Shown here piece after piece: positions 1-64,000 of a stretch of 64,000 nt of DNA. The notes beneath the pieces were generated by a model that searched no databases, was not told the DNA's origin, and saw only the letters and a program-made list of their open reading frames with translations. This DNA is from Actinomycetospora succinea (GTDB lineage: Bacteria; Actinomycetota; Actinomycetes; Mycobacteriales; Pseudonocardiaceae), in the NCBI RefSeq assembly GCF_004363095.1, contig NZ_SNYO01000002.1, positions 744,001 through 808,000 of the forward strand, in the 5' to 3' direction. The stretch's first letter is position 1. The number at the start of each line of letters is the position of its first letter. A program made the translations under genes and the position numbers.

Positions 1-1
1 C

Positions 2-346
2 GAGAAGTTCGTCGTCTGGACCGACGGCGACGGCTTCGGCGGCGTGCCCCGCGACCGCGTGCTGGACAACGCGACGATCTACTGGCTGACCGGCTCCGGG
101 GCGTCCTCGGCGCGCCTGTACTGGGAGAGCTTCGGCGGTGTCGACACCAGCTCGCCGGTCACCGTGCCGAGCGCGGTGTCGTACTTCCCGGCCGAGATGG
201 TCAAGCTGCCCCGCGCGTGGGTCGAGGCCCGCTACACCGACCTGCGGTACTGGAACGCCCTGCCCAGCGGCGGGCACTTCGCGTCGCTCGAGGTCCCGCG
301 CGACTTCGTCGACGAGCTGCGGGCGGCGTTCGCGCTCACGGGATGA
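2..346 (+). CDS. Epoxide hydrolase, C-terminal part (cut by window start)
   Basis: Only the last 114 residues are present. They match the C-terminal half of the large alpha/beta-hydrolase epoxide hydrolases (EPHX/juvenile hormone hydrolase-like), which open epoxides to diols. The diagnostic segment DNATIYWLTGSGASSARLYW is followed near the end by SGGHFASLEVP, whose His is the expected catalytic base. The nucleophile Asp lies upstream of the window. The gene converges on and overlaps by 11 bp the oxidoreductase on the other strand. The family call is firm; the substrate cannot be told. Confidence 0.85.
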   Translation, partial: EKFVVWTDGDGFGGVPRDRVLDNATIYWLTGSGASSARLYWESFGGVDTSSPVTVPSAVSYFPAEMVKLPRAWVEARYTDLRYWNALPSGGHFASLEVPRDFVDELRAAFALTG

Positions 347-1397
347 CCACGATCTTGCCGACGTAGGCGGAGCCGGCGAACTCCTCCTGCGCGGCGTGGA
401 TGTCGGCGAGGGCGTAGCGCGCCGCGATCCGCGGGCGGATGCGTCCCGCGACGGCGTCGGCGACGAGCTCGGCGAAGTGCGTCCGGGTGTGCATCGACGA
501 GCCGACGAGGCTGACGTTGTGCAGGTAGAGCCTGCGCAGGTCGAGGTCCACGGTGTGGCCGCCGATCGCGCCGGCGATCACCCAGCGGCCGCCGTCGCGG
601 ATGCGGTCGAGCAGGGCCGGCAGCAGCGGCCCGCCGACGACGTCGACGACGGCGTCGAGCGGACCGCCGGCCTCCTGCGCGACGGCGTCGGCCACCGCGC
701 CCGGCTCCGACCCGCGCAGCACCACCCCGGCCGCGCCGGCCTCCCGCAGCGCCTCCTCCTTGCCCGGCGCGGTCAGCGCCACCACCCGGGCACCCCGGGC
801 CGCCGCGAGCTGCACGGCCGCGAGGCCCACGCCGCCCGAGGCCCCGGTGACCAGCACCGTCTCGCCCGCCGTGACCCGCCCGCGCGCGAGCATCCCGGCC
901 GCGGTGCCGTAGGCGACGGGGAGGCAGGCGAGCTCCTCGTCGGTCAGCGGGGAGGCGCCGACGTCGTGGGCGCGCTCGTCGAGGCAGACGACGTACTGCG
1001 CGAAGCCGCCGTCGGCCTCGCTGCCGAGCAGCCCGATCGGGCCGTCGTCGGGGCCGTCGCCCTCGTAGAACGCGTTGTCGACGACGACGCGGCGGCCCAC
1101 GCGGTCCGCGTCGACGCCCTCGCCCACCACGGCGATCTCGCCGGCCATGTCGCCGCCCTGGATGCGCGGGAACGTGATCGGGCCGCGCCAGCCGGCCAGG
1201 GCGTCGGGGTCGCCGGGCAGCCCGTAGGCGCCGCGCCGGGTCCAGAGGTCGGTGTTGTTCAGCGCCGCCGCCGTGACCCGCACCAGCACCTCGCCCCGCC
1301 CGGGACGGGGCACCGGGACGGTCCGCAGCTCCAGCGCCTCCGGCCCGCCGTGCCGCGTGAGCACCGCGGCCTGCATCGCGTCCGGGATCGCCACCAT
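336..1397 (-). CDS. NAD(P)H:quinone oxidoreductase-like MDR dehydrogenase
   Basis: A 353-residue protein of the medium-chain dehydrogenase/reductase superfamily, quinone-oxidoreductase (zeta-crystallin) branch. The N-terminal GroES-like domain (about residues 25-130) contains the LNNTDLW segment; the Rossmann domain carries the nucleotide-binding run GASGGVG near residue 165. It lacks the Cys/His pattern of zinc-dependent members, so it is probably a zinc-free NADPH-dependent reductase of quinones or enones. The ATG at 1397 is chosen because GGAGG lies 4 bases upstream; an in-frame extension to 1451 would run through the operator. It is divergent from the adjacent TetR gene and probably its target. 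Confidence 0.88.
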   Translation of the reverse strand: MVAIPDAMQAAVLTRHGGPEALELRTVPVPRPGRGEVLVRVTAAALNNTDLWTRRGAYGLPGDPDALAGWRGPITFPRIQGGDMAGEIAVVGEGVDADRVGRRVVVDNAFYEGDGPDDGPIGLLGSEADGGFAQYVVCLDERAHDVGASPLTDEELACLPVAYGTAAGMLARGRVTAGETVLVTGASGGVGLAAVQLAAARGARVVALTAPGKEEALREAGAAGVVLRGSEPGAVADAVAQEAGGPLDAVVDVVGGPLLPALLDRIRDGGRWVIAGAIGGHTVDLDLRRLYLHNVSLVGSSMHTRTHFAELVADAVAGRIRPRIAARYALADIHAAQEEFAGSAYVGKIVVIP

Positions 1398-1409
1398 GAT
1401 TCCTCCGAC

Positions 1410-1425
1410 TTCACAGGTCTGTGAA
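1410..1425. promoter_or_regulatory. TetR operator, copy 1
   Basis: TTCACAGGTCTGTGAA is a near-perfect palindrome 12 bp upstream of the oxidoreductase start. The same 16-mer appears inverted at 1447-1462, with centres 37 bp apart in the divergent promoter. It is most likely bound by the product of the divergent TetR gene (inference from position and symmetry). Confidence 0.75.
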
Positions 1426-1446
1426 CTTCTGGACCCGCAGAGTATG

Positions 1447-1462
1447 TTCACAGACCTGTGAA
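1447..1462. promoter_or_regulatory. TetR operator, copy 2
   Basis: TTCACAGACCTGTGAA is the exact reverse complement of the site at 1410-1425. It ends 15 bp before the TetR start codon, where a bound repressor would block the regulator's own promoter. Confidence 0.75.
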
Positions 1463-1477
1463 GGCAAGGGAGGCCCG

Positions 1478-2092
1478 ATGACGACGCTCACCCCCGGGGC
1501 CCGGCGCATCCTCGACGTCGCCTCGGAGCTCTTCTACGCACACGGGATCCACGCCGTCGGGGTGGACACGATCGCGGCGGAGTCCGGCGTCACCAAGCGC
1601 ACGCTCTACGACCGCTTCGGCTCCAAGGACGCGCTGGTCGCGGCCTACCTGCGGGCGCGCGACGAGCGCTGGCGCGCGCGGGTCACGGCCGCCGTCGAGG
1701 CGGAGACCGAACCGGTCCGCCGCGCGCTGGCCCCCTTCGCGGTGCTGGCGGACTGGGTCGCCGAGGGGAGCCGGGGGTGCGCGTTCGTCAACGCGTTCGC
1801 CGAGCTCGACGACGCCGACCACCCCGGCCGCGCCGTCATCGACGAGGAGAAGCGGTGGCTGCGGGAGCTGTTCGCCGCCGAGCTGACCGCGGCCGCCGTG
1901 CCCGACCCGGACGGCCTGGCCCTGCAGCTGTTCCTGCTGCACGAGGGCGCGCTCGTGACCCACGCGGTCGCCGCCGAGCCGGGGGCCGCCGCGGCGGCGG
2001 GGGCGGCGGCACGTGCACTGGTGCGCTCCGCGCAGGTGAGCAGTATGGACGGCGATAACCGTCCATACTGCTCACCTGCCGGGGGCACCTAG
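1478..2092 (+). CDS. TetR/AcrR family transcriptional regulator
   Basis: A 204-residue repressor with the standard N-terminal helix-turn-helix (VDTIAAESGVTKRTLYDRFG, about residues 29-48) and a variable ligand-binding C-terminal domain. The ATG at 1478 follows GGGAGG at a good distance. The intergenic region with the divergent oxidoreductase holds two identical palindromes, so the protein probably represses both genes and is released by a reactive quinone, aldehyde or similar ligand. Its last ~20 codons are unusual: they run through a perfect hairpin (2032-2079), and the gene overlaps the convergent polymerase gene by 21 bp. The inducer cannot be predicted. Confidence 0.9.
   Translation: MTTLTPGARRILDVASELFYAHGIHAVGVDTIAAESGVTKRTLYDRFGSKDALVAAYLRARDERWRARVTAAVEAETEPVRRALAPFAVLADWVAEGSRGCAFVNAFAELDDADHPGRAVIDEEKRWLRELFAAELTAAAVPDPDGLALQLFLLHEGALVTHAVAAEPGAAAAAGAAARALVRSAQVSSMDGDNRPYCSPAGGT
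2032..2079. terminator. Perfect 21-bp stem hairpin at convergent gene ends
   Basis: Left arm 2032-2052 and right arm 2059-2079 are perfect reverse complements with a 6-base loop (CGATAA). No T-tract follows on either strand. It sits at the junction of two convergent genes and lies inside the 3' coding part of the TetR gene. It is probably a bidirectional actinobacterial (I-shaped) terminator. Confidence 0.7.
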
Positions 2093-3394
2093 GCTGGCCA
2101 CGGGGTCGGCGCGGGAGAGGTCCGGGTCGTCGGCGCGGAAGGTGTGCGCGCGGCCGGGCCCGGTGCTCGCGGTCTCGAAGCGCACGGTGACGCGCCCGTG
2201 CCCGCTGCCCTGCACCCAGCCGTGGCCGTGCCCGGGGTGGGCGACGTCGTCGCCGGTGCGCCAGGCGCGGTCGGGTTCGGGCTCGGGCTCCTCCGGCGGT
2301 TCCGCCACCGGCGCCGCGACGGGCTCCGGCGCCGGCGTCCCCGGGAACAGCGCCTCCTGCACGGCCGTCGTGAGCCCGGAGAACGAGACGCCGACGAGCC
2401 GCACGCCGGCGTCGGGCAGCGCCGCGACCGCGAGGCGCTGGGCGGTGTCGGTGAGGGTCGCGAGGTCGGTGGTGGCGTCGGGGTGGGTCTCGGCGCGGCT
2501 GGTCGTCCCGAACGACGCGCTGCGGATCTTCACGCTGACCGTGCGGGCGGCGCGGTGCGAGGCCACGAGGCGGCGGTGCGCGCCCTCGGCCAGCTCGGCG
2601 ACGGCGGCGCGGACGGCGGTGAGGTTCGAGAGGTCCTCGTCGAAGGTGGTCTCGGCGCTGACCTGCTTCGCCTCGCCCCGCTCGACCAGCGGGCGGTCGT
2701 CGAGGCCGCGGGCGAGCCGGTGCAGCCCGGTGCCGACGGCCGACCCGAGCAGCGCGGTCACGTCCGTCGCGTCCATGGCGGCGAGCGCGGCGACCGTCTC
2801 GACGCCGCTGCGGTGCAGCGTGGCCTCGGCGACCGGCCCGATCCCCCACAGCGCGCGCACCGGCAGCGGGTCGAGCAGCGCCCGCTCGCCGCCCTGGGCC
2901 ACGACGTGCACGCCGTCCGGCTTCGCGAGTCCTGAGGCGATCTTGGCGACCTGCTTGCCCGACCCCGCGCCCACCGACACCGCGAGACCCGTGACCGCGC
3001 GGACCTCCGCCCGCAGCTTCTCCGCGAAGGCGCGCACGTCGTCGGCGTCCGCGTCGGCCAGCGCCTCGGGCTCGGCGAACGTCTCGTCGTAGGCGATCTG
3101 CTCGAGCACCGGCGCCCACGCCCGCACGACGCCGAAGAACTGCTCGGAGAGCACCCGGTAGAGCGCGGTGCGCGGAGGCAGCGCCGTGGCGTGCGGGCAC
3201 AGCCGCCGCGCCTGGCCCATCGGCATCGCCGAGCGCGCCCCGGACACCTTCGCCTCGCCGCTCGCGCCCGCCACGATCCCGCGCGGACCGAGGCCGCCGA
3301 CGAGCACCGGGCGCCCGCGCAGGGTGGGACGGGTCAGCTGCTCCGCGGACGCGAAGAACGAGTCGAGGTCGAGGTGCAGGACCCAGCGGGGCAC
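2072..3394 (-). CDS. dinB: DNA polymerase IV (Y family)
   Basis: A 440-residue translesion polymerase. The N-terminal LHLDLDSFFAS holds the first catalytic Asp and steric-gate Phe; the second catalytic pair is in QIAYDETFAE. A helix-hairpin-helix (ALWGIGPVAEATLHRSG) and little-finger domain follow. The C-terminal ~60 residues form a separate small domain (DDVAHPGHGHGWVQG, then VTVRFET) of the type seen in mycobacterial DinB1, resembling the Tudor-like tail of UvrD/PcrA. The GTG start at 3394 is 4 bases after the stop of the HAD gene, so the two are co-transcribed. No LexA/SOS box was recognised. Confidence 0.92.
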   Translation of the reverse strand: MPRWVLHLDLDSFFASAEQLTRPTLRGRPVLVGGLGPRGIVAGASGEAKVSGARSAMPMGQARRLCPHATALPPRTALYRVLSEQFFGVVRAWAPVLEQIAYDETFAEPEALADADADDVRAFAEKLRAEVRAVTGLAVSVGAGSGKQVAKIASGLAKPDGVHVVAQGGERALLDPLPVRALWGIGPVAEATLHRSGVETVAALAAMDATDVTALLGSAVGTGLHRLARGLDDRPLVERGEAKQVSAETTFDEDLSNLTAVRAAVAELAEGAHRRLVASHRAARTVSVKIRSASFGTTSRAETHPDATTDLATLTDTAQRLAVAALPDAGVRLVGVSFSGLTTAVQEALFPGTPAPEPVAAPVAEPPEEPEPEPDRAWRTGDDVAHPGHGHGWVQGSGHGRVTVRFETASTGPGRAHTFRADDPDLSRADPVASLGAPGR

Positions 3395-3398
3395 GGCT

Positions 3399-3869
3399 TC
3401 AGGATGCCCCGAGCGACCACAGCTCGTCCGGGCGACGCAGCACCACGACCGCGCCCGCCGCCCGCAGCGCCTCCTCGGACGCGCCGCCCCAGCCCACGCC
3501 GACCGGCACGAGACCGCGGGCGACCGCGGCCGCCATGTCGCCGGGGCCGTCGCCGAGCATCGGCGTGCCGGGCGCCGCTTCCGTGACGCCGAGCCCGAGC
3601 AGCGCCTCGCCGACGACCGCGTCCTTGCCGTCGTACCGGCCGTCGATCCCGCGCCCGGCCACGCTCGCGAAGCACCCCCGGACGCCGAGGTCGTCGAGCA
3701 CCCGCCGCGCCACCGCCGTGCTCGCCGACGTCGCGACCGCGAGGTCCACGCCGCGGGCGTGCAGCGCCTCGACCAGCGCGACGACCCCGGGCGCCGGCCG
3801 CGTCGTGCCGGACACCGTGAGCGTGCCGTCGAGGTCGAACACGACGGCGGGGAACGGGGGCGTCGTCAC
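3399..3869 (-). CDS. Small HAD-family hydrolase
   Basis: A 156-residue haloacid dehalogenase-type phosphatase. Motif I, FDLDGTLT (residues 11-18), supplies the nucleophile Asp; AVATSAST holds the motif II Ser/Thr; a Lys in YDGKDAV serves motif III; GDGPGD is motif IV. The cap is very short. It is upstream of dinB with a 4-base gap, so it may clean up nucleotide or sugar phosphates, but the substrate is unknown. GTG start at 3869. Confidence 0.85.
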   Translation of the reverse strand: MTTPPFPAVVFDLDGTLTVSGTTRPAPGVVALVEALHARGVDLAVATSASTAVARRVLDDLGVRGCFASVAGRGIDGRYDGKDAVVGEALLGLGVTEAAPGTPMLGDGPGDMAAAVARGLVPVGVGWGGASEEALRAAGAVVVLRRPDELWSLGAS

Positions 3870-3919
3870 GTCGGCGAGTGTCGCGGTTCGAGGGACGGGG
3901 CGTCGGGGACCCGACGATC

Positions 3920-4132
3920 ATGGGTTACGACGTCACGCAGGTGCAGAAGTCGCTCGCCGGTTTCGACTACCCGGGCGGCCCGCAGGAGCTGGCCGACCAC
4001 GCGAGCTCGAACGGGGCCGACCAGCAGCTGGTCGACACCATCAAGGGGCTCGACAAGGAGCAGTTCGACGGCCCGAACGCGGTCATGTCGAAGCTCGGCG
4101 AGGCCGGGATCCTCGGCGGCAGCAACAGCTGA
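3920..4132 (+). CDS. DUF2795 domain protein
   Basis: A 70-residue acidic protein reading MGYDVTQVQKSLAGFDYP onward, the typical whole-length DUF2795 fold, including ELADHASSNGAD. The family is common in actinobacteria and of unknown function; it looks like a small all-helical domain. An in-frame GTG at 3878 would add 14 residues that do not look conserved, so the ATG at 3920 is preferred. It is divergent from the HAD/dinB operon and followed by a strong hairpin. A second member lies at 45836-46210. Confidence 0.8.
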   Translation: MGYDVTQVQKSLAGFDYPGGPQELADHASSNGADQQLVDTIKGLDKEQFDGPNAVMSKLGEAGILGGSNS

Positions 4133-4141
4133 GGCACCCCG

Positions 4142-4194
4142 CACGAACGCACGGCGCCGTCGCTGCTCCCGGAGCAGTGACGGCGCCGTTCGTG
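4142..4194. terminator. Bidirectional hairpin terminator
   Basis: A long near-perfect inverted repeat (core arms about 4151-4169 and 4171-4189, extended by CACGAAC/GTTCGTG at the ends) lies between the convergent DUF2795 gene and the next small gene. Confidence 0.7.
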
Positions 4195-4213
4195 TTCCCG
4201 GGGTCCGCCGCCG

Positions 4214-4477
4214 TCAGTGCGGCAGCGTCGGCAGACCCCGCTTGACCATGTCCCGCGCACCCTCGAGGGTGCCGTCGCCGACCCACGTGTTCGGGTCGAG
4301 CTGCGACAGGTTCCAGCCGCCCGGGCGCACGCGGGTGCCGTAGAGGAACGTGTCCTTGTTCTCGACCCACTGGACCTCGTAGTCGATGGGTTGCTCCCCG
4401 GCGGAGCTCCAGCGCCACGCGGCGCCCGACCCCCGCGACGTCTCGTGCAGCTCGACGCCGTCCACCTCGATCGCCAT
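4214..4477 (-). CDS. Hypothetical protein, 87 aa
   Basis: A small soluble protein, not recognised, rich in Trp and Gly (for example VQWVENKDTFLYGTRV). The ATG at 4477 is preferred over a GTG two codons upstream because GGAAGG is 7 bases before it. There is no signal peptide or membrane segment. It reads as a beta-rich single domain. It is convergent with DUF2795 across a terminator and 74 bp downstream of another small gene in the same direction. Confidence 0.6.
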   Translation of the reverse strand: MAIEVDGVELHETSRGSGAAWRWSSAGEQPIDYEVQWVENKDTFLYGTRVRPGGWNLSQLDPNTWVGDGTLEGARDMVKRGLPTLPH

Positions 4478-4551
4478 GCCCACCCCTTCCGGCCCCGGTG
4501 AGCCGATCGGAGCAGGAATCTACCGGCCGTCCGGCGTGGCGGACACGTCCG

Positions 4552-4794
4552 CTAGGCCGCCGTGCGGGGAGCCCACCCCTCTCGGGTGAGGGCGCCGACG
4601 ATGCGCACGGCCTCCCGCCGGTGGTTCTCGGCCCGGTGGGCGGTCCAGCTCCACTGCTCGCACTCGGCGTGCAGGAGGTGGCAGACGACGGTGATCGCGT
4701 GCTCCCGGTCGTCGACCGGGACGTCGGCCTGGCGCGGACGGGCACCGGGGCGCATCAGCTGGGCGACGGGCGAGTGAGCGGGTACGACACTCAT
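4552..4794 (-). CDS. Hypothetical protein, 80 aa
   Basis: An unrecognised small protein with an invariant-looking central part (HAITVVCHLLHAECEQWSW) that has two Cys and three Trp/His-rich positions, and a basic helical C-terminus. The start at 4794 follows GGGAGG 7 bases away. The Cys/His content might bind a metal, but no known motif fits. It is divergent from the methyltransferase at 4982. Confidence 0.6.
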   Translation of the reverse strand: MSVVPAHSPVAQLMRPGARPRQADVPVDDREHAITVVCHLLHAECEQWSWTAHRAENHRREAVRIVGALTREGWAPRTAA

Positions 4795-4981
4795 GACGGA
4801 CCTCCCCTGCGGCGGCCGGAGGGCTCCGGCCGACCCGGGTCGTGCACGGCGGCGACCTCGACGCGTGACCTGACCCCACCGAGAGTGACCGCCGGGGGAC
4901 GAGCAGGAAACAGCCGGGCGACCCAGGCCACAGCCCGGTGGCGGGGACGTTCGCCACAGCGTCGGGACCGCCGGTACCGGC

Positions 4982-5740
4982 ATGATGCTCGGCATGGCCA
5001 CAGCAGAGCAGCCGACGGCCGGGTGGACCGTGGACCTCGACACGACCCCGGGACGCCGCCAGGCGCAGGAGGAGTTCGTGCTCCACCACGCCGACGGCAC
5101 CGACGAGCGGATCACCCTGCACGACTACGCCCGGGTGTACGCGGTGCCCGGGCTGTACGAGGAGGTCGTACAGCGCCGGCTCGAGTGCGCGTCGCCGGCG
5201 ACCGTGGCCGCCGCCCTCGTGGAGGCCGCCGCCTCCGAGGGACGCGACCCCGCCGAGCTGCGGACCTTCGACCTCGGCGCCGGCAACGGCGTGGTCGGCG
5301 AGGAGCTGCGCACGCGGGGCGTCACCGTCGTCGCGGGCGCCGACGGCATCCCGGAGGCCCGCGACGCCGCCCACCGCGACCGGCCCGGCCTCTACCGGCA
5401 CTACCTCGTCGGCGAGCGCCTCGACGTCGAGCAGGTCACGGCCATGGTCCGCGACGACGAGCTGACCGCGCTGGTCGCGGCGGGCGCGGTCGGCGAGGGA
5501 CACGTGCCGGTCGACTCGCTCGCGCACCTGTGGGACGCGTTCCCGCCCGGGTCGTTCCTCGCGCTGACCCTGGCCGGCGGCGAGAGCGACCACGACATCA
5601 CCGACGTCGAGGCGATGCTCGAGGCCACCAGCGCGTCCGCCCACCGGACCCGCACCCTCATCCGGCGCAGCTTCCGGCACCGCGTGAGCATGGCCGGGAA
5701 CGAACTGACCTACCTGGTCCTCGTCGCCGTCAAGGACTAG
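4982..5740 (+). CDS. Class I SAM-dependent methyltransferase-like protein
   Basis: A 252-residue protein with a central Rossmann motif FDLGAGNGVVGEEL (about residues 94-107), the SAM-binding glycine loop, and an acidic residue in VVAGADGIPEA that would contact ribose. It has a long N-terminal lead (residues 1-90) and ends with YLVLVAVKD, the usual last strand. ATG codons at 4982, 4985 and 4994 are all possible; none has a clear ribosome site. The substrate is unknown. It appears to stand alone. Confidence 0.75.
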   Translation: MMLGMATAEQPTAGWTVDLDTTPGRRQAQEEFVLHHADGTDERITLHDYARVYAVPGLYEEVVQRRLECASPATVAAALVEAAASEGRDPAELRTFDLGAGNGVVGEELRTRGVTVVAGADGIPEARDAAHRDRPGLYRHYLVGERLDVEQVTAMVRDDELTALVAAGAVGEGHVPVDSLAHLWDAFPPGSFLALTLAGGESDHDITDVEAMLEATSASAHRTRTLIRRSFRHRVSMAGNELTYLVLVAVKD

Positions 5741-5817
5741 TCACTCGCGCCAAGGAGATGCGCACCCCAGCCCTCCTCCGTCGGGCTGTGCTGCGACCTC
5801 CGGCGCGGAAGGGCTAG

Positions 5818-6084
5818 CTACGACAGCCCGCCCCGGACCAGCACCAGACGGGGCCGGACCGGCGGGCGGCTGGGCTGCGGGCCCGGCCGCGTCGCGGGGT
5901 GCGGGCTGCGGCGGGGACGGCGGGTCCGCGCGCCGAGGCCGACGAGCTCGTTGACGAGGTCGTCGGCGAGCTCCTCGGAGAGCATCCCGCCTCCGGAGTA
6001 GTCGTCGAGCACGTCCAGCCCACGGCGCCAGGGCACGCCACCGGCCGGAGCGTCGTCAAGCGCGCCGTGCTCGTCGCTGATCAT
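5818..6084 (-). CDS. Hypothetical protein, 88 aa
   Basis: A possible small gene whose first 50 residues (MISDEHGALDDAPAGG..., then LDVLDDYSGGGMLSEELADD and LVNELVGLG) look like a genuine acidic helical protein; the rest is a low-complexity Arg/Pro tail. No clear ribosome site. It fills an otherwise empty 5741-6280 interval. A small palindrome, CCAGGG-N7-CCCTGG (about 6087-6105), lies just upstream of its start. It may be spurious. Confidence 0.4.
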   Translation of the reverse strand: MISDEHGALDDAPAGGVPWRRGLDVLDDYSGGGMLSEELADDLVNELVGLGARTRRPRRSPHPATRPGPQPSRPPVRPRLVLVRGGLS

Positions 6085-6280
6085 CGCCAGGGACGTTAGC
6101 CCTGGTGGCGCCGCGATCTCGCGCTCGATGAGCCCATGGAGTGACCACTCGACCGAGGCGGAAAGCAGCCACGCCCTACCTCGGGATCACCTGTCGGCGG
6201 CGTGTCGCGTCCCGGCGTGGCGGTTCCGCTGCGTGTAACGGACGGGTGCGGCCCGCGTCCAGGTGGGCCACGATGATCCG

Positions 6281-7678
6281 GTGGAGAATCACACGACGCG
6301 ACCCCACCACGTCGCCGTCGTCGGTTCAGGACCGTCGGGCTTCTACGCCGCCGCGGCCCTGCTCGACGCCTCGGACTCCGACTCCGGGCCTGACGTGCGG
6401 GTGGACATGTACGACCGGCTGGCGACCCCGTGGGGGCTGGTCCGCGCCGGGGTGGCCCCCGACCACCCGAAGATCAAGTCCGTGTCGTCCCAGTACGACA
6501 AGACCGCCGCCCGCGAGGGCTTCCGGTTCTTCGGGCACGTCTGCCTCGGCGAGGGCCCCACCGACGTCACCCGCGACGAGCTCCTGGAACGCTACGACGC
6601 GATCATCTACGCCGTCGGCTCCCAGACCGAGCGCCGCCTGGGCATCCCCGGCGAGGACCTGCCCGGCAGCATCGCCTCGGTCGACTTCGTCGGCTGGTAC
6701 AACGGCCATCCCGACTACGTCGACCTCGCCCCGCCGCTGGACACCGAGCGCGCCGTCGTCATCGGCGCTGGCAACGTCGCCCTCGACGTCGCCCGCATGC
6801 TGCTGCTGCCCGAGGCCGACCTGCGCGCCACCGACACCGCCGACCACGCCCTCGACGCCCTCGTCGACTCCGGGGTGCGCGAGACCGTGATCTGCGGGCG
6901 CCGCGGCCCCCGCGAGGCCGCGTTCACCACCACCGAGCTGCGCGAGCTGAACGACATCGAGGGCCTCGCCGTCGTCGCCGACCCCGACCAGGTCCCCGCC
7001 GACATCGCCGACGACGACACCCTGCCCAAGGCCACCCGCCGCAACCTCGAGCTCCTGCGCGGGTTCGCCGAGAACGACGACAGCGGCCAGGCGAAACACC
7101 GCATGGAGTTCCGCTTCTACCGCTCCCCGGTCGAGATCCGCGGCGACGGGCGCGTCGAGGAGATCGTCCTCGGGATCAACCGCCTCGAGACCGGCGACGA
7201 CGGCCGCACCCGCGCCGTCGACACCGGCGAGCGCGAGACCCTCACCACCGGCCTGGTCCTGCGCGCCGTCGGCTACCGCGGCCTCGCCCTGCCCGGCGTC
7301 CCGTTCGACGACGACACCGGCACCGTGCCGCACACCGAGGGCCGCATCGACGGTGACGAGCACGCCCACGAGTACGTCGTCGGATGGATCAAGCGGGGAC
7401 CCAGCGGGATCATCGGCACCAACAAGAAGGACGCCAACGAGACCGTCCGCCACCTGCTCGCCGACCTCGCCGAGCGCACCCCGCTGGCCACCGAGCCCGA
7501 CCACCACGACGCCATCGAGACCTGGCTGCGCGACCGCTGCCCCGACCTCGTCGACCAGGAGGGCTGGGCGGCCATCGACGCCCACGAACGCGGCCGCGGC
7601 GAGCCCGACGGACGCCCGCGGATCAAGGTCGTCGACCGCGAGGAGCTGCTGAAACTGAGCCGCCCCACGAGCGGGTGA
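6281..7678 (+). CDS. fprA: Ferredoxin-NADP+ reductase, FprA-like
   Basis: About 465 residues, colinear with mycobacterial FprA (adrenodoxin reductase type). The FAD site VAVVGSGPSGFYAAAAL is at the N-terminus; TPWGLVRAGVAPDHPKIKS and VDFVGWYNGHPDY are family signatures; the NADP site is VVIGAGNVALDVARM; GWIKRGPSGIIGTNKKDA lies near the C-terminus. It moves electrons from NADPH to ferredoxins. Start choice is GTG 6281 or GTG 6263, neither with a clear ribosome site. It lies upstream of the diiron oxygenase/FprB pair and may share the job of powering it. Confidence 0.93.
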   Translation: MENHTTRPHHVAVVGSGPSGFYAAAALLDASDSDSGPDVRVDMYDRLATPWGLVRAGVAPDHPKIKSVSSQYDKTAAREGFRFFGHVCLGEGPTDVTRDELLERYDAIIYAVGSQTERRLGIPGEDLPGSIASVDFVGWYNGHPDYVDLAPPLDTERAVVIGAGNVALDVARMLLLPEADLRATDTADHALDALVDSGVRETVICGRRGPREAAFTTTELRELNDIEGLAVVADPDQVPADIADDDTLPKATRRNLELLRGFAENDDSGQAKHRMEFRFYRSPVEIRGDGRVEEIVLGINRLETGDDGRTRAVDTGERETLTTGLVLRAVGYRGLALPGVPFDDDTGTVPHTEGRIDGDEHAHEYVVGWIKRGPSGIIGTNKKDANETVRHLLADLAERTPLATEPDHHDAIETWLRDRCPDLVDQEGWAAIDAHERGRGEPDGRPRIKVVDREELLKLSRPTSG

Positions 7679-7718
7679 CCGCAACCACAAGACCTCCCGG
7701 CCGGACATGGTGTTACTG

Positions 7719-7731
7719 CTACCTTGGGTAT
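7719..7731. promoter_or_regulatory. Operator-like palindrome, TACC-N3-GGTA type
   Basis: CTACCTTGGGTAT lies 47 bp before the first diiron oxygenase gene. The same half-sites occur twice at 11963-11991 between the TetR gene and the second diiron oxygenase. An outer GTTACT/AGTAAC pair (7712-7717, 7743-7748) flanks it. It is inferred to be a site for the TetR at 11127-11951. Confidence 0.5.
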
Positions 7732-7777
7732 CACCTACCGCAAGTAACGGTGACCCGAAGTCCGGCCTGGAGGAACC

Positions 7778-8677
7778 ATGACGACCGCGGAGCAGAGCAC
7801 CACGCACCGAGCGGACGTCGCGACGCGGCTGCTCGACTCGTCCGACCAGCTCTCGTACGACCCCCTCGAGGAGGTCGACTGGGACGGCGAGCTCGACCCG
7901 CGCCACCACGGGGCGTCGCCGGAGTGGAGCACCCTCTTCGGCACCGCCTACTGGGACGAGATGACCGAGGAGCAGCGCGCGGCGCTGACCCGCCAGGAGG
8001 CGGCGTCGGTCGCCAGCACCGGCATCTGGTTCGAGATGATCCTGCAGCAGATGATCATCCGGGACTTCTACGCGAAGGACCCGACCGACCCGGCGTTCCA
8101 GTGGGCGCTCACCGAGATCGCCGACGAGTGCCGGCACTCGATCATGTTCGCGCGCGGCGCGAAGAAGCTCGGGGCGCCGGCGTACCGGCCGCCGCGCCAC
8201 GTCATCGAGGGCGGGCGGGTCTTCAAGACCCTCGCGAAGGGCGAGGCCGCGTACGCCGCGATCCTCGTCGCCGAGGAGGTCCTCGACGTCATGCAGCGCG
8301 ACTGGATGCGTGACGAGCGCGTGGCCCCGTTCGCGCGCACGATCAACAACATCCACGTGGTCGAGGAGGCGCGGCACATGCGCTTCGCCCGCGAGGAGAC
8401 CCTCGAGCGGCTGCAGGGCGCGAGCACCGCGCGGCGTCAGTTCAACGCGCTCGTCGTCGCCTTCGCCGGCTACTTCATCGTCACGAGCATGTGGAACGGC
8501 AAGGTCTACGAGAACGCGGGCCTCGACCCGAAGCGCGCCCGCCGCGAGGCGCGGCGCAACCAGAACCACCGCGCGCTGCTGCGGTCGAGCTGCGCCGGGC
8601 TGATGGAGTTCCTCGACTCCGCCGGGCTGCTCACCCGCCCGGCCAAGGCGCTCTACCGCGCCGCGCACGTCCTGTAG
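7778..8677 (+). CDS. AurF-type diiron oxygenase (Rv0885-like)
   Basis: A 299-residue ferritin-like protein of the AurF (p-aminobenzoate N-oxygenase) family. Iron ligands are visible in four helices: the first Glu region near EMILQQM, then EIADECRHSIMF (Glu plus His), VAEEVLDVM, and HVVEEARHMRFAREE. AurF members activate O2 at a di-iron site to oxidise amines or C-H bonds. The stop overlaps the ribosome site of the FprB gene 11 bases on, as in the M. tuberculosis Rv0885-Rv0886 pair, so FprB is its likely reductase. GGAGG precedes the ATG by 5 bases. The substrate is unknown. Confidence 0.88.
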   Translation: MTTAEQSTTHRADVATRLLDSSDQLSYDPLEEVDWDGELDPRHHGASPEWSTLFGTAYWDEMTEEQRAALTRQEAASVASTGIWFEMILQQMIIRDFYAKDPTDPAFQWALTEIADECRHSIMFARGAKKLGAPAYRPPRHVIEGGRVFKTLAKGEAAYAAILVAEEVLDVMQRDWMRDERVAPFARTINNIHVVEEARHMRFAREETLERLQGASTARRQFNALVVAFAGYFIVTSMWNGKVYENAGLDPKRARREARRNQNHRALLRSSCAGLMEFLDSAGLLTRPAKALYRAAHVL

Positions 8678-8688
8678 GAGCGCGCGCC

Positions 8689-10170
8689 GTGCCGTACGCG
8701 ATCACCCAGCTGTGCTGCACCGACGCCTCGTGCGTGGCGGCCTGCCCGGTCAACTGCATCCACCCGACGCCCGACGAGCCCGACTTCGGGACGACGGACA
8801 TGCTCTACGTCGACCCGCGGACGTGCATCGACTGCGGGGCGTGCGCGGAGGCGTGCCCGGTCGACGCGGTGCTCCCGGTCGAGACGCTGACCGGGGCGCT
8901 CGCCGACTACCCGGCGATCAACGCCGAGTACTTCGCCGGCACCGAGCCCGCTCGCCCGGACGAGAGCTCGCCGCTGTTCCACGACTGGGGCCCGGTGCGG
9001 TTCGACCGGGTGCTGCCCGCCGACTTCCCGCGCCTCGACGTCGCGGTGGTCGGCAGCGGGCCGGCCGGGATGTACACGGTGCAGGACCTGCTGCTGCACA
9101 CGACGGCGCGGGTGACGCTGTACGACCGGCTCCCGGTCACCGGGGGCCTCGTGAAGTTCGGCGTGGCGCCCGACCACCTCGACACCAAGCGCATCGGCGG
9201 CTCGTTCGCCCGCTACCTCGACCACCACCGCCTGCGGCTGCGTCTCGACACCGAGGTCGGCCGCGACGTGGACGCCGACGAGCTGGCGCGCCGGCACGAC
9301 GCCGTGGTCTACGCGGTGGGTGCGCCGACCTCGCGCCCCCTCGGCGTGCCCGGCGAGGACCTGGCCGGTCACCTGCCGTCGACGACGGTCGTCGGTTGGT
9401 ACAACGGCCACCCCGAGATCGACGCCGACGCGGTGCCGACCGACGCCGAGCGGGTGGCGGTCGTCGGCACCGGCAACGTCGCCCTCGACGTCGCCCGGAT
9501 CCTCGCCGGCGACCCGTCGACGCTGACCGGGTCCGCCGTCGCCCCCGGTGTCCTGGAGCGGCTGCGCGCGAGCCGGGTGCGCGAGGTCGTGCTGCTCGGT
9601 CGGCGCGGCCCGGAACACGCCGCGTACACGCGCGGCGAGCTGCTGGCGATGCTGCGCCGCGACGACCTCGAGGTGGTCGTCGACGACCACGAACCGCGCG
9701 TCGGCGAGGCCATCGACGCGGCGGCCCCCGGCGAGCAGGCCGCGCTGCTGCAGGGCGTGCCCCGGCTCTCCGCGGTCCCGCCGGGCGGCGAGCGGCGCCG
9801 CGTCGTGCTGCGCTTCCACGCGCCGATCGAGGCGCTGGTCGGCGACGACCGCGTCACGGCGGTGCGCGTCGGCGGCACCGACCTGCCGGCCGGGCTCGTC
9901 GTGCGCGCCATCGGCCACCGCGGCCGCCCGACGCCCGGCCTGCCCTTCGACGAGGAGACCGGGACCATCCCGAACCACGCCGGGCGCGTGGACGGGCGGA
10001 CCGGGGCCTACGTCGTGGGCTGGATCAAGCGCGGCCCCGGCGGCGGCATCGGCCGCAACCGCCGCGACGCCGCCGAGACCGTGGCGTCGCTGATCGAGGA
10101 CGGGAAGAACCACGTCATCGGCGCCCGCCCCCGGCGCACCGGCGTCCTCCGCCGCTTGACCCGTATGTGA
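8689..10170 (+). CDS. fprB: Ferredoxin/ferredoxin-NADP+ reductase fusion, FprB-like
   Basis: A 493-residue fusion. Residues 1-70 are a two-cluster bacterial ferredoxin (LCCTDASCVAACPVNC and CIDCGACAEACPVD); the rest is an FprA-type reductase with FAD site VAVVGSGPAGMYT, TVVGWYNGHPE and NADP site VVGTGNVALDVAR. It should pass NADPH electrons through its own Fe-S clusters to a partner oxygenase, presumably the diiron protein just upstream. GTG start at 8689 with a TAGGAG ribosome site. Compared with FprA and mycobacterial FprB, it ends soon after WIKRGPGGGIGRN and lacks the usual last ~60 residues. Its stop codon lies inside a hairpin arm. Confidence 0.92.
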   Translation: MPYAITQLCCTDASCVAACPVNCIHPTPDEPDFGTTDMLYVDPRTCIDCGACAEACPVDAVLPVETLTGALADYPAINAEYFAGTEPARPDESSPLFHDWGPVRFDRVLPADFPRLDVAVVGSGPAGMYTVQDLLLHTTARVTLYDRLPVTGGLVKFGVAPDHLDTKRIGGSFARYLDHHRLRLRLDTEVGRDVDADELARRHDAVVYAVGAPTSRPLGVPGEDLAGHLPSTTVVGWYNGHPEIDADAVPTDAERVAVVGTGNVALDVARILAGDPSTLTGSAVAPGVLERLRASRVREVVLLGRRGPEHAAYTRGELLAMLRRDDLEVVVDDHEPRVGEAIDAAAPGEQAALLQGVPRLSAVPPGGERRRVVLRFHAPIEALVGDDRVTAVRVGGTDLPAGLVVRAIGHRGRPTPGLPFDEETGTIPNHAGRVDGRTGAYVVGWIKRGPGGGIGRNRRDAAETVASLIEDGKNHVIGARPRRTGVLRRLTRM

Positions 10171-10211
10171 GCGAAATTCCCGGCCATAGCCGGGAATTTC
10201 GCTCACATACG
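10162..10211. terminator. Perfect 23-bp stem hairpin
   Basis: Arms 10162-10184 and 10189-10211 are exact reverse complements with a 4-base loop (CATA). It spans the fprB stop and reaches within 5 bases of the convergent gene's stop, so it should terminate both. No T-tract follows. Confidence 0.8.
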
Positions 10212-10216
10212 ACCGG

Positions 10217-10768
10217 TCAGGCCACCGCGATGCGGCACTCGGCGACGGCTTCGGGCGTCGCGAGCACGGCGGACACGTAGACGCCCACGTGGTGGCGGAT
10301 CTCGGCGTCGAGATCGCCGAGGCGGCGCAGGAACACCCCGCCGACGCCGCGCGTGCGGATGTCGGCGTCGATGTCCTCGGGCTGCACGGGGTCGACGTCG
10401 ATCTCGACCGCGCCCGCGGACGCACGGCCCTCGAGGCCGACGCGCACCACGAGGTCGACCTCGGCCGGGATGCTCCGCGACCCGATGACGACGGTGAGGT
10501 CGAGCTCCACCGGCACGCACACGGTGACCCGGGTGACGCCGTCGCGCCACGCCGTGAGGCGACCGACCGTGCCGCTCGCGGAGGCCGTGGCCATGTCGTG
10601 CGGGCCCGCGGGCACCGGGCCGAACGAGACCGTCGGGCCGATCAGCCCGGCGATGACGTCGACCGCGCGCTGCGGCGACGCCACGGACAGGACCGTGTCG
10701 AGGTCGAGCCCGTGCGCCGCCGCCTCACGCTCCGCGACCGCACGACCCTCCTCGCCGAGGGCCGCCAT
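10217..10768 (-). CDS. Hypothetical protein, 183 aa
   Basis: An unrecognised soluble protein. A helical N-terminus (residues 1-45) precedes a beta-rich core (VTVCVPVELDLTVVIGSRSI, then DLVVRVGLEG and EIDVDPVQPEDIDADI) and a helical end with FLRRLGDLDAEIRHHVGVYV. The core looks like a small lipid- or ligand-binding beta barrel, but that is impression only. Its ATG overlaps the DUF4873 stop (TGATG), so it is translationally coupled, third in the TetR operon. It probably works with the DUF4873 protein. Confidence 0.7.
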   Translation of the reverse strand: MAALGEEGRAVAEREAAAHGLDLDTVLSVASPQRAVDVIAGLIGPTVSFGPVPAGPHDMATASASGTVGRLTAWRDGVTRVTVCVPVELDLTVVIGSRSIPAEVDLVVRVGLEGRASAGAVEIDVDPVQPEDIDADIRTRGVGGVFLRRLGDLDAEIRHHVGVYVSAVLATPEAVAECRIAVA

Positions 10769-11130
10769 CAGCCGGCCTCGACCAGGGCGGGGGCCTCGAG
10801 CTCGCGCGCCGACTCCACCGCGAACGGCGGCGTCGAGGTGCCCGCGAGCCGGTAGCGGCCCCACGGGTCGACGTCGGAGAGCTCGCCGTCGGCCGCGCCC
10901 ACCGGGGTGGTCACGCGCGCCGGGCGCTTCTTCCCGCCCAGCGCCGCGTCCAGCTCGGCGTGGGCGGCGACGCGGCCGTACCAGCGGTACCGGCCGTCGT
11001 AGGGTTCGAAATGCCCGACGAGGGTGACCTCGGCGGCGTACTCGGTGCCGTCGACCTCGAGGGTCGCCGGCCCGCGGTAGCCGTCCTCGTCGTGATCGTG
11101 ATCGTGCTCGGGTGCTGCCGCTGGCGTCAT
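10768..11130 (-). CDS. DUF4873 domain protein
   Basis: A 120-residue protein with the DUF4873 signature: GYRGPATLEVDGTEY, then VTLVGHFEPYDGRYRWYGRV and DPWGRYRLAGTSTPPF. The N-terminus has a short His/Asp run (HDHDHDED). In other actinobacteria this domain occurs alone or fused to flavin monooxygenases, which fits the monooxygenase operon next door. It overlaps the TetR stop by 4 bp (ATGA) and the following gene by 1 bp, so all three are one operon. The biochemical role is unknown. Confidence 0.88.
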   Translation of the reverse strand: MTPAAAPEHDHDHDEDGYRGPATLEVDGTEYAAEVTLVGHFEPYDGRYRWYGRVAAHAELDAALGGKKRPARVTTPVGAADGELSDVDPWGRYRLAGTSTPPFAVESARELEAPALVEAG

Positions 11131-11951
11131 CGCTCCGGGCTCCTCACTGCTCGATCGCTGGTGCCGCCGGCGGCCGTGCGGCCACCGACACGACCGTCGC
11201 CCGGCTTGGCCGCACCGGCCGCCGGGCCCCGGTCGCTCCCCGCTCGGAGCTGGACCACTTTGTTGATCTCGAGCGGGACGTTGGGGTCGATCGTGACGCC
11301 GTGCTGGCGGGCGAAGCCGTCGATGGCCGCCCACACGAGCGTCGTCAGGTACTCGACGACGGACTCCCGGCTCATCGACTGCCGGTCGAGCCACCACTCC
11401 GCGGTGTTCTGGACGAAGCCGACGACGCCGTACGCCCACGGCTCGGCGGGCCCGGAGTCGAGCCCGAAGGCGCGCAGGTAGTCGCCGAGCATCGCCGACA
11501 GCGCGGTCGCGATGATCTCCTTGTCCTCGCGGACGACGTCGGAGCCGCGGCCGTCGATCGGCGTGTGCCGCGCCAGCACCCAGTACAGGTTCGGGTAGTC
11601 GTCGAGCGTCCCGAAGAAGGCGTCGATCGACTTGCGGATGCGCGGGAGCGGCGCCTCCTCGCTGTTCAGCGCCGGGATCAGGCGGTCGAGGAGGATCTCC
11701 GTCGCCCGCTCGCCCATCGCCTCGACGAGGTCGGCCTTGTCGGAGAAGTGCCGGTAGAGCACCGGCTTGGTGACCCCCGCCTCGACCGCGACCTGCTCGA
11801 TGCCGAAGTCGGGTCCGACGTCGGCGAGCACCCGCATCGCGGCCTCGACGAACTCCGCGCGCCGCTGCGTGCGGTGCTTCTCCCAGCGGGTGCGACGCCC
11901 GTCACGCGAAGGGGCACCTCCGGGGCGGTTCGGCTTGACATCGTCCGGCAC
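11127..11951 (-). CDS. TetR family regulator of the diiron/BVMO region
   Basis: A 274-residue TetR regulator. A basic 25-residue leader precedes the helix-turn-helix (IEQVAVEAGVTKPVLYRHFS, about residues 51-70); the C-terminal domain ends in a disordered Gly/Arg tail. It heads an operon with two coupled genes and is divergent from the operon at 12060-15500. Two TTACC-N3-GGTAA-like palindromes in the shared 108-bp promoter, and one before the other diiron gene at 7778, suggest it controls both oxygenase sets. The GTG start at 11951 has no ribosome site, so the transcript may be leaderless. Confidence 0.88.
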   Translation of the reverse strand: MPDDVKPNRPGGAPSRDGRRTRWEKHRTQRRAEFVEAAMRVLADVGPDFGIEQVAVEAGVTKPVLYRHFSDKADLVEAMGERATEILLDRLIPALNSEEAPLPRIRKSIDAFFGTLDDYPNLYWVLARHTPIDGRGSDVVREDKEIIATALSAMLGDYLRAFGLDSGPAEPWAYGVVGFVQNTAEWWLDRQSMSRESVVEYLTTLVWAAIDGFARQHGVTIDPNVPLEINKVVQLRAGSDRGPAAGAAKPGDGRVGGRTAAGGTSDRAVRSPER

Positions 11952-11962
11952 GGGTCAGCACG

Positions 11963-11991
11963 CTACCACTGGTTACAGTTACCAGCGGTAA
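11963..11991. promoter_or_regulatory. Tandem operator palindromes between TetR and oxygenase operon
   Basis: CTACCACTGGTTA (11963-11975) and TTACCAGCGGTAA (11979-11991) are two adjacent copies of a TTACC-N3-GGTAA palindrome, centres 16 bp apart. They lie within 12-40 bp of the TetR start and upstream of the oxygenase operon, the expected place for autorepression and operon control. Confidence 0.65.
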
Positions 11992-12059
11992 GACGTACAC
12001 CAGGTGCGGGTTACCAGATGTTCGGGTCAGACCGCCGCGACCGGGAGGACACCCCAGCG

Positions 12060-12974
12060 ATGAGCGCGCCCACGGCGGAGCAGAGGATTCCGGACCGTCA
12101 CGCGACGGCCGAACGCCTCCTCAAGTCCTCCGCGAAGAAGTCCTACGCCCCGTCCGTCGACATCGACTGGGACGCCCCGCTGCCCGCGGACAAGATCTGG
12201 GTGCCGGAGCACCGGGTGTCGCTCTACGGCACCGAGCTGTGGGACCGGATGACGCCCGAGCAGCGCGTCGAGCTCGGCAAGCACGAGGCGTGCAGCGTCG
12301 CCTCGGTCGGCCTGTGGTTCGAGGTCCTGCTCATGCAGCGCCTGCTCAAGGACTTCTACGCCGAGGACCCGACGACGCCGCGGGCGCAGTACGCGCTCAC
12401 CGAGGTCGCCGACGAGTGCCGCCACTCGCAGATGTTCGCGCGCATGGTCCACACCGCGGGCGTCGAGCCCTACGGCCCGCAGGAGAGGATCCGCCAGCTC
12501 GGCAAGCTCTTCTCGGTGATCAGCTGGGGCCCCGCGGCCTACGGCTCCATCCTCGTGGCCGAGGAGGTGCTCGACCGGCTGCAGCGCGAGCAGGCGGGCG
12601 ACGAGGCCATCCAGCCGCTGATGCGGCAGGTCAACAAGATCCACATCATGGAGGAGGCGCGCCACGTCTCCTTCGCCCGCGACGAGGTCACCCGCGGGAT
12701 GGCGCAGCTCGGGCCGGCGGAGAAGGCCTACCAGCGCTTCGTCATCGCCTACGTCTCGATGATGGTCGTGCGCAGCCTGATCAACCCGAAGGTCTACGCG
12801 GCGGTCGGCATCGACCCCGCCGTGGGCCGCCGCGCCGCGCTGGGCAACCCCCACCACCGGGAGATGATCCGCTGGGCCGGCGAGAAGATCATGCCGTTCC
12901 TCGACGAGGCCGGTCTCGTCGGCCGTCCGGGCATGACCTGGTGGCGCAAGTCGTTCCTCCTGGGGGAGAGCTGA
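12060..12974 (+). CDS. AurF-type diiron oxygenase, second copy
   Basis: A 304-residue paralog of the protein at 7778. The same ligand helices are present: EVADECRHSQMF, LVAEEVLDRLQ and HIMEEARHVSFARDE. GGGAGG lies 11 bases before the ATG. It begins a three-gene operon with a hydrolase and a Baeyer-Villiger-type monooxygenase, which suggests oxidative breakdown or modification of a lipophilic substrate. No reductase is in this operon, so FprA or FprB nearby probably supplies electrons (inference). Confidence 0.88.
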   Translation: MSAPTAEQRIPDRHATAERLLKSSAKKSYAPSVDIDWDAPLPADKIWVPEHRVSLYGTELWDRMTPEQRVELGKHEACSVASVGLWFEVLLMQRLLKDFYAEDPTTPRAQYALTEVADECRHSQMFARMVHTAGVEPYGPQERIRQLGKLFSVISWGPAAYGSILVAEEVLDRLQREQAGDEAIQPLMRQVNKIHIMEEARHVSFARDEVTRGMAQLGPAEKAYQRFVIAYVSMMVVRSLINPKVYAAVGIDPAVGRRAALGNPHHREMIRWAGEKIMPFLDEAGLVGRPGMTWWRKSFLLGES

Positions 12975-12985
12975 GGAGGTCCGCC

Positions 12986-13966
12986 GTGGCGGAGCAGGTC
13001 GATCGGTTCACGACGCCCGACGGCACGCGGCTGCGCGTCGGGGACTCGGGTGACGGTCCGGGGCCCACGCTCGTGCTGGTGCACGGGTGGTCGCAGGACC
13101 TCCGGACGTGGGACCGGGTCGTCGACGACCTGCGCCGCACCGGCGTGACGTCGCGTGTCCTGCGCTACGACCACCGCGGCCACGGGGGCTCGGACAACGC
13201 CCCCGAGGGCACGGCGACCATCGCCACCGCCGCCGACGACCTCGCCGCGCTCCTGCACGACCGCGTCCCGGACGGCCCGATCGTGCTCGCCGGGCACTCC
13301 ATGGGCGGCATGACGATCATGGCGCTGGCCGAGCGCCACTCCGAGCTGGTCGCCGAGCGGGTCGTCGGCGTCGCCTTCGTGGCCACCGCGAGCGACGACA
13401 TGGACCGGCTCGACCTCGGGCTGCCGGGACGCCGCGGCAAGCTCGTCGCCCGCGGCGAGCACGTGCTCATCCCGCTGACCGCCCGGCTCGGCCACCGCGC
13501 GCCGGCCGGCGAGATCGGCGACGTCGGACGCGCCGGGAGCGCCCGCCCGCGCGGGCGCGCCACGGCGATCTCCGGCGTGGTGCGCGCGCTCGTCTTCGGC
13601 CGCCACGCCCGCCGCGCCGACGTCCTGTCGGTCGCCGAGCAGGCGCTCGCCGCGCACCCGCCGAGCGTCGCGGCGTTCCGCCTCTCGATCGGCGAGCACC
13701 ACCGGCGCGACAGCCTCGCCGCGCTGCAGGGCACGCCGACCGTCGTCCTCGTCGGCGACCACGACCGGCTCTGCCCCCAGCGCCACGCCCGCGCGATCGC
13801 GTCGTCGCTGCCGGACGCGCGGATCGTGCTGCTCCCGGGCGCCGGGCACATGATCAACCTGGAGCGCGCCGACGAGGTCGCCGCGCACGTCGCGGGCCTA
13901 CTCGACGTGCCCGCGCCCGTCACGGACGTGATCACCCAGGAGGAGGGCGCGCGTGTCGGCGTCTGA
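12986..13966 (+). CDS. Alpha/beta-hydrolase
   Basis: A 326-residue alpha/beta-hydrolase. The oxyanion turn LVHGWSQD, nucleophile elbow GHSMGG (Ser105), a late acidic residue in VLVGDHDRLCP and the catalytic His in GAGHMINLE are all present, so it should be active. A ~60-residue cap lies between. GGAGG precedes the GTG start by 6 bases, 11 bp after the diiron gene; it overlaps the monooxygenase gene by 14 bp. It could hydrolyse the ester or lactone made by the monooxygenase, the usual pairing. Confidence 0.9.
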   Translation: MAEQVDRFTTPDGTRLRVGDSGDGPGPTLVLVHGWSQDLRTWDRVVDDLRRTGVTSRVLRYDHRGHGGSDNAPEGTATIATAADDLAALLHDRVPDGPIVLAGHSMGGMTIMALAERHSELVAERVVGVAFVATASDDMDRLDLGLPGRRGKLVARGEHVLIPLTARLGHRAPAGEIGDVGRAGSARPRGRATAISGVVRALVFGRHARRADVLSVAEQALAAHPPSVAAFRLSIGEHHRRDSLAALQGTPTVVLVGDHDRLCPQRHARAIASSLPDARIVLLPGAGHMINLERADEVAAHVAGLLDVPAPVTDVITQEEGARVGV

Positions 13967-15500
13967 GCAGGTCCACGAGGTCCTCGTCGTCGGGTCCGGC
14001 TTCGCGGGTCTCGGACAGCTCCTCGCCCTGCGCCGGGCCGGGATCACCGACGTCGTGCTGCTCGAGAAGGCCGACTCGCTCGGCGGCACGTGGCGCGACA
14101 ACACCTATCCCGGTTGCGCCTGCGACATCCCGTCGCACATGTACTCGCTCTCGAGCGTCCCGAACCCGGACTGGTCGCGGTCGTACTCACCGCAGCCGGA
14201 GATCCGCGCGTATCTCGAGCGGGTCGCCGACGAGCACGACCTGCGCCGCCACGTCCACTTCGGCCAGGAGATGACCGGCGCGACGTGGGACGAGGAGCGC
14301 CGCACCTGGACCGTGCACACCCGCGGCGGGCGCGCGTGGACGGCGCGGTTCCTGGTGTCGGCCCTCGGCGCCCTGCACCTGCCGAAGACGCCGTCCCTGC
14401 CCGGCGCCGCCTCGTTCGCGGGGCCGTCGTTCCACTCGGCGCAGTGGGACCACGACGTCGACCTGCGCGGCAAGAAGGTCGCGGTGATCGGCACCGGGGC
14501 GAGCGCGATCCAGTTCGTCCCGCAGATCGCCGACGACGCCGCGGAGGTGCAGCTCTACCAGCGCACGCCGGCGTGGGTGCTAACCAAGGGCGACAAGCCG
14601 CTGTCGTCGCGACGCCGCGCGTTCCTCGCCCGGCACCCGCGGGCGCACCGCGCCTACCGGGCCGCGGTGTACGCCGCGCTCGAGTCGCGGGCGGTCGGCT
14701 TCAACACGAACCCGGCGTTCCTCAAGCCCGTCGAGTGGCTCGCGACCCAGCACATCAAGGCGTCGGTGAAGGACCCCGAGCTGGTCGCGAAGCTGACGCC
14801 CGACTACTCGATCGGCTGCAAGCGGATCCTCGTCTCCAACGACTACTACCCCACGCTCGCGCGCCCCGACGTCGACGTGATCACGGGCGGCGTGCGCGAG
14901 GTGCGGGGCTCGTCGATCGTCGACGGGGACGGGGTGGAGCGCGACGTCGACGTGATCATCTACGGCACCGGCTTCCACGTCACCGACGCCTTCGACGGCC
15001 TGCAGATCACCGGGCGGGGCGGGCGGACGCTGCGCGAGGTCTGGGCGGCCGGGGGCATGGCGACGCACCTGGGGATGACGGTCACCGACTTCCCCAACCT
15101 CTTCTTCCTTCTCGGTCCCAACACTGGGCTCGGGCACAACTCGGTCGTGTTCATGATCGAGTGCCAGACCCGGTACGTCGCGCAGGCGATCTCGACGGTG
15201 CACGCCAGCGGCATGGGCGGGCTGGACGTGCGCGCCGAGGTGCAGCAGCGCTCCAACGCCGCCGTGCAGCGCCGCCTGGACAAGGGCATCTGGACGCGCG
15301 GCGGGTGCACGAGCTGGTACCTCGACGCGGCGGGCGTGAACCGGACGATCTGGCCGGGCTTCACCGTGCGGTACTGGTGGGAGACGCGGCAGTTCGACCC
15401 CACCGACTTCGAGTTCTTCGGCCGCGCGACCGACGCCTCGGACACCACCGAGGTCCCGGACGCCCCCGCCGTCACCCCGCCCCCGGTCCCCGTCGGCTGA
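13953..15500 (+). CDS. Baeyer-Villiger-type flavin monooxygenase
   Basis: A 515-residue FAD/NADPH monooxygenase. The first Rossmann motif is GSGFAG (14-19). FAGPSFHSAQWD (155-166) matches the type I BVMO fingerprint FxGxxxHxxxW[PD] exactly. The second nucleotide motif is GTGASA (180-185). SLGGTWRDNTYPGCACDIP is the usual flavin-contact region. It should insert oxygen into a ketone to give an ester or lactone. The GTG at 13953 has GGAGG 6 bases upstream and overlaps the hydrolase gene. Last gene of the operon. Confidence 0.92.
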   Translation: MSASEQVHEVLVVGSGFAGLGQLLALRRAGITDVVLLEKADSLGGTWRDNTYPGCACDIPSHMYSLSSVPNPDWSRSYSPQPEIRAYLERVADEHDLRRHVHFGQEMTGATWDEERRTWTVHTRGGRAWTARFLVSALGALHLPKTPSLPGAASFAGPSFHSAQWDHDVDLRGKKVAVIGTGASAIQFVPQIADDAAEVQLYQRTPAWVLTKGDKPLSSRRRAFLARHPRAHRAYRAAVYAALESRAVGFNTNPAFLKPVEWLATQHIKASVKDPELVAKLTPDYSIGCKRILVSNDYYPTLARPDVDVITGGVREVRGSSIVDGDGVERDVDVIIYGTGFHVTDAFDGLQITGRGGRTLREVWAAGGMATHLGMTVTDFPNLFFLLGPNTGLGHNSVVFMIECQTRYVAQAISTVHASGMGGLDVRAEVQQRSNAAVQRRLDKGIWTRGGCTSWYLDAAGVNRTIWPGFTVRYWWETRQFDPTDFEFFGRATDASDTTEVPDAPAVTPPPVPVG

Positions 15501-15527
15501 GTCGACCGAGGATCGAGGCCGGCGTGC

Positions 15528-15572
15528 GTCAGCGTGGCGGCCACGCTGACGCTCAATGTCAGTTTTTCCGCC
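15528..15572 (-). repeat. Interspersed intergenic repeat, copy 1 (minus orientation)
   Basis: The element starts with a perfect hairpin (10-bp arms, 15528-15537 and 15541-15550, loop CGG) followed by ATGTCAG and a T-run. Read on the minus strand it matches the copies at 15590 (+), 31390 (+) and 63732 (-), sharing CTGACxTTxAxCG and GCGTGGCCGCCACGCTG. It probably also terminates the monooxygenase operon: five Ts follow the stem on the plus strand. Confidence 0.7.
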
Positions 15573-15589
15573 AGCTCGCGGCGGCGAAG

Positions 15590-15638
15590 ATCGTGGCGGC
15601 TTTCCTGACGTTCAACGACAGCGTGGCCGCCAGGCTGG
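15590..15638 (+). repeat. Interspersed intergenic repeat, copy 2
   Basis: It carries GGCTTTCCTGACGTT and GCGTGGCCGCCAGGCTGG. It matches the reverse complement of 63732-63781 at roughly 44 of 50 positions by eye. It is divergently placed to copy 1, between the monooxygenase and thioesterase genes. Confidence 0.7.
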
Positions 15639-15696
15639 AACACCCTGGGACTACGGGCGCGGGCGGCGGGGCCGTACCTGGAGCACGGGCTCCCGG

Positions 15697-16575
15697 TCAC
15701 CCCTGACGGCGCCGGATGAGCCCTTCCTGGACGACGGAGGCCACGAGCACGCCTTCGCGCGTGTAGAAGCGCCCGCTCGCGAGACCCCGCCCGCCGCCCG
15801 CGCTCGGCGACTCCTGGACGTAGAGCAGCCACTCGTCGGCACGGAAGGGGCGGTGGAACCAGACGGCGTGGTCGAGGCTCGCCAGGCTCACCTCGCCGGA
15901 CGCCGCGCCCCCGAGGACGTGGGGGAACACCGCCGCCTCGAGCAGGGTCAGGTCGCTGGCGTAGGTGAGGACGCAGACGTGCAGCAGCCGCCCGGCCGCC
16001 GACTCGGGGTCGGGCAGCTCGCCGTCGGCGCGCACCCAGACGCGGTTGGACGGGTCGCGGTCGGCCGTCTCGTCCCAGGGCGAGTGGTCGACGTAGCGCA
16101 CGTCGAGCGGCCAGGTCAGCGCGCGCCCGGTGGTGGTGAAGGCCGGCTCGTCGCGCGGGACCGGGGGCATGTCGCGGCGGGGGAACCCGTCCGGGCCCGG
16201 CGTCTCGGGCATCGGCGCCTGGTGCTCCACGCCCTCCTCGTGCCGCTGGAACGACGCCGACATCGTGAAGATCGTTTCGCCGTGCTGGACGGCCGTGACC
16301 CGGCGCGTGGTGAAGGAGCGCCCGTCGCGGGTGCGGTCGACCTCGTACACGATCGGGGCGAACGGGTCGCCGGGCCGCAGGAAGTACCCGTGGAGCGAGT
16401 GCACGTCGCGGTCCTCGTCGACGGTGCGGCCCGCGGCCACCATCGCCTGCCCGGCCACCTGGCCCCCGAAGACCCGCAGCAGCGACTCGCGAGGGCTCCG
16501 ACCTCGGAAGATGTCGCGCTCGATGCGCTCGAGGTCGAGCACGTCGTCGACGAGCTCCCGCAGCGCCTGGCCCAC
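15697..16575 (-). CDS. tesB: Acyl-CoA thioesterase II
   Basis: A 292-residue double-hotdog thioesterase that hydrolyses acyl-CoAs. The C-terminal half matches TesB closely: SLDHAVWFHRPFRADEWLLY with the catalytic Asp, SGRFYTREGVLVASVVQEGL with the conserved Gln. The N-terminal hotdog has VFGGQVAGQA and HSLHGYFLRPGDP. The GTG at 16575 is chosen because GAGGAGGG lies 4 bases upstream; an ATG at 16608 lacks such a site. It stands alone between the repeat-bearing gap and a long promoter region. Confidence 0.92.
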   Translation of the reverse strand: MGQALRELVDDVLDLERIERDIFRGRSPRESLLRVFGGQVAGQAMVAAGRTVDEDRDVHSLHGYFLRPGDPFAPIVYEVDRTRDGRSFTTRRVTAVQHGETIFTMSASFQRHEEGVEHQAPMPETPGPDGFPRRDMPPVPRDEPAFTTTGRALTWPLDVRYVDHSPWDETADRDPSNRVWVRADGELPDPESAAGRLLHVCVLTYASDLTLLEAAVFPHVLGGAASGEVSLASLDHAVWFHRPFRADEWLLYVQESPSAGGGRGLASGRFYTREGVLVASVVQEGLIRRRQG

Positions 16576-17013
16576 GTGGCCCTCCTCTCCGACGGGTAAC
16601 CGGGTCATCGTCGCGCACGGTCGGCCCAGTGCGTGCAGCGGCAGACGGTCACCCCGTGCGTGCATGACCGTCGCCACTTCGCGCCCCCCGATCGAGGGTC
16701 GAGACCGGATCCCTGCTCGACACCGGGATGACCTGCTGGGCCGTCCGAGGCCGGCGCGCACCCCTTTCGGGGCACGGCCGCGCGGCTCGCTCTTGTCTCC
16801 GTAACCACCGAGAGTCACCGAATCCCGGGGTTTCGATTCTCTGCGTAACCGCCCCGTGACCGCCTCGTTGAGACCTGCGACGTCACCCCCAGGGCCGATC
16901 AAGCCCGGGGCCGGTGGCCGCTCGGGGACACACCGTCCGCAGTCCCTGCCCGCCGCAGCGGGCGGACCCATCCGGTGGTCCCGCTCCCCCGACAAGTTCT
17001 TCAAGGAGTCCAC
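16576..17013. other. Gene-free stretch with promoter of the secreted-protein cluster
   Basis: No credible gene in these 438 bp. At 16801-16860 there are four GTNAC words: GTAACC, GTCACC, GTAACC and GTGACC; the last two are 11 bp apart in direct orientation. They resemble the loose direct repeats bound by MtrA (inference). The pyrimidine/T-richer stretch GGTTTCGATTCTCTGCG between them could hold a promoter. Confidence 0.5.
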
Positions 17014-17358
17014 GTGATCAAGAAGCTGGGTGTCGTGACCGTCGGCGTTGCTGCCGGCCTCATGGTTGCCGCGCCGTTCGCCTCCGCCACCGAGGGCGGC
17101 CACGGGCACGGCCACGACGGCGACCACAAGAGCTCCGGCTCCTGCAACATCAACGGCGGCAACGCGCAGGCCAACGGCGAGGTCGAGGGCGACGCCCTGG
17201 CCGACGCCCTGGCCCAGGCCCCGGTGGGCGCGAACGCGCTCAACCTGGTCTGCAGCCAGGTCCTGAACGACAACATCAGCGGCAACACCATCGACGTCGA
17301 CGTCGCGGGTGGCCTCCTTCCCGAGGTGCCGATCGAGCTCCCGGGCCTGCCCACCTGA
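17014..17358 (+). CDS. Small secreted His-containing protein, paralog 1
   Basis: A 114-residue exported protein. Signal peptide: residues 1-26 (KKLGVVTVGVAAGLMVAAPF, then ASA cleavage). The mature part begins with a Gly/His/Asp stretch (GGHGHGHDGDHK), then CNINGGNAQANGEVEGDAL, a 20-residue helix-like part and VCSQVLNDNISGNT, giving two Cys about 35 residues apart. The pattern recalls rodlin/chaplin-type surface proteins of streptomycetes but is not a clear match. First of three tandem paralogs. The GTG at 17014 follows AAGGAG by 6 bases. Confidence 0.8.
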   Translation: MIKKLGVVTVGVAAGLMVAAPFASATEGGHGHGHDGDHKSSGSCNINGGNAQANGEVEGDALADALAQAPVGANALNLVCSQVLNDNISGNTIDVDVAGGLLPEVPIELPGLPT

Positions 17359-17371
17359 GCAGTCCTGACCG

Positions 17372-17397
17372 CGGCGGGCCACCGAGGTGGCCCGCCG
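17372..17397 (+). terminator. Hairpin terminator after secreted paralog 1
   Basis: CGGCGGGCCAC (17372-17382) pairs with GTGGCCCGCCG (17387-17397), loop CGAG. It lies 14 bp after the stop. Confidence 0.75.
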
Positions 17398-17471
17398 TCG
17401 GCGGTCACCCGTCCTGACGGGACCGCCTCGCACTGACACAGCAGTACCGACTCACCCTCTGGGAGAAGCGC

Positions 17472-17930
17472 GTGTTCAAGAAGGTCGGCATGGTCACCGT
17501 GGGCATCACGGCAGGTCTGCTCGCGGCGGCGCCGCTCGCGTCGGCCGGCGAGGCCCCGCACGACGGTCACGGCCACAGCCACGGTGACCACCACGGTGAC
17601 CACCACGGCAAGAAGAAGCACGGCGGCGACGACTGCAACATCAACGGCGGCAACGCCCAGGCCAACGGCAAGGTCGGCGGCGACGCCCTCGCCGGCGCCC
17701 TGGCGCAGGCCCCCGTCGCCAGCAACATCGGCAACGTCGTCTGCAGCGACATCCTCAACGACAACCTGAGCGGCAACAACCTCTCGGTCAGCATCCTGGG
17801 TGCTGACGACGAGGAGGAGGCCGCCGCCCCGGCGGCCGACGACGCCGACGCCGACGCCCCCGGCGCCGACGCCGCCGCTGCCGGCCAGGACGCCGACGGT
17901 GCGCTCGCCGGGCAGGACCTCGCTCTCTGA
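17472..17930 (+). CDS. Small secreted His-rich protein, paralog 2
   Basis: A 152-residue paralog of the protein at 17014. Signal peptide 1-25 (KKVGMVTVGITAGLLAAAPL). A stronger His run follows (HDGHGHSHGDHHGDHHGKKK), then CNINGGNAQANGKVGGDAL and VCSDILNDNLSGNN, nearly identical to paralog 1. The C-terminus adds a ~45-residue Ala/Asp/Glu-rich tail not found in the others. The His run could bind Zn, Ni or Cu. GTG start with GGGAGAAG upstream. Confidence 0.8.
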   Translation: MFKKVGMVTVGITAGLLAAAPLASAGEAPHDGHGHSHGDHHGDHHGKKKHGGDDCNINGGNAQANGKVGGDALAGALAQAPVASNIGNVVCSDILNDNLSGNNLSVSILGADDEEEAAAPAADDADADAPGADAAAAGQDADGALAGQDLAL

Positions 17931-17948
17931 GCATCGCTCCACCCATGA

Positions 17949-17979
17949 CGGCCCGGCCATCCGATCGGTGGCCGGGCCG
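17949..17979 (+). terminator. Hairpin terminator after secreted paralog 2
   Basis: CGGCCCGGCCA (17949-17959) pairs with TGGCCGGGCCG (17969-17979) and is followed by TTGTGTTT, an intrinsic-type terminator. Confidence 0.8.
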
Positions 17980-18139
17980 TTGTGTTTCCGCAGGTAGGTC
18001 GCCCGATCGGGGCCGATCCACCCGCACCCGGTCACAAAGACATCACCAGCTCGTTGGGCCATCCGAGGCGTCGTGCCGCGCTCCTCGTACTCCCGGCGGC
18101 ACCACGCCAGACATCCCCCGACATCCTCTGGAGTTCCTC

Positions 18140-18439
18140 GTGCTGAAGAAGCTGGGCCTGGTCACGGTCGGCGTCTCCGCCGTCCTCGTGTCCGCCGCCC
18201 CCCTCGCCTCCGCCCACGAGTCGCAGTCGCACGGCGACGACGACTGCAACCTCTCGTCCGAGCACGGCGACTACGGCGTCGAGCGCTGCAGCACCGTCGG
18301 CCAGGGCAACGGCCAGGGCAACGCCCTCAACGGCGTCGAGCTGCCCGTGCCGGACGCGCCGGAGCTGCCCGCGCTGCCGAACCTGGGCGAGATCCTCGGC
18401 GAGCTCCCCGACCTCTCGAACGTGCCGATCCAGATCTGA
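18140..18439 (+). CDS. Small secreted protein, paralog 3 (divergent)
   Basis: A 99-residue protein sharing the same signal peptide (KKLGLVTVGVSAVLVSAAPL, then ASA) and a short His/Ser/Asp start. It lacks the CNINGG block; instead it has DDCNLSSEHGDYGVERC with two close Cys, a GQGNGQGN segment and a Pro-rich C-terminus with LPALPNLGEILGELPDL. It is probably a duplicated and diverged member, or a structural partner. GTG start at 18140 with TGGAG upstream. Each gene of the trio has its own terminator, so they can be expressed independently. Confidence 0.75.
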   Translation: MLKKLGLVTVGVSAVLVSAAPLASAHESQSHGDDDCNLSSEHGDYGVERCSTVGQGNGQGNALNGVELPVPDAPELPALPNLGEILGELPDLSNVPIQI

Positions 18440-18456
18440 GGTCGCCACGACGACGA

Positions 18457-18490
18457 CGGGCCCGGTCCACCAAGCGGTGGACCGGGCCCG
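18457..18490 (+). terminator. Hairpin terminator after secreted paralog 3
   Basis: A 15-bp perfect stem (18457-18471 with 18476-18490, CGGGCCCGG...CCGGGCCCG) and TTGCTGT after it. It also lies downstream of the convergent MFS gene, so it may serve both. Confidence 0.8.
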
Positions 18491-18515
18491 TTGCTGTGTG
18501 CGGGGTCGGTGCCCC

Positions 18516-20489
18516 TCAGTGTCCGGCGGGCACCGGCGTCCCCGTGGTCAGCACGACGTCGTGCACGACCTCGCCGTCGAGGGCCACCGGGACGACGGTC
18601 GGCTCCGCGTGCCCGCCGGCGTCGTCGCGACCCCGCGCGAGCAGCAACCCCGTCCCCGGGCGCGCCGGCCCCACGTCGAGCCGGTAGGTGCCGTCCGCAC
18701 CGGCCTCGGCGCGGCCGAGCTGGTGGCCGTCGGGGTCGATGAGGGTGACGACGGCCCGCCGCGGCCGGCCCTCGCCGTCGCGCACCTGCCCCCGCACCGA
18801 CGGTGTCCCCGCGGCGGGGCGCTGCGTCGGTCGCGCGTCCCGGTCGGGCTCCGCCCCGTCCGGCACGACGATGATCGGGCACGGGCCGTCGGTCCAGAGC
18901 GCGCGGTCGGCGCTCGGCGAGGTCAGCGCGGCGAGCGCGCCGCCCCGCGGACGGCCCACGACGACCGCACGGGCGTCGAGACGCCGGGCGACCGCGACGA
19001 GCTCGCCGCCGACGCCGTCGTGGCTGTCGATCGGCACGAGGGTCTCGGTGGTCACGTCCGCGCCGGCCGCCTCGCTCGCCGCCGCCACGGACCGGTCGAG
19101 ACCGAGCCCGCCGTCGGCGTCGGACGCGGCCGCCGCGTCGACCACCGCGCTCTCGGGCACGTGCACCACGACCAGCGGGGCGTCCAGGAGCTTCGCGAGC
19201 CGACCGCCGGCCGCCGCGACCGCCGGGGCGTGCGGCGCACCGTCGACCGCCACGAGCACAGGACGCGGACCGGGCTCCGACGACGCCGGCTCCGCCGCGA
19301 CCTCCACCTCGCCGGTCTCCACACGGCGCAGCAGCCGGTGGGCGGTGGCGAGGACCAGGATGCCGACGGCGACGACGACCGCACCCACCCAGAACGGCGT
19401 GTCCGGCAGGAACGCCTCGGCGAGGATGCCGGCGATCCACGGGGCGAGCCCGCCGCCGAGGAAGCGCACGAAGCTGTAGGACGCCGACGCGACGGGGCGC
19501 TCCACCGGCGCCACCGACATGACGGCCTGCGTGACCAGGGTGTTGTTCAGCCCGATCATCGCGCCGGCGACGATCACCGCGCCGATGACGACGCCCGGGG
19601 TGTCGTTCCAAAAGGCGATGACCGCGAGGTCGACGGCGAGCAGCCCCAGCACGAAGTACAGGACCCGGACCGTGCCGAAGCGCCGCTCGAGCGCGGGCGC
19701 CACGAACACCGCGAAGATCGCGACGAGCACGCCCCACGCGGTGAAGACCGCGCCGAGCTGGAGCTCGTCGAGCCCGCCCATGGAGTACGGCGAGTACGCG
19801 AGCAGCGTGAAGAAGCCCCAGTTGTAGGCGAAGGCGGTCAGCGCGATCGTCGCGAGGCTGCGGTGGCGCAGCGCCTTGATCGGGTCGAGCAGGCTGATCT
19901 TCTTCGCGGGCTTCGGTGTCTTGTCGAGCAGCACCAGCGTCGCGACGAGCGCGATCGCCATCAGCACGGCGACGCCGAAGAACGGGGCGCGCCAGCTCAC
20001 CGACCCGAGCAGCCCGCCGACGAGCGGGCCGAGCGCGATGCCGACGCCGAGCGCGGTCTCGTAGAGGATGATCGCGCCCGCGAACCCGCCGCTGGCCGAC
20101 GCGACGATCACCGCGAGCGAGGTCGCGATGAACAGGGCGTTCCCGAGACCCCAGCCGGCCCGGAAGCCGACGATCTCGCCGATCGACCCGGACGCGCCGG
20201 CGAGGGCCGCGAACACCACGATGATCGTCAGGCCGGTGACCAGCGTGGCCTTGGCGCCGATGCGGCTGGAGACCCAGCCGGTCACGAGCATCATCACCGC
20301 GGTGATCAGCAGGTAGCTGGTGAACAGCAGGGAGACCTGCGCGGGCGACGCCTGCAGCTGCGTCGCGAGCGCGGGCAGGATCGGGTCGACGAGGCCGATG
20401 CCCATGAAACTGATGACGCAGGCGAAGGCCACCGCCCAGACGGCCTTCGGCTGGCGGAACGGGGACGTCCCCGCGGGTGCGGTACTCAC
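18516..20489 (-). CDS. MFS transporter fused to UspA and a C-terminal Ig-like domain
   Basis: A 657-residue three-part protein. Residues 1-400 are a 12-helix major facilitator of the drug:H+ antiporter type (GLVDPILPALATQL, GWVSSRIGAK). Residues about 415-560 are a universal stress protein domain (VLVAVDGAPHAPAV, VVVGRPRGGALAALTSPSAD and CPIIVVP). Residues about 575-655 resemble a carboxypeptidase-regulatory/transthyretin-like fold (VRGQVRDGEGRPRRAVVTLI). It should export a small molecule, perhaps gated through nucleotide binding to UspA. GTG start overlaps the MarR gene stop by 4 bp; GAGGAG is upstream. Confidence 0.85.
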   Translation of the reverse strand: MSTAPAGTSPFRQPKAVWAVAFACVISFMGIGLVDPILPALATQLQASPAQVSLLFTSYLLITAVMMLVTGWVSSRIGAKATLVTGLTIIVVFAALAGASGSIGEIVGFRAGWGLGNALFIATSLAVIVASASGGFAGAIILYETALGVGIALGPLVGGLLGSVSWRAPFFGVAVLMAIALVATLVLLDKTPKPAKKISLLDPIKALRHRSLATIALTAFAYNWGFFTLLAYSPYSMGGLDELQLGAVFTAWGVLVAIFAVFVAPALERRFGTVRVLYFVLGLLAVDLAVIAFWNDTPGVVIGAVIVAGAMIGLNNTLVTQAVMSVAPVERPVASASYSFVRFLGGGLAPWIAGILAEAFLPDTPFWVGAVVVAVGILVLATAHRLLRRVETGEVEVAAEPASSEPGPRPVLVAVDGAPHAPAVAAAGGRLAKLLDAPLVVVHVPESAVVDAAAASDADGGLGLDRSVAAASEAAGADVTTETLVPIDSHDGVGGELVAVARRLDARAVVVGRPRGGALAALTSPSADRALWTDGPCPIIVVPDGAEPDRDARPTQRPAAGTPSVRGQVRDGEGRPRRAVVTLIDPDGHQLGRAEAGADGTYRLDVGPARPGTGLLLARGRDDAGGHAEPTVVPVALDGEVVHDVVLTTGTPVPAGH

Positions 20490-20935
20490 GACTCTCCTCG
20501 AGAGGGGTCGACACGGTTCTGGGTCAGGCGTGACAGGGCACCGGCCGCGGCCTCGACGGCGGCACGGTCCTCGTCGCCGAGCTGGTCGAGCAGCGCGGCG
20601 AGCCGTGACGCGCGCCGGGCCCGCCGGGCGTGCAGGACCTCGCGCCCCGCGTCGGTCGGCGTGACGATCACGGCACGCCGGTCGGTGGGGTCGCTGCCCC
20701 GGGTGGCGAGGCCGTCGCGCTCGAGACGCGTGACCAGCGCGGTCATGCTCGGCTGCGTCACGCCCTCGCGCACCGCGAGGTCGGAGAGCCGCTGCGGTCC
20801 GTCGCGGTCGAGCGTGGCGAGCGTCGCCGCCGTGGTCAGGCTGAGCTCACGGTCGGCGGTGGAGCGGATCGCCCAGGCGGCGAAGGCGTCCAGCGCGGCC
20901 GCGGTGGCCAGGCGCGCGTCGGTCGGTGCGGTCAC
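20486..20935 (-). CDS. MarR family regulator
   Basis: A 149-residue winged-helix regulator: helix-turn-helix LSDLAVREGVTQPSMTALVT and wing GLATRGSDPTDRRAVIVTPT are typical MarR. It is upstream of and overlaps (GTGA) the MFS-UspA gene, so it should repress the exporter and itself until bound by a substrate. An AT-rich island with promoter-like words lies just upstream of its GTG start. The ligand is unknown. Confidence 0.92.
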   Translation of the reverse strand: MTAPTDARLATAAALDAFAAWAIRSTADRELSLTTAATLATLDRDGPQRLSDLAVREGVTQPSMTALVTRLERDGLATRGSDPTDRRAVIVTPTDAGREVLHARRARRASRLAALLDQLGDEDRAAVEAAAGALSRLTQNRVDPSRGES

Positions 20936-20943
20936 CAGACCGT

Positions 20944-20962
20944 TGTATCACCTAACTATATT
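20944..20962 (-). promoter_or_regulatory. AT-rich promoter/operator before MarR
   Basis: GTATCACCTAACTATATT is one of the most AT-rich words in the window, 9 bases before the MarR start. On the minus strand it reads ATATAGTTAGGTGATAC, with TATAGT as a possible -10. The TTAGGTGATA core resembles MarR-type operators. Inference from position and composition. Confidence 0.55.
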
Positions 20963-20984
20963 CTTGGTCGATGTGACGGCAGCG

Positions 20985-21698
20985 TCAGTCGAACGACAGC
21001 ACGGACTCCGACGGCTCCCCGAACGAGAGCAGGGACGTCGTGCCGGAGACGGTGGTCTTCAGGCCGCCGACGACGCCGCCCACGGCACCGCCCACGCCGC
21101 CGAGCAGACCACCGTTCGACCCGCCCCCGGAACCGCCCGAGCCACCGGAGCTCTCCGCACCCCCCGAGCCCCCGGACCCGCCGGCGTCGCCCGCGTTCCC
21201 GGAGCCGGTCGAGCCGCCACCGCCTCCGGTGCCCCCGCCGCCGCCACCGGTGTCGGCGTTCCCGCCACCACCACCGCCGCCACCCCGGGCGGGCGTGGAC
21301 GCGGCGCTGGCAGCCGTTCCCCGCGCGGGCGCGTCGTCGGCGGCGACCACGCGGGTGTCCCCGCGGCGGGCCGGCGTGGCGTCGCCACCCCCGGCGGCGG
21401 GCCGGACGCTGCCGATCGTGCTGCCGGGGGTGACCGGGAGCGAGGAGACGGAGCCGTCGGTGGCGGCGAGGTCGAGCACCTGGACCGGCGCGGGCGCGAC
21501 GCCCGGGCCGATCGGCACGGACGGCGCGGGGGCGAGGCCGCCGGCGCCGACCGGCGGCTCCAGCGGGGCCTCGGAGCTGACGGGGCTCATCACGACGGAG
21601 CCGATGCCGATGGCGCCGACCGTCGCGACCAGCGGGAGCGCACCGAGAGCGACCCGTGCGCGCGCCGAGGACGACGCGCCCATCTGGTGCCTGCCCAT
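20985..21698 (-). CDS. Gly-rich exported protein, unrecognised
   Basis: A 237-residue protein. A basic start (MGRHQMGASSSARAR) is followed by a hydrophobic segment (VALGALPLVATVGAIGIGSV), a likely signal anchor; then a Pro/Ala region and a long Gly/Ser-rich part with GGGGGG runs (about residues 140-210). The end, LLSFGEPSESVLSFD, contains a repeated LSF word. No known domain. It could be a surface spacer or a structural protein. The ATG at 21698 is chosen for the GGAGAG upstream; an upstream start at 21749 is less likely. Confidence 0.6.
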   Translation of the reverse strand: MGRHQMGASSSARARVALGALPLVATVGAIGIGSVVMSPVSSEAPLEPPVGAGGLAPAPSVPIGPGVAPAPVQVLDLAATDGSVSSLPVTPGSTIGSVRPAAGGGDATPARRGDTRVVAADDAPARGTAASAASTPARGGGGGGGGNADTGGGGGGTGGGGGSTGSGNAGDAGGSGGSGGAESSGGSGGSGGGSNGGLLGGVGGAVGGVVGGLKTTVSGTTSLLSFGEPSESVLSFD

Positions 21699-21943
21699 GC
21701 CTGGCTCTCCGTCCGTCCGGTCCGTGAGTCCGACCCCGGAGCACACCACCGATCGAGTGAGTGCTCCTCCGGAACGCTCAACGGACGTGACGGCAGGAGG
21801 TTACGGACACTGGCCGTCCGGGCTTGAGTCCATCGATGAGGTGAACGTCGATGCGTCCGGGCGCGGCCCGGTCGGTTGGCCGCGACGGCCGTCCGCCCAC
21901 AGACTGATGCCGCCAGCGCGGTCCGACGAGGAGGTCACCCACC

Positions 21944-23431
21944 GTGAAGCAGCTGTCGGGCCTGGACTCGGTGTTCCTGGACGCCGAGGACGACCACCAG
22001 TTCACCCACGTCAGCCAGCTGCTGATCCTCGAACGGCCGAGCGCCGACTTCGAGCCCTACCCGGCCTGGCGCCGCCAGCTCGCCGACCGCATCCACCAGC
22101 TCGAGCCGCTACGGCGGCGCCTGGTGCCGGTGCCGTTCGGTCTGGACCACCCGTACTGGATCGCCGACCCCGACTTCGACCTCGACTTCCACGTCCGCCA
22201 CAGCGCGGTGCCGCCACCCGGCGGGGACGCCGAGCTCGACGAACTGATCGGCCGGCTCGTCGCGGCGCCGATGGACCGCGACCACCCGCTGTGGGTCTCG
22301 CACGTCATCGAGGGCCTCGACGACGACCGTTTCGCGATCCTCACGATGATCCACCACAGCGCCGTCGACGGGGCCGCGGGCGCGGAGCTGCTCGAGCTGA
22401 TGCTCGAGGACACCCCGGACGCCGGGCGCCCCGCCGAGGCCGGGCGGTGGCGCGGCGAGAGCCCGCCGTCGACCACGGAGGTGCTCGCCCGCGCCGCGGT
22501 CAACGGCGTCCGGCGACCCGGTCGCGGCCTGCTCCTCGCGGCGCGCGCCGGCCAGAAGCTCGCCCGCGCCACCCGCAACCCGGCGGTGATCGACCTCGCC
22601 GACACCGTGCGGGGCACGCTGCGCGGGCCGTTGGGCTCGCTGCTCAACGCCGGGCGCAGCCGCGAGGAGGACGACCGGCTGCCGCGACTGCCCCCGCTGA
22701 CGTCGCCGCCGACGCCGTTCAACCACCCGATCAGCCGGTACCGGCGCTTCGCCCACCGCTCGCTGCCGCTGGCGGACGTCAAGTCGGTGGGCAAGGAGGT
22801 CGGCGCGACGATCAACGACGTCGTCGTCGCCCTGTGCGGCGGCGGGCTGCGGCGCTGGCTGCTCGACCGTGGCGAGCTGCCCGACTCCCCGCTCACGGCG
22901 ATGGTCCCGGTGTCGCTGCGCAGCGGCGACGAGGAGGAGCGGTGGACCAACCGCGTCTCCGGGACGATCGCGGCGCTGCCGACCGACGTCGACGGCCCGC
23001 TGGAGCGGGTGCGCGCGGCGCACGAGGCGCTGGACCTGGCCAAACAGGTGTTCAAGGCGCTGCCCGGGGAGCTCACCCCGGAGGCCGCGGGGCTCGGCGC
23101 ACCGCTGATGACCACGGCGATCAGCCGCGCGGTGACGCGGTGGTCGACGGTGGGGCCGGCGCCGTTCAACCTCATCGTCTCCAACGTCCCGGGCCCGAGC
23201 GAGCCGCTCTACGTCGGGCCCGCCCCGATGCGGCACTACGTGCCCGTCTCGGCCGTGGCCGACGGCGTCGGGCTCAACGTCACCGTGCAGAGCTACGTCG
23301 ACCAGCTGGACTTCGGCCTGCTGGCCTGCGCCGAGCTGATGCCGGACCTCGACGACCTGGCCGACGCGATCATCGCCGAGTTCGGGGCGCTGCGGTCGGC
23401 GGTGGCCGAGGCGTCCGGGGACGGCGCGTGA
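21944..23431 (+). CDS. Wax ester synthase/diacylglycerol acyltransferase (WS/DGAT)
   Basis: A 495-residue acyltransferase that makes triacylglycerol or wax esters from acyl-CoA. The catalytic HHSAVDG (137-143) fits HHxxxDG; the N-terminal LSGLDSVFLDAED and the later NDVVVALCGGGLRRWL, VPVSLR and NLIVSNVPGPSEPLY are family marks. The start GTG 21944 has GAGGAGG 9 bases upstream. Its stop overlaps the next methyltransferase's start (GTGA), so they are coupled. Length is usual for the family. Confidence 0.93.
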   Translation: MKQLSGLDSVFLDAEDDHQFTHVSQLLILERPSADFEPYPAWRRQLADRIHQLEPLRRRLVPVPFGLDHPYWIADPDFDLDFHVRHSAVPPPGGDAELDELIGRLVAAPMDRDHPLWVSHVIEGLDDDRFAILTMIHHSAVDGAAGAELLELMLEDTPDAGRPAEAGRWRGESPPSTTEVLARAAVNGVRRPGRGLLLAARAGQKLARATRNPAVIDLADTVRGTLRGPLGSLLNAGRSREEDDRLPRLPPLTSPPTPFNHPISRYRRFAHRSLPLADVKSVGKEVGATINDVVVALCGGGLRRWLLDRGELPDSPLTAMVPVSLRSGDEEERWTNRVSGTIAALPTDVDGPLERVRAAHEALDLAKQVFKALPGELTPEAAGLGAPLMTTAISRAVTRWSTVGPAPFNLIVSNVPGPSEPLYVGPAPMRHYVPVSAVADGVGLNVTVQSYVDQLDFGLLACAELMPDLDDLADAIIAEFGALRSAVAEASGDGA

Positions 23432-24192
23432 CGGCGGCCGCGCGCCTCGCCCCGCTGCTCGACGTCCCGCTGCCCGACGACCCGGGGGCGCCCTTCGTCG
23501 ACCTCGTCGAGGGCCGGCCCGGGTCGCGCGGGCGCATCCAGGACCTGTGGGAGTCCGGGGGCGGCGCCGGGTTCTACGACCGGCTGGTCGGGGCGGGCGA
23601 CCGCGTCCGCGACCGGGTCCCCGACGCCGCGCTCGGCCGGCTGTTCCGCGACTTCTACGGCGTCGTGCCGCGCCTCGACCTCGTCGGCGGCGAGACCGTC
23701 CTCGACCTCGCGTGCGGGCCCGGGACCCTGACCCGCCACCTCGCCGACGCCGTCGGGCCGGACGGCCTGGTGATCGGTGCGGACCTCTCCCCCGCGATGC
23801 TCACCCGGGCCGCGCGGGCGATCACGACGCCGAACACGGTGTTCGTGCGCGCCGACGCGATGGCGCTGCCGCTGCGCGACGCCTCCGTCGACGCGGTGTG
23901 CTGCTCGCTGCTCCTGCAGCTGGTCCCCGATCTCGACACCGCGCTCGCCGAGGTCCGGCGGGTCCTGCGTCCGGGCGGGCGGCTCGCCGCCGCCGTCCCC
24001 GCGCACGGGCGCGGGCCGTTCCGGGTGCTCACCGAGGCGCTGGCGCGGGGCGGTCAGGCGCGGCTGTTCGGTCGCGGCGAGCTCGCCGACGCCCTCGTGC
24101 GGCACGGCTTCGTGCGGGTCGGGACGCGCTGGGAGTCGGTCATGCAGATCGTGGACGCCGTCGCCCCGGGAGCATCGCCCCCGCGAGGGTGA
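23428..24192 (+). CDS. SAM-dependent methyltransferase (UbiE-like)
   Basis: A 254-residue class I methyltransferase. A ~85-residue N-terminal lead (with FYDRLVGAGDRVRDRV) precedes motif I, VLDLACGPGTLTRHLAD, then GADLSPAMLTRA and RRVLRPGGRLAAAVP (post-motif III). Typical of lipid-quinone or small-molecule methylases. Its start overlaps the WS/DGAT stop by 4 bp, so the two are translated together; its 3' end overlaps the convergent PAP2 gene by 53 bp. The substrate is probably a lipid or quinone (inference from context). Confidence 0.85.
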   Translation: MTAAARLAPLLDVPLPDDPGAPFVDLVEGRPGSRGRIQDLWESGGGAGFYDRLVGAGDRVRDRVPDAALGRLFRDFYGVVPRLDLVGGETVLDLACGPGTLTRHLADAVGPDGLVIGADLSPAMLTRAARAITTPNTVFVRADAMALPLRDASVDAVCCSLLLQLVPDLDTALAEVRRVLRPGGRLAAAVPAHGRGPFRVLTEALARGGQARLFGRGELADALVRHGFVRVGTRWESVMQIVDAVAPGASPPRG

Positions 24193-24799
24193 CGACGCCG
24201 CCCGTCGCGACCACGACGCCGACCGCGGCGAGGACGTCGCTGGGCCGGTGCCAGCCGGCGACCATCGTGGCCACGCCCGCGACCCCGGTGACCGCCACGG
24301 CGGCCAGGGCGGCGAGCGGGCGGAGCGCCCGGGGCACGACGAGCACCAGCGCCAGGCCGAGCGACGCCACGAGCGTGACGTGCCCGCTGGGCAGCGAGTT
24401 GCCCTCGAGCGAGTCGGGCCGGACGAGGCCGGCCTTGAGCGCCTGGGTCACCAGCTGCGCGCCGAGCACCAGCGCCACGACCCCCACCGCGCGGTCACCC
24501 CGCCCGCGGGCGAGGGCCACGCCGGCCAGCGCGACCACGGCGAGCGCGACCGTCGGCACCCCGACGAGCTCGAGGACGCCGAGCCCTTCGCTGCGCAGCC
24601 CGACGCCGGTGGCCGCCTCGAGGACGGCGTCGTCGAGGGCCCGCCCGGTCGGGTCGAGGACGGCGAGGACGTAGGCGCCGATCACGGTGGCGGCCCCGAG
24701 GAGCACCGCGAGCACCGCGGCGACCCGTGGTGTCGACCCGGTGCGCCGGGGCGGCGCGTCGAGCAGGGGCACCGTGGGTGCGGCGGCGAGCGGGATCAT
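24140..24799 (-). CDS. PAP2-type membrane phosphatase
   Basis: A 219-residue membrane protein of about six helices. The PAP2 signature is split as KAGLVRP, then NSLPSGHVTL and AGWHRPSDVLAA. The last motif has the catalytic His and Asp, but the usual SR pair before it is replaced by MVA, so activity is uncertain. Members dephosphorylate phosphatidic acid or prenyl diphosphates; next to WS/DGAT it could supply diacylglycerol. The ATG at 24799 (GGAG 5 bases upstream) is preferred over the GTG at 24808. Confidence 0.8.
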   Translation of the reverse strand: MIPLAAAPTVPLLDAPPRRTGSTPRVAAVLAVLLGAATVIGAYVLAVLDPTGRALDDAVLEAATGVGLRSEGLGVLELVGVPTVALAVVALAGVALARGRGDRAVGVVALVLGAQLVTQALKAGLVRPDSLEGNSLPSGHVTLVASLGLALVLVVPRALRPLAALAAVAVTGVAGVATMVAGWHRPSDVLAAVGVVVATGGVVTLAGAMLPGRRRPRSA

Positions 24800-24868
24800 G
24801 CGCTCCACGTTCCGGGCGGGCGGTGTGGCCGGGCTGACGGCGGCCTGTGGGGAGGCTGAGAACGCCGA

Positions 24869-24902
24869 CGGCCGGGCCCCGCGAGGTGCGGGGCCCGGCC
24901 GT
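24869..24902. terminator. Hairpin terminator
   Basis: A long stem (ACGGCCGGGCCCCGC paired with GCGGGGCCCGGCCGT) downstream of the first sortase gene on the minus strand and upstream of the PAP2 gene. Confidence 0.75.
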
Positions 24903-24920
24903 CGTCGAGTGCCGGGAAGG

Positions 24921-25562
24921 CTAGGCGCGGTAGGCCTCCACGGCGTGGCCGAAGACCACGATGTTGTCCTCGTAGCTGCGGACGTCGCTGTCGAACTCGC
25001 CGCCGCAGGTGATCAGCCGCAGCTCCGGGCCCGTGGTCGGGCCGTAGACCTGCACGGTCGGGAAGGCGTTCTTCGACACCTCGTCGACGCGGTCCACCGC
25101 GTAGACGACCGTGACGCCGTCGGTGCGCTCGATGAGCACCTGGTCGCCGGCCGCGACGTCGGCGAGACGGGCGAACCCGCCGTCGACGCCGTGGTAGTTG
25201 ACGTGCGAGGCGTAGATCGCCGGACCGGCCTCGCCGGGGGCCGCCCCGCCGCGGTAGTGGCCGACGGTCGTGGCGTCCCCGGGAACCTCCAGGCGACGGT
25301 CCTCGGTCTGCCCCAGCTCGGAGAGCTGCCGGGTGTCGACGCCGATCGACGGGATCCGCAGGTTCGCGGTGCCGGCGGCGTCGAGGGGCAGCGTGACCTC
25401 CGTGCGCTGGGCCGGCAGCTCGACGCTGGCCGGGCCGGTGCGCTGGACGAGGTCACCCGAGAGGTAGGCCGCCACCGCGAGCAGCGCGATGACGATGACG
25501 ATGCCGATCGTGACGCGGGTGGTGCCGCGGGCACCGGGCTTCTTCTCCGTCGTGGCAGCCAT
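24921..25562 (-). CDS. Class F-like sortase 1
   Basis: A 213-residue membrane-anchored transpeptidase: short cytoplasmic start, one transmembrane helix (about 17-34), then the sortase domain. Catalytic His120 is in IYASHVNYHG and Cys186 in LRLITCGG; Arg195 in DVRSYEDN is the nearest Arg. It should cleave a C-terminal sorting signal and attach the protein to the wall. It is 5 bp downstream of the Excalibur-protein gene in the same direction, so that protein is the prime substrate candidate. The start at 25562 has AGGG 9 bases upstream. Confidence 0.9.
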   Translation of the reverse strand: MAATTEKKPGARGTTRVTIGIVIVIALLAVAAYLSGDLVQRTGPASVELPAQRTEVTLPLDAAGTANLRIPSIGVDTRQLSELGQTEDRRLEVPGDATTVGHYRGGAAPGEAGPAIYASHVNYHGVDGGFARLADVAAGDQVLIERTDGVTVVYAVDRVDEVSKNAFPTVQVYGPTTGPELRLITCGGEFDSDVRSYEDNIVVFGHAVEAYRA

Positions 25563-25567
25563 GGTGA

Positions 25568-26794
25568 TCAGCCCTGCCGCGCGTAGCGACGGACGAGGAC
25601 CAGGCCGGTGGCGCCGAGGCCGCCGACCGCGCTCGCCGCGAGGGCGATCTCGACGGGCGAGGCGCCGGAGGAGGTGCTGCCGTCGCCGGTCGAGACACCG
25701 CCCTCGGGGTAGCTGGCGTAGTCGACCTCGTCGTTGTCGCTGTTCCACTCGCAGGCCTCGCCGTCGTCGTCACGGTCGAGACGGAACGGGTCCGAGCGGT
25801 CCCAGTCGAGGATGGCGTTGGCCTCGTCGTAGGTCAGCTCGTCGCAATCGACGTCGTAGCGGTGGGTCCAGTAGGCGCCCCACCACTCGTTCGAGACGTA
25901 CGTGGTGTTGAAGTTGATCGTGGTGTTGTGCTCGATCACGGTCGGGCAGAGGTGCTTGACGACGTCACGCAGGTGGTCGAGGCAGACGTGCACGTCGGTC
26001 GTGTCCAGACCGCGGCAGAAGCCCTGCAGCTGGGTGCTGAGCTTGTCGAGACCGGACGTGCCGGTGGGGAACTGCAGCTGCGAGATCGCGTTCAGGCAGG
26101 CGTCGTTGACGTTGTCGAAGTTCCCGTCCGCATCGGGCTTCGGGATGTTCGTCGGCAGGCCCGGGAGCTTGATCGGGTTGGCGCCGGCGTCCGGGAGCAG
26201 GTCGCTGATGACGTCCTGGATCGGCTTGACGCCGTTCTCGACGATCGCGGCGGACGGCGTGGTCGGCGCCGTGGTGGCGTCGGTCGACTCCTGGTCCGCG
26301 TTCTCCTGGTCCGAGTTCTCCTGGTCCGAGTTCTCCTGGTCCGCGTTCTCCTGGCCGGCGTTCGGGACGACCGGGCTCGGGGCGACGGCCGGGGCACGGT
26401 CGGCGACGTTGCTGTCGTTCGCGCCGCCGGTGGTCGAGCCGGTGTCGGCGCTGCCGTTGTCGACGCTGCCGGTCTCGGGGACGACGGAGGTCGAGCCGCC
26501 CGACGTCGACGGAGTCGTCGTCGTGGGGGCCGTCGTCGTGGTGGTGTCCGACGCGGCGTCGGAGGCGCCGCCCGCGCTCCCGGAGCCGGAGCCGTCGGTG
26601 ATCGCGGTCGAGCCCGAGGACTCGCCGTCGTCGCAGACGCCCGCGATCCAGGTGTAATCCTGCGCCTCGCAGGTGTCCTTGTCGTCGATGCCGGCGACGG
26701 GCGCCGCGAGGGCGAGCCCCGGGGCGATCACCGCAAGTCCCACACAGCCGGCCAGCACGACCGCGGCGCTGCGGCTGCTCCGTCGACCCCTCAT
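25568..26794 (-). CDS. Secreted Excalibur-domain surface protein with QENxD repeats
   Basis: A 408-residue exported protein. Signal peptide ends at about residue 31 (GLALAAP). A low-complexity Ser/Thr/Gly region follows, then pentapeptide repeats QENADQENSDQENSD (five units), a Cys-containing middle region, and an Excalibur Ca-binding domain (DVDCDELTYDEANAI, DRDDDGEACEW). At the end YPEGGVSTGDGS precedes a hydrophobic helix and a basic tail RRYARQG: the layout of a wall-sorting signal without LPXTG. It is upstream of sortase 1 in one operon. AGGGGAG precedes the ATG at 26794. Confidence 0.85.
   Translation of the reverse strand: MRGRRSSRSAAVVLAGCVGLAVIAPGLALAAPVAGIDDKDTCEAQDYTWIAGVCDDGESSGSTAITDGSGSGSAGGASDAASDTTTTTAPTTTTPSTSGGSTSVVPETGSVDNGSADTGSTTGGANDSNVADRAPAVAPSPVVPNAGQENADQENSDQENSDQENADQESTDATTAPTTPSAAIVENGVKPIQDVISDLLPDAGANPIKLPGLPTNIPKPDADGNFDNVNDACLNAISQLQFPTGTSGLDKLSTQLQGFCRGLDTTDVHVCLDHLRDVVKHLCPTVIEHNTTINFNTTYVSNEWWGAYWTHRYDVDCDELTYDEANAILDWDRSDPFRLDRDDDGEACEWNSDNDEVDYASYPEGGVSTGDGSTSSGASPVEIALAASAVGGLGATGLVLVRRYARQG
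26289..26363 (-). repeat. 15-bp tandem repeat, five units
   Basis: Five 15-bp units (type TCCTGGTCCGAGTTC, with GA/GC variation; the fifth differs at a few bases) lie in frame in the Excalibur protein and encode the QENxD pentapeptides. Likely to vary in copy number between strains. Confidence 0.85.
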
Positions 26795-27244
26795 CGCTAC
26801 TCCCCTTCGAGCGCTGTTGGCCGAGTACGTTCGGCCGTTCGCTTGACGCTTCGCACGGAGAGTCACCGCTGTTACCAGCCCTTGCGGATCTCATGCCCGA
26901 TGGCGGAGAGACCACTCGAATGGTTGACGCGTCGCGGTCCTCGCTCCGGGAACGCAGGGCTCCCAGGCCGTGACCCGGCCGTGACCACTGCAGATGCGAA
27001 CGCCGCGGGATCTCCACCCCAGCCGTCGTGGGGTCTCGCCCACTCTCTCCACGACAGCACGCCCGTCCCGGCACTCCCGTGCACGATCGGGACGCGGCGA
27101 TCACGGTCCGTCGCCGAGCCATCGACATCGCTCACGCGGTCTTGACCAGCGCGTACCCATCGGTAGTCCGCGGCGTTAGGACGATCGGGGGCGCCGCCGG
27201 GCGACGACCCCGACACATCGGGCGAGCACGGATCGGGTCGGGAC
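26795..27244. other. Divergent promoter region of the sortase/Excalibur cluster
   Basis: No gene is evident in these 450 bp. GTCAC-N4-GTTAC at 26862-26875 is a direct GTNAC repeat similar to MtrA-type sites (inference) and faces the minus-strand Excalibur gene. TTGACC (27142-27147) with TAGTCC (27164-27169), 16-bp spacer, is a plausible -35/-10 for the plus-strand Excalibur gene at 27245. Confidence 0.5.
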
Positions 27245-27904
27245 ATGGTGCACGGACGTCGACGCGTCGCAGGCGCGCTGATCGGGCTGGTGGCGGCGGG
27301 GATGATCGGCACGGCCGGGGTCGCCGTGGCGGACGACGGTGACTCCGGTGGCGGGGGCAGCCTCGGCGACCTCATCGGCGGACTCGTCGACACCGTCACC
27401 GGGATCATCCCGGGCACGGACGACCTGCCCGAGATCCCCGAGGTGCCGCTCCCGACCGGAACGTCGACGAGCACCCCGACGTCGAGCTCCTCGGCGCCGC
27501 CGTCGCACTCCTACGACCACCACGAGCACTACCACCCGTGGGTCCCGCCGGTCGTCTACGGCCCGGGGAGCACGTACTACACCTACGTGGCGCCGGCACG
27601 CCCCGCGCACCTGCTGAACTGCTACGACTTCGCCGACCCGGCCGACGCGCAGGCCGTGCTCATCGCCGACCCGTCGGACCCGAACAACCTCGACGGCGAC
27701 AACGACGGCCGGGCCTGCGAGTGGGGCGTCGGTGGGCCGCGGGACTACCGCGGCTACCCGGTCGGCGGCATCGCGGCCGGCGACGGGTCCGACAGCGGCC
27801 CGACGATCGGCCAGCTGATCGCCCTGGGCTTCCTGGGGATCGGCGCGGGCGCCGGGGTCGTGCGGGGCGGGCAGCTCGTGGCCGCCCGCCGGGAGAACGC
27901 CTGA
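27245..27904 (+). CDS. Secreted Excalibur-domain surface protein 2
   Basis: A 219-residue exported protein with a signal peptide (RRRVAGALIGLVAAGMIGTA, cleavage after VAVA), a Ser/Thr-rich linker, a His/Tyr/Pro segment (YDHHEHYHPW) and an Excalibur domain (LLNCYDFADPADAQAV, DGDNDGRACEW). The end has YPVGGIAAGDGS, then a hydrophobic helix and a basic tail, parallel to the protein at 25568. It is followed after 1 bp by sortase 2, so enzyme and likely substrate are co-expressed. Confidence 0.85.
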   Translation: MVHGRRRVAGALIGLVAAGMIGTAGVAVADDGDSGGGGSLGDLIGGLVDTVTGIIPGTDDLPEIPEVPLPTGTSTSTPTSSSSAPPSHSYDHHEHYHPWVPPVVYGPGSTYYTYVAPARPAHLLNCYDFADPADAQAVLIADPSDPNNLDGDNDGRACEWGVGGPRDYRGYPVGGIAAGDGSDSGPTIGQLIALGFLGIGAGAGVVRGGQLVAARRENA

Positions 27905-27905
27905 C

Positions 27906-28571
27906 GTGGCGGCTCAGGAGGCACCGCCCGTCGAGTCGGGCGAGAAGGGCGTCCTCGAGCGGGCGACCGGCAAGCTGACGGCCCTGATCCTCGCCGTCCT
28001 GGCCGTCGGCGTGCTCGTCGCGCTGTTCACCGGGGACAGCGGTGACGAGGGCCCGCGCGCCGTCTCGCTGCCGCCCGCGGAACGGGCGGCCGTCACCATC
28101 CCGCTCGCCGCGGCGCAGATGACCGGCATCGACGCCCCGTCGATCGGGCTCGCCTCCGAGGACACGACGAGCCTCGGCCTGCGGGACGACAACTCGCTCG
28201 ACGTCCCGCGGAGCGCGTCCACGGTCGGCTGGTACGCGAACGGCGCCAGCCCCGGCACGGTCGGCCCCGCGGTGCTCGCCGCGCACGTCAACTTCCGCGG
28301 CGAGGCGGGCGCCTTCGCGCGGCTCGGGGAGCTGGCGCCGGGCGCGACCGTCGAGGTCCACCGGGACGATGACACGACCGCGGTGTTCAGCGTCGACCGC
28401 GTCGAGCGGGTCGCGAAGGACGCGTTCCCCACCGAGGCCGTCTACGCGCCCACCGCGGACAGCGAGATCCGGCTGATCACCTGCGGCGGGGTGTTCGACG
28501 AGCGCACGCGCAGCTACGAGGACAACATCGTCGTCTTCGGTCACCTCACCGAGGCCTACCGCCCGCTCTGA
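27906..28571 (+). CDS. Class F-like sortase 2
   Basis: A 221-residue sortase with one N-terminal transmembrane helix (about 24-42). His127 is in LAAHVNFRG and Cys193 in IRLITCGG; Arg200 and Arg202 follow in FDERTRSYEDN. Close paralog of sortase 3 (28646) and more distant from sortase 1. It begins 1 bp after the Excalibur gene, so they form an operon. The GTG start is given by this spacing. Confidence 0.9.
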   Translation: MAAQEAPPVESGEKGVLERATGKLTALILAVLAVGVLVALFTGDSGDEGPRAVSLPPAERAAVTIPLAAAQMTGIDAPSIGLASEDTTSLGLRDDNSLDVPRSASTVGWYANGASPGTVGPAVLAAHVNFRGEAGAFARLGELAPGATVEVHRDDDTTAVFSVDRVERVAKDAFPTEAVYAPTADSEIRLITCGGVFDERTRSYEDNIVVFGHLTEAYRPL

Positions 28572-28645
28572 TCGTCCGAACGAACCTCACCGCCACCCGC
28601 GCGGCGACGTGAACTCGACCGACCCGGAGGGGCATCCTCGATCGG

Positions 28646-29260
28646 GTGACCGGACGTCTCACCGCCTTCGTCCTCGCCCTGCTGGCGATCGGTGTGCTCG
28701 TCGCGGTGTTCAGCGGCAGCGGTGACCAGACCCCGCCGCCCCCGACCCTGGCGCCCGGCCAGCGGGAGTCGGTGCCGATGCCGATGGCGCCGGCCGACAT
28801 CGCCGCCATCGACATCCCCGCGATCGGGCTGTCGACCGACGACACGACCGACCTCGGCCTGCGTGCCGACAACTCCCTCGACGTCCCGCGCCGCGCGTCC
28901 ACGGTCGGCTGGTACGAGGAGAGCGCCAGCCCCGGCGCGGTCGGCCCCGCGGTCCTCGCGGCGCACGTCAACCTCCGCGGCGACCACGGAGCGTTCGCCC
29001 GTATCGGGCTGATGGCGCCCGGTCAGACCGTCGAGGTGCACCGCGACGACGACACCACCGCGGTGTTCACCGTCGATCGCGTCGACCAGGTCGCGAAGGA
29101 CGCCTTCCCCACGCAGGCCGTCTACGCGCCCACCCCGGACAGCCAGATCCGGCTGATCACCTGCGGCGGCGCGTTCGACCACCGCGCGATCAGCTACGAG
29201 GACAACATCGTCGTCTACGGCCACCTGACCAGCGCCTACCGCGAGGGGAAGGCCGACTAG
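28646..29260 (+). CDS. Class F-like sortase 3
   Basis: A 204-residue sortase, near-duplicate of sortase 2 through DDTTAVFxVDRV, KDAFPTxAVYAPT and LITCGG. His107 and Cys173 are present; the Arg before SYEDN found in sortases 1 and 2 is Ile here, and Arg180 (FDHRAIS) is the only nearby Arg. One N-terminal transmembrane helix. The GTG start lacks a well-spaced ribosome site (GGAGGGG lies ~14 bases upstream), so the start could be misjudged. A tandem duplication is the simplest origin. Confidence 0.88.
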   Translation: MTGRLTAFVLALLAIGVLVAVFSGSGDQTPPPPTLAPGQRESVPMPMAPADIAAIDIPAIGLSTDDTTDLGLRADNSLDVPRRASTVGWYEESASPGAVGPAVLAAHVNLRGDHGAFARIGLMAPGQTVEVHRDDDTTAVFTVDRVDQVAKDAFPTQAVYAPTPDSQIRLITCGGAFDHRAISYEDNIVVYGHLTSAYREGKAD

Positions 29261-29274
29261 GCGACGTAGGCGAA

Positions 29275-29309
29275 GGCCGCGCGAACCCGGGGGGAGGGTC
29301 CGCGCGGCC
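29275..29309. terminator. Hairpin terminator at convergent junction
   Basis: GGCCGCGCG (29275-29283) pairs with CGCGCGGCC (29301-29309). It lies between sortase 3 and the convergent glycosyltransferase gene. Confidence 0.65.
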
Positions 29310-29346
29310 CTCGCGCGCACCGGCGGAGCCGGTCGTGCAGCAGCGC

Positions 29347-31371
29347 TCAGGGACGAGAGGCGCTCAGGTCGTACACGGTGCGCCCTCCGACGTCGATCGG
29401 CGTGAAGTTCCCCTCGATCCAGGTACGGATCTCACCGCTCGTCCCCCGTGCGCCGGGACCGCCGTTCCGGGGGAGATCGTCACGGGTCGTCCCCCCGCCG
29501 GGGCCACCGCCCTCGACGTAGTAGCGCACCTGGCCCGACGCGATCGCGGCCTGGAACTCGGCGAGGGTCGGCGCCGGATCGCTGCCCATGAAGCCGCCCA
29601 TCGCCATCACCGGCACGCCGCTCGCGAGCTGGAGCGACGCGGCGCTCTGCGCGCCCGTCGTGGCCGCCGCCCATCGCGTCCCGGCGCTCTGGAGCAGGGC
29701 CACGACCTGCGGCGACGGGGTCTCTCCTTCCGGACCACCCATCCCGCCGGCCCGTGCCCGGTCGCCGCCGTCGCGTCGGTCGCCGGGCATCCCCCCGGGG
29801 CCGCCCATGCCTCCGCCGGGGCCGGCGCCGACGATCGAGCCCTGGTGCGGGGTCGCCGCGGTCTGAGCGGCGAACGCTGTCGAGCCGCCGAGCACCGCGA
29901 CCAGCGCGGCGACGACGCCGGCCACCGTCGCGGCCCGGCCCCACCGGACCGCCGGGGCGAGCACCGCGACCGTCCCGACGATCCCGGCGACCAGCAGCAC
30001 CCAGCGCGCCCAGGGCAGCCAGTCGTGCTGCGTGAGGATCACCGCGCTCCAGGCGGCCGTGCCCGCGACGACCACGGCGAGCACGATCCGCGCGCCGAGC
30101 GCGTCGCGGCGCCGCCACAGGACCGAGGCGCCGACCGCCGTGGTCAGCGCGATCCCCGGCGCCAGCGCGACGGCGTAGTAGGGGTGGATGATCCCGCTCA
30201 TCGCGCTGAAGACCACCGCGTGCACGAGCGTCCAGGTGCCGCCGAGGATCAGCAGCGCGCGGGTGCGGTCGGTGCGCGGAGCGCGGCGCAGGAGCCAGAG
30301 CGCGGCCACGAGCAGGACCAGCGCGGCCGGGAGCAGCCACGACGCCTGGCCCGAGAACTCGGACGTGAACAGGCGCTGCACGCCCGGCGAGCCGCCGAAG
30401 CCACCGCCGCCGGGGCCGCCGCCCATACCGCCCGGGCCGGCCATGCCGCCGGGAGGGCCGCCGGCGGGCATTCCCCCGGGCGTGCCACCGCCGCCGGGTC
30501 CGCCGCGGCCGCCGCCCTCGTCGCCCAGGATGCGGCCCAGCCCGTTGTAGCCGAGCGCGAGCTCGAGCAGCGAGTTGGTCGTGGACCCGCCGATGTAGGG
30601 CCGCGACGAGGCCGGCCAGAGCTCGACGAGCGCGACGTACCAGCCCGCCGAGACGATCATCGCGGCGCCGCCGGCGAGGAGGTCGCCGATCCGGCGGCGC
30701 AGCCGCGACGGCGCGCCGACGAGCACGGCGAGCGCCAGCGCCGGCACGACGAGCAGCACCTGCAGCTGCTTGGTGAGGAAGCCCAGGCCGACGAGCGCGC
30801 CGGTCGCGACCAGCCACCACGTGCCGGCGCGCCGGCCGGCGGCGTCGATCGCGCGGGTCGTCGTGTACGTCGCGGCGACCATCGTCAGCACGAGCATCGC
30901 GTCCGGGTTGTTGAACCGGAACATCAGCACGGCGACGGGCGTCGCCGCGAGCAGCGCGCCGGCCGCGAGGGCCGTGCGCGGGCCCGACCAGCGCCGCACC
31001 ACGAGGTAGAGCAGGCCGACCGACGCGACGCCCATGAGCGCCTGCGGGACGAGCATCGACCAGCTCGAGAACCCGAAGATCCGCCCGGACAGCGCCATGA
31101 CCCACAGCGAGGCCGGCGGCTTGTCGACGGTGATCAGGCCCGGCGCGTCGAGCGCGCCGAACAACCACGCCTTCGGCGACTGCGTCCCGGCCTGCACGGC
31201 GGCCGCGTAGAAGGAGTTCGCCCAGCCCGAGGCGCCGAGGTTCCACAGGTACGTGACGGCGGTGGCGCCGAGCAGGGCGAGCAGCGCCGGGCGCACCCAG
31301 CGCGGGTCCCCGGTCGCGGCGGGCGGCGGGGCCGGGGACGCGGCGACGTCGGGGGCGGTCGCGGTGCTCAT
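29347..31371 (-). CDS. GT39-type membrane glycosyltransferase (YkcB-like), copy 1
   Basis: A 674-residue polytopic GT-C enzyme that probably moves a sugar from a polyprenyl phosphate to a surface acceptor. Shared family marks: WANSFYAAAVQAGTQSPKAW, ITVDKPPASLWVMALSGR, MFRFNNPDAMLVL and SRPYIGGSTTNS. A long extracytoplasmic Gly/Met/Pro-rich insertion (GGMPAGGPPGGMAGPGGMGG) follows GYNGLGRILGDEG; a second lies before the soluble C-terminal domain ending VGGRTVYDLS. Third gene of an operon with a second GT39 enzyme and a GT2-GtrA protein, which likely makes and flips the lipid donor. Confidence 0.88.
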   Translation of the reverse strand: MSTATAPDVAASPAPPPAATGDPRWVRPALLALLGATAVTYLWNLGASGWANSFYAAAVQAGTQSPKAWLFGALDAPGLITVDKPPASLWVMALSGRIFGFSSWSMLVPQALMGVASVGLLYLVVRRWSGPRTALAAGALLAATPVAVLMFRFNNPDAMLVLTMVAATYTTTRAIDAAGRRAGTWWLVATGALVGLGFLTKQLQVLLVVPALALAVLVGAPSRLRRRIGDLLAGGAAMIVSAGWYVALVELWPASSRPYIGGSTTNSLLELALGYNGLGRILGDEGGGRGGPGGGGTPGGMPAGGPPGGMAGPGGMGGGPGGGGFGGSPGVQRLFTSEFSGQASWLLPAALVLLVAALWLLRRAPRTDRTRALLILGGTWTLVHAVVFSAMSGIIHPYYAVALAPGIALTTAVGASVLWRRRDALGARIVLAVVVAGTAAWSAVILTQHDWLPWARWVLLVAGIVGTVAVLAPAVRWGRAATVAGVVAALVAVLGGSTAFAAQTAATPHQGSIVGAGPGGGMGGPGGMPGDRRDGGDRARAGGMGGPEGETPSPQVVALLQSAGTRWAAATTGAQSAASLQLASGVPVMAMGGFMGSDPAPTLAEFQAAIASGQVRYYVEGGGPGGGTTRDDLPRNGGPGARGTSGEIRTWIEGNFTPIDVGGRTVYDLSASRP

Positions 31372-31389
31372 CGGATCTCCGGGTTCATG

Positions 31390-31438
31390 ATCGTGGGGGA
31401 AATCCTGACGTTGGACGTGAGCGTGGCCACGGTGCTGG
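31390..31438 (+). repeat. Interspersed intergenic repeat, copy 3 (diverged)
   Basis: ATCGTGGGGGAAATCCTGAC and GAGCGTGGCCACGGTGCTGG follow the consensus of the copies at 15590 and 63732 with more mismatches. It lies in the 118-bp gap between the GT39 and GT2-GtrA genes. Confidence 0.55.
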
Positions 31439-31489
31439 CGCCTCCGGCGCGGCAGCTCCGCTTCGCTGCGTGCCGCCTGCTGGCCCCGG

Positions 31490-32746
31490 TCACGCGCGCT
31501 GGCGGCGCGGGTGGAAGACCCAGGCGCGGTAGGCGACGAAGCGCAGGAGGGTCGCGACGAGGTTGGCGACGATCAGCACGGCGAGCTCGACGGCGTGCGA
31601 GGCCGCCGGGGCGAGGACGCCGAGCAGGGCCAGCGAGCCGGACGTCAGCACCAGTCCGAGACCGAACACCACGAGGCCCTCGACCTGGCTGCGGCCGGCG
31701 TGGCGGCGCCCGCGGATGCCGAAGGTCAGGCGGCGGTTGGCCGCGGTGTTCGCGACGGCCGTGATCACGAGCGCCAGCAGGTTCGACGGCTGCGGCCCGA
31801 GCACGCCCCGGAAGAGCGTGTAGAGCAGCAGGAACGCGAGCGTCGAGATCACGCCGATCGCGGCGAAGCGCACCATCTGGCCGGTCAGGCCCGGGGTCAC
31901 GCCGGCCATCTCGTCCGGCGACGGCTCCGCGGCCAGGGGCTCGCGGCCGAACTCCTCGCGCAGCCGGGCCACCGGCAGCGCGCCGGTCGCGAGCGCGTGC
32001 CCGACGCGGGCGACGCCCTTGAGGTCGGCGATCGCGGTGGAGACGACGTCGACGCGCGAGTCCGGGTCGTCGACCCAGTCGACGGGGACCTCGTGGATCC
32101 GCAGGCCCGAGCGCTCGGCGAGCACCAGGAGCTCGGTGTCGAAGAACCACCCGGTGTCCTCGACCAGCGGCAGCAGCCGGCGGGCGACGTCGGCGCGGAT
32201 CGCCTTGAACCCGCACTGCGCGTCGGAGAACCGCGCCCGCAGCGTCCCGCGCAGCAGCACGTTGTAGCAGCGCGAGATCACCTCCCGCTTCACGCCGCGC
32301 ACCACCCGCGAGGTCGGCGCGAGCCGGGAGCCGATCGCGAGGTCGGAGTGCCCGGAGATCAGCGGGGCGACCAGCGGGAACAGGGCGTTGAGGTCGGTCG
32401 AGAGGTCGACGTCCATGTAGGCGAGCACCGGCGCGTCCGACGCCGACCACACCGTGCGCAGGGCGCGCCCGCGGCCCTTCTCGTCGAGGTGCACGACGGC
32501 GACCTCGGCGAACTCGTCGGCCAGCGCGTCGGCGACGGCCAGCGTGGTGTCGGTGCTGGCGTTGTCCGCGACCGTGATCCGGAAGGCGTAGGGGAAGTTC
32601 TCGGTGAGGTGGCGGTGCAGCCGCCGGACGCACGGGCCGAGGTCGCGCTCCTCGTTGTGGACGGGGACGACGACGTCGAGCACGGCGCCTCCGGTCGCCT
32701 CGACGGGAGCGGCGAAGGGGGCGCGGAGCGGGGTCGCTGCGGTCAT
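31490..32746 (-). CDS. GT2 glycosyltransferase fused to GtrA domain
   Basis: A 418-residue fusion. Residues 20-260 are a GT-A family 2 enzyme of the polyprenyl-phosphate sugar synthase type (VVPVHNEERDLGPCVR, ADNASTDTT, AYMDVDLSTDL with the Asp cluster, DAQCGFKAIR). Residues about 290-415 are a four-helix GtrA-like domain (MVRFAAIGVISTLAFLLLYT, NRRLTFGIRG), a presumed flippase for the polyprenyl-linked sugar. It sits between two GT39 transferases that would use such a donor. The ATG at 32746 has no strong ribosome site. Confidence 0.9.
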   Translation of the reverse strand: MTAATPLRAPFAAPVEATGGAVLDVVVPVHNEERDLGPCVRRLHRHLTENFPYAFRITVADNASTDTTLAVADALADEFAEVAVVHLDEKGRGRALRTVWSASDAPVLAYMDVDLSTDLNALFPLVAPLISGHSDLAIGSRLAPTSRVVRGVKREVISRCYNVLLRGTLRARFSDAQCGFKAIRADVARRLLPLVEDTGWFFDTELLVLAERSGLRIHEVPVDWVDDPDSRVDVVSTAIADLKGVARVGHALATGALPVARLREEFGREPLAAEPSPDEMAGVTPGLTGQMVRFAAIGVISTLAFLLLYTLFRGVLGPQPSNLLALVITAVANTAANRRLTFGIRGRRHAGRSQVEGLVVFGLGLVLTSGSLALLGVLAPAASHAVELAVLIVANLVATLLRFVAYRAWVFHPRRQRA

Positions 32747-32816
32747 GATCGCAGCGTCGGAGCCGTCCGTGGACGGGTCGTGTGCCGAACCTGTGGCTGC
32801 GCTGTGGGCCTCCACG

Positions 32817-34835
32817 TCACACCGCCGCCGGCGTCGTGAGGTCGTAGACGGTCGTGCCCCCGACGGTCGTGGGCGTGTAGGTCGCCGCCACCCAGGCGGC
32901 GATCCGCGCGGCGTCGTCGCTGCCGCCGCTCTCGGTCGTCGAGATCGACGCCGAGCTCTGGTCGCCGACGAAGAAGTGCACGGCGCCGGCGGCGACGTAG
33001 GCCTGGAACTGCGCGAGCGTCGGCGACGGGTCGGTGCCGTTGAACCCGCCGAGCGCCATCACCGGCGCACCCGACGCGAGCTGGTAGCCCGCGGCCGCGT
33101 TCGACCCGACCGCCGCCGCCGTCCACGTGTGTCCTGCCGCGCCGTCGCGCAGCAGGGCCGCGAGCTCGGCCGACGGGCGGCTGGCCTGCAGCAACGTCAT
33201 CATCCCGCCACCGCGACCACCCCCGTCCCGTACACCGCCGGGCGGGCGCGCGCCGCCGTCCGGGGAGCCCGGGCCGCCCGCGCCGCGACCCGGACCACCC
33301 CCCGGACCGCCTCCCGGCCCGCGCCCGCTCTCCGGGCCGGCCGTCGGCAGCGCGCCCTCGTGGGCCGTGGCCGCCGTGACCACCGACGACGCGGCCGGCC
33401 CGGCGACACCCACCAGCACCGCGCCGGCGAGCAGCACCCCGACGAGGAGCCGTCGCGACGGACGCACGAGCAGCCCGGCCGCGACGACCACGCCGCCGAC
33501 GAGCACGACGGCCCGCAGCCACGGCACGAACGTCGGCGTCTCCCGCAGCAGCACCCACGACCACGCGGCCGTGACGGCGACGGTCACCGCCAAGAGCACG
33601 GGGGCGCGGCGGCGGGCCAGGACGACCGCGCCGATGCCGACGAGCGCGGCGATCGGCGGGGCGAGCGCGACGGCGTAGTAGCTGTGGATGATCCCGCGCG
33701 AGAGCGTGAACACCGCGGCCGTGACGAGCAGCGTGCCGCCCCAGAGGATCGCGGCGGCGCGGGTGCGGTCGGTGCGCGGCGCCCGCGCGGTGAGCACGAG
33801 CAGCACGACGAGCAGCAGCAGGGCGGCCGGGAGCAGCCAGCTGACCTGGGTCGCCATCTCGCCGGTCACCAGCTGCAGCACCGAGCCGCTCGACCGTCCC
33901 CCGCCGCCTCCTCCCCCGCCGCCTCCGCCGCCGACACTGCCGACCTCGGTGCCCGTGAGGCGACCGAGGCCGTTGTAGCCGAGGACCAGCTCGAGCGCGG
34001 AGTTCGTCTGCGAGCCGCCGACGAAGGGCCGTGACGACGCGGGCCACAGCTCGACGACCGCCACCCACCACCCGGACGCGAGCGCGAGCACCGCCGCCGT
34101 CGGCAGCAGCGCCAGCAGCCGCCCGCGCGCCCGTCCCGGGCCGGCGAGCAGCCAGACCGCGGTGAACGCCGGCAGTACCAGGAAGGCCTGCAGCGACTTG
34201 GTCAGGAAACCGGTCCCGACGAGCGCCGCGGTGAGCGCGAGCCACCGCCACGCCCCGCGCGGGGTCGCGGCGTCGACGGCCCGGGCGAGCGCCCAGGCCG
34301 CCGCGACCAGCAGCAGCACGAGCAGCGCGTCCGGGTTGTTGAACCGGAACATCAGCGTCGCCACCGGCGTCAGCGCCAGCACGAGACCGGCCAGCAGCCC
34401 GGCCGCGGGTCCGGCCCACCGCCGCACGGTCGCGTGGAGCAGGCCGACCGACGCGACGCCCATGAGCGCCTGCGGGACGAGGATCGCCCACGCGTTCACG
34501 CCGAACAGCCGCGCCGAGAGGCCCATGACCCATACCGAGACCGGCGGCTTGTCGATCATGATCAGGCCCGGGGCGTCCGACGCCCCGAAGAACCACGCCC
34601 GCCAGCTCGTCGCCCCCGCCTGGGCGGCCGCCGAGTAGTACGCGTTGGCCCAGCCCGACGCCCCGAGACCCCAGAGGTAGAGCACCGCGGTCCCGGCGAG
34701 CAGCGCGAGCAGGCCCCAGCGCGCCCACCCCGGGTCGTGGTCGGCGCGGGCCCGCGCGCGGGCGGTCGTGACCGGGGCGGCGGGGGCGGACGGGCGCAGC
34801 GGGGAGCGGAGCGCGGCGAGGAGCGGGGACGCCAT
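32817..34835 (-). CDS. GT39-type membrane glycosyltransferase, copy 2
   Basis: A 672-residue paralog of the proteins at 29347 and 39122. Marks: WANAYYSAAAQAGATSWRAW, IMIDKPPVSVWVMGLSAR, MFRFNNPDALLVL and SRPFVGGSQTNS. The first Gly insertion is a pure run of 12-13 Gly after VGSVGG; the second is GPGGGPGGGPGRGAGG. C-terminal soluble domain with ASGAPVMALGGFNGTDPSPT and TTVGGTTVYDL. First gene of the operon leading to GT2-GtrA. The ATG at 34835 is chosen; an upstream GTG at 34922 is possible. Confidence 0.88.
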   Translation of the reverse strand: MASPLLAALRSPLRPSAPAAPVTTARARARADHDPGWARWGLLALLAGTAVLYLWGLGASGWANAYYSAAAQAGATSWRAWFFGASDAPGLIMIDKPPVSVWVMGLSARLFGVNAWAILVPQALMGVASVGLLHATVRRWAGPAAGLLAGLVLALTPVATLMFRFNNPDALLVLLLVAAAWALARAVDAATPRGAWRWLALTAALVGTGFLTKSLQAFLVLPAFTAVWLLAGPGRARGRLLALLPTAAVLALASGWWVAVVELWPASSRPFVGGSQTNSALELVLGYNGLGRLTGTEVGSVGGGGGGGGGGGGRSSGSVLQLVTGEMATQVSWLLPAALLLLVVLLVLTARAPRTDRTRAAAILWGGTLLVTAAVFTLSRGIIHSYYAVALAPPIAALVGIGAVVLARRRAPVLLAVTVAVTAAWSWVLLRETPTFVPWLRAVVLVGGVVVAAGLLVRPSRRLLVGVLLAGAVLVGVAGPAASSVVTAATAHEGALPTAGPESGRGPGGGPGGGPGRGAGGPGSPDGGARPPGGVRDGGGRGGGMMTLLQASRPSAELAALLRDGAAGHTWTAAAVGSNAAAGYQLASGAPVMALGGFNGTDPSPTLAQFQAYVAAGAVHFFVGDQSSASISTTESGGSDDAARIAAWVAATYTPTTVGGTTVYDLTTPAAV

Positions 34836-34979
34836 GATCGAGCACGCTCGTCCGCCGGGCTGTCCCGGGGCTGGAGAGAACCTGTGCGCGGGCCGTGCGG
34901 GGCGACCGGTTGCACTTGACAACCACCTGATTCGTCCGGTTCCCTACCGATAGCGAAACGCAACCAGAAGGGGGTCGCC

Positions 34980-35828
34980 GTGCTGATCGACGTGGACGAT
35001 GACGTACAGCTCTGCGTGGAGGCGCTCGGCGACCCCGATGACCCGGCGCTGCTGCTGATCGCCGGCGGCGGGTGGTCGATGGACTGGTGGGACGACGACC
35101 TGTGCGCGCGCCTCGTCGACCGTGGGCTGCGGGTGATCCGGTACGACCAGCGCGACACCGGCGCCTCGACGACGTGGCCCGCGGGCTCGCCGGGCTACAC
35201 GGGCCAGGACCTCGTCACCGACGCGGTCGCCGTGCTCGACCACCTCGGCGTCGAGCGCGCCCACGTCGCCGGGCTCTCGATGGGCGGCGGCGTCGCGCAG
35301 CGGCTGGCGCTCGGGCACCGCGACCGGGTCGCCGCCCTCACCCTCCTCGCGACCAGCCCGCTCGCCCCCGGCGACGACCTGCCGGGCCCGACCCCGGCGA
35401 TGGAGGCGCTGTTCGCCGGCGAGGGCCCGCCCGCACCGGTCGACCCCGTCGAGGCGCTCGTCGAGGGCGAGCGACCCTTCGCCGGGCCGGACGCGTTCGA
35501 CGAGGCGCGCGTGCGCACGATCGCCACGCGGGTGGTCGAGCGCAGCCGGGAGGTCGCGGCCGCCGGCAACCACTTCGTCATGGACTCCGGGCCGGTGGGA
35601 CCGACCGACCTCGGCGCCCTGGCCGGCCTACCGGCGCTCGTCGTCCACGGCGGCGCCGACCCGCTCTTCCCGCCCGCGCACGGGCGCGCGCTCGCCGCCG
35701 CGATCCCGGGTGCCCGACTGCTCGAGCTCCCCGCGATGGGCCACCAGCTGCCGCCGCGCGACACGTGGGACGAGCTCGTCGACGCGATGCTCACTCTGAC
35801 GCGTTTGCCCGTTTCCGGGCAGAGTTGA
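34980..35828 (+). CDS. Alpha/beta-hydrolase
   Basis: A 282-residue hydrolase. GGGWSMDWW forms the oxyanion region, GLSMGGG the nucleophile elbow (Ser near residue 101), an acidic residue in VVHGGADPLFP and the catalytic His in AMGHQLPPRD. Related to the haloperoxidase/lipase-like family of actinobacteria. AAGGGGG is 8 bases before the GTG. It is divergent from the GT operon; TTGACA at 34916-34921 could be its -35 element, but the -10 is unclear. Confidence 0.9.
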   Translation: MLIDVDDDVQLCVEALGDPDDPALLLIAGGGWSMDWWDDDLCARLVDRGLRVIRYDQRDTGASTTWPAGSPGYTGQDLVTDAVAVLDHLGVERAHVAGLSMGGGVAQRLALGHRDRVAALTLLATSPLAPGDDLPGPTPAMEALFAGEGPPAPVDPVEALVEGERPFAGPDAFDEARVRTIATRVVERSREVAAAGNHFVMDSGPVGPTDLGALAGLPALVVHGGADPLFPPAHGRALAAAIPGARLLELPAMGHQLPPRDTWDELVDAMLTLTRLPVSGQS

Positions 35829-35897
35829 GGGTCGACTCTCAGCAACCGCGCAGAATCACACCAGCCTCGGCACAGGGGGCAGGCCGACCCTGAATCC

Positions 35898-37316
35898 GTG
35901 ACCGACAACAGCCCCACCTCCCCCTCCCACGCCGCGGACCCGACGGCGCGCTCCGCGGGTGGCACCGGCACGCTGCCCGGTGCCACCGGGGAGCGTCCCG
36001 GCGGCTACCCCACCGCGCCGTACGGCTCGGGTCTCCCGGCCGGCGGCTACTCCGGCGGTTACCCCGGCGGCTCCAACGACCCCTGGGCCCACCACGACGG
36101 TCCGGGCGCGCCGCCCGGTCCCCCGCCCACGGGACTCGGGCACGACGCCCCGCCGCCCGGCCCGCCGCGCCGGCGACGTCCGGTCGCCCTGGTCGCCGGG
36201 GCGCTCGCCGCGGTGCTCGTCGCCGGCGGTGTCGGCGGCGCGGTCGGCTACGAGGCCGCCTCGTCGGGCGGCGGCGGCACCTCGGTGCTCTCGTCGGCGC
36301 CGAGCGGCTCGGGCGGCGCACCCGCCGCGGCCGCGCCGGCCGGGTCGGTCGAGCAGGTCGCCAACACGGTGCTCCCGAGCGTCGTCCAGCTCGAGGGCCA
36401 GTCCGGCGAGGGCTCCGGCGTGGTCATCTCCGCCGACGGCCTCATCCTCACCAACGCCCACGTGCTCGAGGCCGGCCAGGCCCCGCAGCAGCAGTCGCCG
36501 CTCGGCGGGCTCGAGCAGTCGCCCGAGGGCGGCGCGCCGGCACAGGCCCAGGGGCTGACCGCCGTCTTCCAGAACGGCAACCGCGCGCCCGTCCAGGTCG
36601 TCGGCACCGACCCGAGCGCCGACCTCGCCGTCGTCCGCGCCCAGGGCGTCTCCGGGCTCCAGCCGGCGACGCTCGGCGACTCGTCGCAGCTGCAGGTCGG
36701 CCAGGACGTCGTCGCCGTCGGGTCGCCGCTCGGCCTCTCCGGCACGGTGACCACCGGCATCGTCAGCGCCCTCCAGCGCCCCGTCGCGAGCGGCGGCGCC
36801 CAGAGCGGCCAGGCGACGGTCCTCGACGCCATCCAGACCGACGCCGCGATCAACCCCGGCAACTCCGGCGGCGCGCTCGTCGACATGCAGGGCCGCGTCG
36901 TCGGCATCACCTCGGCGATCGCGTCCCTCGGCGGCCAGTCCCAGGGCGGCCAGCAGTCCCAGTCCGGCTCGATCGGCCTGGGCTTCGCGATCCCGATCGA
37001 CCAGGCCGCCCGCATCGGCAACGAGCTGGTCACCCAGGGCTACGCCACCCGCGCCGTGCTCGGCGTCGGCGTCTCCGAGGGCCCCGACGGCGCGGTGCTC
37101 GGCCAGATCACGCCCGGCGGGCCCGCCGCGGCCGCCGGCCTGGTCCAGGGCGACGTCGTCACCCGCGTCAACGACCGCGTCATCCCCGACGCCGACAGCC
37201 TCGTCGCCGCGATCCGCTCGCAGCAGCCCGGCGCGCAGGTGACCCTGACCGTCACCTCCAACGGCGGCCAGCCCCGCCCGGTCCCGGTGACCCTGGGGTC
37301 GGAGCGCTCGAGCTGA
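35898..37316 (+). CDS. HtrA/DegP-like serine protease (PepD type)
   Basis: A 472-residue membrane-anchored protease. A ~95-residue cytoplasmic Pro/Gly-rich region is followed by one transmembrane helix (about 96-117), then a trypsin-like domain with His in LTNAHVL, Asp in DPSADLAVV and Ser in NPGNSGGALV, and a PDZ domain (AVLGVGVSEGPDGAV ... AGLVQGDVVTRVNDR). It acts on misfolded proteins outside the membrane. GTG start at 35898. A very long hairpin follows its stop, and the convergent gene is the LCP ligase. Confidence 0.93.
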   Translation: MTDNSPTSPSHAADPTARSAGGTGTLPGATGERPGGYPTAPYGSGLPAGGYSGGYPGGSNDPWAHHDGPGAPPGPPPTGLGHDAPPPGPPRRRRPVALVAGALAAVLVAGGVGGAVGYEAASSGGGGTSVLSSAPSGSGGAPAAAAPAGSVEQVANTVLPSVVQLEGQSGEGSGVVISADGLILTNAHVLEAGQAPQQQSPLGGLEQSPEGGAPAQAQGLTAVFQNGNRAPVQVVGTDPSADLAVVRAQGVSGLQPATLGDSSQLQVGQDVVAVGSPLGLSGTVTTGIVSALQRPVASGGAQSGQATVLDAIQTDAAINPGNSGGALVDMQGRVVGITSAIASLGGQSQGGQQSQSGSIGLGFAIPIDQAARIGNELVTQGYATRAVLGVGVSEGPDGAVLGQITPGGPAAAAGLVQGDVVTRVNDRVIPDADSLVAAIRSQQPGAQVTLTVTSNGGQPRPVPVTLGSERSS

Positions 37317-37357
37317 CCCCGCTCGGGGGTACGCGCTCGGCCGGGTGCGCCCTGCGG

Positions 37358-37416
37358 GAACGAACGAACGGCGCTTTCGCTGCTACCGAGGCAGCGAAAG
37401 CGCCGTTCGTTCGTTC
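37358..37416. terminator. Perfect 26-bp stem hairpin
   Basis: Arms 37358-37383 and 37391-37416 are exact reverse complements, loop TACCGAG. The longest of this hairpin class in the window. It is placed between the convergent HtrA and LCP genes; no T-tract. Confidence 0.8.
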
Positions 37417-37449
37417 GGGGCGATGGCGTCCGGGCCACTGCGGTACGAC

Positions 37450-37518
37450 GGTCGGCGGGTCGGCGGGTCGGCCGGGATCGGCGGGGTCGCCGGGGTCGGC
37501 GCGTCGCCGGGGTCGGCG
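37450..37518. repeat. Degenerate GGTCGGCGG tandem repeats
   Basis: About nine imperfect copies of a GTCGGCGG/GTCGCCGG word lie immediately before the LCP stop. On the plus strand the stretch is G-rich with repeated GGG and GGGG runs, so it could fold as a G-quadruplex in single-stranded form. Confidence 0.5.
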
Positions 37519-38931
37519 TCAGTTGACGCAGCCGGGCGCCGCGGCCGTGATCGGCGGGTTCGGCGACACCGGCGGTGCGGCCGGCGCGCCCGTCCGTTCG
37601 TCGTCACGGGACGAGGACGCGTTGCGCGTCGAGCCGTCCCGCGAGGAGCGGTCGCCACGCTCCGAGTAGCCGTCCTCGCCGTAGCCGTCCTCGTCGTCCG
37701 AGGAGCTCGCGTCGTCCTCGTCGGTCGAGAGGCGGTCGAGGCCCGCGCTCACCGAGGCGTCGGTGGCCCCGACGGGCGGCGCGGGGGCCAGCGCGGCCTG
37801 GGCGGCGGGGTTGCCGGCGTCGGCCGCGATGGCCGTGGCGACGAAGGAGCGCACGTCGTCGGGCTCGACCTCGACGGCCGTCCCGTCGTACGGGGTGCTG
37901 AGCTCGGTGGAGCCGGTGGGGATCGTGCGGAAGGTGACCGCGCCGGCCGAGAGGCCCTGCATCTGGCGCGCGAAGCCGAGGACGTCCCAGCCGGCGTCGA
38001 GCGTCACCGACCGCGACACGGCCTGGGTGATGCGGCCGACCGCGAACGGGTCGGTGAGCGTGTTCGCCGAGAGCAGCGTCTCGGTCGCGCCGGCGAGGAA
38101 CACCTGCTGGCGCGCGATCCGGTCGAGGTCGCCGTTGGGCAGGCCGTGGCGCTGTCGCACGAAGGCGAGCGCCTGGGCGCCGCTGACCTGCTGCGGGCCC
38201 GCGGGGAGCGCGAGGCCGGAGTACGAGTCCTGCACCGGCCCGCGCAGGCACACCGGCACCCCGCCGATCGCGGTGCTCAGGTCGGCGAAGCCGGCGAGGT
38301 TGACCGCGGCGAAGTGCGAGATCGGCAGCCCGGTGAGCTGCTGGACCGCGCCGATCGTGGCCCGGGCCCCCGCGGCGCCGGCGGCGCGCACGACGGCGGG
38401 ATCGTTCGGCGACGGCGCGCCGGGCGACTCGGCGGCGAAGAGGCTCGTGGTGCCCGTGGGCCCGGAACCGGTCATGGCGTCGGTGGCCTGGGCCGCCGCC
38501 CGCGACCACGCCGAATTGATCTTGTGACGGCCCAGGCCCTGCCCCAGGTCGACGTAGGAGTCGCGCGGCACCGAGATCGCGGTCGCGCGGCCGCCGCCGG
38601 CGGGGACGTGCACGACGGTCAGCGAGTCGGCCGTTCCGCCGCCGGACTCGCCGTCGCCGGCGTTGAGCGCGGCGAGGACGTTCTCGGGCAGCGGGTTGCC
38701 CTGCGCGTCGGTGCGGTTGTCGAGCCCGACCAGCAGGATGTTCTGCTCACCGGTCGGGGCGGGCTCCGGGCTGTCGATGACGGCCGCCGCGGGCGTGGAT
38801 CGATCCAGTGCGCGCAGCTGGGTCCAGCCCACCGCGGAGAGCGCCAGGATCCCCACCGACACCACGCTCACGGCGAGGCGCGCCACGAAGCGCAGACGCC
38901 GCGAGCGCAGCACGGGACCGATCACCCTCAC
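37519..38931 (-). CDS. LytR-CpsA-Psr (LCP) family ligase
   Basis: A 470-residue cell-wall glycopolymer ligase: one transmembrane helix (about 16-38), then the LCP domain (NILLVGLDNRTD, ISVPRDSYVDLGQGLGRHKI, ALAFVRQRHGLPNGDLDRIA), which transfers polyprenyl-linked polymers to peptidoglycan. It ends with a ~75-residue acidic Ser/Asp/Arg-rich tail in place of the LytR_C domain. GTG start at 38931 (38925 also possible). It is divergent from a GT39 transferase, whose sugar polymers it may help attach. Confidence 0.92.
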   Translation of the reverse strand: MRVIGPVLRSRRLRFVARLAVSVVSVGILALSAVGWTQLRALDRSTPAAAVIDSPEPAPTGEQNILLVGLDNRTDAQGNPLPENVLAALNAGDGESGGGTADSLTVVHVPAGGGRATAISVPRDSYVDLGQGLGRHKINSAWSRAAAQATDAMTGSGPTGTTSLFAAESPGAPSPNDPAVVRAAGAAGARATIGAVQQLTGLPISHFAAVNLAGFADLSTAIGGVPVCLRGPVQDSYSGLALPAGPQQVSGAQALAFVRQRHGLPNGDLDRIARQQVFLAGATETLLSANTLTDPFAVGRITQAVSRSVTLDAGWDVLGFARQMQGLSAGAVTFRTIPTGSTELSTPYDGTAVEVEPDDVRSFVATAIAADAGNPAAQAALAPAPPVGATDASVSAGLDRLSTDEDDASSSDDEDGYGEDGYSERGDRSSRDGSTRNASSSRDDERTGAPAAPPVSPNPPITAAAPGCVN

Positions 38932-39121
38932 AGCGTTCCCGGTTCTCCGGCCCGCGTCACCTCCACGTGCAGGGCATCTCAGTGATCGTTACCCGTCCGG
39001 GGCTTTCCGTGCCGTCTCCGCAGTCGGCCGTGCGGCGTGCGTGAGATCTCGGGAGCCGTTCACAGCGGACGCACAACACCGCCCCACCGTCCGGACACGA
39101 ACCGCCCGCACCCTCGCTTCC

Positions 39122-41170
39122 ATGACGGTCCACGACGGTCTGACGACCGAGCTGCGGGTGCCCCGGCGCGCCCCCGCCCCTCCTGCTCACCGCGCCCCGG
39201 CGCGCCGGTCCCCGGCCCTGCTGGTCGGACGGCCGGACGACCCCCGCTGGGTGCGCCCGTCGCTGATCGTCCTGCTGGTCGGCACCGCGGTGCTCTACCT
39301 GGAAAACCTCGGCGCCTCGGGCTTCGCGAACACGTACTACGCGGCGGCGGTGCAGGCCGGCACGCAGTCGTGGAAGGCGTGGCTCTTCGGGTCGATGGAC
39401 TCGTCGAACTTCATCACCGTCGACAAGCCGCCGGCCTCGCTCTGGGTGATGGGGCTCTCCGGGCGACTCTTCGGGTTCTCGAGCTGGTCGATGCTCGCGC
39501 CGCAGGCACTGATGGGCGTCGCGGCGGTCGGGCTGCTCTACCTCGCCGTGCGGCGGTGGTCGGGGCCCGGCGCGGGGCTGCTCGCCGGGGCGGCGCTCGC
39601 GCTGACGCCGGTGGCGGTGCTGATGTTCCGGTTCAACAACCCCGACGCGCTGCTCGTGCTGTGCCTGGTGGCCGCCGCGTACGAGGTCGTGCGGGCGGTG
39701 GACGCCGCCGCGACCCGGGCCGGCACGTGGTGGACGGTCGCGGCGGGCGCGCTGATCGGGTTCGGCTTCCTCACCAAGATGATGCAGGCGTTCCTGGTGC
39801 TGCCCGCGTTCGCCGCGGTGCTCCTGCTCGCCTCGGCGGCGCCGCTGCGTCGGCGGCTGGTCCAGCTCGGGGCGGGCGCGCTGGCGCTCGTCGTGTCGGT
39901 GGGCTGGTACGTGCTGCTCGTCGACCTGTGGCCCACGGACGCGCGCCCCTACATCGGCGGCTCGACCGACAACACGCTGCTCGACCTCGTGCTCGGCTAC
40001 AACGGCCTCGGCCGCCTCCTCGGCGGCGAGGGCAACGGGGGCGCCGGCGGAGGTGGCGGCGGTGGCACCGGGTTCGGCGGGTCCACCGGCATCACGCGGA
40101 TGTTCAACGAGGCCTTCGGTGGCCAGATCAGCTGGCTGCTCCCGGCCGCGCTCGTCGCGCTCGTCGCCGGGCTCTGGCTGACCCGCCGGGCTCCGCGCAC
40201 CGACCGCACCCGCGCCGCGCTCGTGCTCTGGGGCGGCTGGCTGCTGGTCACCGGCCTGGTGTTCAGCTTCATGAGCGGCACCATCCACGCCTACTACGCC
40301 GTCGCGCTGGCGCCCGGTCTCGTCGGCACGCTGGTGGTCGGCGGCCGCGAGGTGTGGCGACGACGCGGGCACCTCGCCGCCGACCTGACGCTCGGCCTCA
40401 CGGTCACGCTGACCGCCGGCTGGAGCGTCGTGCTCCTGCGCCGCACGCCGGAGTTCCTGCCCTGGCTGCGCTGGGTCGTCGCGATCGCCGGGATCGTGGC
40501 CGCGGTCGGTCTCGTGGTGCCGCGGTCGGCATGGCGACGCCTCGGGGGCCGGGTCCTCCCGGTCGTGCTGCTCGGGGCGCTGCTCGCCGGTGCCGGTGGC
40601 GCAACGGCCTACGCGGTGCAGACCGCCGCCACCGCGCACCAGGGCTCGATCGTCAGCGCCGGCCCGTCGACCGGGTCCGAGATGGGCGGCGGTCCCGGTG
40701 GTGGACAGGGCGGGGGTCAGGGCGGTCCTCCCGGCGGCGGTCAGAGGCCGGCGGGGCAGGCGCCGCCGGACGGGGGTCAGCGTGGTGGCGGTGGTGGCCA
40801 GAGTGGCGGCCCCGGTGAGGCGAGCACCTCGGCCGAGCTCACCGCGCTGCTCACGTCGGCCGGGACGCGCTGGTCGGCGGCCACCGTGTCCGCGCAGGGC
40901 GCCTCGGGCCTCGAGCTCTCCAGCGGCACCGCGGTGATGGCCATCGGCGGGTTCACCGGCTCCGACGCCGCCCCGAGCCTCGCCCAGTTCCAGGCCTACG
41001 TCGCCGCCGGCGACATCGGTTGGTTCGTGGCGTCGGGCGGCCAGGGCGATGGCCCGGGCGGCGGCGAGGACAGCGTCGGCACGCAGATCAGCAACTGGGT
41101 CGCGGCGCACTACACGGCGACGACGGTCGGCGGCACCACGGTCTACGACCTCACCCAGCCCGCGAGCTAG
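39122..41170 (+). CDS. GT39-type membrane glycosyltransferase, copy 3
   Basis: A 682-residue paralog of those at 29347 and 32817. Marks: FANTYYAAAVQAGTQSWKAW, ITVDKPPASLWVMGLSGR, MFRFNNPDALLVL, ARPYIGGSTDN. The Gly insertions here are shorter in the first loop (GGAGGGGGGG) and Gly/Gln-rich in the second (GGGQGGGQGGPPGGGQ). It ends TTVGGTTVYDLTQ. The ATG at 39122 is 190 bp from the divergent LCP gene. Being separate from the three-gene operon, it may act on a different acceptor. Confidence 0.88.
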   Translation: MTVHDGLTTELRVPRRAPAPPAHRAPARRSPALLVGRPDDPRWVRPSLIVLLVGTAVLYLENLGASGFANTYYAAAVQAGTQSWKAWLFGSMDSSNFITVDKPPASLWVMGLSGRLFGFSSWSMLAPQALMGVAAVGLLYLAVRRWSGPGAGLLAGAALALTPVAVLMFRFNNPDALLVLCLVAAAYEVVRAVDAAATRAGTWWTVAAGALIGFGFLTKMMQAFLVLPAFAAVLLLASAAPLRRRLVQLGAGALALVVSVGWYVLLVDLWPTDARPYIGGSTDNTLLDLVLGYNGLGRLLGGEGNGGAGGGGGGGTGFGGSTGITRMFNEAFGGQISWLLPAALVALVAGLWLTRRAPRTDRTRAALVLWGGWLLVTGLVFSFMSGTIHAYYAVALAPGLVGTLVVGGREVWRRRGHLAADLTLGLTVTLTAGWSVVLLRRTPEFLPWLRWVVAIAGIVAAVGLVVPRSAWRRLGGRVLPVVLLGALLAGAGGATAYAVQTAATAHQGSIVSAGPSTGSEMGGGPGGGQGGGQGGPPGGGQRPAGQAPPDGGQRGGGGGQSGGPGEASTSAELTALLTSAGTRWSAATVSAQGASGLELSSGTAVMAIGGFTGSDAAPSLAQFQAYVAAGDIGWFVASGGQGDGPGGGEDSVGTQISNWVAAHYTATTVGGTTVYDLTQPAS

Positions 41171-41186
41171 GCACCGTCACGACGGT

Positions 41187-41229
41187 TACTGGCTGGTATG
41201 TCTCGCTCAGCGAGACATACCAGCCAGTA
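41187..41229. terminator. Perfect 21-bp stem hairpin
   Basis: Arms 41187-41207 and 41209-41229 are exact reverse complements around a single base, so the real loop must open a few pairs. It lies between the convergent GT39 and MFS genes. Confidence 0.8.
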
Positions 41230-41271
41230 GGCGCCCTCAGAGGCCGGGCGACGTGCACCACGCGCTCCCGA

Positions 41272-42561
41272 TCACGCCGCGCGCGGCTCCCCGCTCGTGG
41301 TGTCGTCGTCCGGTACGGCGACGTCGAGGGGGTGGGCGATCTCGTCGGGACCCAGGCGCCCCAGCACCAGCGCCAGCACTCCGAACACGAGCGGCGCGAG
41401 GCCTGCGGCGAGGAACACCGGCGTCAGCCCGACGACCTCGCTGACCGGCCCCGCGAGCGTCATCGACACGGGCATGAAGGCGAGCGAGACGAAGAAGTCG
41501 AGGCTCGTCACGCGCCCGAGCAGGGCCGGCGGGACGCGGCGCTGCAGCAGCGTCCCCCAGATGACCTGCGGGGCGCTGAACAGACCGCCGACGACGAACC
41601 CGGCGACGATCATCGGCCAGAGCGTGTCGACGAGGCCGAACACGACCATCGGGACGCAGCCCGCCGTCCACATGGCGATCATGACCGTGAGGTACCGCCG
41701 CGGGAGGCGCAGCGAGGCGACGAGGATCGACGCGATCGCCCCGCCGGCCCCGTGCGCGAGGAGCACGAGGGAGTGCCCGCCCGGCCCGCCGCCCGCGTTC
41801 TCGATGATCGCGAACGGCACGAGCACCTCGAGCGGCCCGAGCACCAGCAGCACCATCGCCGACGCGAACACCAGCGTCACGAGCAGCCAGCGCGTCGCGA
41901 CCATGTAGCGGAAGCCCTCGACCAGGTCGCGCACGACGGCGCCCACGCCGCTGCTCCCCTCGTCGAGGTCGCGGCGCAGCGCCCGCCGGGGCAGCGCCAG
42001 CGCCGCGACGAGCCCCGCCACGCACGCGACGGCCGTGGCCGCGAGCGCCGCCGCCGGCGAGTACGCCGCGACCAGCGCGCCGGCGAGCGCCGGGCCCGCG
42101 CCCTGCAGGAGCACCGGGCGCACCACGCCCTCGAGGCCGTTGACGGCGAGCAGCTCGTCGTCGTCGACCATCGCCGGCACGAGCGCCGAGTACGCGGGGA
42201 AGAACAGACCCATCGACAGGCCGATCGCCGCGGCGACGACCACGAGCAGCGGGATCGACAGCGCGCCGGTGGCCGAGAGCGCGGCGACGAGGCCGATCGA
42301 CACCGCGAGCACCGACATGACGCCGACGAGGATCCGCTTCTGCGGGATCCGGTCGGCGAGCACGCCGCCGAGCAGCGCCGTGACGATCACGCCCAGCGCG
42401 AGCGCGCCCGAGACCAGCGAGAGCGCGCCCGGCCCGCCGCCGAGCTCGATCACCTGCCAGACGACCGACAGCGTCCAGAGCCCCTCGGCGAGCACCGACA
42501 GCGCGAGCGCCGCGGCCAGACGCCGGTAGGCGGACCGGCGCAGCGGGCGCAGGGCGCGCAT
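41272..42561 (-). CDS. MFS exporter (DHA3/EntS-like)
   Basis: A 429-residue permease of about 12 helices: AEGLWTLSVVWQVIELGGGP, GGVLADRIPQKRIL (the loop 2-3 motif) and LLQRRVPPALLGRVTSLDFF are typical of the DHA3 family that exports macrolides, tetracyclines or siderophores. The ATG at 42561 has GAGGAGG 9 bases upstream; a longer in-frame start at 42741 adds a non-hydrophobic lead and is unlikely. Its start codon overlaps the opposite-strand gene at 42560 by 2 bp. Confidence 0.88.
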   Translation of the reverse strand: MRALRPLRRSAYRRLAAALALSVLAEGLWTLSVVWQVIELGGGPGALSLVSGALALGVIVTALLGGVLADRIPQKRILVGVMSVLAVSIGLVAALSATGALSIPLLVVVAAAIGLSMGLFFPAYSALVPAMVDDDELLAVNGLEGVVRPVLLQGAGPALAGALVAAYSPAAALAATAVACVAGLVAALALPRRALRRDLDEGSSGVGAVVRDLVEGFRYMVATRWLLVTLVFASAMVLLVLGPLEVLVPFAIIENAGGGPGGHSLVLLAHGAGGAIASILVASLRLPRRYLTVMIAMWTAGCVPMVVFGLVDTLWPMIVAGFVVGGLFSAPQVIWGTLLQRRVPPALLGRVTSLDFFVSLAFMPVSMTLAGPVSEVVGLTPVFLAAGLAPLVFGVLALVLGRLGPDEIAHPLDVAVPDDDTTSGEPRAA

Positions 42562-42925
42562 GGGACTCGACCTCCTCGTCGGCGACGAGCGCGACGGTAG
42601 GTGCTCGACCGGGGTGGAGGTCCACCGGTTTCCGTTGCTCCGACGAGCCGACCCGGGTAGGCACTCACGGGTGCGCAGGCAACAGTGGGTCGCGGAGGTC
42701 GGACCGGAGAACGCAGCGTTCCTCGCGACGCGCAGTCGCACCGCGGTGCTCGCCTCCGAGTACCGGCCGCGCGACCTCGGCGACGGCCGCGTCGGCTACG
42801 ACGAGCGCTCCCTCGGCGCCGCGCGCGAGCTCTCCGAAGAGGAGGAGGGCGCGATCACCGACGACGGCGACGGCCTGCGCGTGTGGGTCGGCGACGACGC
42901 GTTCGAGCTCGAGGAAGAGGGCTAG
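42560..42925 (+). CDS. Hypothetical protein, 121 aa or shorter
   Basis: Not recognised. The second half (VGPENAAFLATRSRTAVLAS, GAARELSEEEEGAITDDGDG, ending AFELEEEG) has an acidic, protein-like composition. The first ~37 residues are Arg-rich and the ATG at 42560 overlaps the divergent MFS start by 2 bp; a GTG at 42671 is an alternative start that would leave room for a promoter. Function unknown. Confidence 0.5.
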   Translation: MGLDLLVGDERDGRCSTGVEVHRFPLLRRADPGRHSRVRRQQWVAEVGPENAAFLATRSRTAVLASEYRPRDLGDGRVGYDERSLGAARELSEEEEGAITDDGDGLRVWVGDDAFELEEEG

Positions 42926-43002
42926 GCACACGACTTTCGTCGGTCCGCCCGCCGACGTCCGGCGCTGACGACGGGGCCGCCCTGATCATTAGCGTCCGGG
43001 GC

Positions 43003-44007
43003 ATGAACGCGCCGAGCACGGTCGACGCCGCCGACGTCTCCACCCCGGGCCGGCGGATCGCCGAGCTCGACGTCCTCCGCGGCTTCGCGCTGTGCGGGAT
43101 CCTGGTCGTGAACATCCTGCAGCAGCTCGTCGGGCGCCCGTTCCCGCCGGCGATCGACCTGCTCTTCGTCGAGCGCTTCCTGTCGCTGTTCGCGCTGCTC
43201 TTCGGCGTCGGGTTCGGGCTCTTCCTCGACCGCGCCGCGACGCGGACCGCCCGCCCGCGGGTCGTGCTGGCCCGCCGGCTCGGCGTGCTGCTGCTGATCG
43301 GGATCGCGCACCAGTTCCTGCAGCCGGGCGAGGCGCTGGTCCCGTACGCGCTGGTCGGGCTGGTGCTCCTCCTGCCGATGAGCATCCTGGCGCCCCGGGC
43401 GTGCCTGGTCGTCGCGCTCGTCCTGCTCCTCGTCGCCCCGCAGGTCCAGCAGAGCTACGGGCTCACGGTGGCTCTGCTCGCGCTCGGCTTCGCGCTGGCG
43501 CGCCTCGGTCTGCCCTCCGCGCTCGGCCGCCACCCCGGGCGCACCGCCGTGGTGCTCGCCGTCGCCGGCACGCTCGACCTCGCGTGGGCGCTCGCGGTCA
43601 CCGCGGGCTGGACGCCGCCGCAGGTCAACGTCCTCGGCGGCGGGCTCGGCGGAGCGCAGAGCCTCCTGCCGCCGCTGGCCGCGCTGACGACGGCCGTCGC
43701 GTACGCCGCCGCGCTGCTGCTGCTCCTGCGCACCCCGGTCGGGGCGGTGATCGGGCGCGTGATCGCCCCGATGGGCCGGATGGCGCTCACCAACTACCTC
43801 ACCGCGACCGTCCTGTTCGTGACCCTCGGCCCGGCGCTCGGCATCGACTCCCTCGACGACGGCGCGGCGATCGCCGGGCTGACCGTCGGCATCCTGGTGG
43901 TCCAGGCTGTGTGGAGCAGCTGGTGGCTCCGACGGTTCCGCTACGGGCCCGTCGAGTGGCTCTGGCGCTGCCTGACGTGGTGGCAGCGCGCGCCGATCAT
44001 GAAGTGA
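43003..44007 (+). CDS. DUF418 family membrane protein
   Basis: A 334-residue polytopic protein of about 9-10 helices. The start RIAELDVLRGFALCGILVVN and the end PMGRMALTNYLTA ... FRYGPVEWLWRCLTWW are the DUF418/YeiB signatures. The family is related to membrane acyltransferases (OpgC/HGSNAT-like); substrates are unknown. It is 20 bp upstream of the histidine kinase, so it may be in the same transcript. Confidence 0.88.
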   Translation: MNAPSTVDAADVSTPGRRIAELDVLRGFALCGILVVNILQQLVGRPFPPAIDLLFVERFLSLFALLFGVGFGLFLDRAATRTARPRVVLARRLGVLLLIGIAHQFLQPGEALVPYALVGLVLLLPMSILAPRACLVVALVLLLVAPQVQQSYGLTVALLALGFALARLGLPSALGRHPGRTAVVLAVAGTLDLAWALAVTAGWTPPQVNVLGGGLGGAQSLLPPLAALTTAVAYAAALLLLLRTPVGAVIGRVIAPMGRMALTNYLTATVLFVTLGPALGIDSLDDGAAIAGLTVGILVVQAVWSSWWLRRFRYGPVEWLWRCLTWWQRAPIMK

Positions 44008-44027
44008 TCACGGCTACGGTGCCGGTC

Positions 44028-45170
44028 ATGACCCGCCGTCAGTGGGCCGTCGACCTCGGGGTCGCGCTGCTGACCGGCGTGTTCATGACCGGCATCGTGC
44101 TGTTCTTCCCCCGCCAGATCGGCACGCTGCTCGACCTCGGGACGCCGGCGCTGCTCGCGGTGGTCGTCCTGTCGACGGTCGTGCTGGTGTTCCGGCGGCG
44201 CGCTCCGGTGGCCGTGACGGTGGTCGTCGCGCTGCTCTCGGTGCTGTTCCCCGGGTCCTGGTTCGGCTACGTCGCGCTGTACTCCGCGGGCGCCTACGCG
44301 CGGCGCTGGACGCTGTGGCTGCTCGCGCCGCTGGTGGTCGCCGCGTCGTTCGTCGGCGACCGCGGGTGGGTGGACTTCCGGTTCAACGACCACGCGTTCC
44401 TGCTGTTCGTCGCCTCGCTCGTGACGCTGGCCGGGCTCTACGTCGGCACGCGCCGCGAGGCGATCGCCGGCGCCGTCGAGCGCGCCGACCGGGCCGAGCG
44501 CGAGCAGGAGCTGCTCGCCGAGCAGGCGCGCGCCGACGAGCGCGTCCGCCTCGCCGGCGAGATGCACGACGTCGTCACCCACCGGATCAACCTCATGGTG
44601 CTGCAGGCCGGCGCGCTCGGCGTGCGCAGCGACGACCCGGCCGTGCACGACGCCGCAGAGGACCTGCGCCGGGCGGGCGTCCAGGCGCTGGCCGAGATGC
44701 GCGACCTCGTCGGGGTGCTGCGCGCCGGCCGCACCCCCGGCTCGGACGCCGCGGACGTGCCCGCCGACGAGCTCGAGGGGCTCGACGGCTTGATCGGGGA
44801 GTCCCGGCGGGTCGGCGTCGACGCCGCCCTCGAGGTCACCGGCGACCCCGCGGGCCCCGCCCCCACCGTCCGGCGCACCCTGCACCGCGTGGTCCAGGAG
44901 GCCCTGACCAACGCCCGCAAGCACGCCCCGGGTGCCGCGGTCCGGGTCGGGGTCCGCCACGAGGACGGGCGCGTGTGCGCGACGATCACCAACGGGCCGG
45001 CGGACACCCCGGCGGTCCCCGACACCACCGGCGGCGGAGTGGGTCTCGACGGCCTGCGGCGCCGGGTGGGGCTGGTCGGCGGCACGTTCGCGGCGGGCCC
45101 CACCGACGACGGCGGCTTCCGGGTCGCCGTCGTCCTGCCCGCCGACGTGCCGACGGGAGAACCCGCGTGA
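44028..45170 (+). CDS. Two-component sensor histidine kinase (NarL/LiaS type)
   Basis: A 380-residue kinase with five or six N-terminal helices, no large extracytoplasmic sensor, a coiled-coil (about 145-170), a HisKA_3 box with His180 in GEMHDVVTHRINLM, and an HATPase with NARKHAPGA and GGGVGLDGLRRRVGLVGG. It likely senses a membrane signal. The stop overlaps the response regulator start by 4 bp (GTGA). ATG at 44028; a GTG at 44019 is an alternative. Confidence 0.92.
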   Translation: MTRRQWAVDLGVALLTGVFMTGIVLFFPRQIGTLLDLGTPALLAVVVLSTVVLVFRRRAPVAVTVVVALLSVLFPGSWFGYVALYSAGAYARRWTLWLLAPLVVAASFVGDRGWVDFRFNDHAFLLFVASLVTLAGLYVGTRREAIAGAVERADRAEREQELLAEQARADERVRLAGEMHDVVTHRINLMVLQAGALGVRSDDPAVHDAAEDLRRAGVQALAEMRDLVGVLRAGRTPGSDAADVPADELEGLDGLIGESRRVGVDAALEVTGDPAGPAPTVRRTLHRVVQEALTNARKHAPGAAVRVGVRHEDGRVCATITNGPADTPAVPDTTGGGVGLDGLRRRVGLVGGTFAAGPTDDGGFRVAVVLPADVPTGEPA

Positions 45171-45832
45171 TCACGGTGCTCGTCGTCGACGACGAACCCA
45201 TGGTGTGCACCCACCTGGGCACGATCCTCGCGACCGACGAGATCACCGTCGTCGGCGAGGCCCACGACGGCGCGGAGGCCGTGGAGCAGGTCGTGCGCCA
45301 CCGCCCCGACGTCGTGCTGCTCGACATCCGCATGCCGGGCGTCGACGGGCTCACCGCCCTCGGGCACATCGCCGCGCTCGAGGACCGGCCCGCCGTGGTC
45401 GTCCTGACGACCTTCGACGTCGACACCTACGTGCTGCGCGCCCTCGCGGCCGGCGCCCAGGGGTTCCTGCTCAAGTCGACGCCGCCCGCCGACCTGCGCC
45501 GTCTCGTGGCGGTCGCCGCCGCCGGGCAGACGGTGCTCTCCCCCGAGGCGGCCCGGCGGCTCGCGACGGCCTCGAGCCGCGAGGACCGCACGCGCGAGGC
45601 CGCCCGCGCCCGCATCCGCGATCTCCCCGCGCGCGAGACCGAGGTGCTCACCGCGCTCGGTGAGGGCCTGTCCAACGCCGCGATCGGGGCCCGGCTGCAC
45701 CTCTCGGAGGCGACGGTGAAGGGCTACGTGTCGCGGCTGATGGAGAAGCTCGACTGCGACAACCGCACGCAGGCGGGGCTGCTCGCGTTCGCCGCCGGGC
45801 TGGTCGGGCTGGGCGGCGCGCCCGGCGGCTGA
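45167..45832 (+). CDS. LuxR/NarL-type response regulator
   Basis: A 221-residue regulator. The receiver domain has the acidic pocket VVDDEP, phospho-acceptor Asp53 (VVLLDIRMPG), Thr in LTTFDVD and Lys in FLLKSTPP. The C-terminal LuxR helix-turn-helix is LPARETEVLTALGEGLSNAA, then LHLSEATVKGYVSRLMEKL. Partner of the kinase just upstream. GGGAGA precedes the GTG. Targets are unknown. Confidence 0.94.
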   Translation: MITVLVVDDEPMVCTHLGTILATDEITVVGEAHDGAEAVEQVVRHRPDVVLLDIRMPGVDGLTALGHIAALEDRPAVVVLTTFDVDTYVLRALAAGAQGFLLKSTPPADLRRLVAVAAAGQTVLSPEAARRLATASSREDRTREAARARIRDLPARETEVLTALGEGLSNAAIGARLHLSEATVKGYVSRLMEKLDCDNRTQAGLLAFAAGLVGLGGAPGG

Positions 45833-45835
45833 CCG

Positions 45836-46210
45836 TCAGGCGACGGGGCGCACCGGCCGGTGCCCGGCGGGCCGGGCGACGGGCCGGGCCGGGCGGGCGA
45901 CCACCGGGCCGCGGCGCGGTGCCGTGCGCGGGAGGCGCGGCGGCCCGGCCTGGCCGACGGCCGCGACCGGACGCCCCGACAGCACGGCGGCGAGGACGGC
46001 CACGATCTCGCCGAGCGAGTGGTAGCGGCGCTCCGGGAGACGCTCGATCAGCGTGCGCGACACGGTGTCGACCCCGTACATCTCGGCGGCGGTGAGCACC
46101 TGCCAGCGGTCGGCCGGGAAGACCAGGTCGCCGAGCACCGCGGCGAGTCGGTCGGGGAGGCCGGAGGCCCCGGGAGCGGGCGAGGCGGGGTGTCCGTGCT
46201 GAGCGGTCAT
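45836..46210 (-). CDS. DUF2795-like protein with Arg/Pro tail
   Basis: A 124-residue protein. Residues about 18-75 (RLAAVLGDLVFPADRWQVLT, GVDTVSRTLIERLPERRYHS, LGEIVAVLAAV) fit DUF2795; the rest is an Ala/Pro/Arg tail rich in PVARPA. GGAGGAA lies 4 bases before the ATG. It converges with the response regulator with a 3-bp gap and no terminator between. Second DUF2795 protein of the window (other at 3920). Function unknown. Confidence 0.65.
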   Translation of the reverse strand: MTAQHGHPASPAPGASGLPDRLAAVLGDLVFPADRWQVLTAAEMYGVDTVSRTLIERLPERRYHSLGEIVAVLAAVLSGRPVAAVGQAGPPRLPRTAPRRGPVVARPARPVARPAGHRPVRPVA

Positions 46211-46358
46211 CGGTTCCTCCGAGCAGGAGCGCCTGGTCGCGCAGACACACGAGTTCCCCGAATGCTCGTTCGTGAATCCGGGACGTCACCCCTGAGTGGA
46301 TGATCGTTCGGGTCCGTACGGGTTCTCGCGCTTGCTACCGCCCGGTAACCTGTGCCCC

Positions 46359-46850
46359 GTGAGCACTCCGAGCGTGCTGGGTACGTGGCGCCGCCTCTCC
46401 GGGTCCTGGCCGGGCCGCCTGCTGGTCAGCGCGGCCGTGTGGCTGCGGGCGCCGTACTTCCTCACCGCCGCGCCCATGATCCGGAGCCTCGAGCCGGGGC
46501 GGGCCGAGGTGTCGCTGCGCAACTGGTGGCTGGTGCACAACCACCTCGGCACCGTGCACGCCATCGCGTCCTGCAACCTCGCCGAGTACGCGATGGGCGT
46601 GCTCGCCGAGGCGACGACGCCGGCGACGCACCGCTGGATCCCGCGCGGCATGAGCGTGCAGTACCTCGCGAAGGCCGACACCGACCTCCTCGCCGTCGCG
46701 ACCTTCCCTCACCCGCCGGCGTTCTCCGCCGAGCGCGAGGACGCCGACGCCGACATCACGATCACCGACGCCCGCGGGCAGGAGGTCGTGCACGCGACGA
46801 TCACCCTGCGCATCGCGCCGCGCCCGGCGCGCCTGCCCGTCGCCGCCTGA
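46359..46850 (+). CDS. DUF4442 hotdog-fold thioesterase-like protein
   Basis: A 163-residue single hotdog protein. Residues 42-75 (RSLEPGRAEVSLRNWWLVHN ... HAIASCNLAEYAMG) are the DUF4442/PaaI-like core, where NHLGTVHAIA supplies the usual Asn/His and acidic residues. It probably hydrolyses an acyl-CoA. GTG start at 46359. A palindrome, CTACC-GCC-CGGTA, lies about 12 bp upstream (46335-46347) over the likely promoter and may be an operator. Confidence 0.85.
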   Translation: MSTPSVLGTWRRLSGSWPGRLLVSAAVWLRAPYFLTAAPMIRSLEPGRAEVSLRNWWLVHNHLGTVHAIASCNLAEYAMGVLAEATTPATHRWIPRGMSVQYLAKADTDLLAVATFPHPPAFSAEREDADADITITDARGQEVVHATITLRIAPRPARLPVAA

Positions 46851-46899
46851 CCGGAACGGACCCCTCGGCCCGCCGCGACGTGCCACGATCCGCGGCGAG

Positions 46900-48342
46900 A
46901 TGCCTCCCCCGACGACGACCTCCGACCAGGTCCACGCGTACCGCTTCGGGCTGCGCCGCCTGCAGTCGGCGCTGGTCCGGCGGCAGGGCGTGCCGGGGAG
47001 CGACCCGCTGCGCAGCCAGCAGCGCGCCACGGTCGCGGGGGTGCTGATCGCCGCGCTCGCGCTGGGCGTCGCGGCGGTGTGGGGCCTGCTCGACACGCCG
47101 GCCGACTGGCGCAGCGCCGGCATCGTCGTGGCCGAGGGGTCCGGCGCGCTCTACGTCGTCGTGCACGAGCCCGACCGCCTGGTGCCCGTGCCCAACCTCG
47201 CGTCGGCACGCCTCGCGCTCGCGGCGGCCGGCGGTCAGGGCGACCCGGAGCCCGTCGAGGTCGCCGACGAGGACATCGCCACGGCACCCCGCGAGCGCGG
47301 CGTCGGCATCGTCGACGCCCCGCCGCTGCCGCCCGCGGGCGCGCCGGTGCCGCCGGTGTGGTCGGTCTGCGACACCGGGAGCCCGCAGCCCGGGGCGGCT
47401 CGCCCGTGGGAGCAGCCGCGGGTCTGGACGACGGTGCTCGCCGGCGCAGCCCCGCCCGCCCGGCCCCTCGACCCCGGGCGCGGGCTGCTGCTGCGCGACC
47501 GGTTCGACGGCACCTGGCTCGTCCACGACGGCATCCGCTCGCGGCTGGACCTGCGCGACCCCGCCGTGGTCCTCGCCTTCGACCTCGCCGGCCAGACCCC
47601 GCGCCCGGTGAGCACGAGCCTGCTCAACACGCTGACCGAGGGCCCGCCGATCGTCGCTCCGCAGATCGCCGGGCGCGGCGAGGTGCCGCCGTCCGGGCTG
47701 CTCGCGGGCGAGCCCGTCGGCGGGGTCGTGCGCCTCGTCGGGCCCGGCACCCCGGACCGCTGGTACGTGGTGGCGCGCGAGGGCGTGCAGGAGGTCCCCG
47801 AGGTCGTCGCCCGGCTCGTGCGCCTCGACGACCCCGACCCGGCGCGCGCGGGCGCCCCCGTGCCGATCGTCTCGCCCGGCCAGCTGCGCGCGCTCGCCAC
47901 CGCCCGCGGGATCGCCGTCGCCGCCTACCCGGACCCGGTGCCCCGCGCCGTGCCGATGGACGAGGCGCCCACCACCTGCGCCGGCGCGCAGGGCGGCGGC
48001 CCGGTCCAGCTCACCGTCGGCACCGACCCGCCTTCCACCGCCACGCCGCCGACCACCCTCGCCCAGGCCGACGGCTCCGGCGACCGCGTCGACGCCGTCG
48101 CCCTGCCCGGCGGCGGGGTGACGGTCCGCGCGGTCCCGATCGGGCGCGACGACGCCCCGGGCAGCCCCACGGTGATCTCGGGCTCGGGCCTCGCGTCGGC
48201 GGTGCCCGACCCGGAGACCGCGGCGGCGCTCGGGCTGGGCGAGGCGTTCCCGCCCGCGCCCGGCGCGGTGGTCGGCCTGCTGCCGGCGGGTCCGGTGCTC
48301 TCGGTGCCCGCGGCGCTCAACCCGTTGCCGGGCGGCGGCTGA
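46900..48342 (+). CDS. eccB: Type VII secretion protein EccB, orphan
   Basis: A 480-residue EccB. The N-terminus DQVHAYRFGLRRLQSALVRR, one transmembrane helix (about 45-66) and the large external domain with Cys in WSVCDTG and TTCAGAQ and the PVPIVSPGQLRALATARG-type repeats are characteristic. EccB anchors the ESX membrane complex and may hydrolyse ATP outside. No eccC, eccD, eccE, mycP or Esx gene adjoins it in this window, which is unusual. It converges with a Ser/Thr kinase, 4 bp between stops. Confidence 0.9.
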   Translation: MPPPTTTSDQVHAYRFGLRRLQSALVRRQGVPGSDPLRSQQRATVAGVLIAALALGVAAVWGLLDTPADWRSAGIVVAEGSGALYVVVHEPDRLVPVPNLASARLALAAAGGQGDPEPVEVADEDIATAPRERGVGIVDAPPLPPAGAPVPPVWSVCDTGSPQPGAARPWEQPRVWTTVLAGAAPPARPLDPGRGLLLRDRFDGTWLVHDGIRSRLDLRDPAVVLAFDLAGQTPRPVSTSLLNTLTEGPPIVAPQIAGRGEVPPSGLLAGEPVGGVVRLVGPGTPDRWYVVAREGVQEVPEVVARLVRLDDPDPARAGAPVPIVSPGQLRALATARGIAVAAYPDPVPRAVPMDEAPTTCAGAQGGGPVQLTVGTDPPSTATPPTTLAQADGSGDRVDAVALPGGGVTVRAVPIGRDDAPGSPTVISGSGLASAVPDPETAAALGLGEAFPPAPGAVVGLLPAGPVLSVPAALNPLPGGG

Positions 48343-48346
48343 GCGG

Positions 48347-49744
48347 CTACTGCACGCCGTTCTGGCGCGCTCCCGGCGGCGCGACCGTCGTGGTCGTCGT
48401 GGTGTCGGGCTCCTCGACCGGCGGCGGCACGACCACGGGCGGGCGCACCGTCGTCGTGGTGGTCGTCGTGGTCGTGGTGGTGGTCGTCGTGCGGCGCGCG
48501 GTGGTGGTGCGCCGGGTGCGCGGGGCCGTGGCCGCCTCGGTCTCGTCGGTGGTGGTGACCTGCGGGGCGACCGGCAGCGGCGGCGGGGGCGGCGCGAGCG
48601 TCGCCGAGGGCACCGGCGGCAGGGGCTGCTCGTCGGAGAGCACCGCGTACGCCACCGCGGAGCCCGCGACCAGCAGCGTCGCGGCCGCCGCGGCCACGGC
48701 GGCGGCGAGCCGGCGGCGCCGGCGCCCCTCGGGGCGGGCCAGCGGCGAGGCGCCCGTCGGCAGCGGCTCGGCGACGGGCGGCGGCCCGACGGCCATCGGC
48801 CCGGAGCCGGCGACGATGCTGGTCGGCGCGGTCATGAGCACCGGCGACAGCACGGTCTCGGCGTCCATCCCGACCTCGCGGGAGACCCCGCGCAGCCCGG
48901 CGACGACCTCCTCGGCCGTCGGGCGGTCGACCGCGTCGTCGGCGGTCATGGCGGTGAGCAGGGCCTCGAGCCCGGGCGAGAGGCCGGTGGGCACCACGGG
49001 ACGCCGGTGCAGGCGGGCGACCGCCGCCTCGAGCGCGTTGCCCGGGTACTCGCGGCGCCCGGTGAGGCACTCGATGAGCACGAGGCCCAGCGCGTAGATG
49101 TCGACGGCGCCGTCGATCGGCTCGCCGCGGACCTGCTCGGGGCTGAGGTACGACGCGGTGCCGATGACCATGCCGGCGGCCGTGACCGGCGCGGCGTCGT
49201 GGACCGCGGCGATGCCGAAGTCCGACAGGTGGGCGCGGCCCTCGGCGTCGAGCAGCACGTTGCCGGGCTTGACGTCGCGGTGCACGACGCCCCGGCGGTG
49301 CACGTAGGCCAGCGCGTCGGCGAGCGCGGCGCCCAGCGCGACGACGTCGACGACCGGGAGGGGGCCCGCGCGCACGCGCTGCGCGAGCGTGTCGCCCTCG
49401 ATGAGCTGCATGACGAAGTAGGCGCGGCCGTCCTCGTCGCCGACGTCGTAGACGGTGACGAGCCCGGGGTGCGACAGGCCGGCGAGCGTGAGCACCTCGC
49501 GGCGGTGGCGGGCCTCCTGGCCCTCCTCGATGTCGCCGATCTTCTCGGCGGGGTCGGCGGGGTCGCCCGGCTCGACGTCGGTGGGGGTGACCGAGCCCGC
49601 CGCGTTGAACATCTTGATCGCCACGTCGCGGCCAAGCAGCTCGTCGCGCGCCCGGAAGACGTCGGCGGCGCCGCCGCGCCCGATGAGGTCGCCGACGGTG
49701 TAGCGACCGCCCACCATCGCGGGCGGACCGGTGTCGGTGCTCAC
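48347..49744 (-). CDS. Membrane Ser/Thr protein kinase with Thr-rich external tail
   Basis: A 465-residue Hanks-type kinase. All motifs are present: GRGGAADVF loop, VAIKMF Lys, VVHRDVKPGNVLL, DFGIAA, GTASYLSPEQ. An extra ~30-residue acidic insert (SVTPTDVEPGDPADPAEKIG) lies between the Lys strand and helix C. One transmembrane helix (about 347-368) leads to an external Pro/Thr-rich tail with a run of 14 Thr and a second of six, without PASTA repeats. GTG start with GGGAGGGG 6 bases upstream. Convergent with eccB. Confidence 0.92.
   Translation of the reverse strand: MSTDTGPPAMVGGRYTVGDLIGRGGAADVFRARDELLGRDVAIKMFNAAGSVTPTDVEPGDPADPAEKIGDIEEGQEARHRREVLTLAGLSHPGLVTVYDVGDEDGRAYFVMQLIEGDTLAQRVRAGPLPVVDVVALGAALADALAYVHRRGVVHRDVKPGNVLLDAEGRAHLSDFGIAAVHDAAPVTAAGMVIGTASYLSPEQVRGEPIDGAVDIYALGLVLIECLTGRREYPGNALEAAVARLHRRPVVPTGLSPGLEALLTAMTADDAVDRPTAEEVVAGLRGVSREVGMDAETVLSPVLMTAPTSIVAGSGPMAVGPPPVAEPLPTGASPLARPEGRRRRRLAAAVAAAAATLLVAGSAVAYAVLSDEQPLPPVPSATLAPPPPPLPVAPQVTTTDETEAATAPRTRRTTTARRTTTTTTTTTTTTTTVRPPVVVPPPVEEPDTTTTTTVAPPGARQNGVQ
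48449..48491. repeat. Trinucleotide repeat encoding poly-Thr
   Basis: About 14 consecutive GTC/GTG triplets on the plus strand encode the 14-Thr run of the kinase on the minus strand. A site prone to slippage and length variation. Confidence 0.7.
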
Positions 49745-49937
49745 TGTCCGCCCCCCTCCCGGTGTGCGGTCGCCCCGATCATCCCGTATGACAGGGTCCC
49801 TCGTCTGCGTGACGTCCCGGGCGGCGCGTCGCCCGAACGGCGGGTTGCCCGTGGCGCGCGACCGGTGGTCGGCGACGCCACACGTCCGGAGACACGGACG
49901 GCCCCTGCCCGGTGGTTCGACGCCGGGCGTGCCCGCG

Positions 49938-52409
49938 TTACCCGATCAGGCGCCCGAGCACCGGCGGTAGGACGTCCGGGTGCACGACCACCAACGACCG
50001 GGTGGCACGGGTCAGGGCCACATAGAGGTCGTTGAGACCGCGCGGTGAGGCGTCCACCACGCCCGCGGGGTCGACGAGCACGACGGCGTCGAACTCGAGG
50101 CCCTTGGCGTCGGCGACCTCGGACACGACGATCTCCGACGCCAGGTCCACGGCCGGGTCGCCCTCGGCGGCACCGGTCGGCCCGGCCGCGACGCCCAGCG
50201 CCGCGGCGAGCCCGTCGACGCGCGCCCCCGGCGCGAGGACCGCGACACGGCCGGCACCCTCGGCGTCGACGACCGCCTCGCGCGCCCGCCGGGCCTGCGC
50301 CACGGCCGCCTCGACCAGTCCCGGCTCGTCGGCGGCCACCGCCACGGGCGCCACGCCGGACTCGCGCACCGACTCGGGCGGCGTGGCGCCGGGGTCGATG
50401 GCGGCGAGCACGTCGGCGGCGACCGCCATGATCTCGGCGGGGGTGCGGTAGTTGACCGTCAGCACCTCGCGGCGCCAGCGCGCGGCGACGTAGGGCGAGA
50501 GCACCTCGGCCCACGACGACGCCCCGCCCCGCGCCCCGGTCTGCGCCACGTCGCCGACGAGCGTCATCGATCGGCTGGGGCAGCGCCGCATGAGCACGCG
50601 CCACGCCATCGGCGAGAGCTCCTGGGCCTCGTCGACGATGACGTGCCCGAAGGTCCACGTCCGGTCGTCGGCGGCGCGTTCGGCGGCCGAGGCGTAGGTG
50701 GCCTCGCGGGTGCGGTCGGCGAGGACGCTGGCGTCGACGACGTCGGTGGGACGCAGGAGCTCGGGGTCCCAGTCCTCCTCCATCGCGAGGATCTCCAGCA
50801 CCCCGGCGGCGTAGGCCTCGTCGGCCTCGCGCTTGCGCTCCTCGGCCTCGCGGGCCGCGGTGTCGTCCTCGCCGAGCAGCTCGGCGACCTCGTCGAGCAG
50901 CACCGCGTCCGCGGGGCTCCACCAGGCGCCGTCGAGCAGGTCGTCGGGGCGCCCGCCGGAGCGGGCCAGCAGCTCGCGGTCGGCCTCGGACCAGCCGCGC
51001 GTGGCCGCCCGGAGGCGCTGGGGGTTCGTCCAGAGGTCGGCGAGCAGCTGCGGGGGCGTCAGCGTGGGCCACAGCTCGTCGAGCACGGCCCGCAGGTCGG
51101 GGTCGGCGCGCAGCCCGGCGCGGACGTCGGCGAGGTCGCCGCGGTCGAGCAGGTTGCCGCCGCCCTCCCTGCTGTCGAGAGGGTCACGGCCCACCCGGTC
51201 GACCTCGCGGCGCGCGAGCTGGTCGACGACCTCGCGCACGAAGGTCCGCTTGGCGTCGTTGTGGGGCCGGCGGGTGCGCCGGGCGCGGGTGCGGGCCTGG
51301 TTGACGACGTCGCGGTCGATCACCACCGGTTCGCCGTCGACGTGGAGCCGGATCGGGCGCCGCGGCAGCTCCTGGCGGTCGCGCACGGCCGTCGCGAGCA
51401 TCTTGCCCATGTCCAGGTGGCCCTTGAGCGCGGCGGCGGCCGGCGGCTCGGACCGGTGCGCGGCGAGGCCCGGGTAGAGCTCGCCGACCGTGGAGAGCAG
51501 CACGCTCGTCTCGCCGAGGGAGGGCAGGACCTGCTCGATGTAGCGCAGGAACGTCGGGTTCGGCCCGACCACGAGCACGCCGCGGCGGGCCAGCTGGCGC
51601 CGGTGGGTGTAGAGCAGGTACGCCGCGCGGTGCAGCGCCACGGCCGTCTTGCCGGTCCCGGGCCCGCCCTCGACCACGACGACGCCGTTGGCGCTGGAGC
51701 GGATGACGCGGTCCTGCTCGCCCTGGATCGTCGCGACGATGTCGCCCATCCGCCCGGTGCGACCGGCCGACAGGGCCGCGAGGAGCACCGCCTCGCCGGT
51801 GAGCCCGGTGCGCTGGGTGGCGGTGGCCCCGACCCGCGCGGCCTCCTCGAGGTCGAGGATCTCGTCGTCGACGGCCGTGACCCGGCGGCTGCGCGAGCGG
51901 ATGTGCCGGCGGCGGCGCACGCCGTCGGGAGACGCGGCGGTCGCGGTGTAGTACGGCCGGGCCGCGGGCGCGCGCCAGTCGACGAGCAGCGGCTCGTAGT
52001 CGTGCTGGTCGTCGAGCAGCCCGAGGCGGCCCACGTAGAGCACGTCCTGGTCGAGCCCCTCGATCGGCCCGGGGTCACCGTCGATCGGCGGGGGCGGCGG
52101 ACGGTCCGGGTCGAGGTCCAGGCGCCCGAAGCACAGGCCCTGCTCGACCGCGGAGAGCGTGGCGAGCTGCTCGGAGTACATCTGCGCGGCGGCGTCCCGC
52201 TCGGAGACCGCCTGCGGCGTGCCGGTGGTCTCGTCGCGCAGCACGCGCGCGAGCAGCGCGGCGGTCTCGGTCCGGCGCTCGTCGAGCTTGCCGTAGAGCA
52301 TGCTCACGTACGGCTGCTCAGCCACGACGGGGTCAGCAGCCACGGGATCGCCGTCGGGATCGTGCGCGCCGGGGTCGGTGTCGGCGGCGGACGGTGACGT
52401 ACGGGTCAC
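49938..52409 (-). CDS. helR: HelD/HelR-like RNA polymerase-recycling ATPase
   Basis: An 823-residue SF1 helicase-fold ATPase. The N-terminal arm (YVSMLYGKLDERRTETAALL) is followed by Walker A VVEGGPGTGKTAVALH, Walker B VIVDEAQELSPM, VGDVAQTG, motif LTVNYRTP and late VSEVADAKGLEFDAV and LYVALTRATRSL. This layout and the short C-terminus match actinobacterial HelD/HelR, which pulls stalled or rifamycin-bound RNA polymerase off DNA. GTG at 52409 has GGAGAAGG 5 bases upstream. No rifamycin-associated element was seen upstream. Confidence 0.85.
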   Translation of the reverse strand: MTRTSPSAADTDPGAHDPDGDPVAADPVVAEQPYVSMLYGKLDERRTETAALLARVLRDETTGTPQAVSERDAAAQMYSEQLATLSAVEQGLCFGRLDLDPDRPPPPPIDGDPGPIEGLDQDVLYVGRLGLLDDQHDYEPLLVDWRAPAARPYYTATAASPDGVRRRRHIRSRSRRVTAVDDEILDLEEAARVGATATQRTGLTGEAVLLAALSAGRTGRMGDIVATIQGEQDRVIRSSANGVVVVEGGPGTGKTAVALHRAAYLLYTHRRQLARRGVLVVGPNPTFLRYIEQVLPSLGETSVLLSTVGELYPGLAAHRSEPPAAAALKGHLDMGKMLATAVRDRQELPRRPIRLHVDGEPVVIDRDVVNQARTRARRTRRPHNDAKRTFVREVVDQLARREVDRVGRDPLDSREGGGNLLDRGDLADVRAGLRADPDLRAVLDELWPTLTPPQLLADLWTNPQRLRAATRGWSEADRELLARSGGRPDDLLDGAWWSPADAVLLDEVAELLGEDDTAAREAEERKREADEAYAAGVLEILAMEEDWDPELLRPTDVVDASVLADRTREATYASAAERAADDRTWTFGHVIVDEAQELSPMAWRVLMRRCPSRSMTLVGDVAQTGARGGASSWAEVLSPYVAARWRREVLTVNYRTPAEIMAVAADVLAAIDPGATPPESVRESGVAPVAVAADEPGLVEAAVAQARRAREAVVDAEGAGRVAVLAPGARVDGLAAALGVAAGPTGAAEGDPAVDLASEIVVSEVADAKGLEFDAVVLVDPAGVVDASPRGLNDLYVALTRATRSLVVVHPDVLPPVLGRLIG

Positions 52410-52503
52410 GCAGGCCTTCTCCAGCGGACGGTCCGGCGCGGGGTGTGCCGGGACGACCCTCCACCGTAGTCCCGTCACCCGACCGCGCGCCGCCGTCGAG
52501 GCG

Positions 52504-52558
52504 CACCTCGGCGCACCGAGGTGTCGGGATCATGACCGCGAGGTGACGTCTCCGGTCA
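52504..52558. terminator. Hairpins after the MBL-fold gene
   Basis: CACCTCGG-CGCA-CCGAGGTG (52504-52523) and GTGAC-N7-GTCAC (about 52542-52558) lie between the MBL stop and the helR start. They should end the MBL transcript before helR. Confidence 0.55.
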
Positions 52559-53614
52559 CGACGGCGCGTGGTGGAACACCTCGTCCTCGCCGGACGTGCG
52601 CGTGACCCGGCCCTGCGCGGCGAGGACCTCCAGGTGGGCGTCGGTCTCGAGGACCGCGAGCATCCGGTTGAAGGCCTCCATGTCCTCGAGACGGTGCTCG
52701 CGGCGCGTCCAGCGCAGCGCGCCCGCGATCTCGGCCGCGGTCGGCAGGCCCTTCTCCACGGCCGCGGCGATCTCGTCGAGGCGCTTGTCGTGGTGGGCGA
52801 CCAGCTCGTCGACGCGCTCGTGGACGCTCGGCGCGACGGGCCCGTGCGCGGGCAGCAGCAGGCGGTCCGGCTCGGCGCGCAGGGCCGCGAGCGACGAGAG
52901 GTAGCGGATCAGCGCCCCGGGCCGCGCCGCGGGCTCGAAGCCGATCGAGGGCGTGATGTGCGGCAGGACGTGGTCGCCGGCGTAGAGCATCGGGCCCTCG
53001 GCGCTGGTCTCGTCGACGAACACGAGGTGCCCGCGCGTGTGGCCCGGCGTCTCGCGGGCGACGAGCGAGCGCCCGCCCGCCCGCAGCTCCTGCCCGTCGG
53101 CGAGCCACTCGTCGGGGTCGGTGAAGTCGTCGGCCGGCGGCGCCTCGGCGGCGGCCACCCAGGAGTGGATCTCGGCGGAGAGCTCGGGGGCGCCCGCGCG
53201 CCGGAGGCCGACGATCTGCGCGTCGAGGCCGGTGTCGCGCCCGCGGACCGTCTCGAGCGAGTCGGCCTCGCCCGCGCCGAGGGCCACCCGCGCGCCGTGG
53301 GCACGGCGCAGCGCGACGGCCTGGCTGTAGTGGTCGCGGTGGACGTGGGTGACCAGGAAGCGCCGGATGTCGCCCGGCTCCGCGCCGATCCCCGTGAGCA
53401 GGCGCGCCAGGACGTCGCGGGACTCGTCGATCGACCAGCCGCCGTCGATGAGCGTCAGTTCGGCACCGTCGGAAGGGCCGTCACCGTCGGGGGCCAGCGC
53501 GTAGACGTTGACCGCCCGGAGCGAGTCGTTGGGCAGCGGCAGCGGCAGGCGGTGGACGCCCGGGACGACGGTCTCGAGCTCGGGTCTGGTCCACGCGTGC
53601 CGGTCGGAGATCAC
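52556..53614 (-). CDS. MBL-fold metallohydrolase
   Basis: A 352-residue metallo-beta-lactamase fold protein with the complete two-metal site: THVHRDHYSQ (His90, His92, Asp94, His95), ETPGHTRGHLVF, YAGDHVLP and the late LLPAHGPV. A C-terminal ~85-residue winged-helix-like domain (AVEKGLPTAAEIAGALRWTR) resembles the LACTB2/glyoxalase II-like group. Its GTG overlaps the stop of the FMN-binding gene by 4 bp (GTGA). The substrate is unknown; thioester or nucleic-acid hydrolysis are the family options. Confidence 0.88.
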   Translation of the reverse strand: MISDRHAWTRPELETVVPGVHRLPLPLPNDSLRAVNVYALAPDGDGPSDGAELTLIDGGWSIDESRDVLARLLTGIGAEPGDIRRFLVTHVHRDHYSQAVALRRAHGARVALGAGEADSLETVRGRDTGLDAQIVGLRRAGAPELSAEIHSWVAAAEAPPADDFTDPDEWLADGQELRAGGRSLVARETPGHTRGHLVFVDETSAEGPMLYAGDHVLPHITPSIGFEPAARPGALIRYLSSLAALRAEPDRLLLPAHGPVAPSVHERVDELVAHHDKRLDEIAAAVEKGLPTAAEIAGALRWTRREHRLEDMEAFNRMLAVLETDAHLEVLAAQGRVTRTSGEDEVFHHAPS

Positions 53615-54336
53615 TCCCCGGAGGATGCCCCTGCCCCGGCGTGCTCCGCCGTGCGGGGGTCACCCGAGGGCGCGCCGGCGCGCTCGGCCGCCTCGGCGCG
53701 TCGCGCCCCGGCGACGCCGAAGTGATCGCCGCCCTTGCGCTTGACGTCGTCGGTGCCCCAGGCGACGGTGCGGTCGACCGGGACCATCCGCGGGATGTGC
53801 TTGCGGCAGTGGATGTAGGCCTCCTCGACGGTGACCTCGACCCACATCTCGGCCCGCCGGCCGGGCGCCGTCTCCTCCGGGACGTCCGGGTGCTCCGCGC
53901 GCAGCGTCGCGTCGTCGACGAGGCGCGCCGAGCCGTTGACGTGCAGCCCGATGAGCTCGTCGGTGAAGTCGACCATCAGGAGCCCGACGTGCGGGTTCTC
54001 GCTGATGTTGCCCAGGCTCGCCATGACGCCGTTGCCGCGGTACTCCGGCCACGCGACGTGCCGGTCGTCGAGGACCCGCAGGAACCCGGGCGGGCCGGCC
54101 CGCAGCGTGTTGTCGCACTCGCCGTGGGCGTCCGAGGTCGCCACGAACATCATCGACATCTTCGCCACGAAGTCCTGCATCGACGGCACCAGGCGATCGC
54201 ACATCTGGTCGCCGTAGAAGCGCTCGGCCCGCGCGGACGTCCCGAGCGCGCCCTGCAGGACGCGCTCGCCGGCGGAACCGGGACGTTCGGGGTGGGGGTC
54301 GGGCTGATCGGGCTGGGGGGTGACCCGGTCGCTCAT
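53611..54336 (-). CDS. Pyridoxamine 5'-phosphate oxidase-like flavoprotein
   Basis: A 241-residue split-barrel FMN/F420-binding protein: KMSMMFVATSDAHGECDNTL, FLRVLDDRHVAWPEYRGNGV and NPHVGLLMVDF are signatures of this branch; it ends in a disordered Ala/Gly/Glu tail. The mycobacterial relatives are oxidoreductases of unknown substrate. GGAGAGG precedes the ATG at 54336 by 6 bases. It is first in the operon with the MBL-fold hydrolase. Confidence 0.88.
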   Translation of the reverse strand: MSDRVTPQPDQPDPHPERPGSAGERVLQGALGTSARAERFYGDQMCDRLVPSMQDFVAKMSMMFVATSDAHGECDNTLRAGPPGFLRVLDDRHVAWPEYRGNGVMASLGNISENPHVGLLMVDFTDELIGLHVNGSARLVDDATLRAEHPDVPEETAPGRRAEMWVEVTVEEAYIHCRKHIPRMVPVDRTVAWGTDDVKRKGGDHFGVAGARRAEAAERAGAPSGDPRTAEHAGAGASSGE

Positions 54337-54901
54337 CGACGCCTCTCCGCGGCCCGGTCGGGGCCGCCGTGTCGGGGCGGTGGAATCGGGCGGAACGCCG
54401 CGAAGCGCCCGCCCCGGGAGCCGCTGTGTTCGGGGGACCGGTCCGATGGAACCCTGTCGTCCAGATGCTGTCGAGGCGCTGCGTAGTGCAACCCTCGCTC
54501 GGCGCAGCCGTTATCCGCACCTCCCCACGGGTCCGTGGGCCGAACAGCCGCACTTCGGTGTGAGCTACGTCACTGCGTGACCGACCCGAGACCTGGCCGC
54601 GCCGCGGCCGTGACCCGGCGGCGACGGCCTGAGCTGCCGTGACGCGCGCGGACACCGAGCGTCCCGCCGGGACCGCGTCCGGTGACGGGTCTTCCCCCGC
54701 GACCTAGTCTCGGGGGCGTCCGGACACCCGTGGCAGCTGGTGCCGGACCCGCGCTCGTCCCGCCCGGGCCTGTCCGGCGAGCACGGCCCCCGACCCTGCG
54801 GCGACAGGCCGAACGCCACGCACCGGAGCTCCCCCCGGCGACGCGGCACCTGGTTCGCTCCCCCTCGGCCAGGTCGATCGGCGGCGCGACGGAGACCTCG
54901 C
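54337..54901. other. Gene-free divergent intergenic region
   Basis: No convincing gene in 565 bp. It must hold promoters for the flavoprotein (minus) and the membrane-anchored hypothetical (plus). A CRP-type palindrome lies at 54559-54574. CTAGTCTCGGGGG near 54704-54717 could hold a -10 for the plus-strand gene. Confidence 0.5.
54559..54574. promoter_or_regulatory. CRP/FNR-type site
   Basis: TGTGAGCTACGTCACT matches the TGTGA-N6-TCACA consensus of mycobacterial Crp/Cmr with one mismatch at the last base. It is in the long divergent gap, 223 bp from the minus-strand gene and 328 bp from the plus-strand gene. Confidence 0.5.
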
Positions 54902-55630
54902 ATGTCACGACACCGTGCGGCGTCCGCGCGAGCGGCGACGCCCACCCCCGCCCCGACGGCACGCGCCGGCACCGCGGTCCTGACCGGCGGGCAGCGCGCC
55001 ACCGACCTCGCGGCGGCCATGCCCCGCCAGGGCCTCACCGAGGCCCACCCGTCGGGGCCCCTGCCCCGAGCGGGCCGCGAGCGCCCGGCCCGCCGCGCCC
55101 CCCGCGACGCGGCCCTCGACGCCGACACCGCCGCGCTCGACCTCGCCGCGATCGCCCTCGCGGCCGCGAGCGCGGGCCCAGCGGGCAGCCTGCCCACGGG
55201 CCCCGCGCACCCCGCCTCGGGCCCCATCACCGGGCCCTCGGCCGCCGACCCCACCACCGGCGGCACCCCCCGCCCGGCGTTCCCCGCGGCGGTCCCGAGC
55301 GCGCTCGCGCCGGTCACGCCGTCGCACGCCGTCCCGGCCGTCGGGCGCGGCGGTGGACGGCGCGTGCCGCTCCCGACCCGCACCGCCGGGGCCCTCGCCC
55401 TGGTCGGCGCGCTCGCGGGTGGCGGCGTCGCCGTGGTGGGCGGCAACGCCGTCATGACGGCCGACCCGACGCCCACGACCGGCGAGTTCCGCACGGGCGA
55501 CGTCGCCAACGCCGCCGAGAGCGGCGCCGCGGCCGCGCAGCTGCCCGCTCCGGCCGACGAGCCCCGCGAGCAGCAGGGCGGCCGGCACCGTGCCGAGGAC
55601 AGCGCCTCGTACGACAGCGGCGGCTACTGA
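54902..55630 (+). CDS. Membrane-anchored hypothetical protein, 242 aa
   Basis: Not recognised. Ala/Pro/Arg-rich and probably disordered up to about residue 155; a hydrophobic segment TAGALALVGALAGGGVAVVG (about 162-181) is the only membrane helix; the short external end is acidic/Gln-rich and finishes SASYDSGGY. A helical part (ALDADTAALDLAAIALAAAS) lies near residue 75. GGAG precedes the ATG. It may be an anchor or regulator at the envelope. Confidence 0.6.
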   Translation: MSRHRAASARAATPTPAPTARAGTAVLTGGQRATDLAAAMPRQGLTEAHPSGPLPRAGRERPARRAPRDAALDADTAALDLAAIALAAASAGPAGSLPTGPAHPASGPITGPSAADPTTGGTPRPAFPAAVPSALAPVTPSHAVPAVGRGGGRRVPLPTRTAGALALVGALAGGGVAVVGGNAVMTADPTPTTGEFRTGDVANAAESGAAAAQLPAPADEPREQQGGRHRAEDSASYDSGGY

Positions 55631-55649
55631 GCCACCGCGCTCCGGACAG

Positions 55650-55701
55650 ACGACGGGGCGGCCGGTGGTCCGGGGATCCGGATCACCGACCGCCCCGTCG
55701 T
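55650..55701. terminator. Hairpin terminator at convergent junction
   Basis: An 18-bp stem with one mismatch (ACGACGGGGCGG...CGGTG with CACCG...CCGCCCCGTCGT) between the hypothetical and the convergent IHF gene. Confidence 0.8.
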
Positions 55702-55729
55702 CGTTCGTGCCGGGTGCGGCGCGCGCAGA

Positions 55730-56041
55730 TCAGCCGAGCGCGCTGACCAGGGCCTCGCGCTGACGGGAGCCGAGGCCGGCGACGCGCCGGTCCTCGGGGA
55801 TCCCGGCCTGCTCGAGCACCGCCGAGGCCTTCGCCGGGCCGTAGCCGGGCAGCGCCCGCACGAGCTGGGAGACCTTGGTCTTGCCGGCGATCGGGTCGCT
55901 CTTGCCGCGGTCGAGGACGGCGGGGATGTTCTCCTCGCCGCTCTTGATGCCGGCCAGGAGCGCGGAACGGGCCTGTCGGGCCTCGCGGGACTTGGCCTGG
56001 GCGGCCTCGCGCTGCTCGGGGGTCAACGTCGGGAGGGCCAT
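55730..56041 (-). CDS. mihF: Actinobacterial integration host factor (mIHF family)
   Basis: A 103-residue nucleoid protein. MALPTLTPEQREAA, the Arg-rich helix, and the H2TH-like KTKVSQLVRALPGYGPAKAS ... VAGLGSRQREALV match mIHF/sIHF. It bends DNA and is essential in mycobacteria. The usual gene lies beside gmk; this one stands alone and differs at many positions (QSGEEN-like spacing, GKSDPIAG), so it may be a second paralog. GGGGAGAC lies before the ATG at 56041; a longer start at 56089 is unlikely. Confidence 0.88.
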   Translation of the reverse strand: MALPTLTPEQREAAQAKSREARQARSALLAGIKSGEENIPAVLDRGKSDPIAGKTKVSQLVRALPGYGPAKASAVLEQAGIPEDRRVAGLGSRQREALVSALG

Positions 56042-56348
56042 CGCGGTGTCTCCCCTCTCTGTGATGCGGGTTCGTCGCGGAGGGACCACGACGTCGGTCG
56101 GACCGGTCGCAACAGACGGTCACACGGACGGTCGGTCGGCACCGCACGCCACGCCGCGACGGTGCCGCGATCCGGACGCCCGGGCCGATGGTTGCGGGAC
56201 CGTACACCCTCCCGACGGGTGCCCTGCCCCTGACCTGGGCGGATCACCGCTCCGTCCCCCGCAGCACCGCTGGCGGTGACATCCGGGCGACCCGCATCAC
56301 CCACGTGCGCATCAGCGGTACCCCGGGGGAACGGATGCTCACCGACCC
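56042..56348. other. Gene-free stretch, IHF promoter region
   Basis: No gene seen. It separates the IHF gene from the end of the lipid operon on the same strand. A small hairpin, CACCG-CTGG-CGGTG (about 56265-56278), and a run of CGGTCGG words (about 56091-56140) are the only structures. Confidence 0.45.
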
Positions 56349-57002
56349 TCATCGGCGCGGTGACGACGCCCGGTACACGACGGCCGGGGGCAGGTTGCGC
56401 CAGACGACCGGCGACGTCTCGACCCGGGCGAAGCAGTCCGCGAGCTCCTCGCGCAGCGCCCGCGCCGGCGCCGCCCACGCCGTCGCGCAGTAGGCGAACT
56501 GGACGAACACCCCGTCGTCGGCCAGGGCACGCGCCACGACCGGGAGCAGGGAGTCCTCGCGGCCCGGGCGGGTGGCCGACCAGCCCAGGCCGCTGACGAC
56601 GGCCTGCGCGCCGTGGATGCCGCGCAGCGCGAGGAGCGCGCCGAGCTCGGCGACGTCGGCGGGCACCACCTCGACCGACGGGAAGCGCTCGGCGAGGCGG
56701 TGGGCGAGCACCGGGTTGATCTCGACGGCGAGCTGGCGTCCGCGCCCCGCCAGGCGGTGCGCGAGCAGCCCCGTGAAGGCGCCGCTGCCGGCGCCGAGCT
56801 CGACCACCACGGGGGCCGCGTGGTCGGTGCTCAGGGCGGCGTCGGCCATGCCGCGGGCCAGCGCCGTGCCGCTCGGCCACACCGAGGCCGTGGCGACGGG
56901 CGCGCGGACGAACTGCGCGGCGAACACGGCCCGGTCGGCGAGGGAGGCGTCGCGCGGAGGTCCGGGCGCCTCCGGCTCCGTGGCACCCGGCTCAGGCGAC
57001 AC
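56349..57002 (-). CDS. PmtA-like phospholipid N-methyltransferase
   Basis: A 217-residue SAM methyltransferase. FVRAPVATASVWPSGTALAR before motif I (VVELGAGSGAFTGLLAHRL) is the pattern of Sinorhizobium-type PmtA, and YCATAWAAPARAL near the end fits too; rRNA adenine methylases are the other near relatives. It would methylate the amino group of a membrane lipid. Its start overlaps the upstream acyltransferase gene by 11 bp, so it is the third gene of that operon. GTG start. Substrate proposed from context: ornithine lipid or phosphatidylethanolamine. Confidence 0.75.
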   Translation of the reverse strand: MSPEPGATEPEAPGPPRDASLADRAVFAAQFVRAPVATASVWPSGTALARGMADAALSTDHAAPVVVELGAGSGAFTGLLAHRLAGRGRQLAVEINPVLAHRLAERFPSVEVVPADVAELGALLALRGIHGAQAVVSGLGWSATRPGREDSLLPVVARALADDGVFVQFAYCATAWAAPARALREELADCFARVETSPVVWRNLPPAVVYRASSPRR

Positions 57003-57915
57003 GGTCGAGGTCCGGGACGACGGGCAGGGCGGTGACGGGGCGCACGGCGGCGGGATGTCCGTCGAGGTCGGGCGGGAGGGCGTCGGCGATCGCGCCGGCG
57101 GTGGCGCGGGCGAGCGCGCGGCGGGCGCTGGCGCGGGCGGGTCCGGCGGGAGCCGCCCGGCTGTCGAGGACCGCGCACGCGGTGACGTCGATGTCGACCC
57201 CGCGCACGGTGAGCACGCGCAGCAGCGACGAGGCGAGCGTGTCGTCGCCGACGAAGGCCGCGGTGGCGTCGAGCGGGGCGGCGCCGGGCCGGTCGCCGCG
57301 CCGCCGGTAGCGCAGCGCCACCGGCACCACCGGGGCGCTCGCGTCGAACGCGGCCTGAAAGGCGGCGGGGCGGAACGGGCCGAGGTCGCGCCCGCAGCGG
57401 GTCGTCCCCTCGGCGAACACGCCGATCGGGGTGCCGGCGCGCAGCGCGTCGGCGAGCCCGGCGACGGCGCCCGGCAGGTCGCGCAGCCGGTCGCGGTCGA
57501 GGAACACGGTGCCCGCCCGCGCCGCCATGAGGCCCAGCAGCGGCCACTGCCGCACCTCGGTCTTGGCGAGCATCCGGACCGGCGCGACGGCGTGCAGGGC
57601 GAACACGTCGAGCCAGGACACGTGGTTGGCGACGACGAGCGCGCCGGGCGGGGCGACCGGGCCCGTGTGCCGCACGCGCACCCCGCAGGCGGAGAGCACC
57701 GCGGCCGCCCACAGCCGCTGGACCCAGCCGGTCGCCGACGGGCCGAGCAAGGGCACCACGATCGCCGCGAGGAGGCCCGCGACCAGCACGACGACCAGCG
57801 CCGTGCCCCGCACCCCCAGCCGGACGGCCCGCACCGCGCGGGCCCGCGCGGTGCCGGCCGCGGCCACCGGCAGGCAGCCGGGGTCGCACGGCGACGTGGG
57901 CGCCCAGGGACTCAT
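56992..57915 (-). CDS. 1-acyl-sn-glycerol-3-phosphate acyltransferase-like (OlsA/PlsC)
   Basis: A 307-residue membrane-bound O-acyltransferase. The catalytic NHVSWLD (97-103) fits NHxxxxD, and FAEGTT (168-173) is the acceptor-binding block; a transmembrane segment lies at about 38-58. OlsA/PlsC enzymes add an acyl chain to lysophosphatidate or lyso-ornithine lipid. GGAGG precedes the ATG. The start overlaps the GNAT gene stop (ATGA), and the pairing of GNAT and PlsC proteins is the hallmark of ornithine-lipid synthesis. Confidence 0.87.
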   Translation of the reverse strand: MSPWAPTSPCDPGCLPVAAAGTARARAVRAVRLGVRGTALVVVLVAGLLAAIVVPLLGPSATGWVQRLWAAAVLSACGVRVRHTGPVAPPGALVVANHVSWLDVFALHAVAPVRMLAKTEVRQWPLLGLMAARAGTVFLDRDRLRDLPGAVAGLADALRAGTPIGVFAEGTTRCGRDLGPFRPAAFQAAFDASAPVVPVALRYRRRGDRPGAAPLDATAAFVGDDTLASSLLRVLTVRGVDIDVTACAVLDSRAAPAGPARASARRALARATAGAIADALPPDLDGHPAAVRPVTALPVVPDLDRVA

Positions 57916-58823
57916 CCGCCCTCCCCGGCGAGGTAGCGGCGCCAGCGCGGGTCGATGGCGGTGTGGTCGAGCAGGATGAACAGGTCGGCGACGCCGAAGT
58001 CGGGGTCGAGCGCCGGCACGCCGCCGATCTCGGCGCCGAGGCGCAGGTAGCCCCACAGCAGCGGCGGCAGCCCGGCCCGCGCGGCCTTCCTGGCGCCGGG
58101 CGCCTCGGGGTCGTGGCCGGCGATCGGGGCCTCGCGCCACGGGCGGACCCGCCGCGCGGCCGGGGCGAGGTGCTTCGAGGCGACGAGCGACCAGACCCCG
58201 CCCGGCATCGCGCCCTCGCCCGTCAGCGGCACGCTCGCGCAGCCGACGACCCACCGGCGGCCGGTGAGCACCATGTAGCGCAGGATCCCGGCCCAGACCA
58301 GCGAGAGCACCACGCCGTGGCGGTGGTCGCGGTGCACGCAGGAGCGCCCGACCTCGACGATCTCGTCGCGCAGGCCGTCGAGGGCGGAGAGGTCGAACTC
58401 GGTGTCGGAGTAGAGGCCGCCGGCGGCGCGGGCACCCTCCGGGGTGAGCATCCGGTAGGTGCCGACGATCGCCCCGGTGGCGTCCTCGCGCACGACCAGG
58501 TGGTCGCAGTGCGCGTCGAAGGCGTCGGCGTCGCGGCCCTCGGCGGCGGCCGCCACCGCGACCGCGTCGTCGGGGGCGGGCAGGGCGCCCTGCTCGCCGG
58601 CGAACACCTCGTGGCGCAGCCGCTGGGCGGCGGCGACGTGCTCGGGCTCGCGCGTCAGCAGCAGGCTGTAGCGGCCGGCGGCCTCGGAGGCGGCACCTCC
58701 GTCGCCGCCGACCGCGACGGGAGCGGGCCCGGTGGGCGGCACGGCGGCGGCCGCCGCGTCCCGCTCGTCCTGGCTCTCGGAGGCGGGTCCCGCGGACCGC
58801 GCCAGCACCTGGGATGTGGCCAT
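57912..58823 (-). CDS. OlsB-like GNAT N-acyltransferase
   Basis: A 303-residue protein of the hemolysin-like/OlsB GNAT group: LRHEVFAGEQGALP, FDAHCDHLVVREDATGAIVG, TYRMLTPEGARAAGGLYSDT, EVGRSCVHRDHRHG and WVVGCASVPL are characteristic. OlsB N-acylates ornithine (or another amino acid) with a 3-hydroxy fatty acid. Residues 1-50 are Ala/Pro-rich and probably disordered. First gene of a three-gene operon with overlapping ends. ATG at 58823. Confidence 0.85.
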   Translation of the reverse strand: MATSQVLARSAGPASESQDERDAAAAAVPPTGPAPVAVGGDGGAASEAAGRYSLLLTREPEHVAAAQRLRHEVFAGEQGALPAPDDAVAVAAAAEGRDADAFDAHCDHLVVREDATGAIVGTYRMLTPEGARAAGGLYSDTEFDLSALDGLRDEIVEVGRSCVHRDHRHGVVLSLVWAGILRYMVLTGRRWVVGCASVPLTGEGAMPGGVWSLVASKHLAPAARRVRPWREAPIAGHDPEAPGARKAARAGLPPLLWGYLRLGAEIGGVPALDPDFGVADLFILLDHTAIDPRWRRYLAGEGG

Positions 58824-58935
58824 GGGGCGGTGTCTACGGGCCGAGATCGCCCGCAGGCCCACCCCGGCGTGACGGTCGAGTGTGGTCCGGGTGAACTCGG
58901 CGGGAGGCACCGTGACCTGGTGCTCCACCGGCGCC

Positions 58936-60096
58936 TCAGGCCGCGGGCGTCGCGACGTCGGGCGTGCCCTCGGCGGTGTCGTCGCCCGCGATGACGGCCG
59001 CGTAGTGCCCGAGGAGCTCCTCGCAGACCGACGGCCAGGTGCGCCCCGCGACGCGGCGGCGCCCGGCGGCACCGAAGGTGTGCCGCGACTCCGGGTCGTC
59101 GCGCCACGCGGCGACCCGCCCGACGATCTCGGCGCCCGCGGTCGGCGACGCCGGGTCGTAGAGCCAGCCCGTGCGGCCCGGGTCGACGAGGTCGGCCACG
59201 CCGCCCGCGTCGGGGGCGAGCACCGGCAGCCCCGAGGCCTGGGCCTCCTGGACGGCCTGGCAGAAGGTCTCGTGCGGGCCGGTGTGCACGAAGGCGTCGA
59301 ACGAGGCGTACGCCTCGGCCAGCTCGGTGCCGCCACGGAAGCCGAGGAAGTGCGCCGAGGGCAGCAGCTCGCCCAGCCGCGCCCGCGACGGCCCGTCGCC
59401 GACCACGACGACGCGCACGCCGGGCAGGCCCTCGAGGGTCGCGAGCCGCTCCACCTGCTTCTCCGGGGCCAGGCGGCCGACGTAGCCGACGAGCATCTCG
59501 CCGTGCGGGGCGAGCTCGGCGCGCAGGGCGTCGTCGCGGCGGTCGGGGTGGAAGCGGGTGGTGTCGACGCCCCGGCCCCAGCGGTGCACGCGGGGCACGC
59601 CGTGGGACTCCAGCGCGTCCACCGCCCACCGCGACGGCGCGAGGGTGCGCGACGCACCGCTGTGCAGGCGCCGGATCCAGCGCCACGCGGCCCGGGCGGT
59701 CAGGCCGACCCCGTACGACGACGCGAAGCCGGCGACGTCGGTCTGGTAGACGGCCACCGAGGGCACGCGCAGGCGCCGGGCGACCGTGAGCGCCCGCGCG
59801 CCGAGCACGAACGGCGAGGCGAGGTGCACCACGTCGGGCCGGAACTCCTCGAGCGCCGCGCGCACGGCGGGCGTCGGGACCCCGACCGGCAGCGAGTCGA
59901 CCCCGGGCACGTCGACCGCCGGGACCCGGACCACCGGGACGTGCGGCGCCCCGGGCACCTCGTCCGGCCCCGCCCCGGGGGCGATGACCATGGCGGAGTG
60001 GCCGCGCCGCTGCAGGTGGGCGACGACCTGGAGCACGGAGTTGGTGACGCCGTTCACGGCGGGCAGGAACGACTCGGTCACGACGGCGACGCGCAC
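58936..60096 (-). CDS. mgtA: GT4 mannosyltransferase, MgtA-like
   Basis: A 386-residue GT-B enzyme. The start MRVAVVTESFLPAVNGVTNS, LVGYVGRLAPEKQVERL and the EX7E motif in HETFCQAVQEAQASGLPV fit the mycobacterial MgtA (GDP-mannose-dependent mannosyl-lipid) family, which makes glucuronosyl-diacylglycerol mannosides; PimB is close. GTG start at 60096. It stands 113 bp upstream of the OlsB-like operon in the same direction, so both could serve envelope lipids. Confidence 0.88.
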   Translation of the reverse strand: MRVAVVTESFLPAVNGVTNSVLQVVAHLQRRGHSAMVIAPGAGPDEVPGAPHVPVVRVPAVDVPGVDSLPVGVPTPAVRAALEEFRPDVVHLASPFVLGARALTVARRLRVPSVAVYQTDVAGFASSYGVGLTARAAWRWIRRLHSGASRTLAPSRWAVDALESHGVPRVHRWGRGVDTTRFHPDRRDDALRAELAPHGEMLVGYVGRLAPEKQVERLATLEGLPGVRVVVVGDGPSRARLGELLPSAHFLGFRGGTELAEAYASFDAFVHTGPHETFCQAVQEAQASGLPVLAPDAGGVADLVDPGRTGWLYDPASPTAGAEIVGRVAAWRDDPESRHTFGAAGRRRVAGRTWPSVCEELLGHYAAVIAGDDTAEGTPDVATPAA

Positions 60097-60439
60097 GACC
60101 GCACGGTGGCTGGCCCGGGGGCCCCGTCGGCCGACGACGACGTGTCCCTCGTCCTAACACCGACCCAACACTGTGGACGCCCCGCTTCCCGAGATCCCTT
60201 CGGAGATCACCCACCGTCAGATCGCGCCCGGACGACAGGCCCGGTCACGGCGTGTCCCGGCGGGTGGCGTCGGCGTGTCGGACACGGACGGTGGAGAGGG
60301 GAGTATCCGCTGCGCGAGTCGGGGGAACCTGCCGTGTTGACAGCGCCGGGGTGCTGGCGGCTACTGGACCACGGAGATGTGGCAGACCTGCCGCAACCCG
60401 GGTCACCAGCCCGGTCATCGGCACGGCGGAGGGAGGACC
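60097..60439. other. Divergent promoter region
   Basis: No gene in 343 bp. For the plus gene, TTGACA (60337-60342), an 18-bp spacer and CTACTG (60361-60366) form a credible sigma-A type promoter. For the minus gene, GTGTTGGGTCGGTGTTAGGA (reverse strand, about 60151-60170) has a direct repeat and a possible -10, TTAGGA. Confidence 0.5.
60337..60366 (+). promoter_or_regulatory. Sigma-A-like promoter
   Basis: Consensus -35 TTGACA with -10 CTACTG at 18 bp, ending 73 bp upstream of the DUF574 methyltransferase start. Confidence 0.5.
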
Positions 60440-61279
60440 GTGGGCGACGACTTCCGCTGGCCTCTCGGTCCGCCCGGGGCGGCGAACTTCGACATCCCGA
60501 GCTCCGCGCGCGTCTACGACTTCCTGCTCGGCGGCACGTCGCACGGCGCCGTCGACCGCGTGATGGGACGGGACCTCGCCCGCGCCGAGCCGCTGGTCGT
60601 GTCGATCGTGCGCGAGAACCGCTCGTTCCTGCGTCGCGCCGTCACGTTCCTCGCCCACGCCGGCGTCGACCAGTTCCTCGACCTCGGCTCGGGCATCCCG
60701 ACGATGGGCAACACCCACGAGGTCGCCCGCCGCGTGAACCCCGACGCGCGGGTCGCGTACGTCGACATCGACCCGGTCGCGGTGTCCCACGGCGAGCTGC
60801 TCCTCGGCGAGGCCCGGGGCGTGTCGGTCACGCACGCCGACATGCGCGACCCGGACAAGGTGCTCGGCGCGGCGGCCGTCACCGAGGTGCTCGACTTCTC
60901 GCGGCCGGTCGGCGTCCTCATGTTCTCGGTGCTCCAGCACGTCTCGGCCGCCGACGACCCGGCCGCGGTGGTCGCCGGGTTCCTCTCCCGGGTCGCGCCG
61001 GGCAGCGCGCTGGCCGTCTCGCACCTCACCGCCGACGACCCGCGCATCGACATGGACGCCATCCTCGGGCCGACCGACGCCTACCTCAGCGGTCGAGCCA
61101 CGACGCGCTCGGCCGCCGAGCTCGCGGCGCTGATCGAGGGCGTCGACCTCGTCGAGCCGGGCCTCGTCTACGCCGCGCAGTGGCGGCCCGAGGCGCGGCG
61201 GCACCGGGGGCCTCTCGCCGAGCCGTGCTGCGGGCACCGCGCCGCCGTCGGGTTCTTGCCCGCCGGAGCGCGCGGGTAG
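60440..61279 (+). CDS. DUF574/Methyltransf_19 SAM-dependent methyltransferase
   Basis: A 279-residue actinobacterial methyltransferase: ARVYDFLLGGTSHGAVDR at the start, motif I FLDLGSGIPTMGNTHEVA, VAYVDIDPVAVSHGE, LMFSVLQHVSAADDPAAVV and SHLTAD. The family is very expanded in actinomycetes and its substrates are unknown. GGAGGGAGG precedes the GTG at 60440. It stands alone. Confidence 0.9.
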   Translation: MGDDFRWPLGPPGAANFDIPSSARVYDFLLGGTSHGAVDRVMGRDLARAEPLVVSIVRENRSFLRRAVTFLAHAGVDQFLDLGSGIPTMGNTHEVARRVNPDARVAYVDIDPVAVSHGELLLGEARGVSVTHADMRDPDKVLGAAAVTEVLDFSRPVGVLMFSVLQHVSAADDPAAVVAGFLSRVAPGSALAVSHLTADDPRIDMDAILGPTDAYLSGRATTRSAAELAALIEGVDLVEPGLVYAAQWRPEARRHRGPLAEPCCGHRAAVGFLPAGARG

Positions 61280-61407
61280 GCCCCGCTCGCCTCGGTCCCC
61301 GGCCTCGTGGTCGCACCGAACGGAGCAGCCGTGACAGCTCATCACTAGGCCGTTCGCCGCCCGACGCGATGTGTCGACCACTCACCGCGACGCAGAGCGG
61401 ATGCTCG

Positions 61408-61446
61408 GTCACGGCTTGTCACAAAAGGTCTCGGTTCGGTTACGGT
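61408..61446 (+). promoter_or_regulatory. rpf promoter with GTCAC direct repeat
   Basis: GTCAC (61408-61412) and GTCACA (61418-61423) are 10 bp apart in direct orientation, as in MtrA sites of mycobacterial rpfB. They overlap a -35-like TTGTCA (61416-61421); TACGGT (61441-61446) fits a -10. Regulator assignment is inferred. Confidence 0.5.
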
Positions 61447-61545
61447 CCTCCACCGCGTCGTTCCGCTCCCCAGCTCGACCCCGGGCGACGCCGGGTCACC
61501 CTGTCGGGTTCCCGCCCACCCACCCCGAGACGAACCGGAGCCCCG

Positions 61546-61929
61546 ATGTCTGGTCGCCACCACCTGCCGTCCGCCCCGTCCCGTCCGATGCTCAAGGTCG
61601 GCGTCGTCGCCGCAGCCGCCGTGACGGGCCCGCTGGCCATCACCGGCACCGCCATGGCCGCGCCGTCCGTCTCGCCGGACTCGAACGCGACGTGGGACCG
61701 CCTCGCCATGTGCGAGAGCACGCAGAACTGGGACGCCGACACCGGCAACGGCTTCAAGGGCGGCCTGCAGTTCACCGACTCGACCTGGAGCGAGTTCGGT
61801 GGCGAGCAGTTCGCCGACTCGCCCGACGAGGCGAGCCGCGAGAGCCAGATCAAGGTCGCCAAGAAGGTCCAGGACGAGCAGGGCTGGAACGCCTGGCCGA
61901 CCTGCTCGGAGAAGCTCGGCCTGCAGTAA
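61546..61929 (+). CDS. Resuscitation-promoting factor (single-domain Rpf)
   Basis: A 127-residue secreted muralytic enzyme. The signal peptide (about 1-38: LKVGVVAAAAVTGPLAITGT, then AMA) is followed by the Rpf lysozyme-like domain: TWDRLAMCESTQNWDADTGN with the catalytic Glu, FKGGLQFTDSTWSEFGG, and the closing AWPTCSEKLGL with the Cys pair. Like mycobacterial RpfC-E, it has no LysM or G5 domain. It cleaves peptidoglycan and promotes regrowth. ATG at 61546. A GTCAC direct repeat lies in its promoter. Confidence 0.93.
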   Translation: MSGRHHLPSAPSRPMLKVGVVAAAAVTGPLAITGTAMAAPSVSPDSNATWDRLAMCESTQNWDADTGNGFKGGLQFTDSTWSEFGGEQFADSPDEASRESQIKVAKKVQDEQGWNAWPTCSEKLGLQ

Positions 61930-61956
61930 CCCCGCGGGGTCCCCGCTCCTGCCACG

Positions 61957-63609
61957 ATGCCCGTTGTGTCCGACGCCGACGTCATCGTGGTGGGGGCCGG
62001 TCTCGCCGGTCTCGTCGCCACCGCCGAGCTCGCCGACGCGGGACGCCGGGTGATCCTGCTCGACCAGGAGCCCGAGGCGTCGCTCGGCGGGCAGGCCTGG
62101 TGGTCGTTCGGCGGCCTGTTCCTCGTCGACAGCCCCGAGCAGCGCCGCCTCCGTGTCCGCGACTCGTTCGACCTCGCCTGGTCCGACTGGACCTCCAGCG
62201 CCGGCTTCGACCGCGCCGACGAGGACCGCTGGGGCCGCGAGTGGGCCCGCGCCTACGTCGAGTGGGCGGCCGGCGAGAAGCGGCCCTGGCTGCACGCGAT
62301 GGGCGTGCGCTTCTTCCCCGTGGTCGGCTGGGCCGAGCGTGGTGGCGCCTCGGCCACTGGCCACGGCAACTCGGTGCCCCGTTTCCACATCGTCTGGGGC
62401 ACCGGCCCCGGCATCCTCGAGCCGTTCCTGCGCCGCGTGCACGCCGCGGTCGCCGACGGCCGCGTCACCATCCGCTGCCGCCACCGCGTCGACGCCCTCG
62501 AGACCACCGCCGGCGCCGTCACCGGCGTGTCCGGCACGGTGCTCCAGCCCTCCGCGGTGACCCGCGGCGAGGCGAGCTCCCGGGAGCCCGTCGGCTCCTT
62601 CACCCTGGCGGCCGGCAGCGTCGTCGTCACCTCCGGCGGCATCGGCGGCAACCACGAGGCCGTGCGCGCCGCCTGGCCGGACCGCCTCGGCCCTCCCCCG
62701 CGCCAGATGATCTCCGGGGTGCCCGCCCACGTCGACGGGCGGATGATCGGGATCAGCGAGGACGCCGGCGCGCGCGTCGTCAACCGCGACCGCATGTGGC
62801 ACTACACCGAGGGGATCGTCAACCACTCCCCGGTCTGGCCGCTGCACGGCATCCGCATCCTGCCCGGGCCGTCGTCGCTGTGGTTCGACGCCGAGGGGCG
62901 GCGGCTGCCGCCGCCGCTGTGGCCCGGGTTCGACACGCTCGCGACGCTCGAGCACATCGGGCGCACCGGCCACGACCACACGTGGTTCGTGCTCAACCAG
63001 CGGATCCTCGAGAAGGAGTTCGCGCTCTCGGGCTCCGAGCAGAACCCCGACTTCACCGGCCGCGACATCCGCCTGACCCTCCAGCGCGTCCGCCCCGGGC
63101 CCACCGAGCCGGTGGCCGCCTTCCAGCGCTCGGGCGAGGACTTCGTGGCGGCCGACTCGCTGGGCGAGCTCGTCGGGAAGATGAACGCGCTCACCCCGGA
63201 GCCGCTGCTGGACGCGGCGAAGGTCGAGCGCGAGGTCCTCGCCCGCGACGCCGAGCTGGCCAACCCGTACGGCAAGGACGGCCAGCTCGCCGCCATCCGT
63301 ACGGCGCGCGGCTACCTCGGCGACCGCCTGGTCCGCGTCGCCCCGCCGCACCGCATCCTCGACCCCGCCGCGGGCCCGCTGGTCGGCGTGAAGCTGCACG
63401 TGCTCACGCGCAAGACGCTCGGCGGGCTCTGGACCGACCTCGACGGCCGTGTCCTGGGCGCCGACGGCTCCCCGCTGCCCGGGCTCTACGCGGCCGGCGA
63501 AGCGGCGGGCTTCGGCGGCGGCGGCGTCCACGGCTACCGCTCGCTGGAAGGCACGTTCCTCGGCGGCTGCCTGTTCTCCGGCCGCCAGGTCGGCCGCGCC
63601 CTGTCCTAG
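61957..63609 (+). CDS. KstD-like FAD-dependent dehydrogenase (Rv0785-like)
   Basis: A 550-residue flavoprotein of the fumarate reductase/3-ketosteroid delta1-dehydrogenase superfamily. VIVVGAGLAGLVATAELADA binds ADP; SLGGQAWWSFGGLFL and the C-terminal PGLYAAGEAAGFGGGGVHGY complete the FAD site. It is most like the Rv0785 group rather than true KstD, so steroid activity is not assured. ATG 61957 or GTG 61966 are possible starts. It is 27 bp after rpf; a weak palindrome (CCCCGCGGGG) lies between. Confidence 0.88.
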   Translation: MPVVSDADVIVVGAGLAGLVATAELADAGRRVILLDQEPEASLGGQAWWSFGGLFLVDSPEQRRLRVRDSFDLAWSDWTSSAGFDRADEDRWGREWARAYVEWAAGEKRPWLHAMGVRFFPVVGWAERGGASATGHGNSVPRFHIVWGTGPGILEPFLRRVHAAVADGRVTIRCRHRVDALETTAGAVTGVSGTVLQPSAVTRGEASSREPVGSFTLAAGSVVVTSGGIGGNHEAVRAAWPDRLGPPPRQMISGVPAHVDGRMIGISEDAGARVVNRDRMWHYTEGIVNHSPVWPLHGIRILPGPSSLWFDAEGRRLPPPLWPGFDTLATLEHIGRTGHDHTWFVLNQRILEKEFALSGSEQNPDFTGRDIRLTLQRVRPGPTEPVAAFQRSGEDFVAADSLGELVGKMNALTPEPLLDAAKVEREVLARDAELANPYGKDGQLAAIRTARGYLGDRLVRVAPPHRILDPAAGPLVGVKLHVLTRKTLGGLWTDLDGRVLGADGSPLPGLYAAGEAAGFGGGGVHGYRSLEGTFLGGCLFSGRQVGRALS

Positions 63610-63641
63610 GTGCTCGACGCCCGGGGACGCGCACCGTCCGG

Positions 63642-63701
63642 TGCGAGCGATGCGGCTTCGCTGGCGTCTGACGCCAGGATCGCCACATGCTCGCTCGCGC
63701 G
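63642..63701 (+). terminator. Nested hairpin after the KstD-like gene
   Basis: CTGGCGT-CTG-ACGCCAG (63661-63677) forms the inner hairpin, within outer GCGAGCGATG/CATGCTCGCTCGC arms. 33 bp after the stop. Confidence 0.55.
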
Positions 63702-63731
63702 ACACGCCGAGCTTGGCGACGCACGGAGTGA

Positions 63732-63781
63732 GTCAGCGTGGCGGCCATGCTGGCGTTCAACGTCAGGAAAGCCCCCACGAT
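63732..63781 (-). repeat. Interspersed intergenic repeat, copy 4
   Basis: Minus orientation. It reads GGCTTTCCTGACGTTGAACG and GCATGGCCGCCACGCTGAC on the minus strand, close to 15590-15638. Confidence 0.7.
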
Positions 63782-63868
63782 CAACGCCGGTAGCTCGTCC
63801 GGGTGGTCTGCGTTCCGCAACGGTCCGGACCGCTAACGACCGGGCCGATCCGCCGCGATGCGCGGTGC

Positions 63869-64000
63869 ATGACGCAGTCGGGGGGACGCAACGCCGCGCG
63901 GTACGCGCTGGGCAGCACGATCGTCGGGGTGATGGCCGCGGCGACGGTGGTGCTGACGTCGGTGGCGCCGGCCGCGTCCGTCGCCGCCGAGCCCGCCGTC
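63869..64000 (+). CDS. Exported protein, N-terminus only (cut by window end)
   Basis: The first 44 codons of a gene running off the window. The basic start (MTQSGGRNAARYALGS) and a hydrophobic stretch (TIVGVMAAATVVLTSVAPAA) followed by SVAAEP form a signal peptide with a likely cleavage after VAA. No ribosome site is obvious. The mature protein is outside the window. Confidence 0.55.
   Translation, partial: MTQSGGRNAARYALGSTIVGVMAAATVVLTSVAPAASVAAEPAV

Follow-up and report, generated by a model that had tools for sequence, protein, structure and literature searches.

Class F sortases are among the closest described counterparts of the system analyzed here, and the available portions of two papers report no role for them (PMC13251363, PMC6998099). 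SrtF of Cutibacterium acnes uses LPQTG according to the portion of PMC7451113 covered; the literature examined gives no other signal for an enzyme of this class. In Actinoplanes missouriensis, the four class F genes can be deleted together, with no phenotype reported in the available part of the study, and its authors suggest that AMIS_11010 and AMIS_36440, encoded beside srtF1 and srtF4, may be substrates (PMC13251363). Class E sortases have been described with an LAXTG signal and with chaplins (PMC5148588, in part). A further record is the NCBIfam profile NF058571, "GVDTG sorting domain" (GVDTG_CTERM). Searches of the open-access literature (subscription journals lay outside their scope) for GVDTG, GVETG, GGVETG, GAPETG, or GGVATG with sortase found no account, so that, as far as this literature goes, the signal type seems to be recorded mainly in the family database. 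A first-pass annotation suggested an anchoring system with its own signal; this signal is not an unrecognized type but is already known by name, with a putative role in sorting.

The 64,000-nucleotide stretch of the Actinomycetospora succinea genome that we analyzed (the window) very probably contains a class F sortase display module, in which two Excalibur proteins carry a signal of this type. Excalibur-1 has the same layout of motif, helix, and basic tail as NF058571, whereas Excalibur-2 and three of five helix-less relatives tested are unmatched by that profile. The sortases resemble class F enzymes (NF033748; C. acnes SrtF, Actinoplanes SrtF1 to SrtF4) in having class F as best family, in keeping His and Cys, and in a conserved β8 Asn, but sortases 3 and 1 score 1 and 9 bits under the family cut-off, and the LPQTG signal reported for C. 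acnes SrtF is a different one (PMC7451113, in part). Compared by their published description, AMIS_11010 and AMIS_36440 share with the Excalibur proteins a signal peptide, a helix, a basic tail, and an adjoining class F sortase; unlike them, they have no sortase pentapeptide motif according to the authors (PMC13251363, in part). The class E/LAXTG system likewise pairs an actinobacterial sortase with a non-LPXTG signal (PMC5148588, in part), but enzyme class and motif are others.

Layout of the locus and its signal

The features of the locus are as follows.

24921 to 25562, minus strand: sortase 1, class F-like, putative partner of Excalibur-1 (PF04203, E = 2.7e-22)
25568 to 26794, minus strand: Excalibur-1, with signal peptide-like start, long low-complexity linker, Excalibur-like loop, and putative sorting signal
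25571 to 25711, minus strand: C-terminal signal of Excalibur-1, YPEGGVSTGDGS at 25676 to 25711, then hydrophobic helix and RRYARQG tail
25745 to 25846, minus strand: calcium-loop-like region of Excalibur-1, CDEL...LDRDDDGEACEW, a signature match
27245 to 27904, plus strand: Excalibur-2, with signal peptide-like start, linker, Excalibur loop, and putative sorting signal
27617 to 27724, plus strand: Excalibur region of Excalibur-2, NCYDF...LDGDNDGRACEW
27755 to 27901, plus strand: C-terminal signal of Excalibur-2, YPVGGIAAGDGS at 27755 to 27790, then helix and basic tail; Ala-before-Gly variant
27906 to 28571, plus strand: sortase 2, class F, putative partner of Excalibur-2 (His at 28284 to 28286, Cys at 28482 to 28484)
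28646 to 29260, plus strand: sortase 3, class F-like, tandem duplicate of sortase 2

Three sortases around two Excalibur proteins, as the first-pass annotation described, are all present in the sequence, and each Excalibur gene does lie immediately upstream of a class F-like sortase gene, at 5 bp (Excalibur-1) and 1 bp (Excalibur-2). The open reading frame (ORF) list has a longer form of sortase 1 starting at 25748; the ATG at 25562 is the one 5 bp past the Excalibur-1 stop. For Excalibur-1 itself we prefer the ATG at 26794 to the listed start at 26866, since the former has AGGGGAG upstream and gives an N terminus common to four relatives.

The C termini of both Excalibur proteins consist of YPxGG[VI]x[TA]GDGS followed by a helix and then a basic tail, confirming the shared layout first noticed, and a pattern scan of both agreed that neither LPXTG nor LAXTG is present (LP.TG, LA.TG, and NP[QK]T were absent). 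Among 264 script-listed window ORFs of at least 80 amino acids, the strict motif P.GG[VIT].[TAS]G occurred within the last 85 residues of two, Excalibur-1 and Excalibur-2. Excalibur-1 passes the NF058571 cut-off of 29 bits (30.2 bits; 35.3 in the genome search). Excalibur-2, which has the variant Ala before Gly, escapes the profile, with no match at E ≤ 0.1 and hence below the same membership cut-off; two of its orthologues also had none at E ≤ 0.05. Its orthologues read GG[VI]AAGDG[ST], and the Ala variant is present in Excalibur-2, in an orphan Excalibur protein of the same genome (L007), and in several Geodermatophilaceae. Against a profile of 44 Pseudonocardiaceae tails, Excalibur-2 matched weakly (E = 0.077 among 4,999 ORF tails). 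We suggest that it works like, yet is not filed as, a GVDTG member.

The DxDxDGxxCE signature was found in both proteins, and by this signature the name Excalibur is right for both. PF05901 (Excalibur) scores 17.9 bits on Excalibur-2, below its cut-off of 22, and Excalibur-1 is not among its matches at E ≤ 0.1. Both proteins are probably secreted and calcium binding.

Each of the three enzymes is a sortase by Pfam (E = 2.7e-22, 2.3e-20, and 5.6e-21 for sortases 1, 2, and 3). Class F is the best NCBIfam family for each, every other class scoring ≤43 bits; with 156.7, 167.4, and 165 bits against the NF033748 cut-off of 166, sortase 2 alone formally passes. In a sortase tree built by a quick method (44 of 117 inner branches under 80), the three form one supported clade together with their orthologues, and sortase 3 groups with the third sortase of Actinomycetospora lutea inside the sortase 2 clade. 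Sortase 1 is 91% identical to its A. lutea orthologue over 162 columns. An AlphaFold2 model of sortase 2 (mean pLDDT 88.8) shows a sortase β-barrel, with A. oris SrtA as best PDB match (5utt_A; TM 0.62 by target, E = 1.1e-9).

H127, C193, and N207 (sortase 2 numbering) are present in all three enzymes. In the β8 region no Arg is conserved; sortases 1 and 2 have Arg at R-S-Y, where sortase 3 has Ile. We considered the lack of a catalytic Arg as an oddity of sortase 3 and rejected this, because the part of PMC6998099 covered states that Asn replaces Arg in β8 of actinobacterial class F sortases, which makes the missing Arg ordinary; N207 would be that Asn. An Arg at four positions ahead of the Cys is found in all 12 class F-like sortases of the A. 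succinea genome and in 81 of 81 rows of an alignment (A2) of 78 of 79 sortase stretches (fragment L151 left out) plus the three window sortases; only the 12 give an unbiased count, since the row patterns of the alignment demand Arg and His.

Pairing of signal and sortase across genomes

We surveyed 80 Actinomycetota genomes with the NF058571 (E ≤ 0.001) and class F sortase profiles. NF058571 was found in 9 genomes, all of which belong to the 20 that have class F sortases (hypergeometric P = 7e-7, kinship ignored); leaving out the A. succinea genome, the 8 remaining fell among 19 of 79 (P = 2.9e-6, kinship again ignored). For 18 of the 22 matches, 12 of them outside the A. succinea genome, a class F sortase was at most 901 bp away. 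In the other four, the alignment starts at profile position 10 or beyond and so misses the motif, which leaves motif-covering matches close to a class F sortase in 18 of 18 cases. None of 14 control genomes had a match at E ≤ 0.001. Counting against the link, 11 of the 20 class F genomes had no NF058571 match at this threshold. A search for co-occurrence had been proposed from the outset, and wide occurrence of the motif in the absence of sortases was not seen in these 80 genomes. At the level of sequence, the link between sortase and signal is strong.

The divergent pair of substrate-sortase units also occurs in A. cinnamomea, A. lemnae, A. lutea, and an Actinomycetospora metagenome-assembled genome (MAG); across the window and these four orthologous loci the signal and Excalibur region are conserved, the linker not. 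Within the A. succinea genome, all six NF058571 matches above cut-off lie beside class F sortases. Eight of its 12 class F-like sortases adjoin a motif gene, one is the tandem sortase 3, and two are DUF4397-motif-sortase fusions. The twelfth reads LITAGG, having lost its Cys, and no motif gene lies within 1.5 kb on either side. The pairing is not obligatory, because the orphan L007, with the same signal (22.3 bits), sits on a contig with no sortase match. The genome also encodes one separate class E sortase (L029) and a helix-less motif protein (L039, G000:C2).

Motif genes without a membrane helix

Using a loose motif, we found a motif gene upstream of the sortase at 81 of 102 Pseudonocardiaceae class F loci. 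Eighteen loci had none upstream, at least three of which (L173, L174, L194) have a downstream one. Single loose-motif matches are not evidence, since 17 of 682 ORFs more than 1.5 kb from a sortase also match in their last 85 residues; a second background (113/1,422) was set aside as inflated, because real neighbors in L088 to L167 were still included. At L202, L209, and L210, the script matched first at an upstream position, and the true motif follows it.

Of the 81 upstream genes, 32 encode no membrane helix and stop 4 to 15 residues past the motif (helices were called by hydropathy, with a mean of ≥1.3 over 15 residues, rather than by a trained predictor). A "choice-of-anchor P" domain was found in 3 of these 32 proteins. 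Weak rows among them are L180 (86 amino acids) and L199 (113 amino acids), which have no hydrophobic N-terminal stretch, L195, whose stretch is internal, and L259, L260, and L265, which resemble lipoproteins. Tested on five helix-less relatives, NF058571 matched positions 1 to 15 and 2 to 15 only in two, below cut-off, and gave no match in three. Sortases with a lipobox were commoner with helix-less substrates (26/32 versus 23/49; Fisher P = 0.0025, from related rows and by hydropathy and lipobox rules), and tail type clusters on the sortase tree. A few helix-bearing neighbors weakly match LAETG/LAVTG-type surface-protein families as well. In an AlphaFold2 model of the L167 DUF4397-motif-sortase fusion, the motif had pLDDT <50 and is uninformative on docking.

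The motif persists where the helix is missing or the sortase is fused and, rather than the helix, is the constant part of the signal as read from these genes. The form originally claimed has to be corrected to a conserved core, P-x-G-[GA]-[VPAI]-x-[TA]-G; GDGS is common but not required, and the helix and basic tail are absent in many relatives. We lean, by a modest margin of belief, toward the hypothesis that Pseudonocardiaceae class F sortases read P-x-G-[GA]-[VPA]-[EQDA]-[TA]-G without a helix, such that substrates would be released unattached and then picked up by dedicated sortases, often with a lipid anchor, substrate and sortase being fused in other lineages.

Proposed mechanism, alternatives, and implications

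We propose that an N-terminal signal peptide directs export of the two Excalibur proteins, that the C-terminal helix and basic tail retain them in the membrane, and that P-x-G-G-[VI]-x-[TA]-G is offered to the adjoining class F sortase. Reasoning from LPXT|G cleavage, we expect the Cys of the sortase to attack the carbonyl group of the residue preceding the conserved Gly (GGVST|G, GGIAA|G), after which the protein would be handed to an amino group of a cell-wall precursor. Sortase 1 would serve Excalibur-1, and sortase 2 with its duplicate sortase 3 would serve Excalibur-2. The wall would then carry calcium-binding Excalibur domains, each attached through a long flexible stalk. The idea of a dedicated anchoring system with its own signal is supported by the co-occurrence and adjacency with class F sortases; the sorting role itself stays putative.

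It is unlikely that these are plain tail-anchored membrane proteins, with the Gly-rich motif a spacer before the helix and the sortases acting elsewhere. A helix and basic tail would suffice for membrane retention, but the motif is kept at the very C terminus without a helix in the 32 upstream genes and also in DUF4397-sortase fusions, and all 18 NF058571 matches that cover it lie close to class F sortases. A locus with two substrates and three sortases, including a duplicated one, is reminiscent of pilus clusters, in which case the sortases would polymerize or cross-link the Excalibur proteins instead of fixing each singly to the wall. This we regard as very unlikely: at E ≤ 0.1, Pfam found no pilin-type or other structural domain in either protein except the weak Excalibur match, the linkers are low in complexity and freely divergent, and the sortases score best as class F (class C, ≤15.3 bits).

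The order of Gly-Gly motif, helix, and basic tail also resembles GlyGly-CTERM, and another sorting protease, a rhombosortase acting on GlyGly-CTERM-like signals or an exosortase, might process the tails. The rhombosortase model gave two subthreshold matches in the A. succinea genome (53.5 and 23.1 bits; cut-off, 84), but both are on contigs other than that of the Excalibur locus, and the model also matches below cut-off in 14 of 14 control genomes. No exosortase match was found at E ≤ 0.001, and the neighbors at the examined loci are class F sortases. Processing by such a protease also seems very unlikely.

Soil actinobacteria have many class F sortases. With a motif that follows these enzymes so closely, substrates can be listed, and knock-out tests and in vitro assays become feasible. 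If the helix-less substrates are real, they would represent a sorting route lacking the helix and tail that are considered standard for retention, would separate the recognition and retention parts of a sorting signal, and would provide a natural secreted-substrate sortase for protein ligation.

The probable substrate-sortase module of the window

The window contains two divergent units, each pairing a candidate substrate gene with sortase genes, flanked by a PAP2 phosphatase on one side and a PMT-like mannosyltransferase on the other. The first-pass annotation had described two Excalibur proteins with a shared signal layout beside three sortases, and both the coordinates and the layout were confirmed.

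24140-24808, minus strand: PAP2 phosphatase, module neighbor
24921-25562, minus strand: sortase 1, 5 bp after Excalibur-1
25568-26794, minus strand: Excalibur-1 (from sequence)
27245-27904, plus strand: Excalibur-2 (from sequence)
27906-28571, plus strand: sortase 2, 1 bp after Excalibur-2
28646-29260, plus strand: sortase 3, 74 bp after sortase 2
29347-31371, minus strand: PMT_2/YkcB-like mannosyltransferase, module neighbor
31490-32815, minus strand: GT2-GtrA/DPMS enzyme, module neighbor

In sequence, each Excalibur protein has a signal peptide-like N terminus, continues through a low-complexity linker and a DxDxDGxxCE loop, and closes with YPxGG[VI]x[TA]GDGS followed by a hydrophobic helix and basic tail. 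The linkers, rich in Thr and Ser, are possible glycosylation targets. Excalibur-1 matched NF058571, the NCBIfam “GVDTG sorting domain-containing protein” model (30.2 bits; cut-off, 29), and Excalibur-2 and two of its orthologues were not listed in the search with this profile. The non-LPXTG signal that had been suggested as the module's own is present in both proteins, but it is not new as a kind: the family database already names this signal type, and one of the two signals is divergent.

Sortases 1, 2, and 3 scored 156.7, 167.4, and 165 bits against a class F cut-off of 166. The structure model of sortase 2 was confident in the domain and matched sortases of several classes; by sequence, the enzyme matched no PDB chain at E<=0.01. 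A profile built from all 12 class F-like sortases that A. succinea encodes matched one PDB chain, a class D sortase.

The nearest named matches of the window sortases are from Actinomycetospora. The two units, Excalibur-1/sortase 1 and Excalibur-2/sortase 2, are again paired divergently in A. cinnamomea, A. lemnae, an Actinomycetospora MAG, and A. lutea; across these and the window, conservation covers the signal peptide, the Excalibur loop, and the sorting signal but leaves out the linker. By eye, genes resembling the three flanking genes of the window also stand beside the module in some relatives. Among the four relatives, only A. lutea shows a sortase 3 counterpart, and the two group together inside the sortase 2 clade, to which the Excalibur-1 sortases are the sister group. 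The tree position of sortase 3 points to an origin by duplication rather than to a third system.

Co-occurrence of signal and class F sortase

We searched 80 Actinomycetota genomes, including that of A. succinea, for NF058571 (E<=0.001) and class F sortases (E<=1e-10). The co-occurrence of motif and sortase expected of the dedicated anchoring proposed earlier was borne out: all 9 genomes with the signal fell inside the 20 with class F sortases (hypergeometric 7e-7, uncorrected for relatedness), as did 8 among 19 of 79 with A. succinea left out (2.9e-6, likewise uncorrected for relatedness). Of 22 NF058571 matches in the 80 genomes, 6 of them in A. succinea, 18 had a class F sortase domain 170 to 901 bp away; the remaining four align only from profile positions 10, 12, 17, and 17 onward and so match the helix and tail, not the motif. 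None of 14 control genomes matched at E<=0.001; because 10 of them matched at E<=10, none above the cut-off, weak matches mean little. As counter-evidence, 11 of the 20 genomes with class F sortases gave no NF058571 match (E<=0.001). The Excalibur signature was found in 18 of 56 motif-bearing neighbors kept by script, both window proteins counted.

Helix-less motif proteins

The A. succinea genome (6.47 Mb, 23 contigs) encodes 13 sortase domains, one class E and 12 class F-like, nine of the latter above the class F cut-off. A motif gene adjoins eight of the 12; one of the remaining four is sortase 3, the tandem third enzyme of the window. Loci L033 (G000:C11) and L036 (G000:C1) encode single proteins that join DUF4397, a GG[TV]xAG motif (VPRGGTEAGLGG, TPNGGVPAGYGG), and a class F sortase domain, making them possible self-substrates. 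The twelfth enzyme, L041 (G000:C8:106954-107412), reads LITAGG in place of LITCGG, the catalytic Cys having become Ala, and the 3.3 kb examined around it contained no convincing motif gene; its same-genus relative at L231 retains the Cys, with motif genes present. An orphan Excalibur protein (L007:1468-2202, G000:C15; PF05901, E 4.6e-11, two stretches) carries AYPVGGVEAGDGS and a helix, with no sortase match on its contig. Directly upstream of another class F sortase, a secreted-looking protein (L039:416-1324, G000:C2, about 235.9 to 236.8 kb) ends in VPSGGVDTGN-stop, without helix or tail.

Such endings recur in Pseudonocardiaceae. Class F sortases (E<=1e-20) were present in 47 of 60 genomes, and we examined 102 loci among the matches listed, 96 over the cut-off outside A. 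succinea and 6 weaker ones. Among these listed matches, an upstream motif gene was found at 81 loci (2 others were fusions, 18 had none, and 1 was unreadable); a helix follows the motif in 49 of the 81, and 32 end 4 to 15 residues on (e.g., PKGGIETGFGATAA, PKGGVETGFGGTAQI, PVGGVETGGGDLG). By hand count, the 32 come from 25 genomes and 21 genus codes. The pattern P-x-G-[GA]-[VPAI]-x-[TA]-G, common to both sets, fits 47/49 helix-bearing and 30/32 helix-less rows; the motif, rather than the helix, is the constant part. NF058571 (E<=0.01) matched 36 of the 49 and 4 of the 32. Additional motif genes without a helix sit downstream of sortases or in second position to them (L121, L160, L173, L174, L177, L194, L198), and others occur in Pseudonocardia kujensis, Amycolatopsis palatopharyngis, A. 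coloradensis, A. thermalba, Crossiella, and Labedaea.

Thirty of the 32 helix-less proteins have a hydrophobic stretch near the N terminus, one of these internal. Family searches placed most in no listed family; the domains found were Excalibur (4), VWA (1), PET hydrolase-like (1), and “choice-of-anchor P” (3), and three proteins also matched the IglI model (best, 1.4e-5). The “choice-of-anchor” families are named for the swapping of anchoring tails, which fits an anchoring role. The sole PET hydrolase-like member (L217:3155-4405, minus strand; NCBIfam match, 5.9e-83), resembling bis(hydroxyethyl) terephthalate hydrolase, ends in PIGAPETGDRGLTEH beside a class F sortase.

Fusions, lipoboxes, and published class F sortases

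A Rhodococcus ORF (L120:1-1350), cut by the contig start, encodes in one frame a substrate, PRGGVDTGDGS, a helix, a basic stretch, a second helix with a lipobox, and a class F sortase; by eye, it is a topologically consistent fusion. Under a simple pattern rule, with no trained predictor, 58 of 101 class F sortases (census loci L168-L269) have a lipobox-like N terminus, and many may therefore be lipid-anchored instead of membrane-spanning.

Four class F sortases are reported from Actinoplanes missouriensis; their roles are described as unknown, and no phenotype was seen in the quadruple mutant (PMC13251363). Two sortase neighbors there have a signal peptide, helix, and tail but no recognized motif, and the authors call them possible substrates (PMC13251363). 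Other papers describe class F as without designated function, with Asn in place of Arg, and place two class F genes inside biosynthetic clusters (PMC6998099); report that C. acnes SrtF uses LPQTG (PMC7451113); and give signals for classes A to E, none for F (PMC5148588). Judged from listings, the open-access library searched contained no relevant account of the signal under its motif strings and nothing relevant on sortase plus Excalibur; no paper in that library joined sortase with DUF4397.

The module in the window, class F sortases with their putative substrates, is real and conserved, and its layout and association suggest its function. The surprising part, the helix-less and fused forms, is located outside the window.
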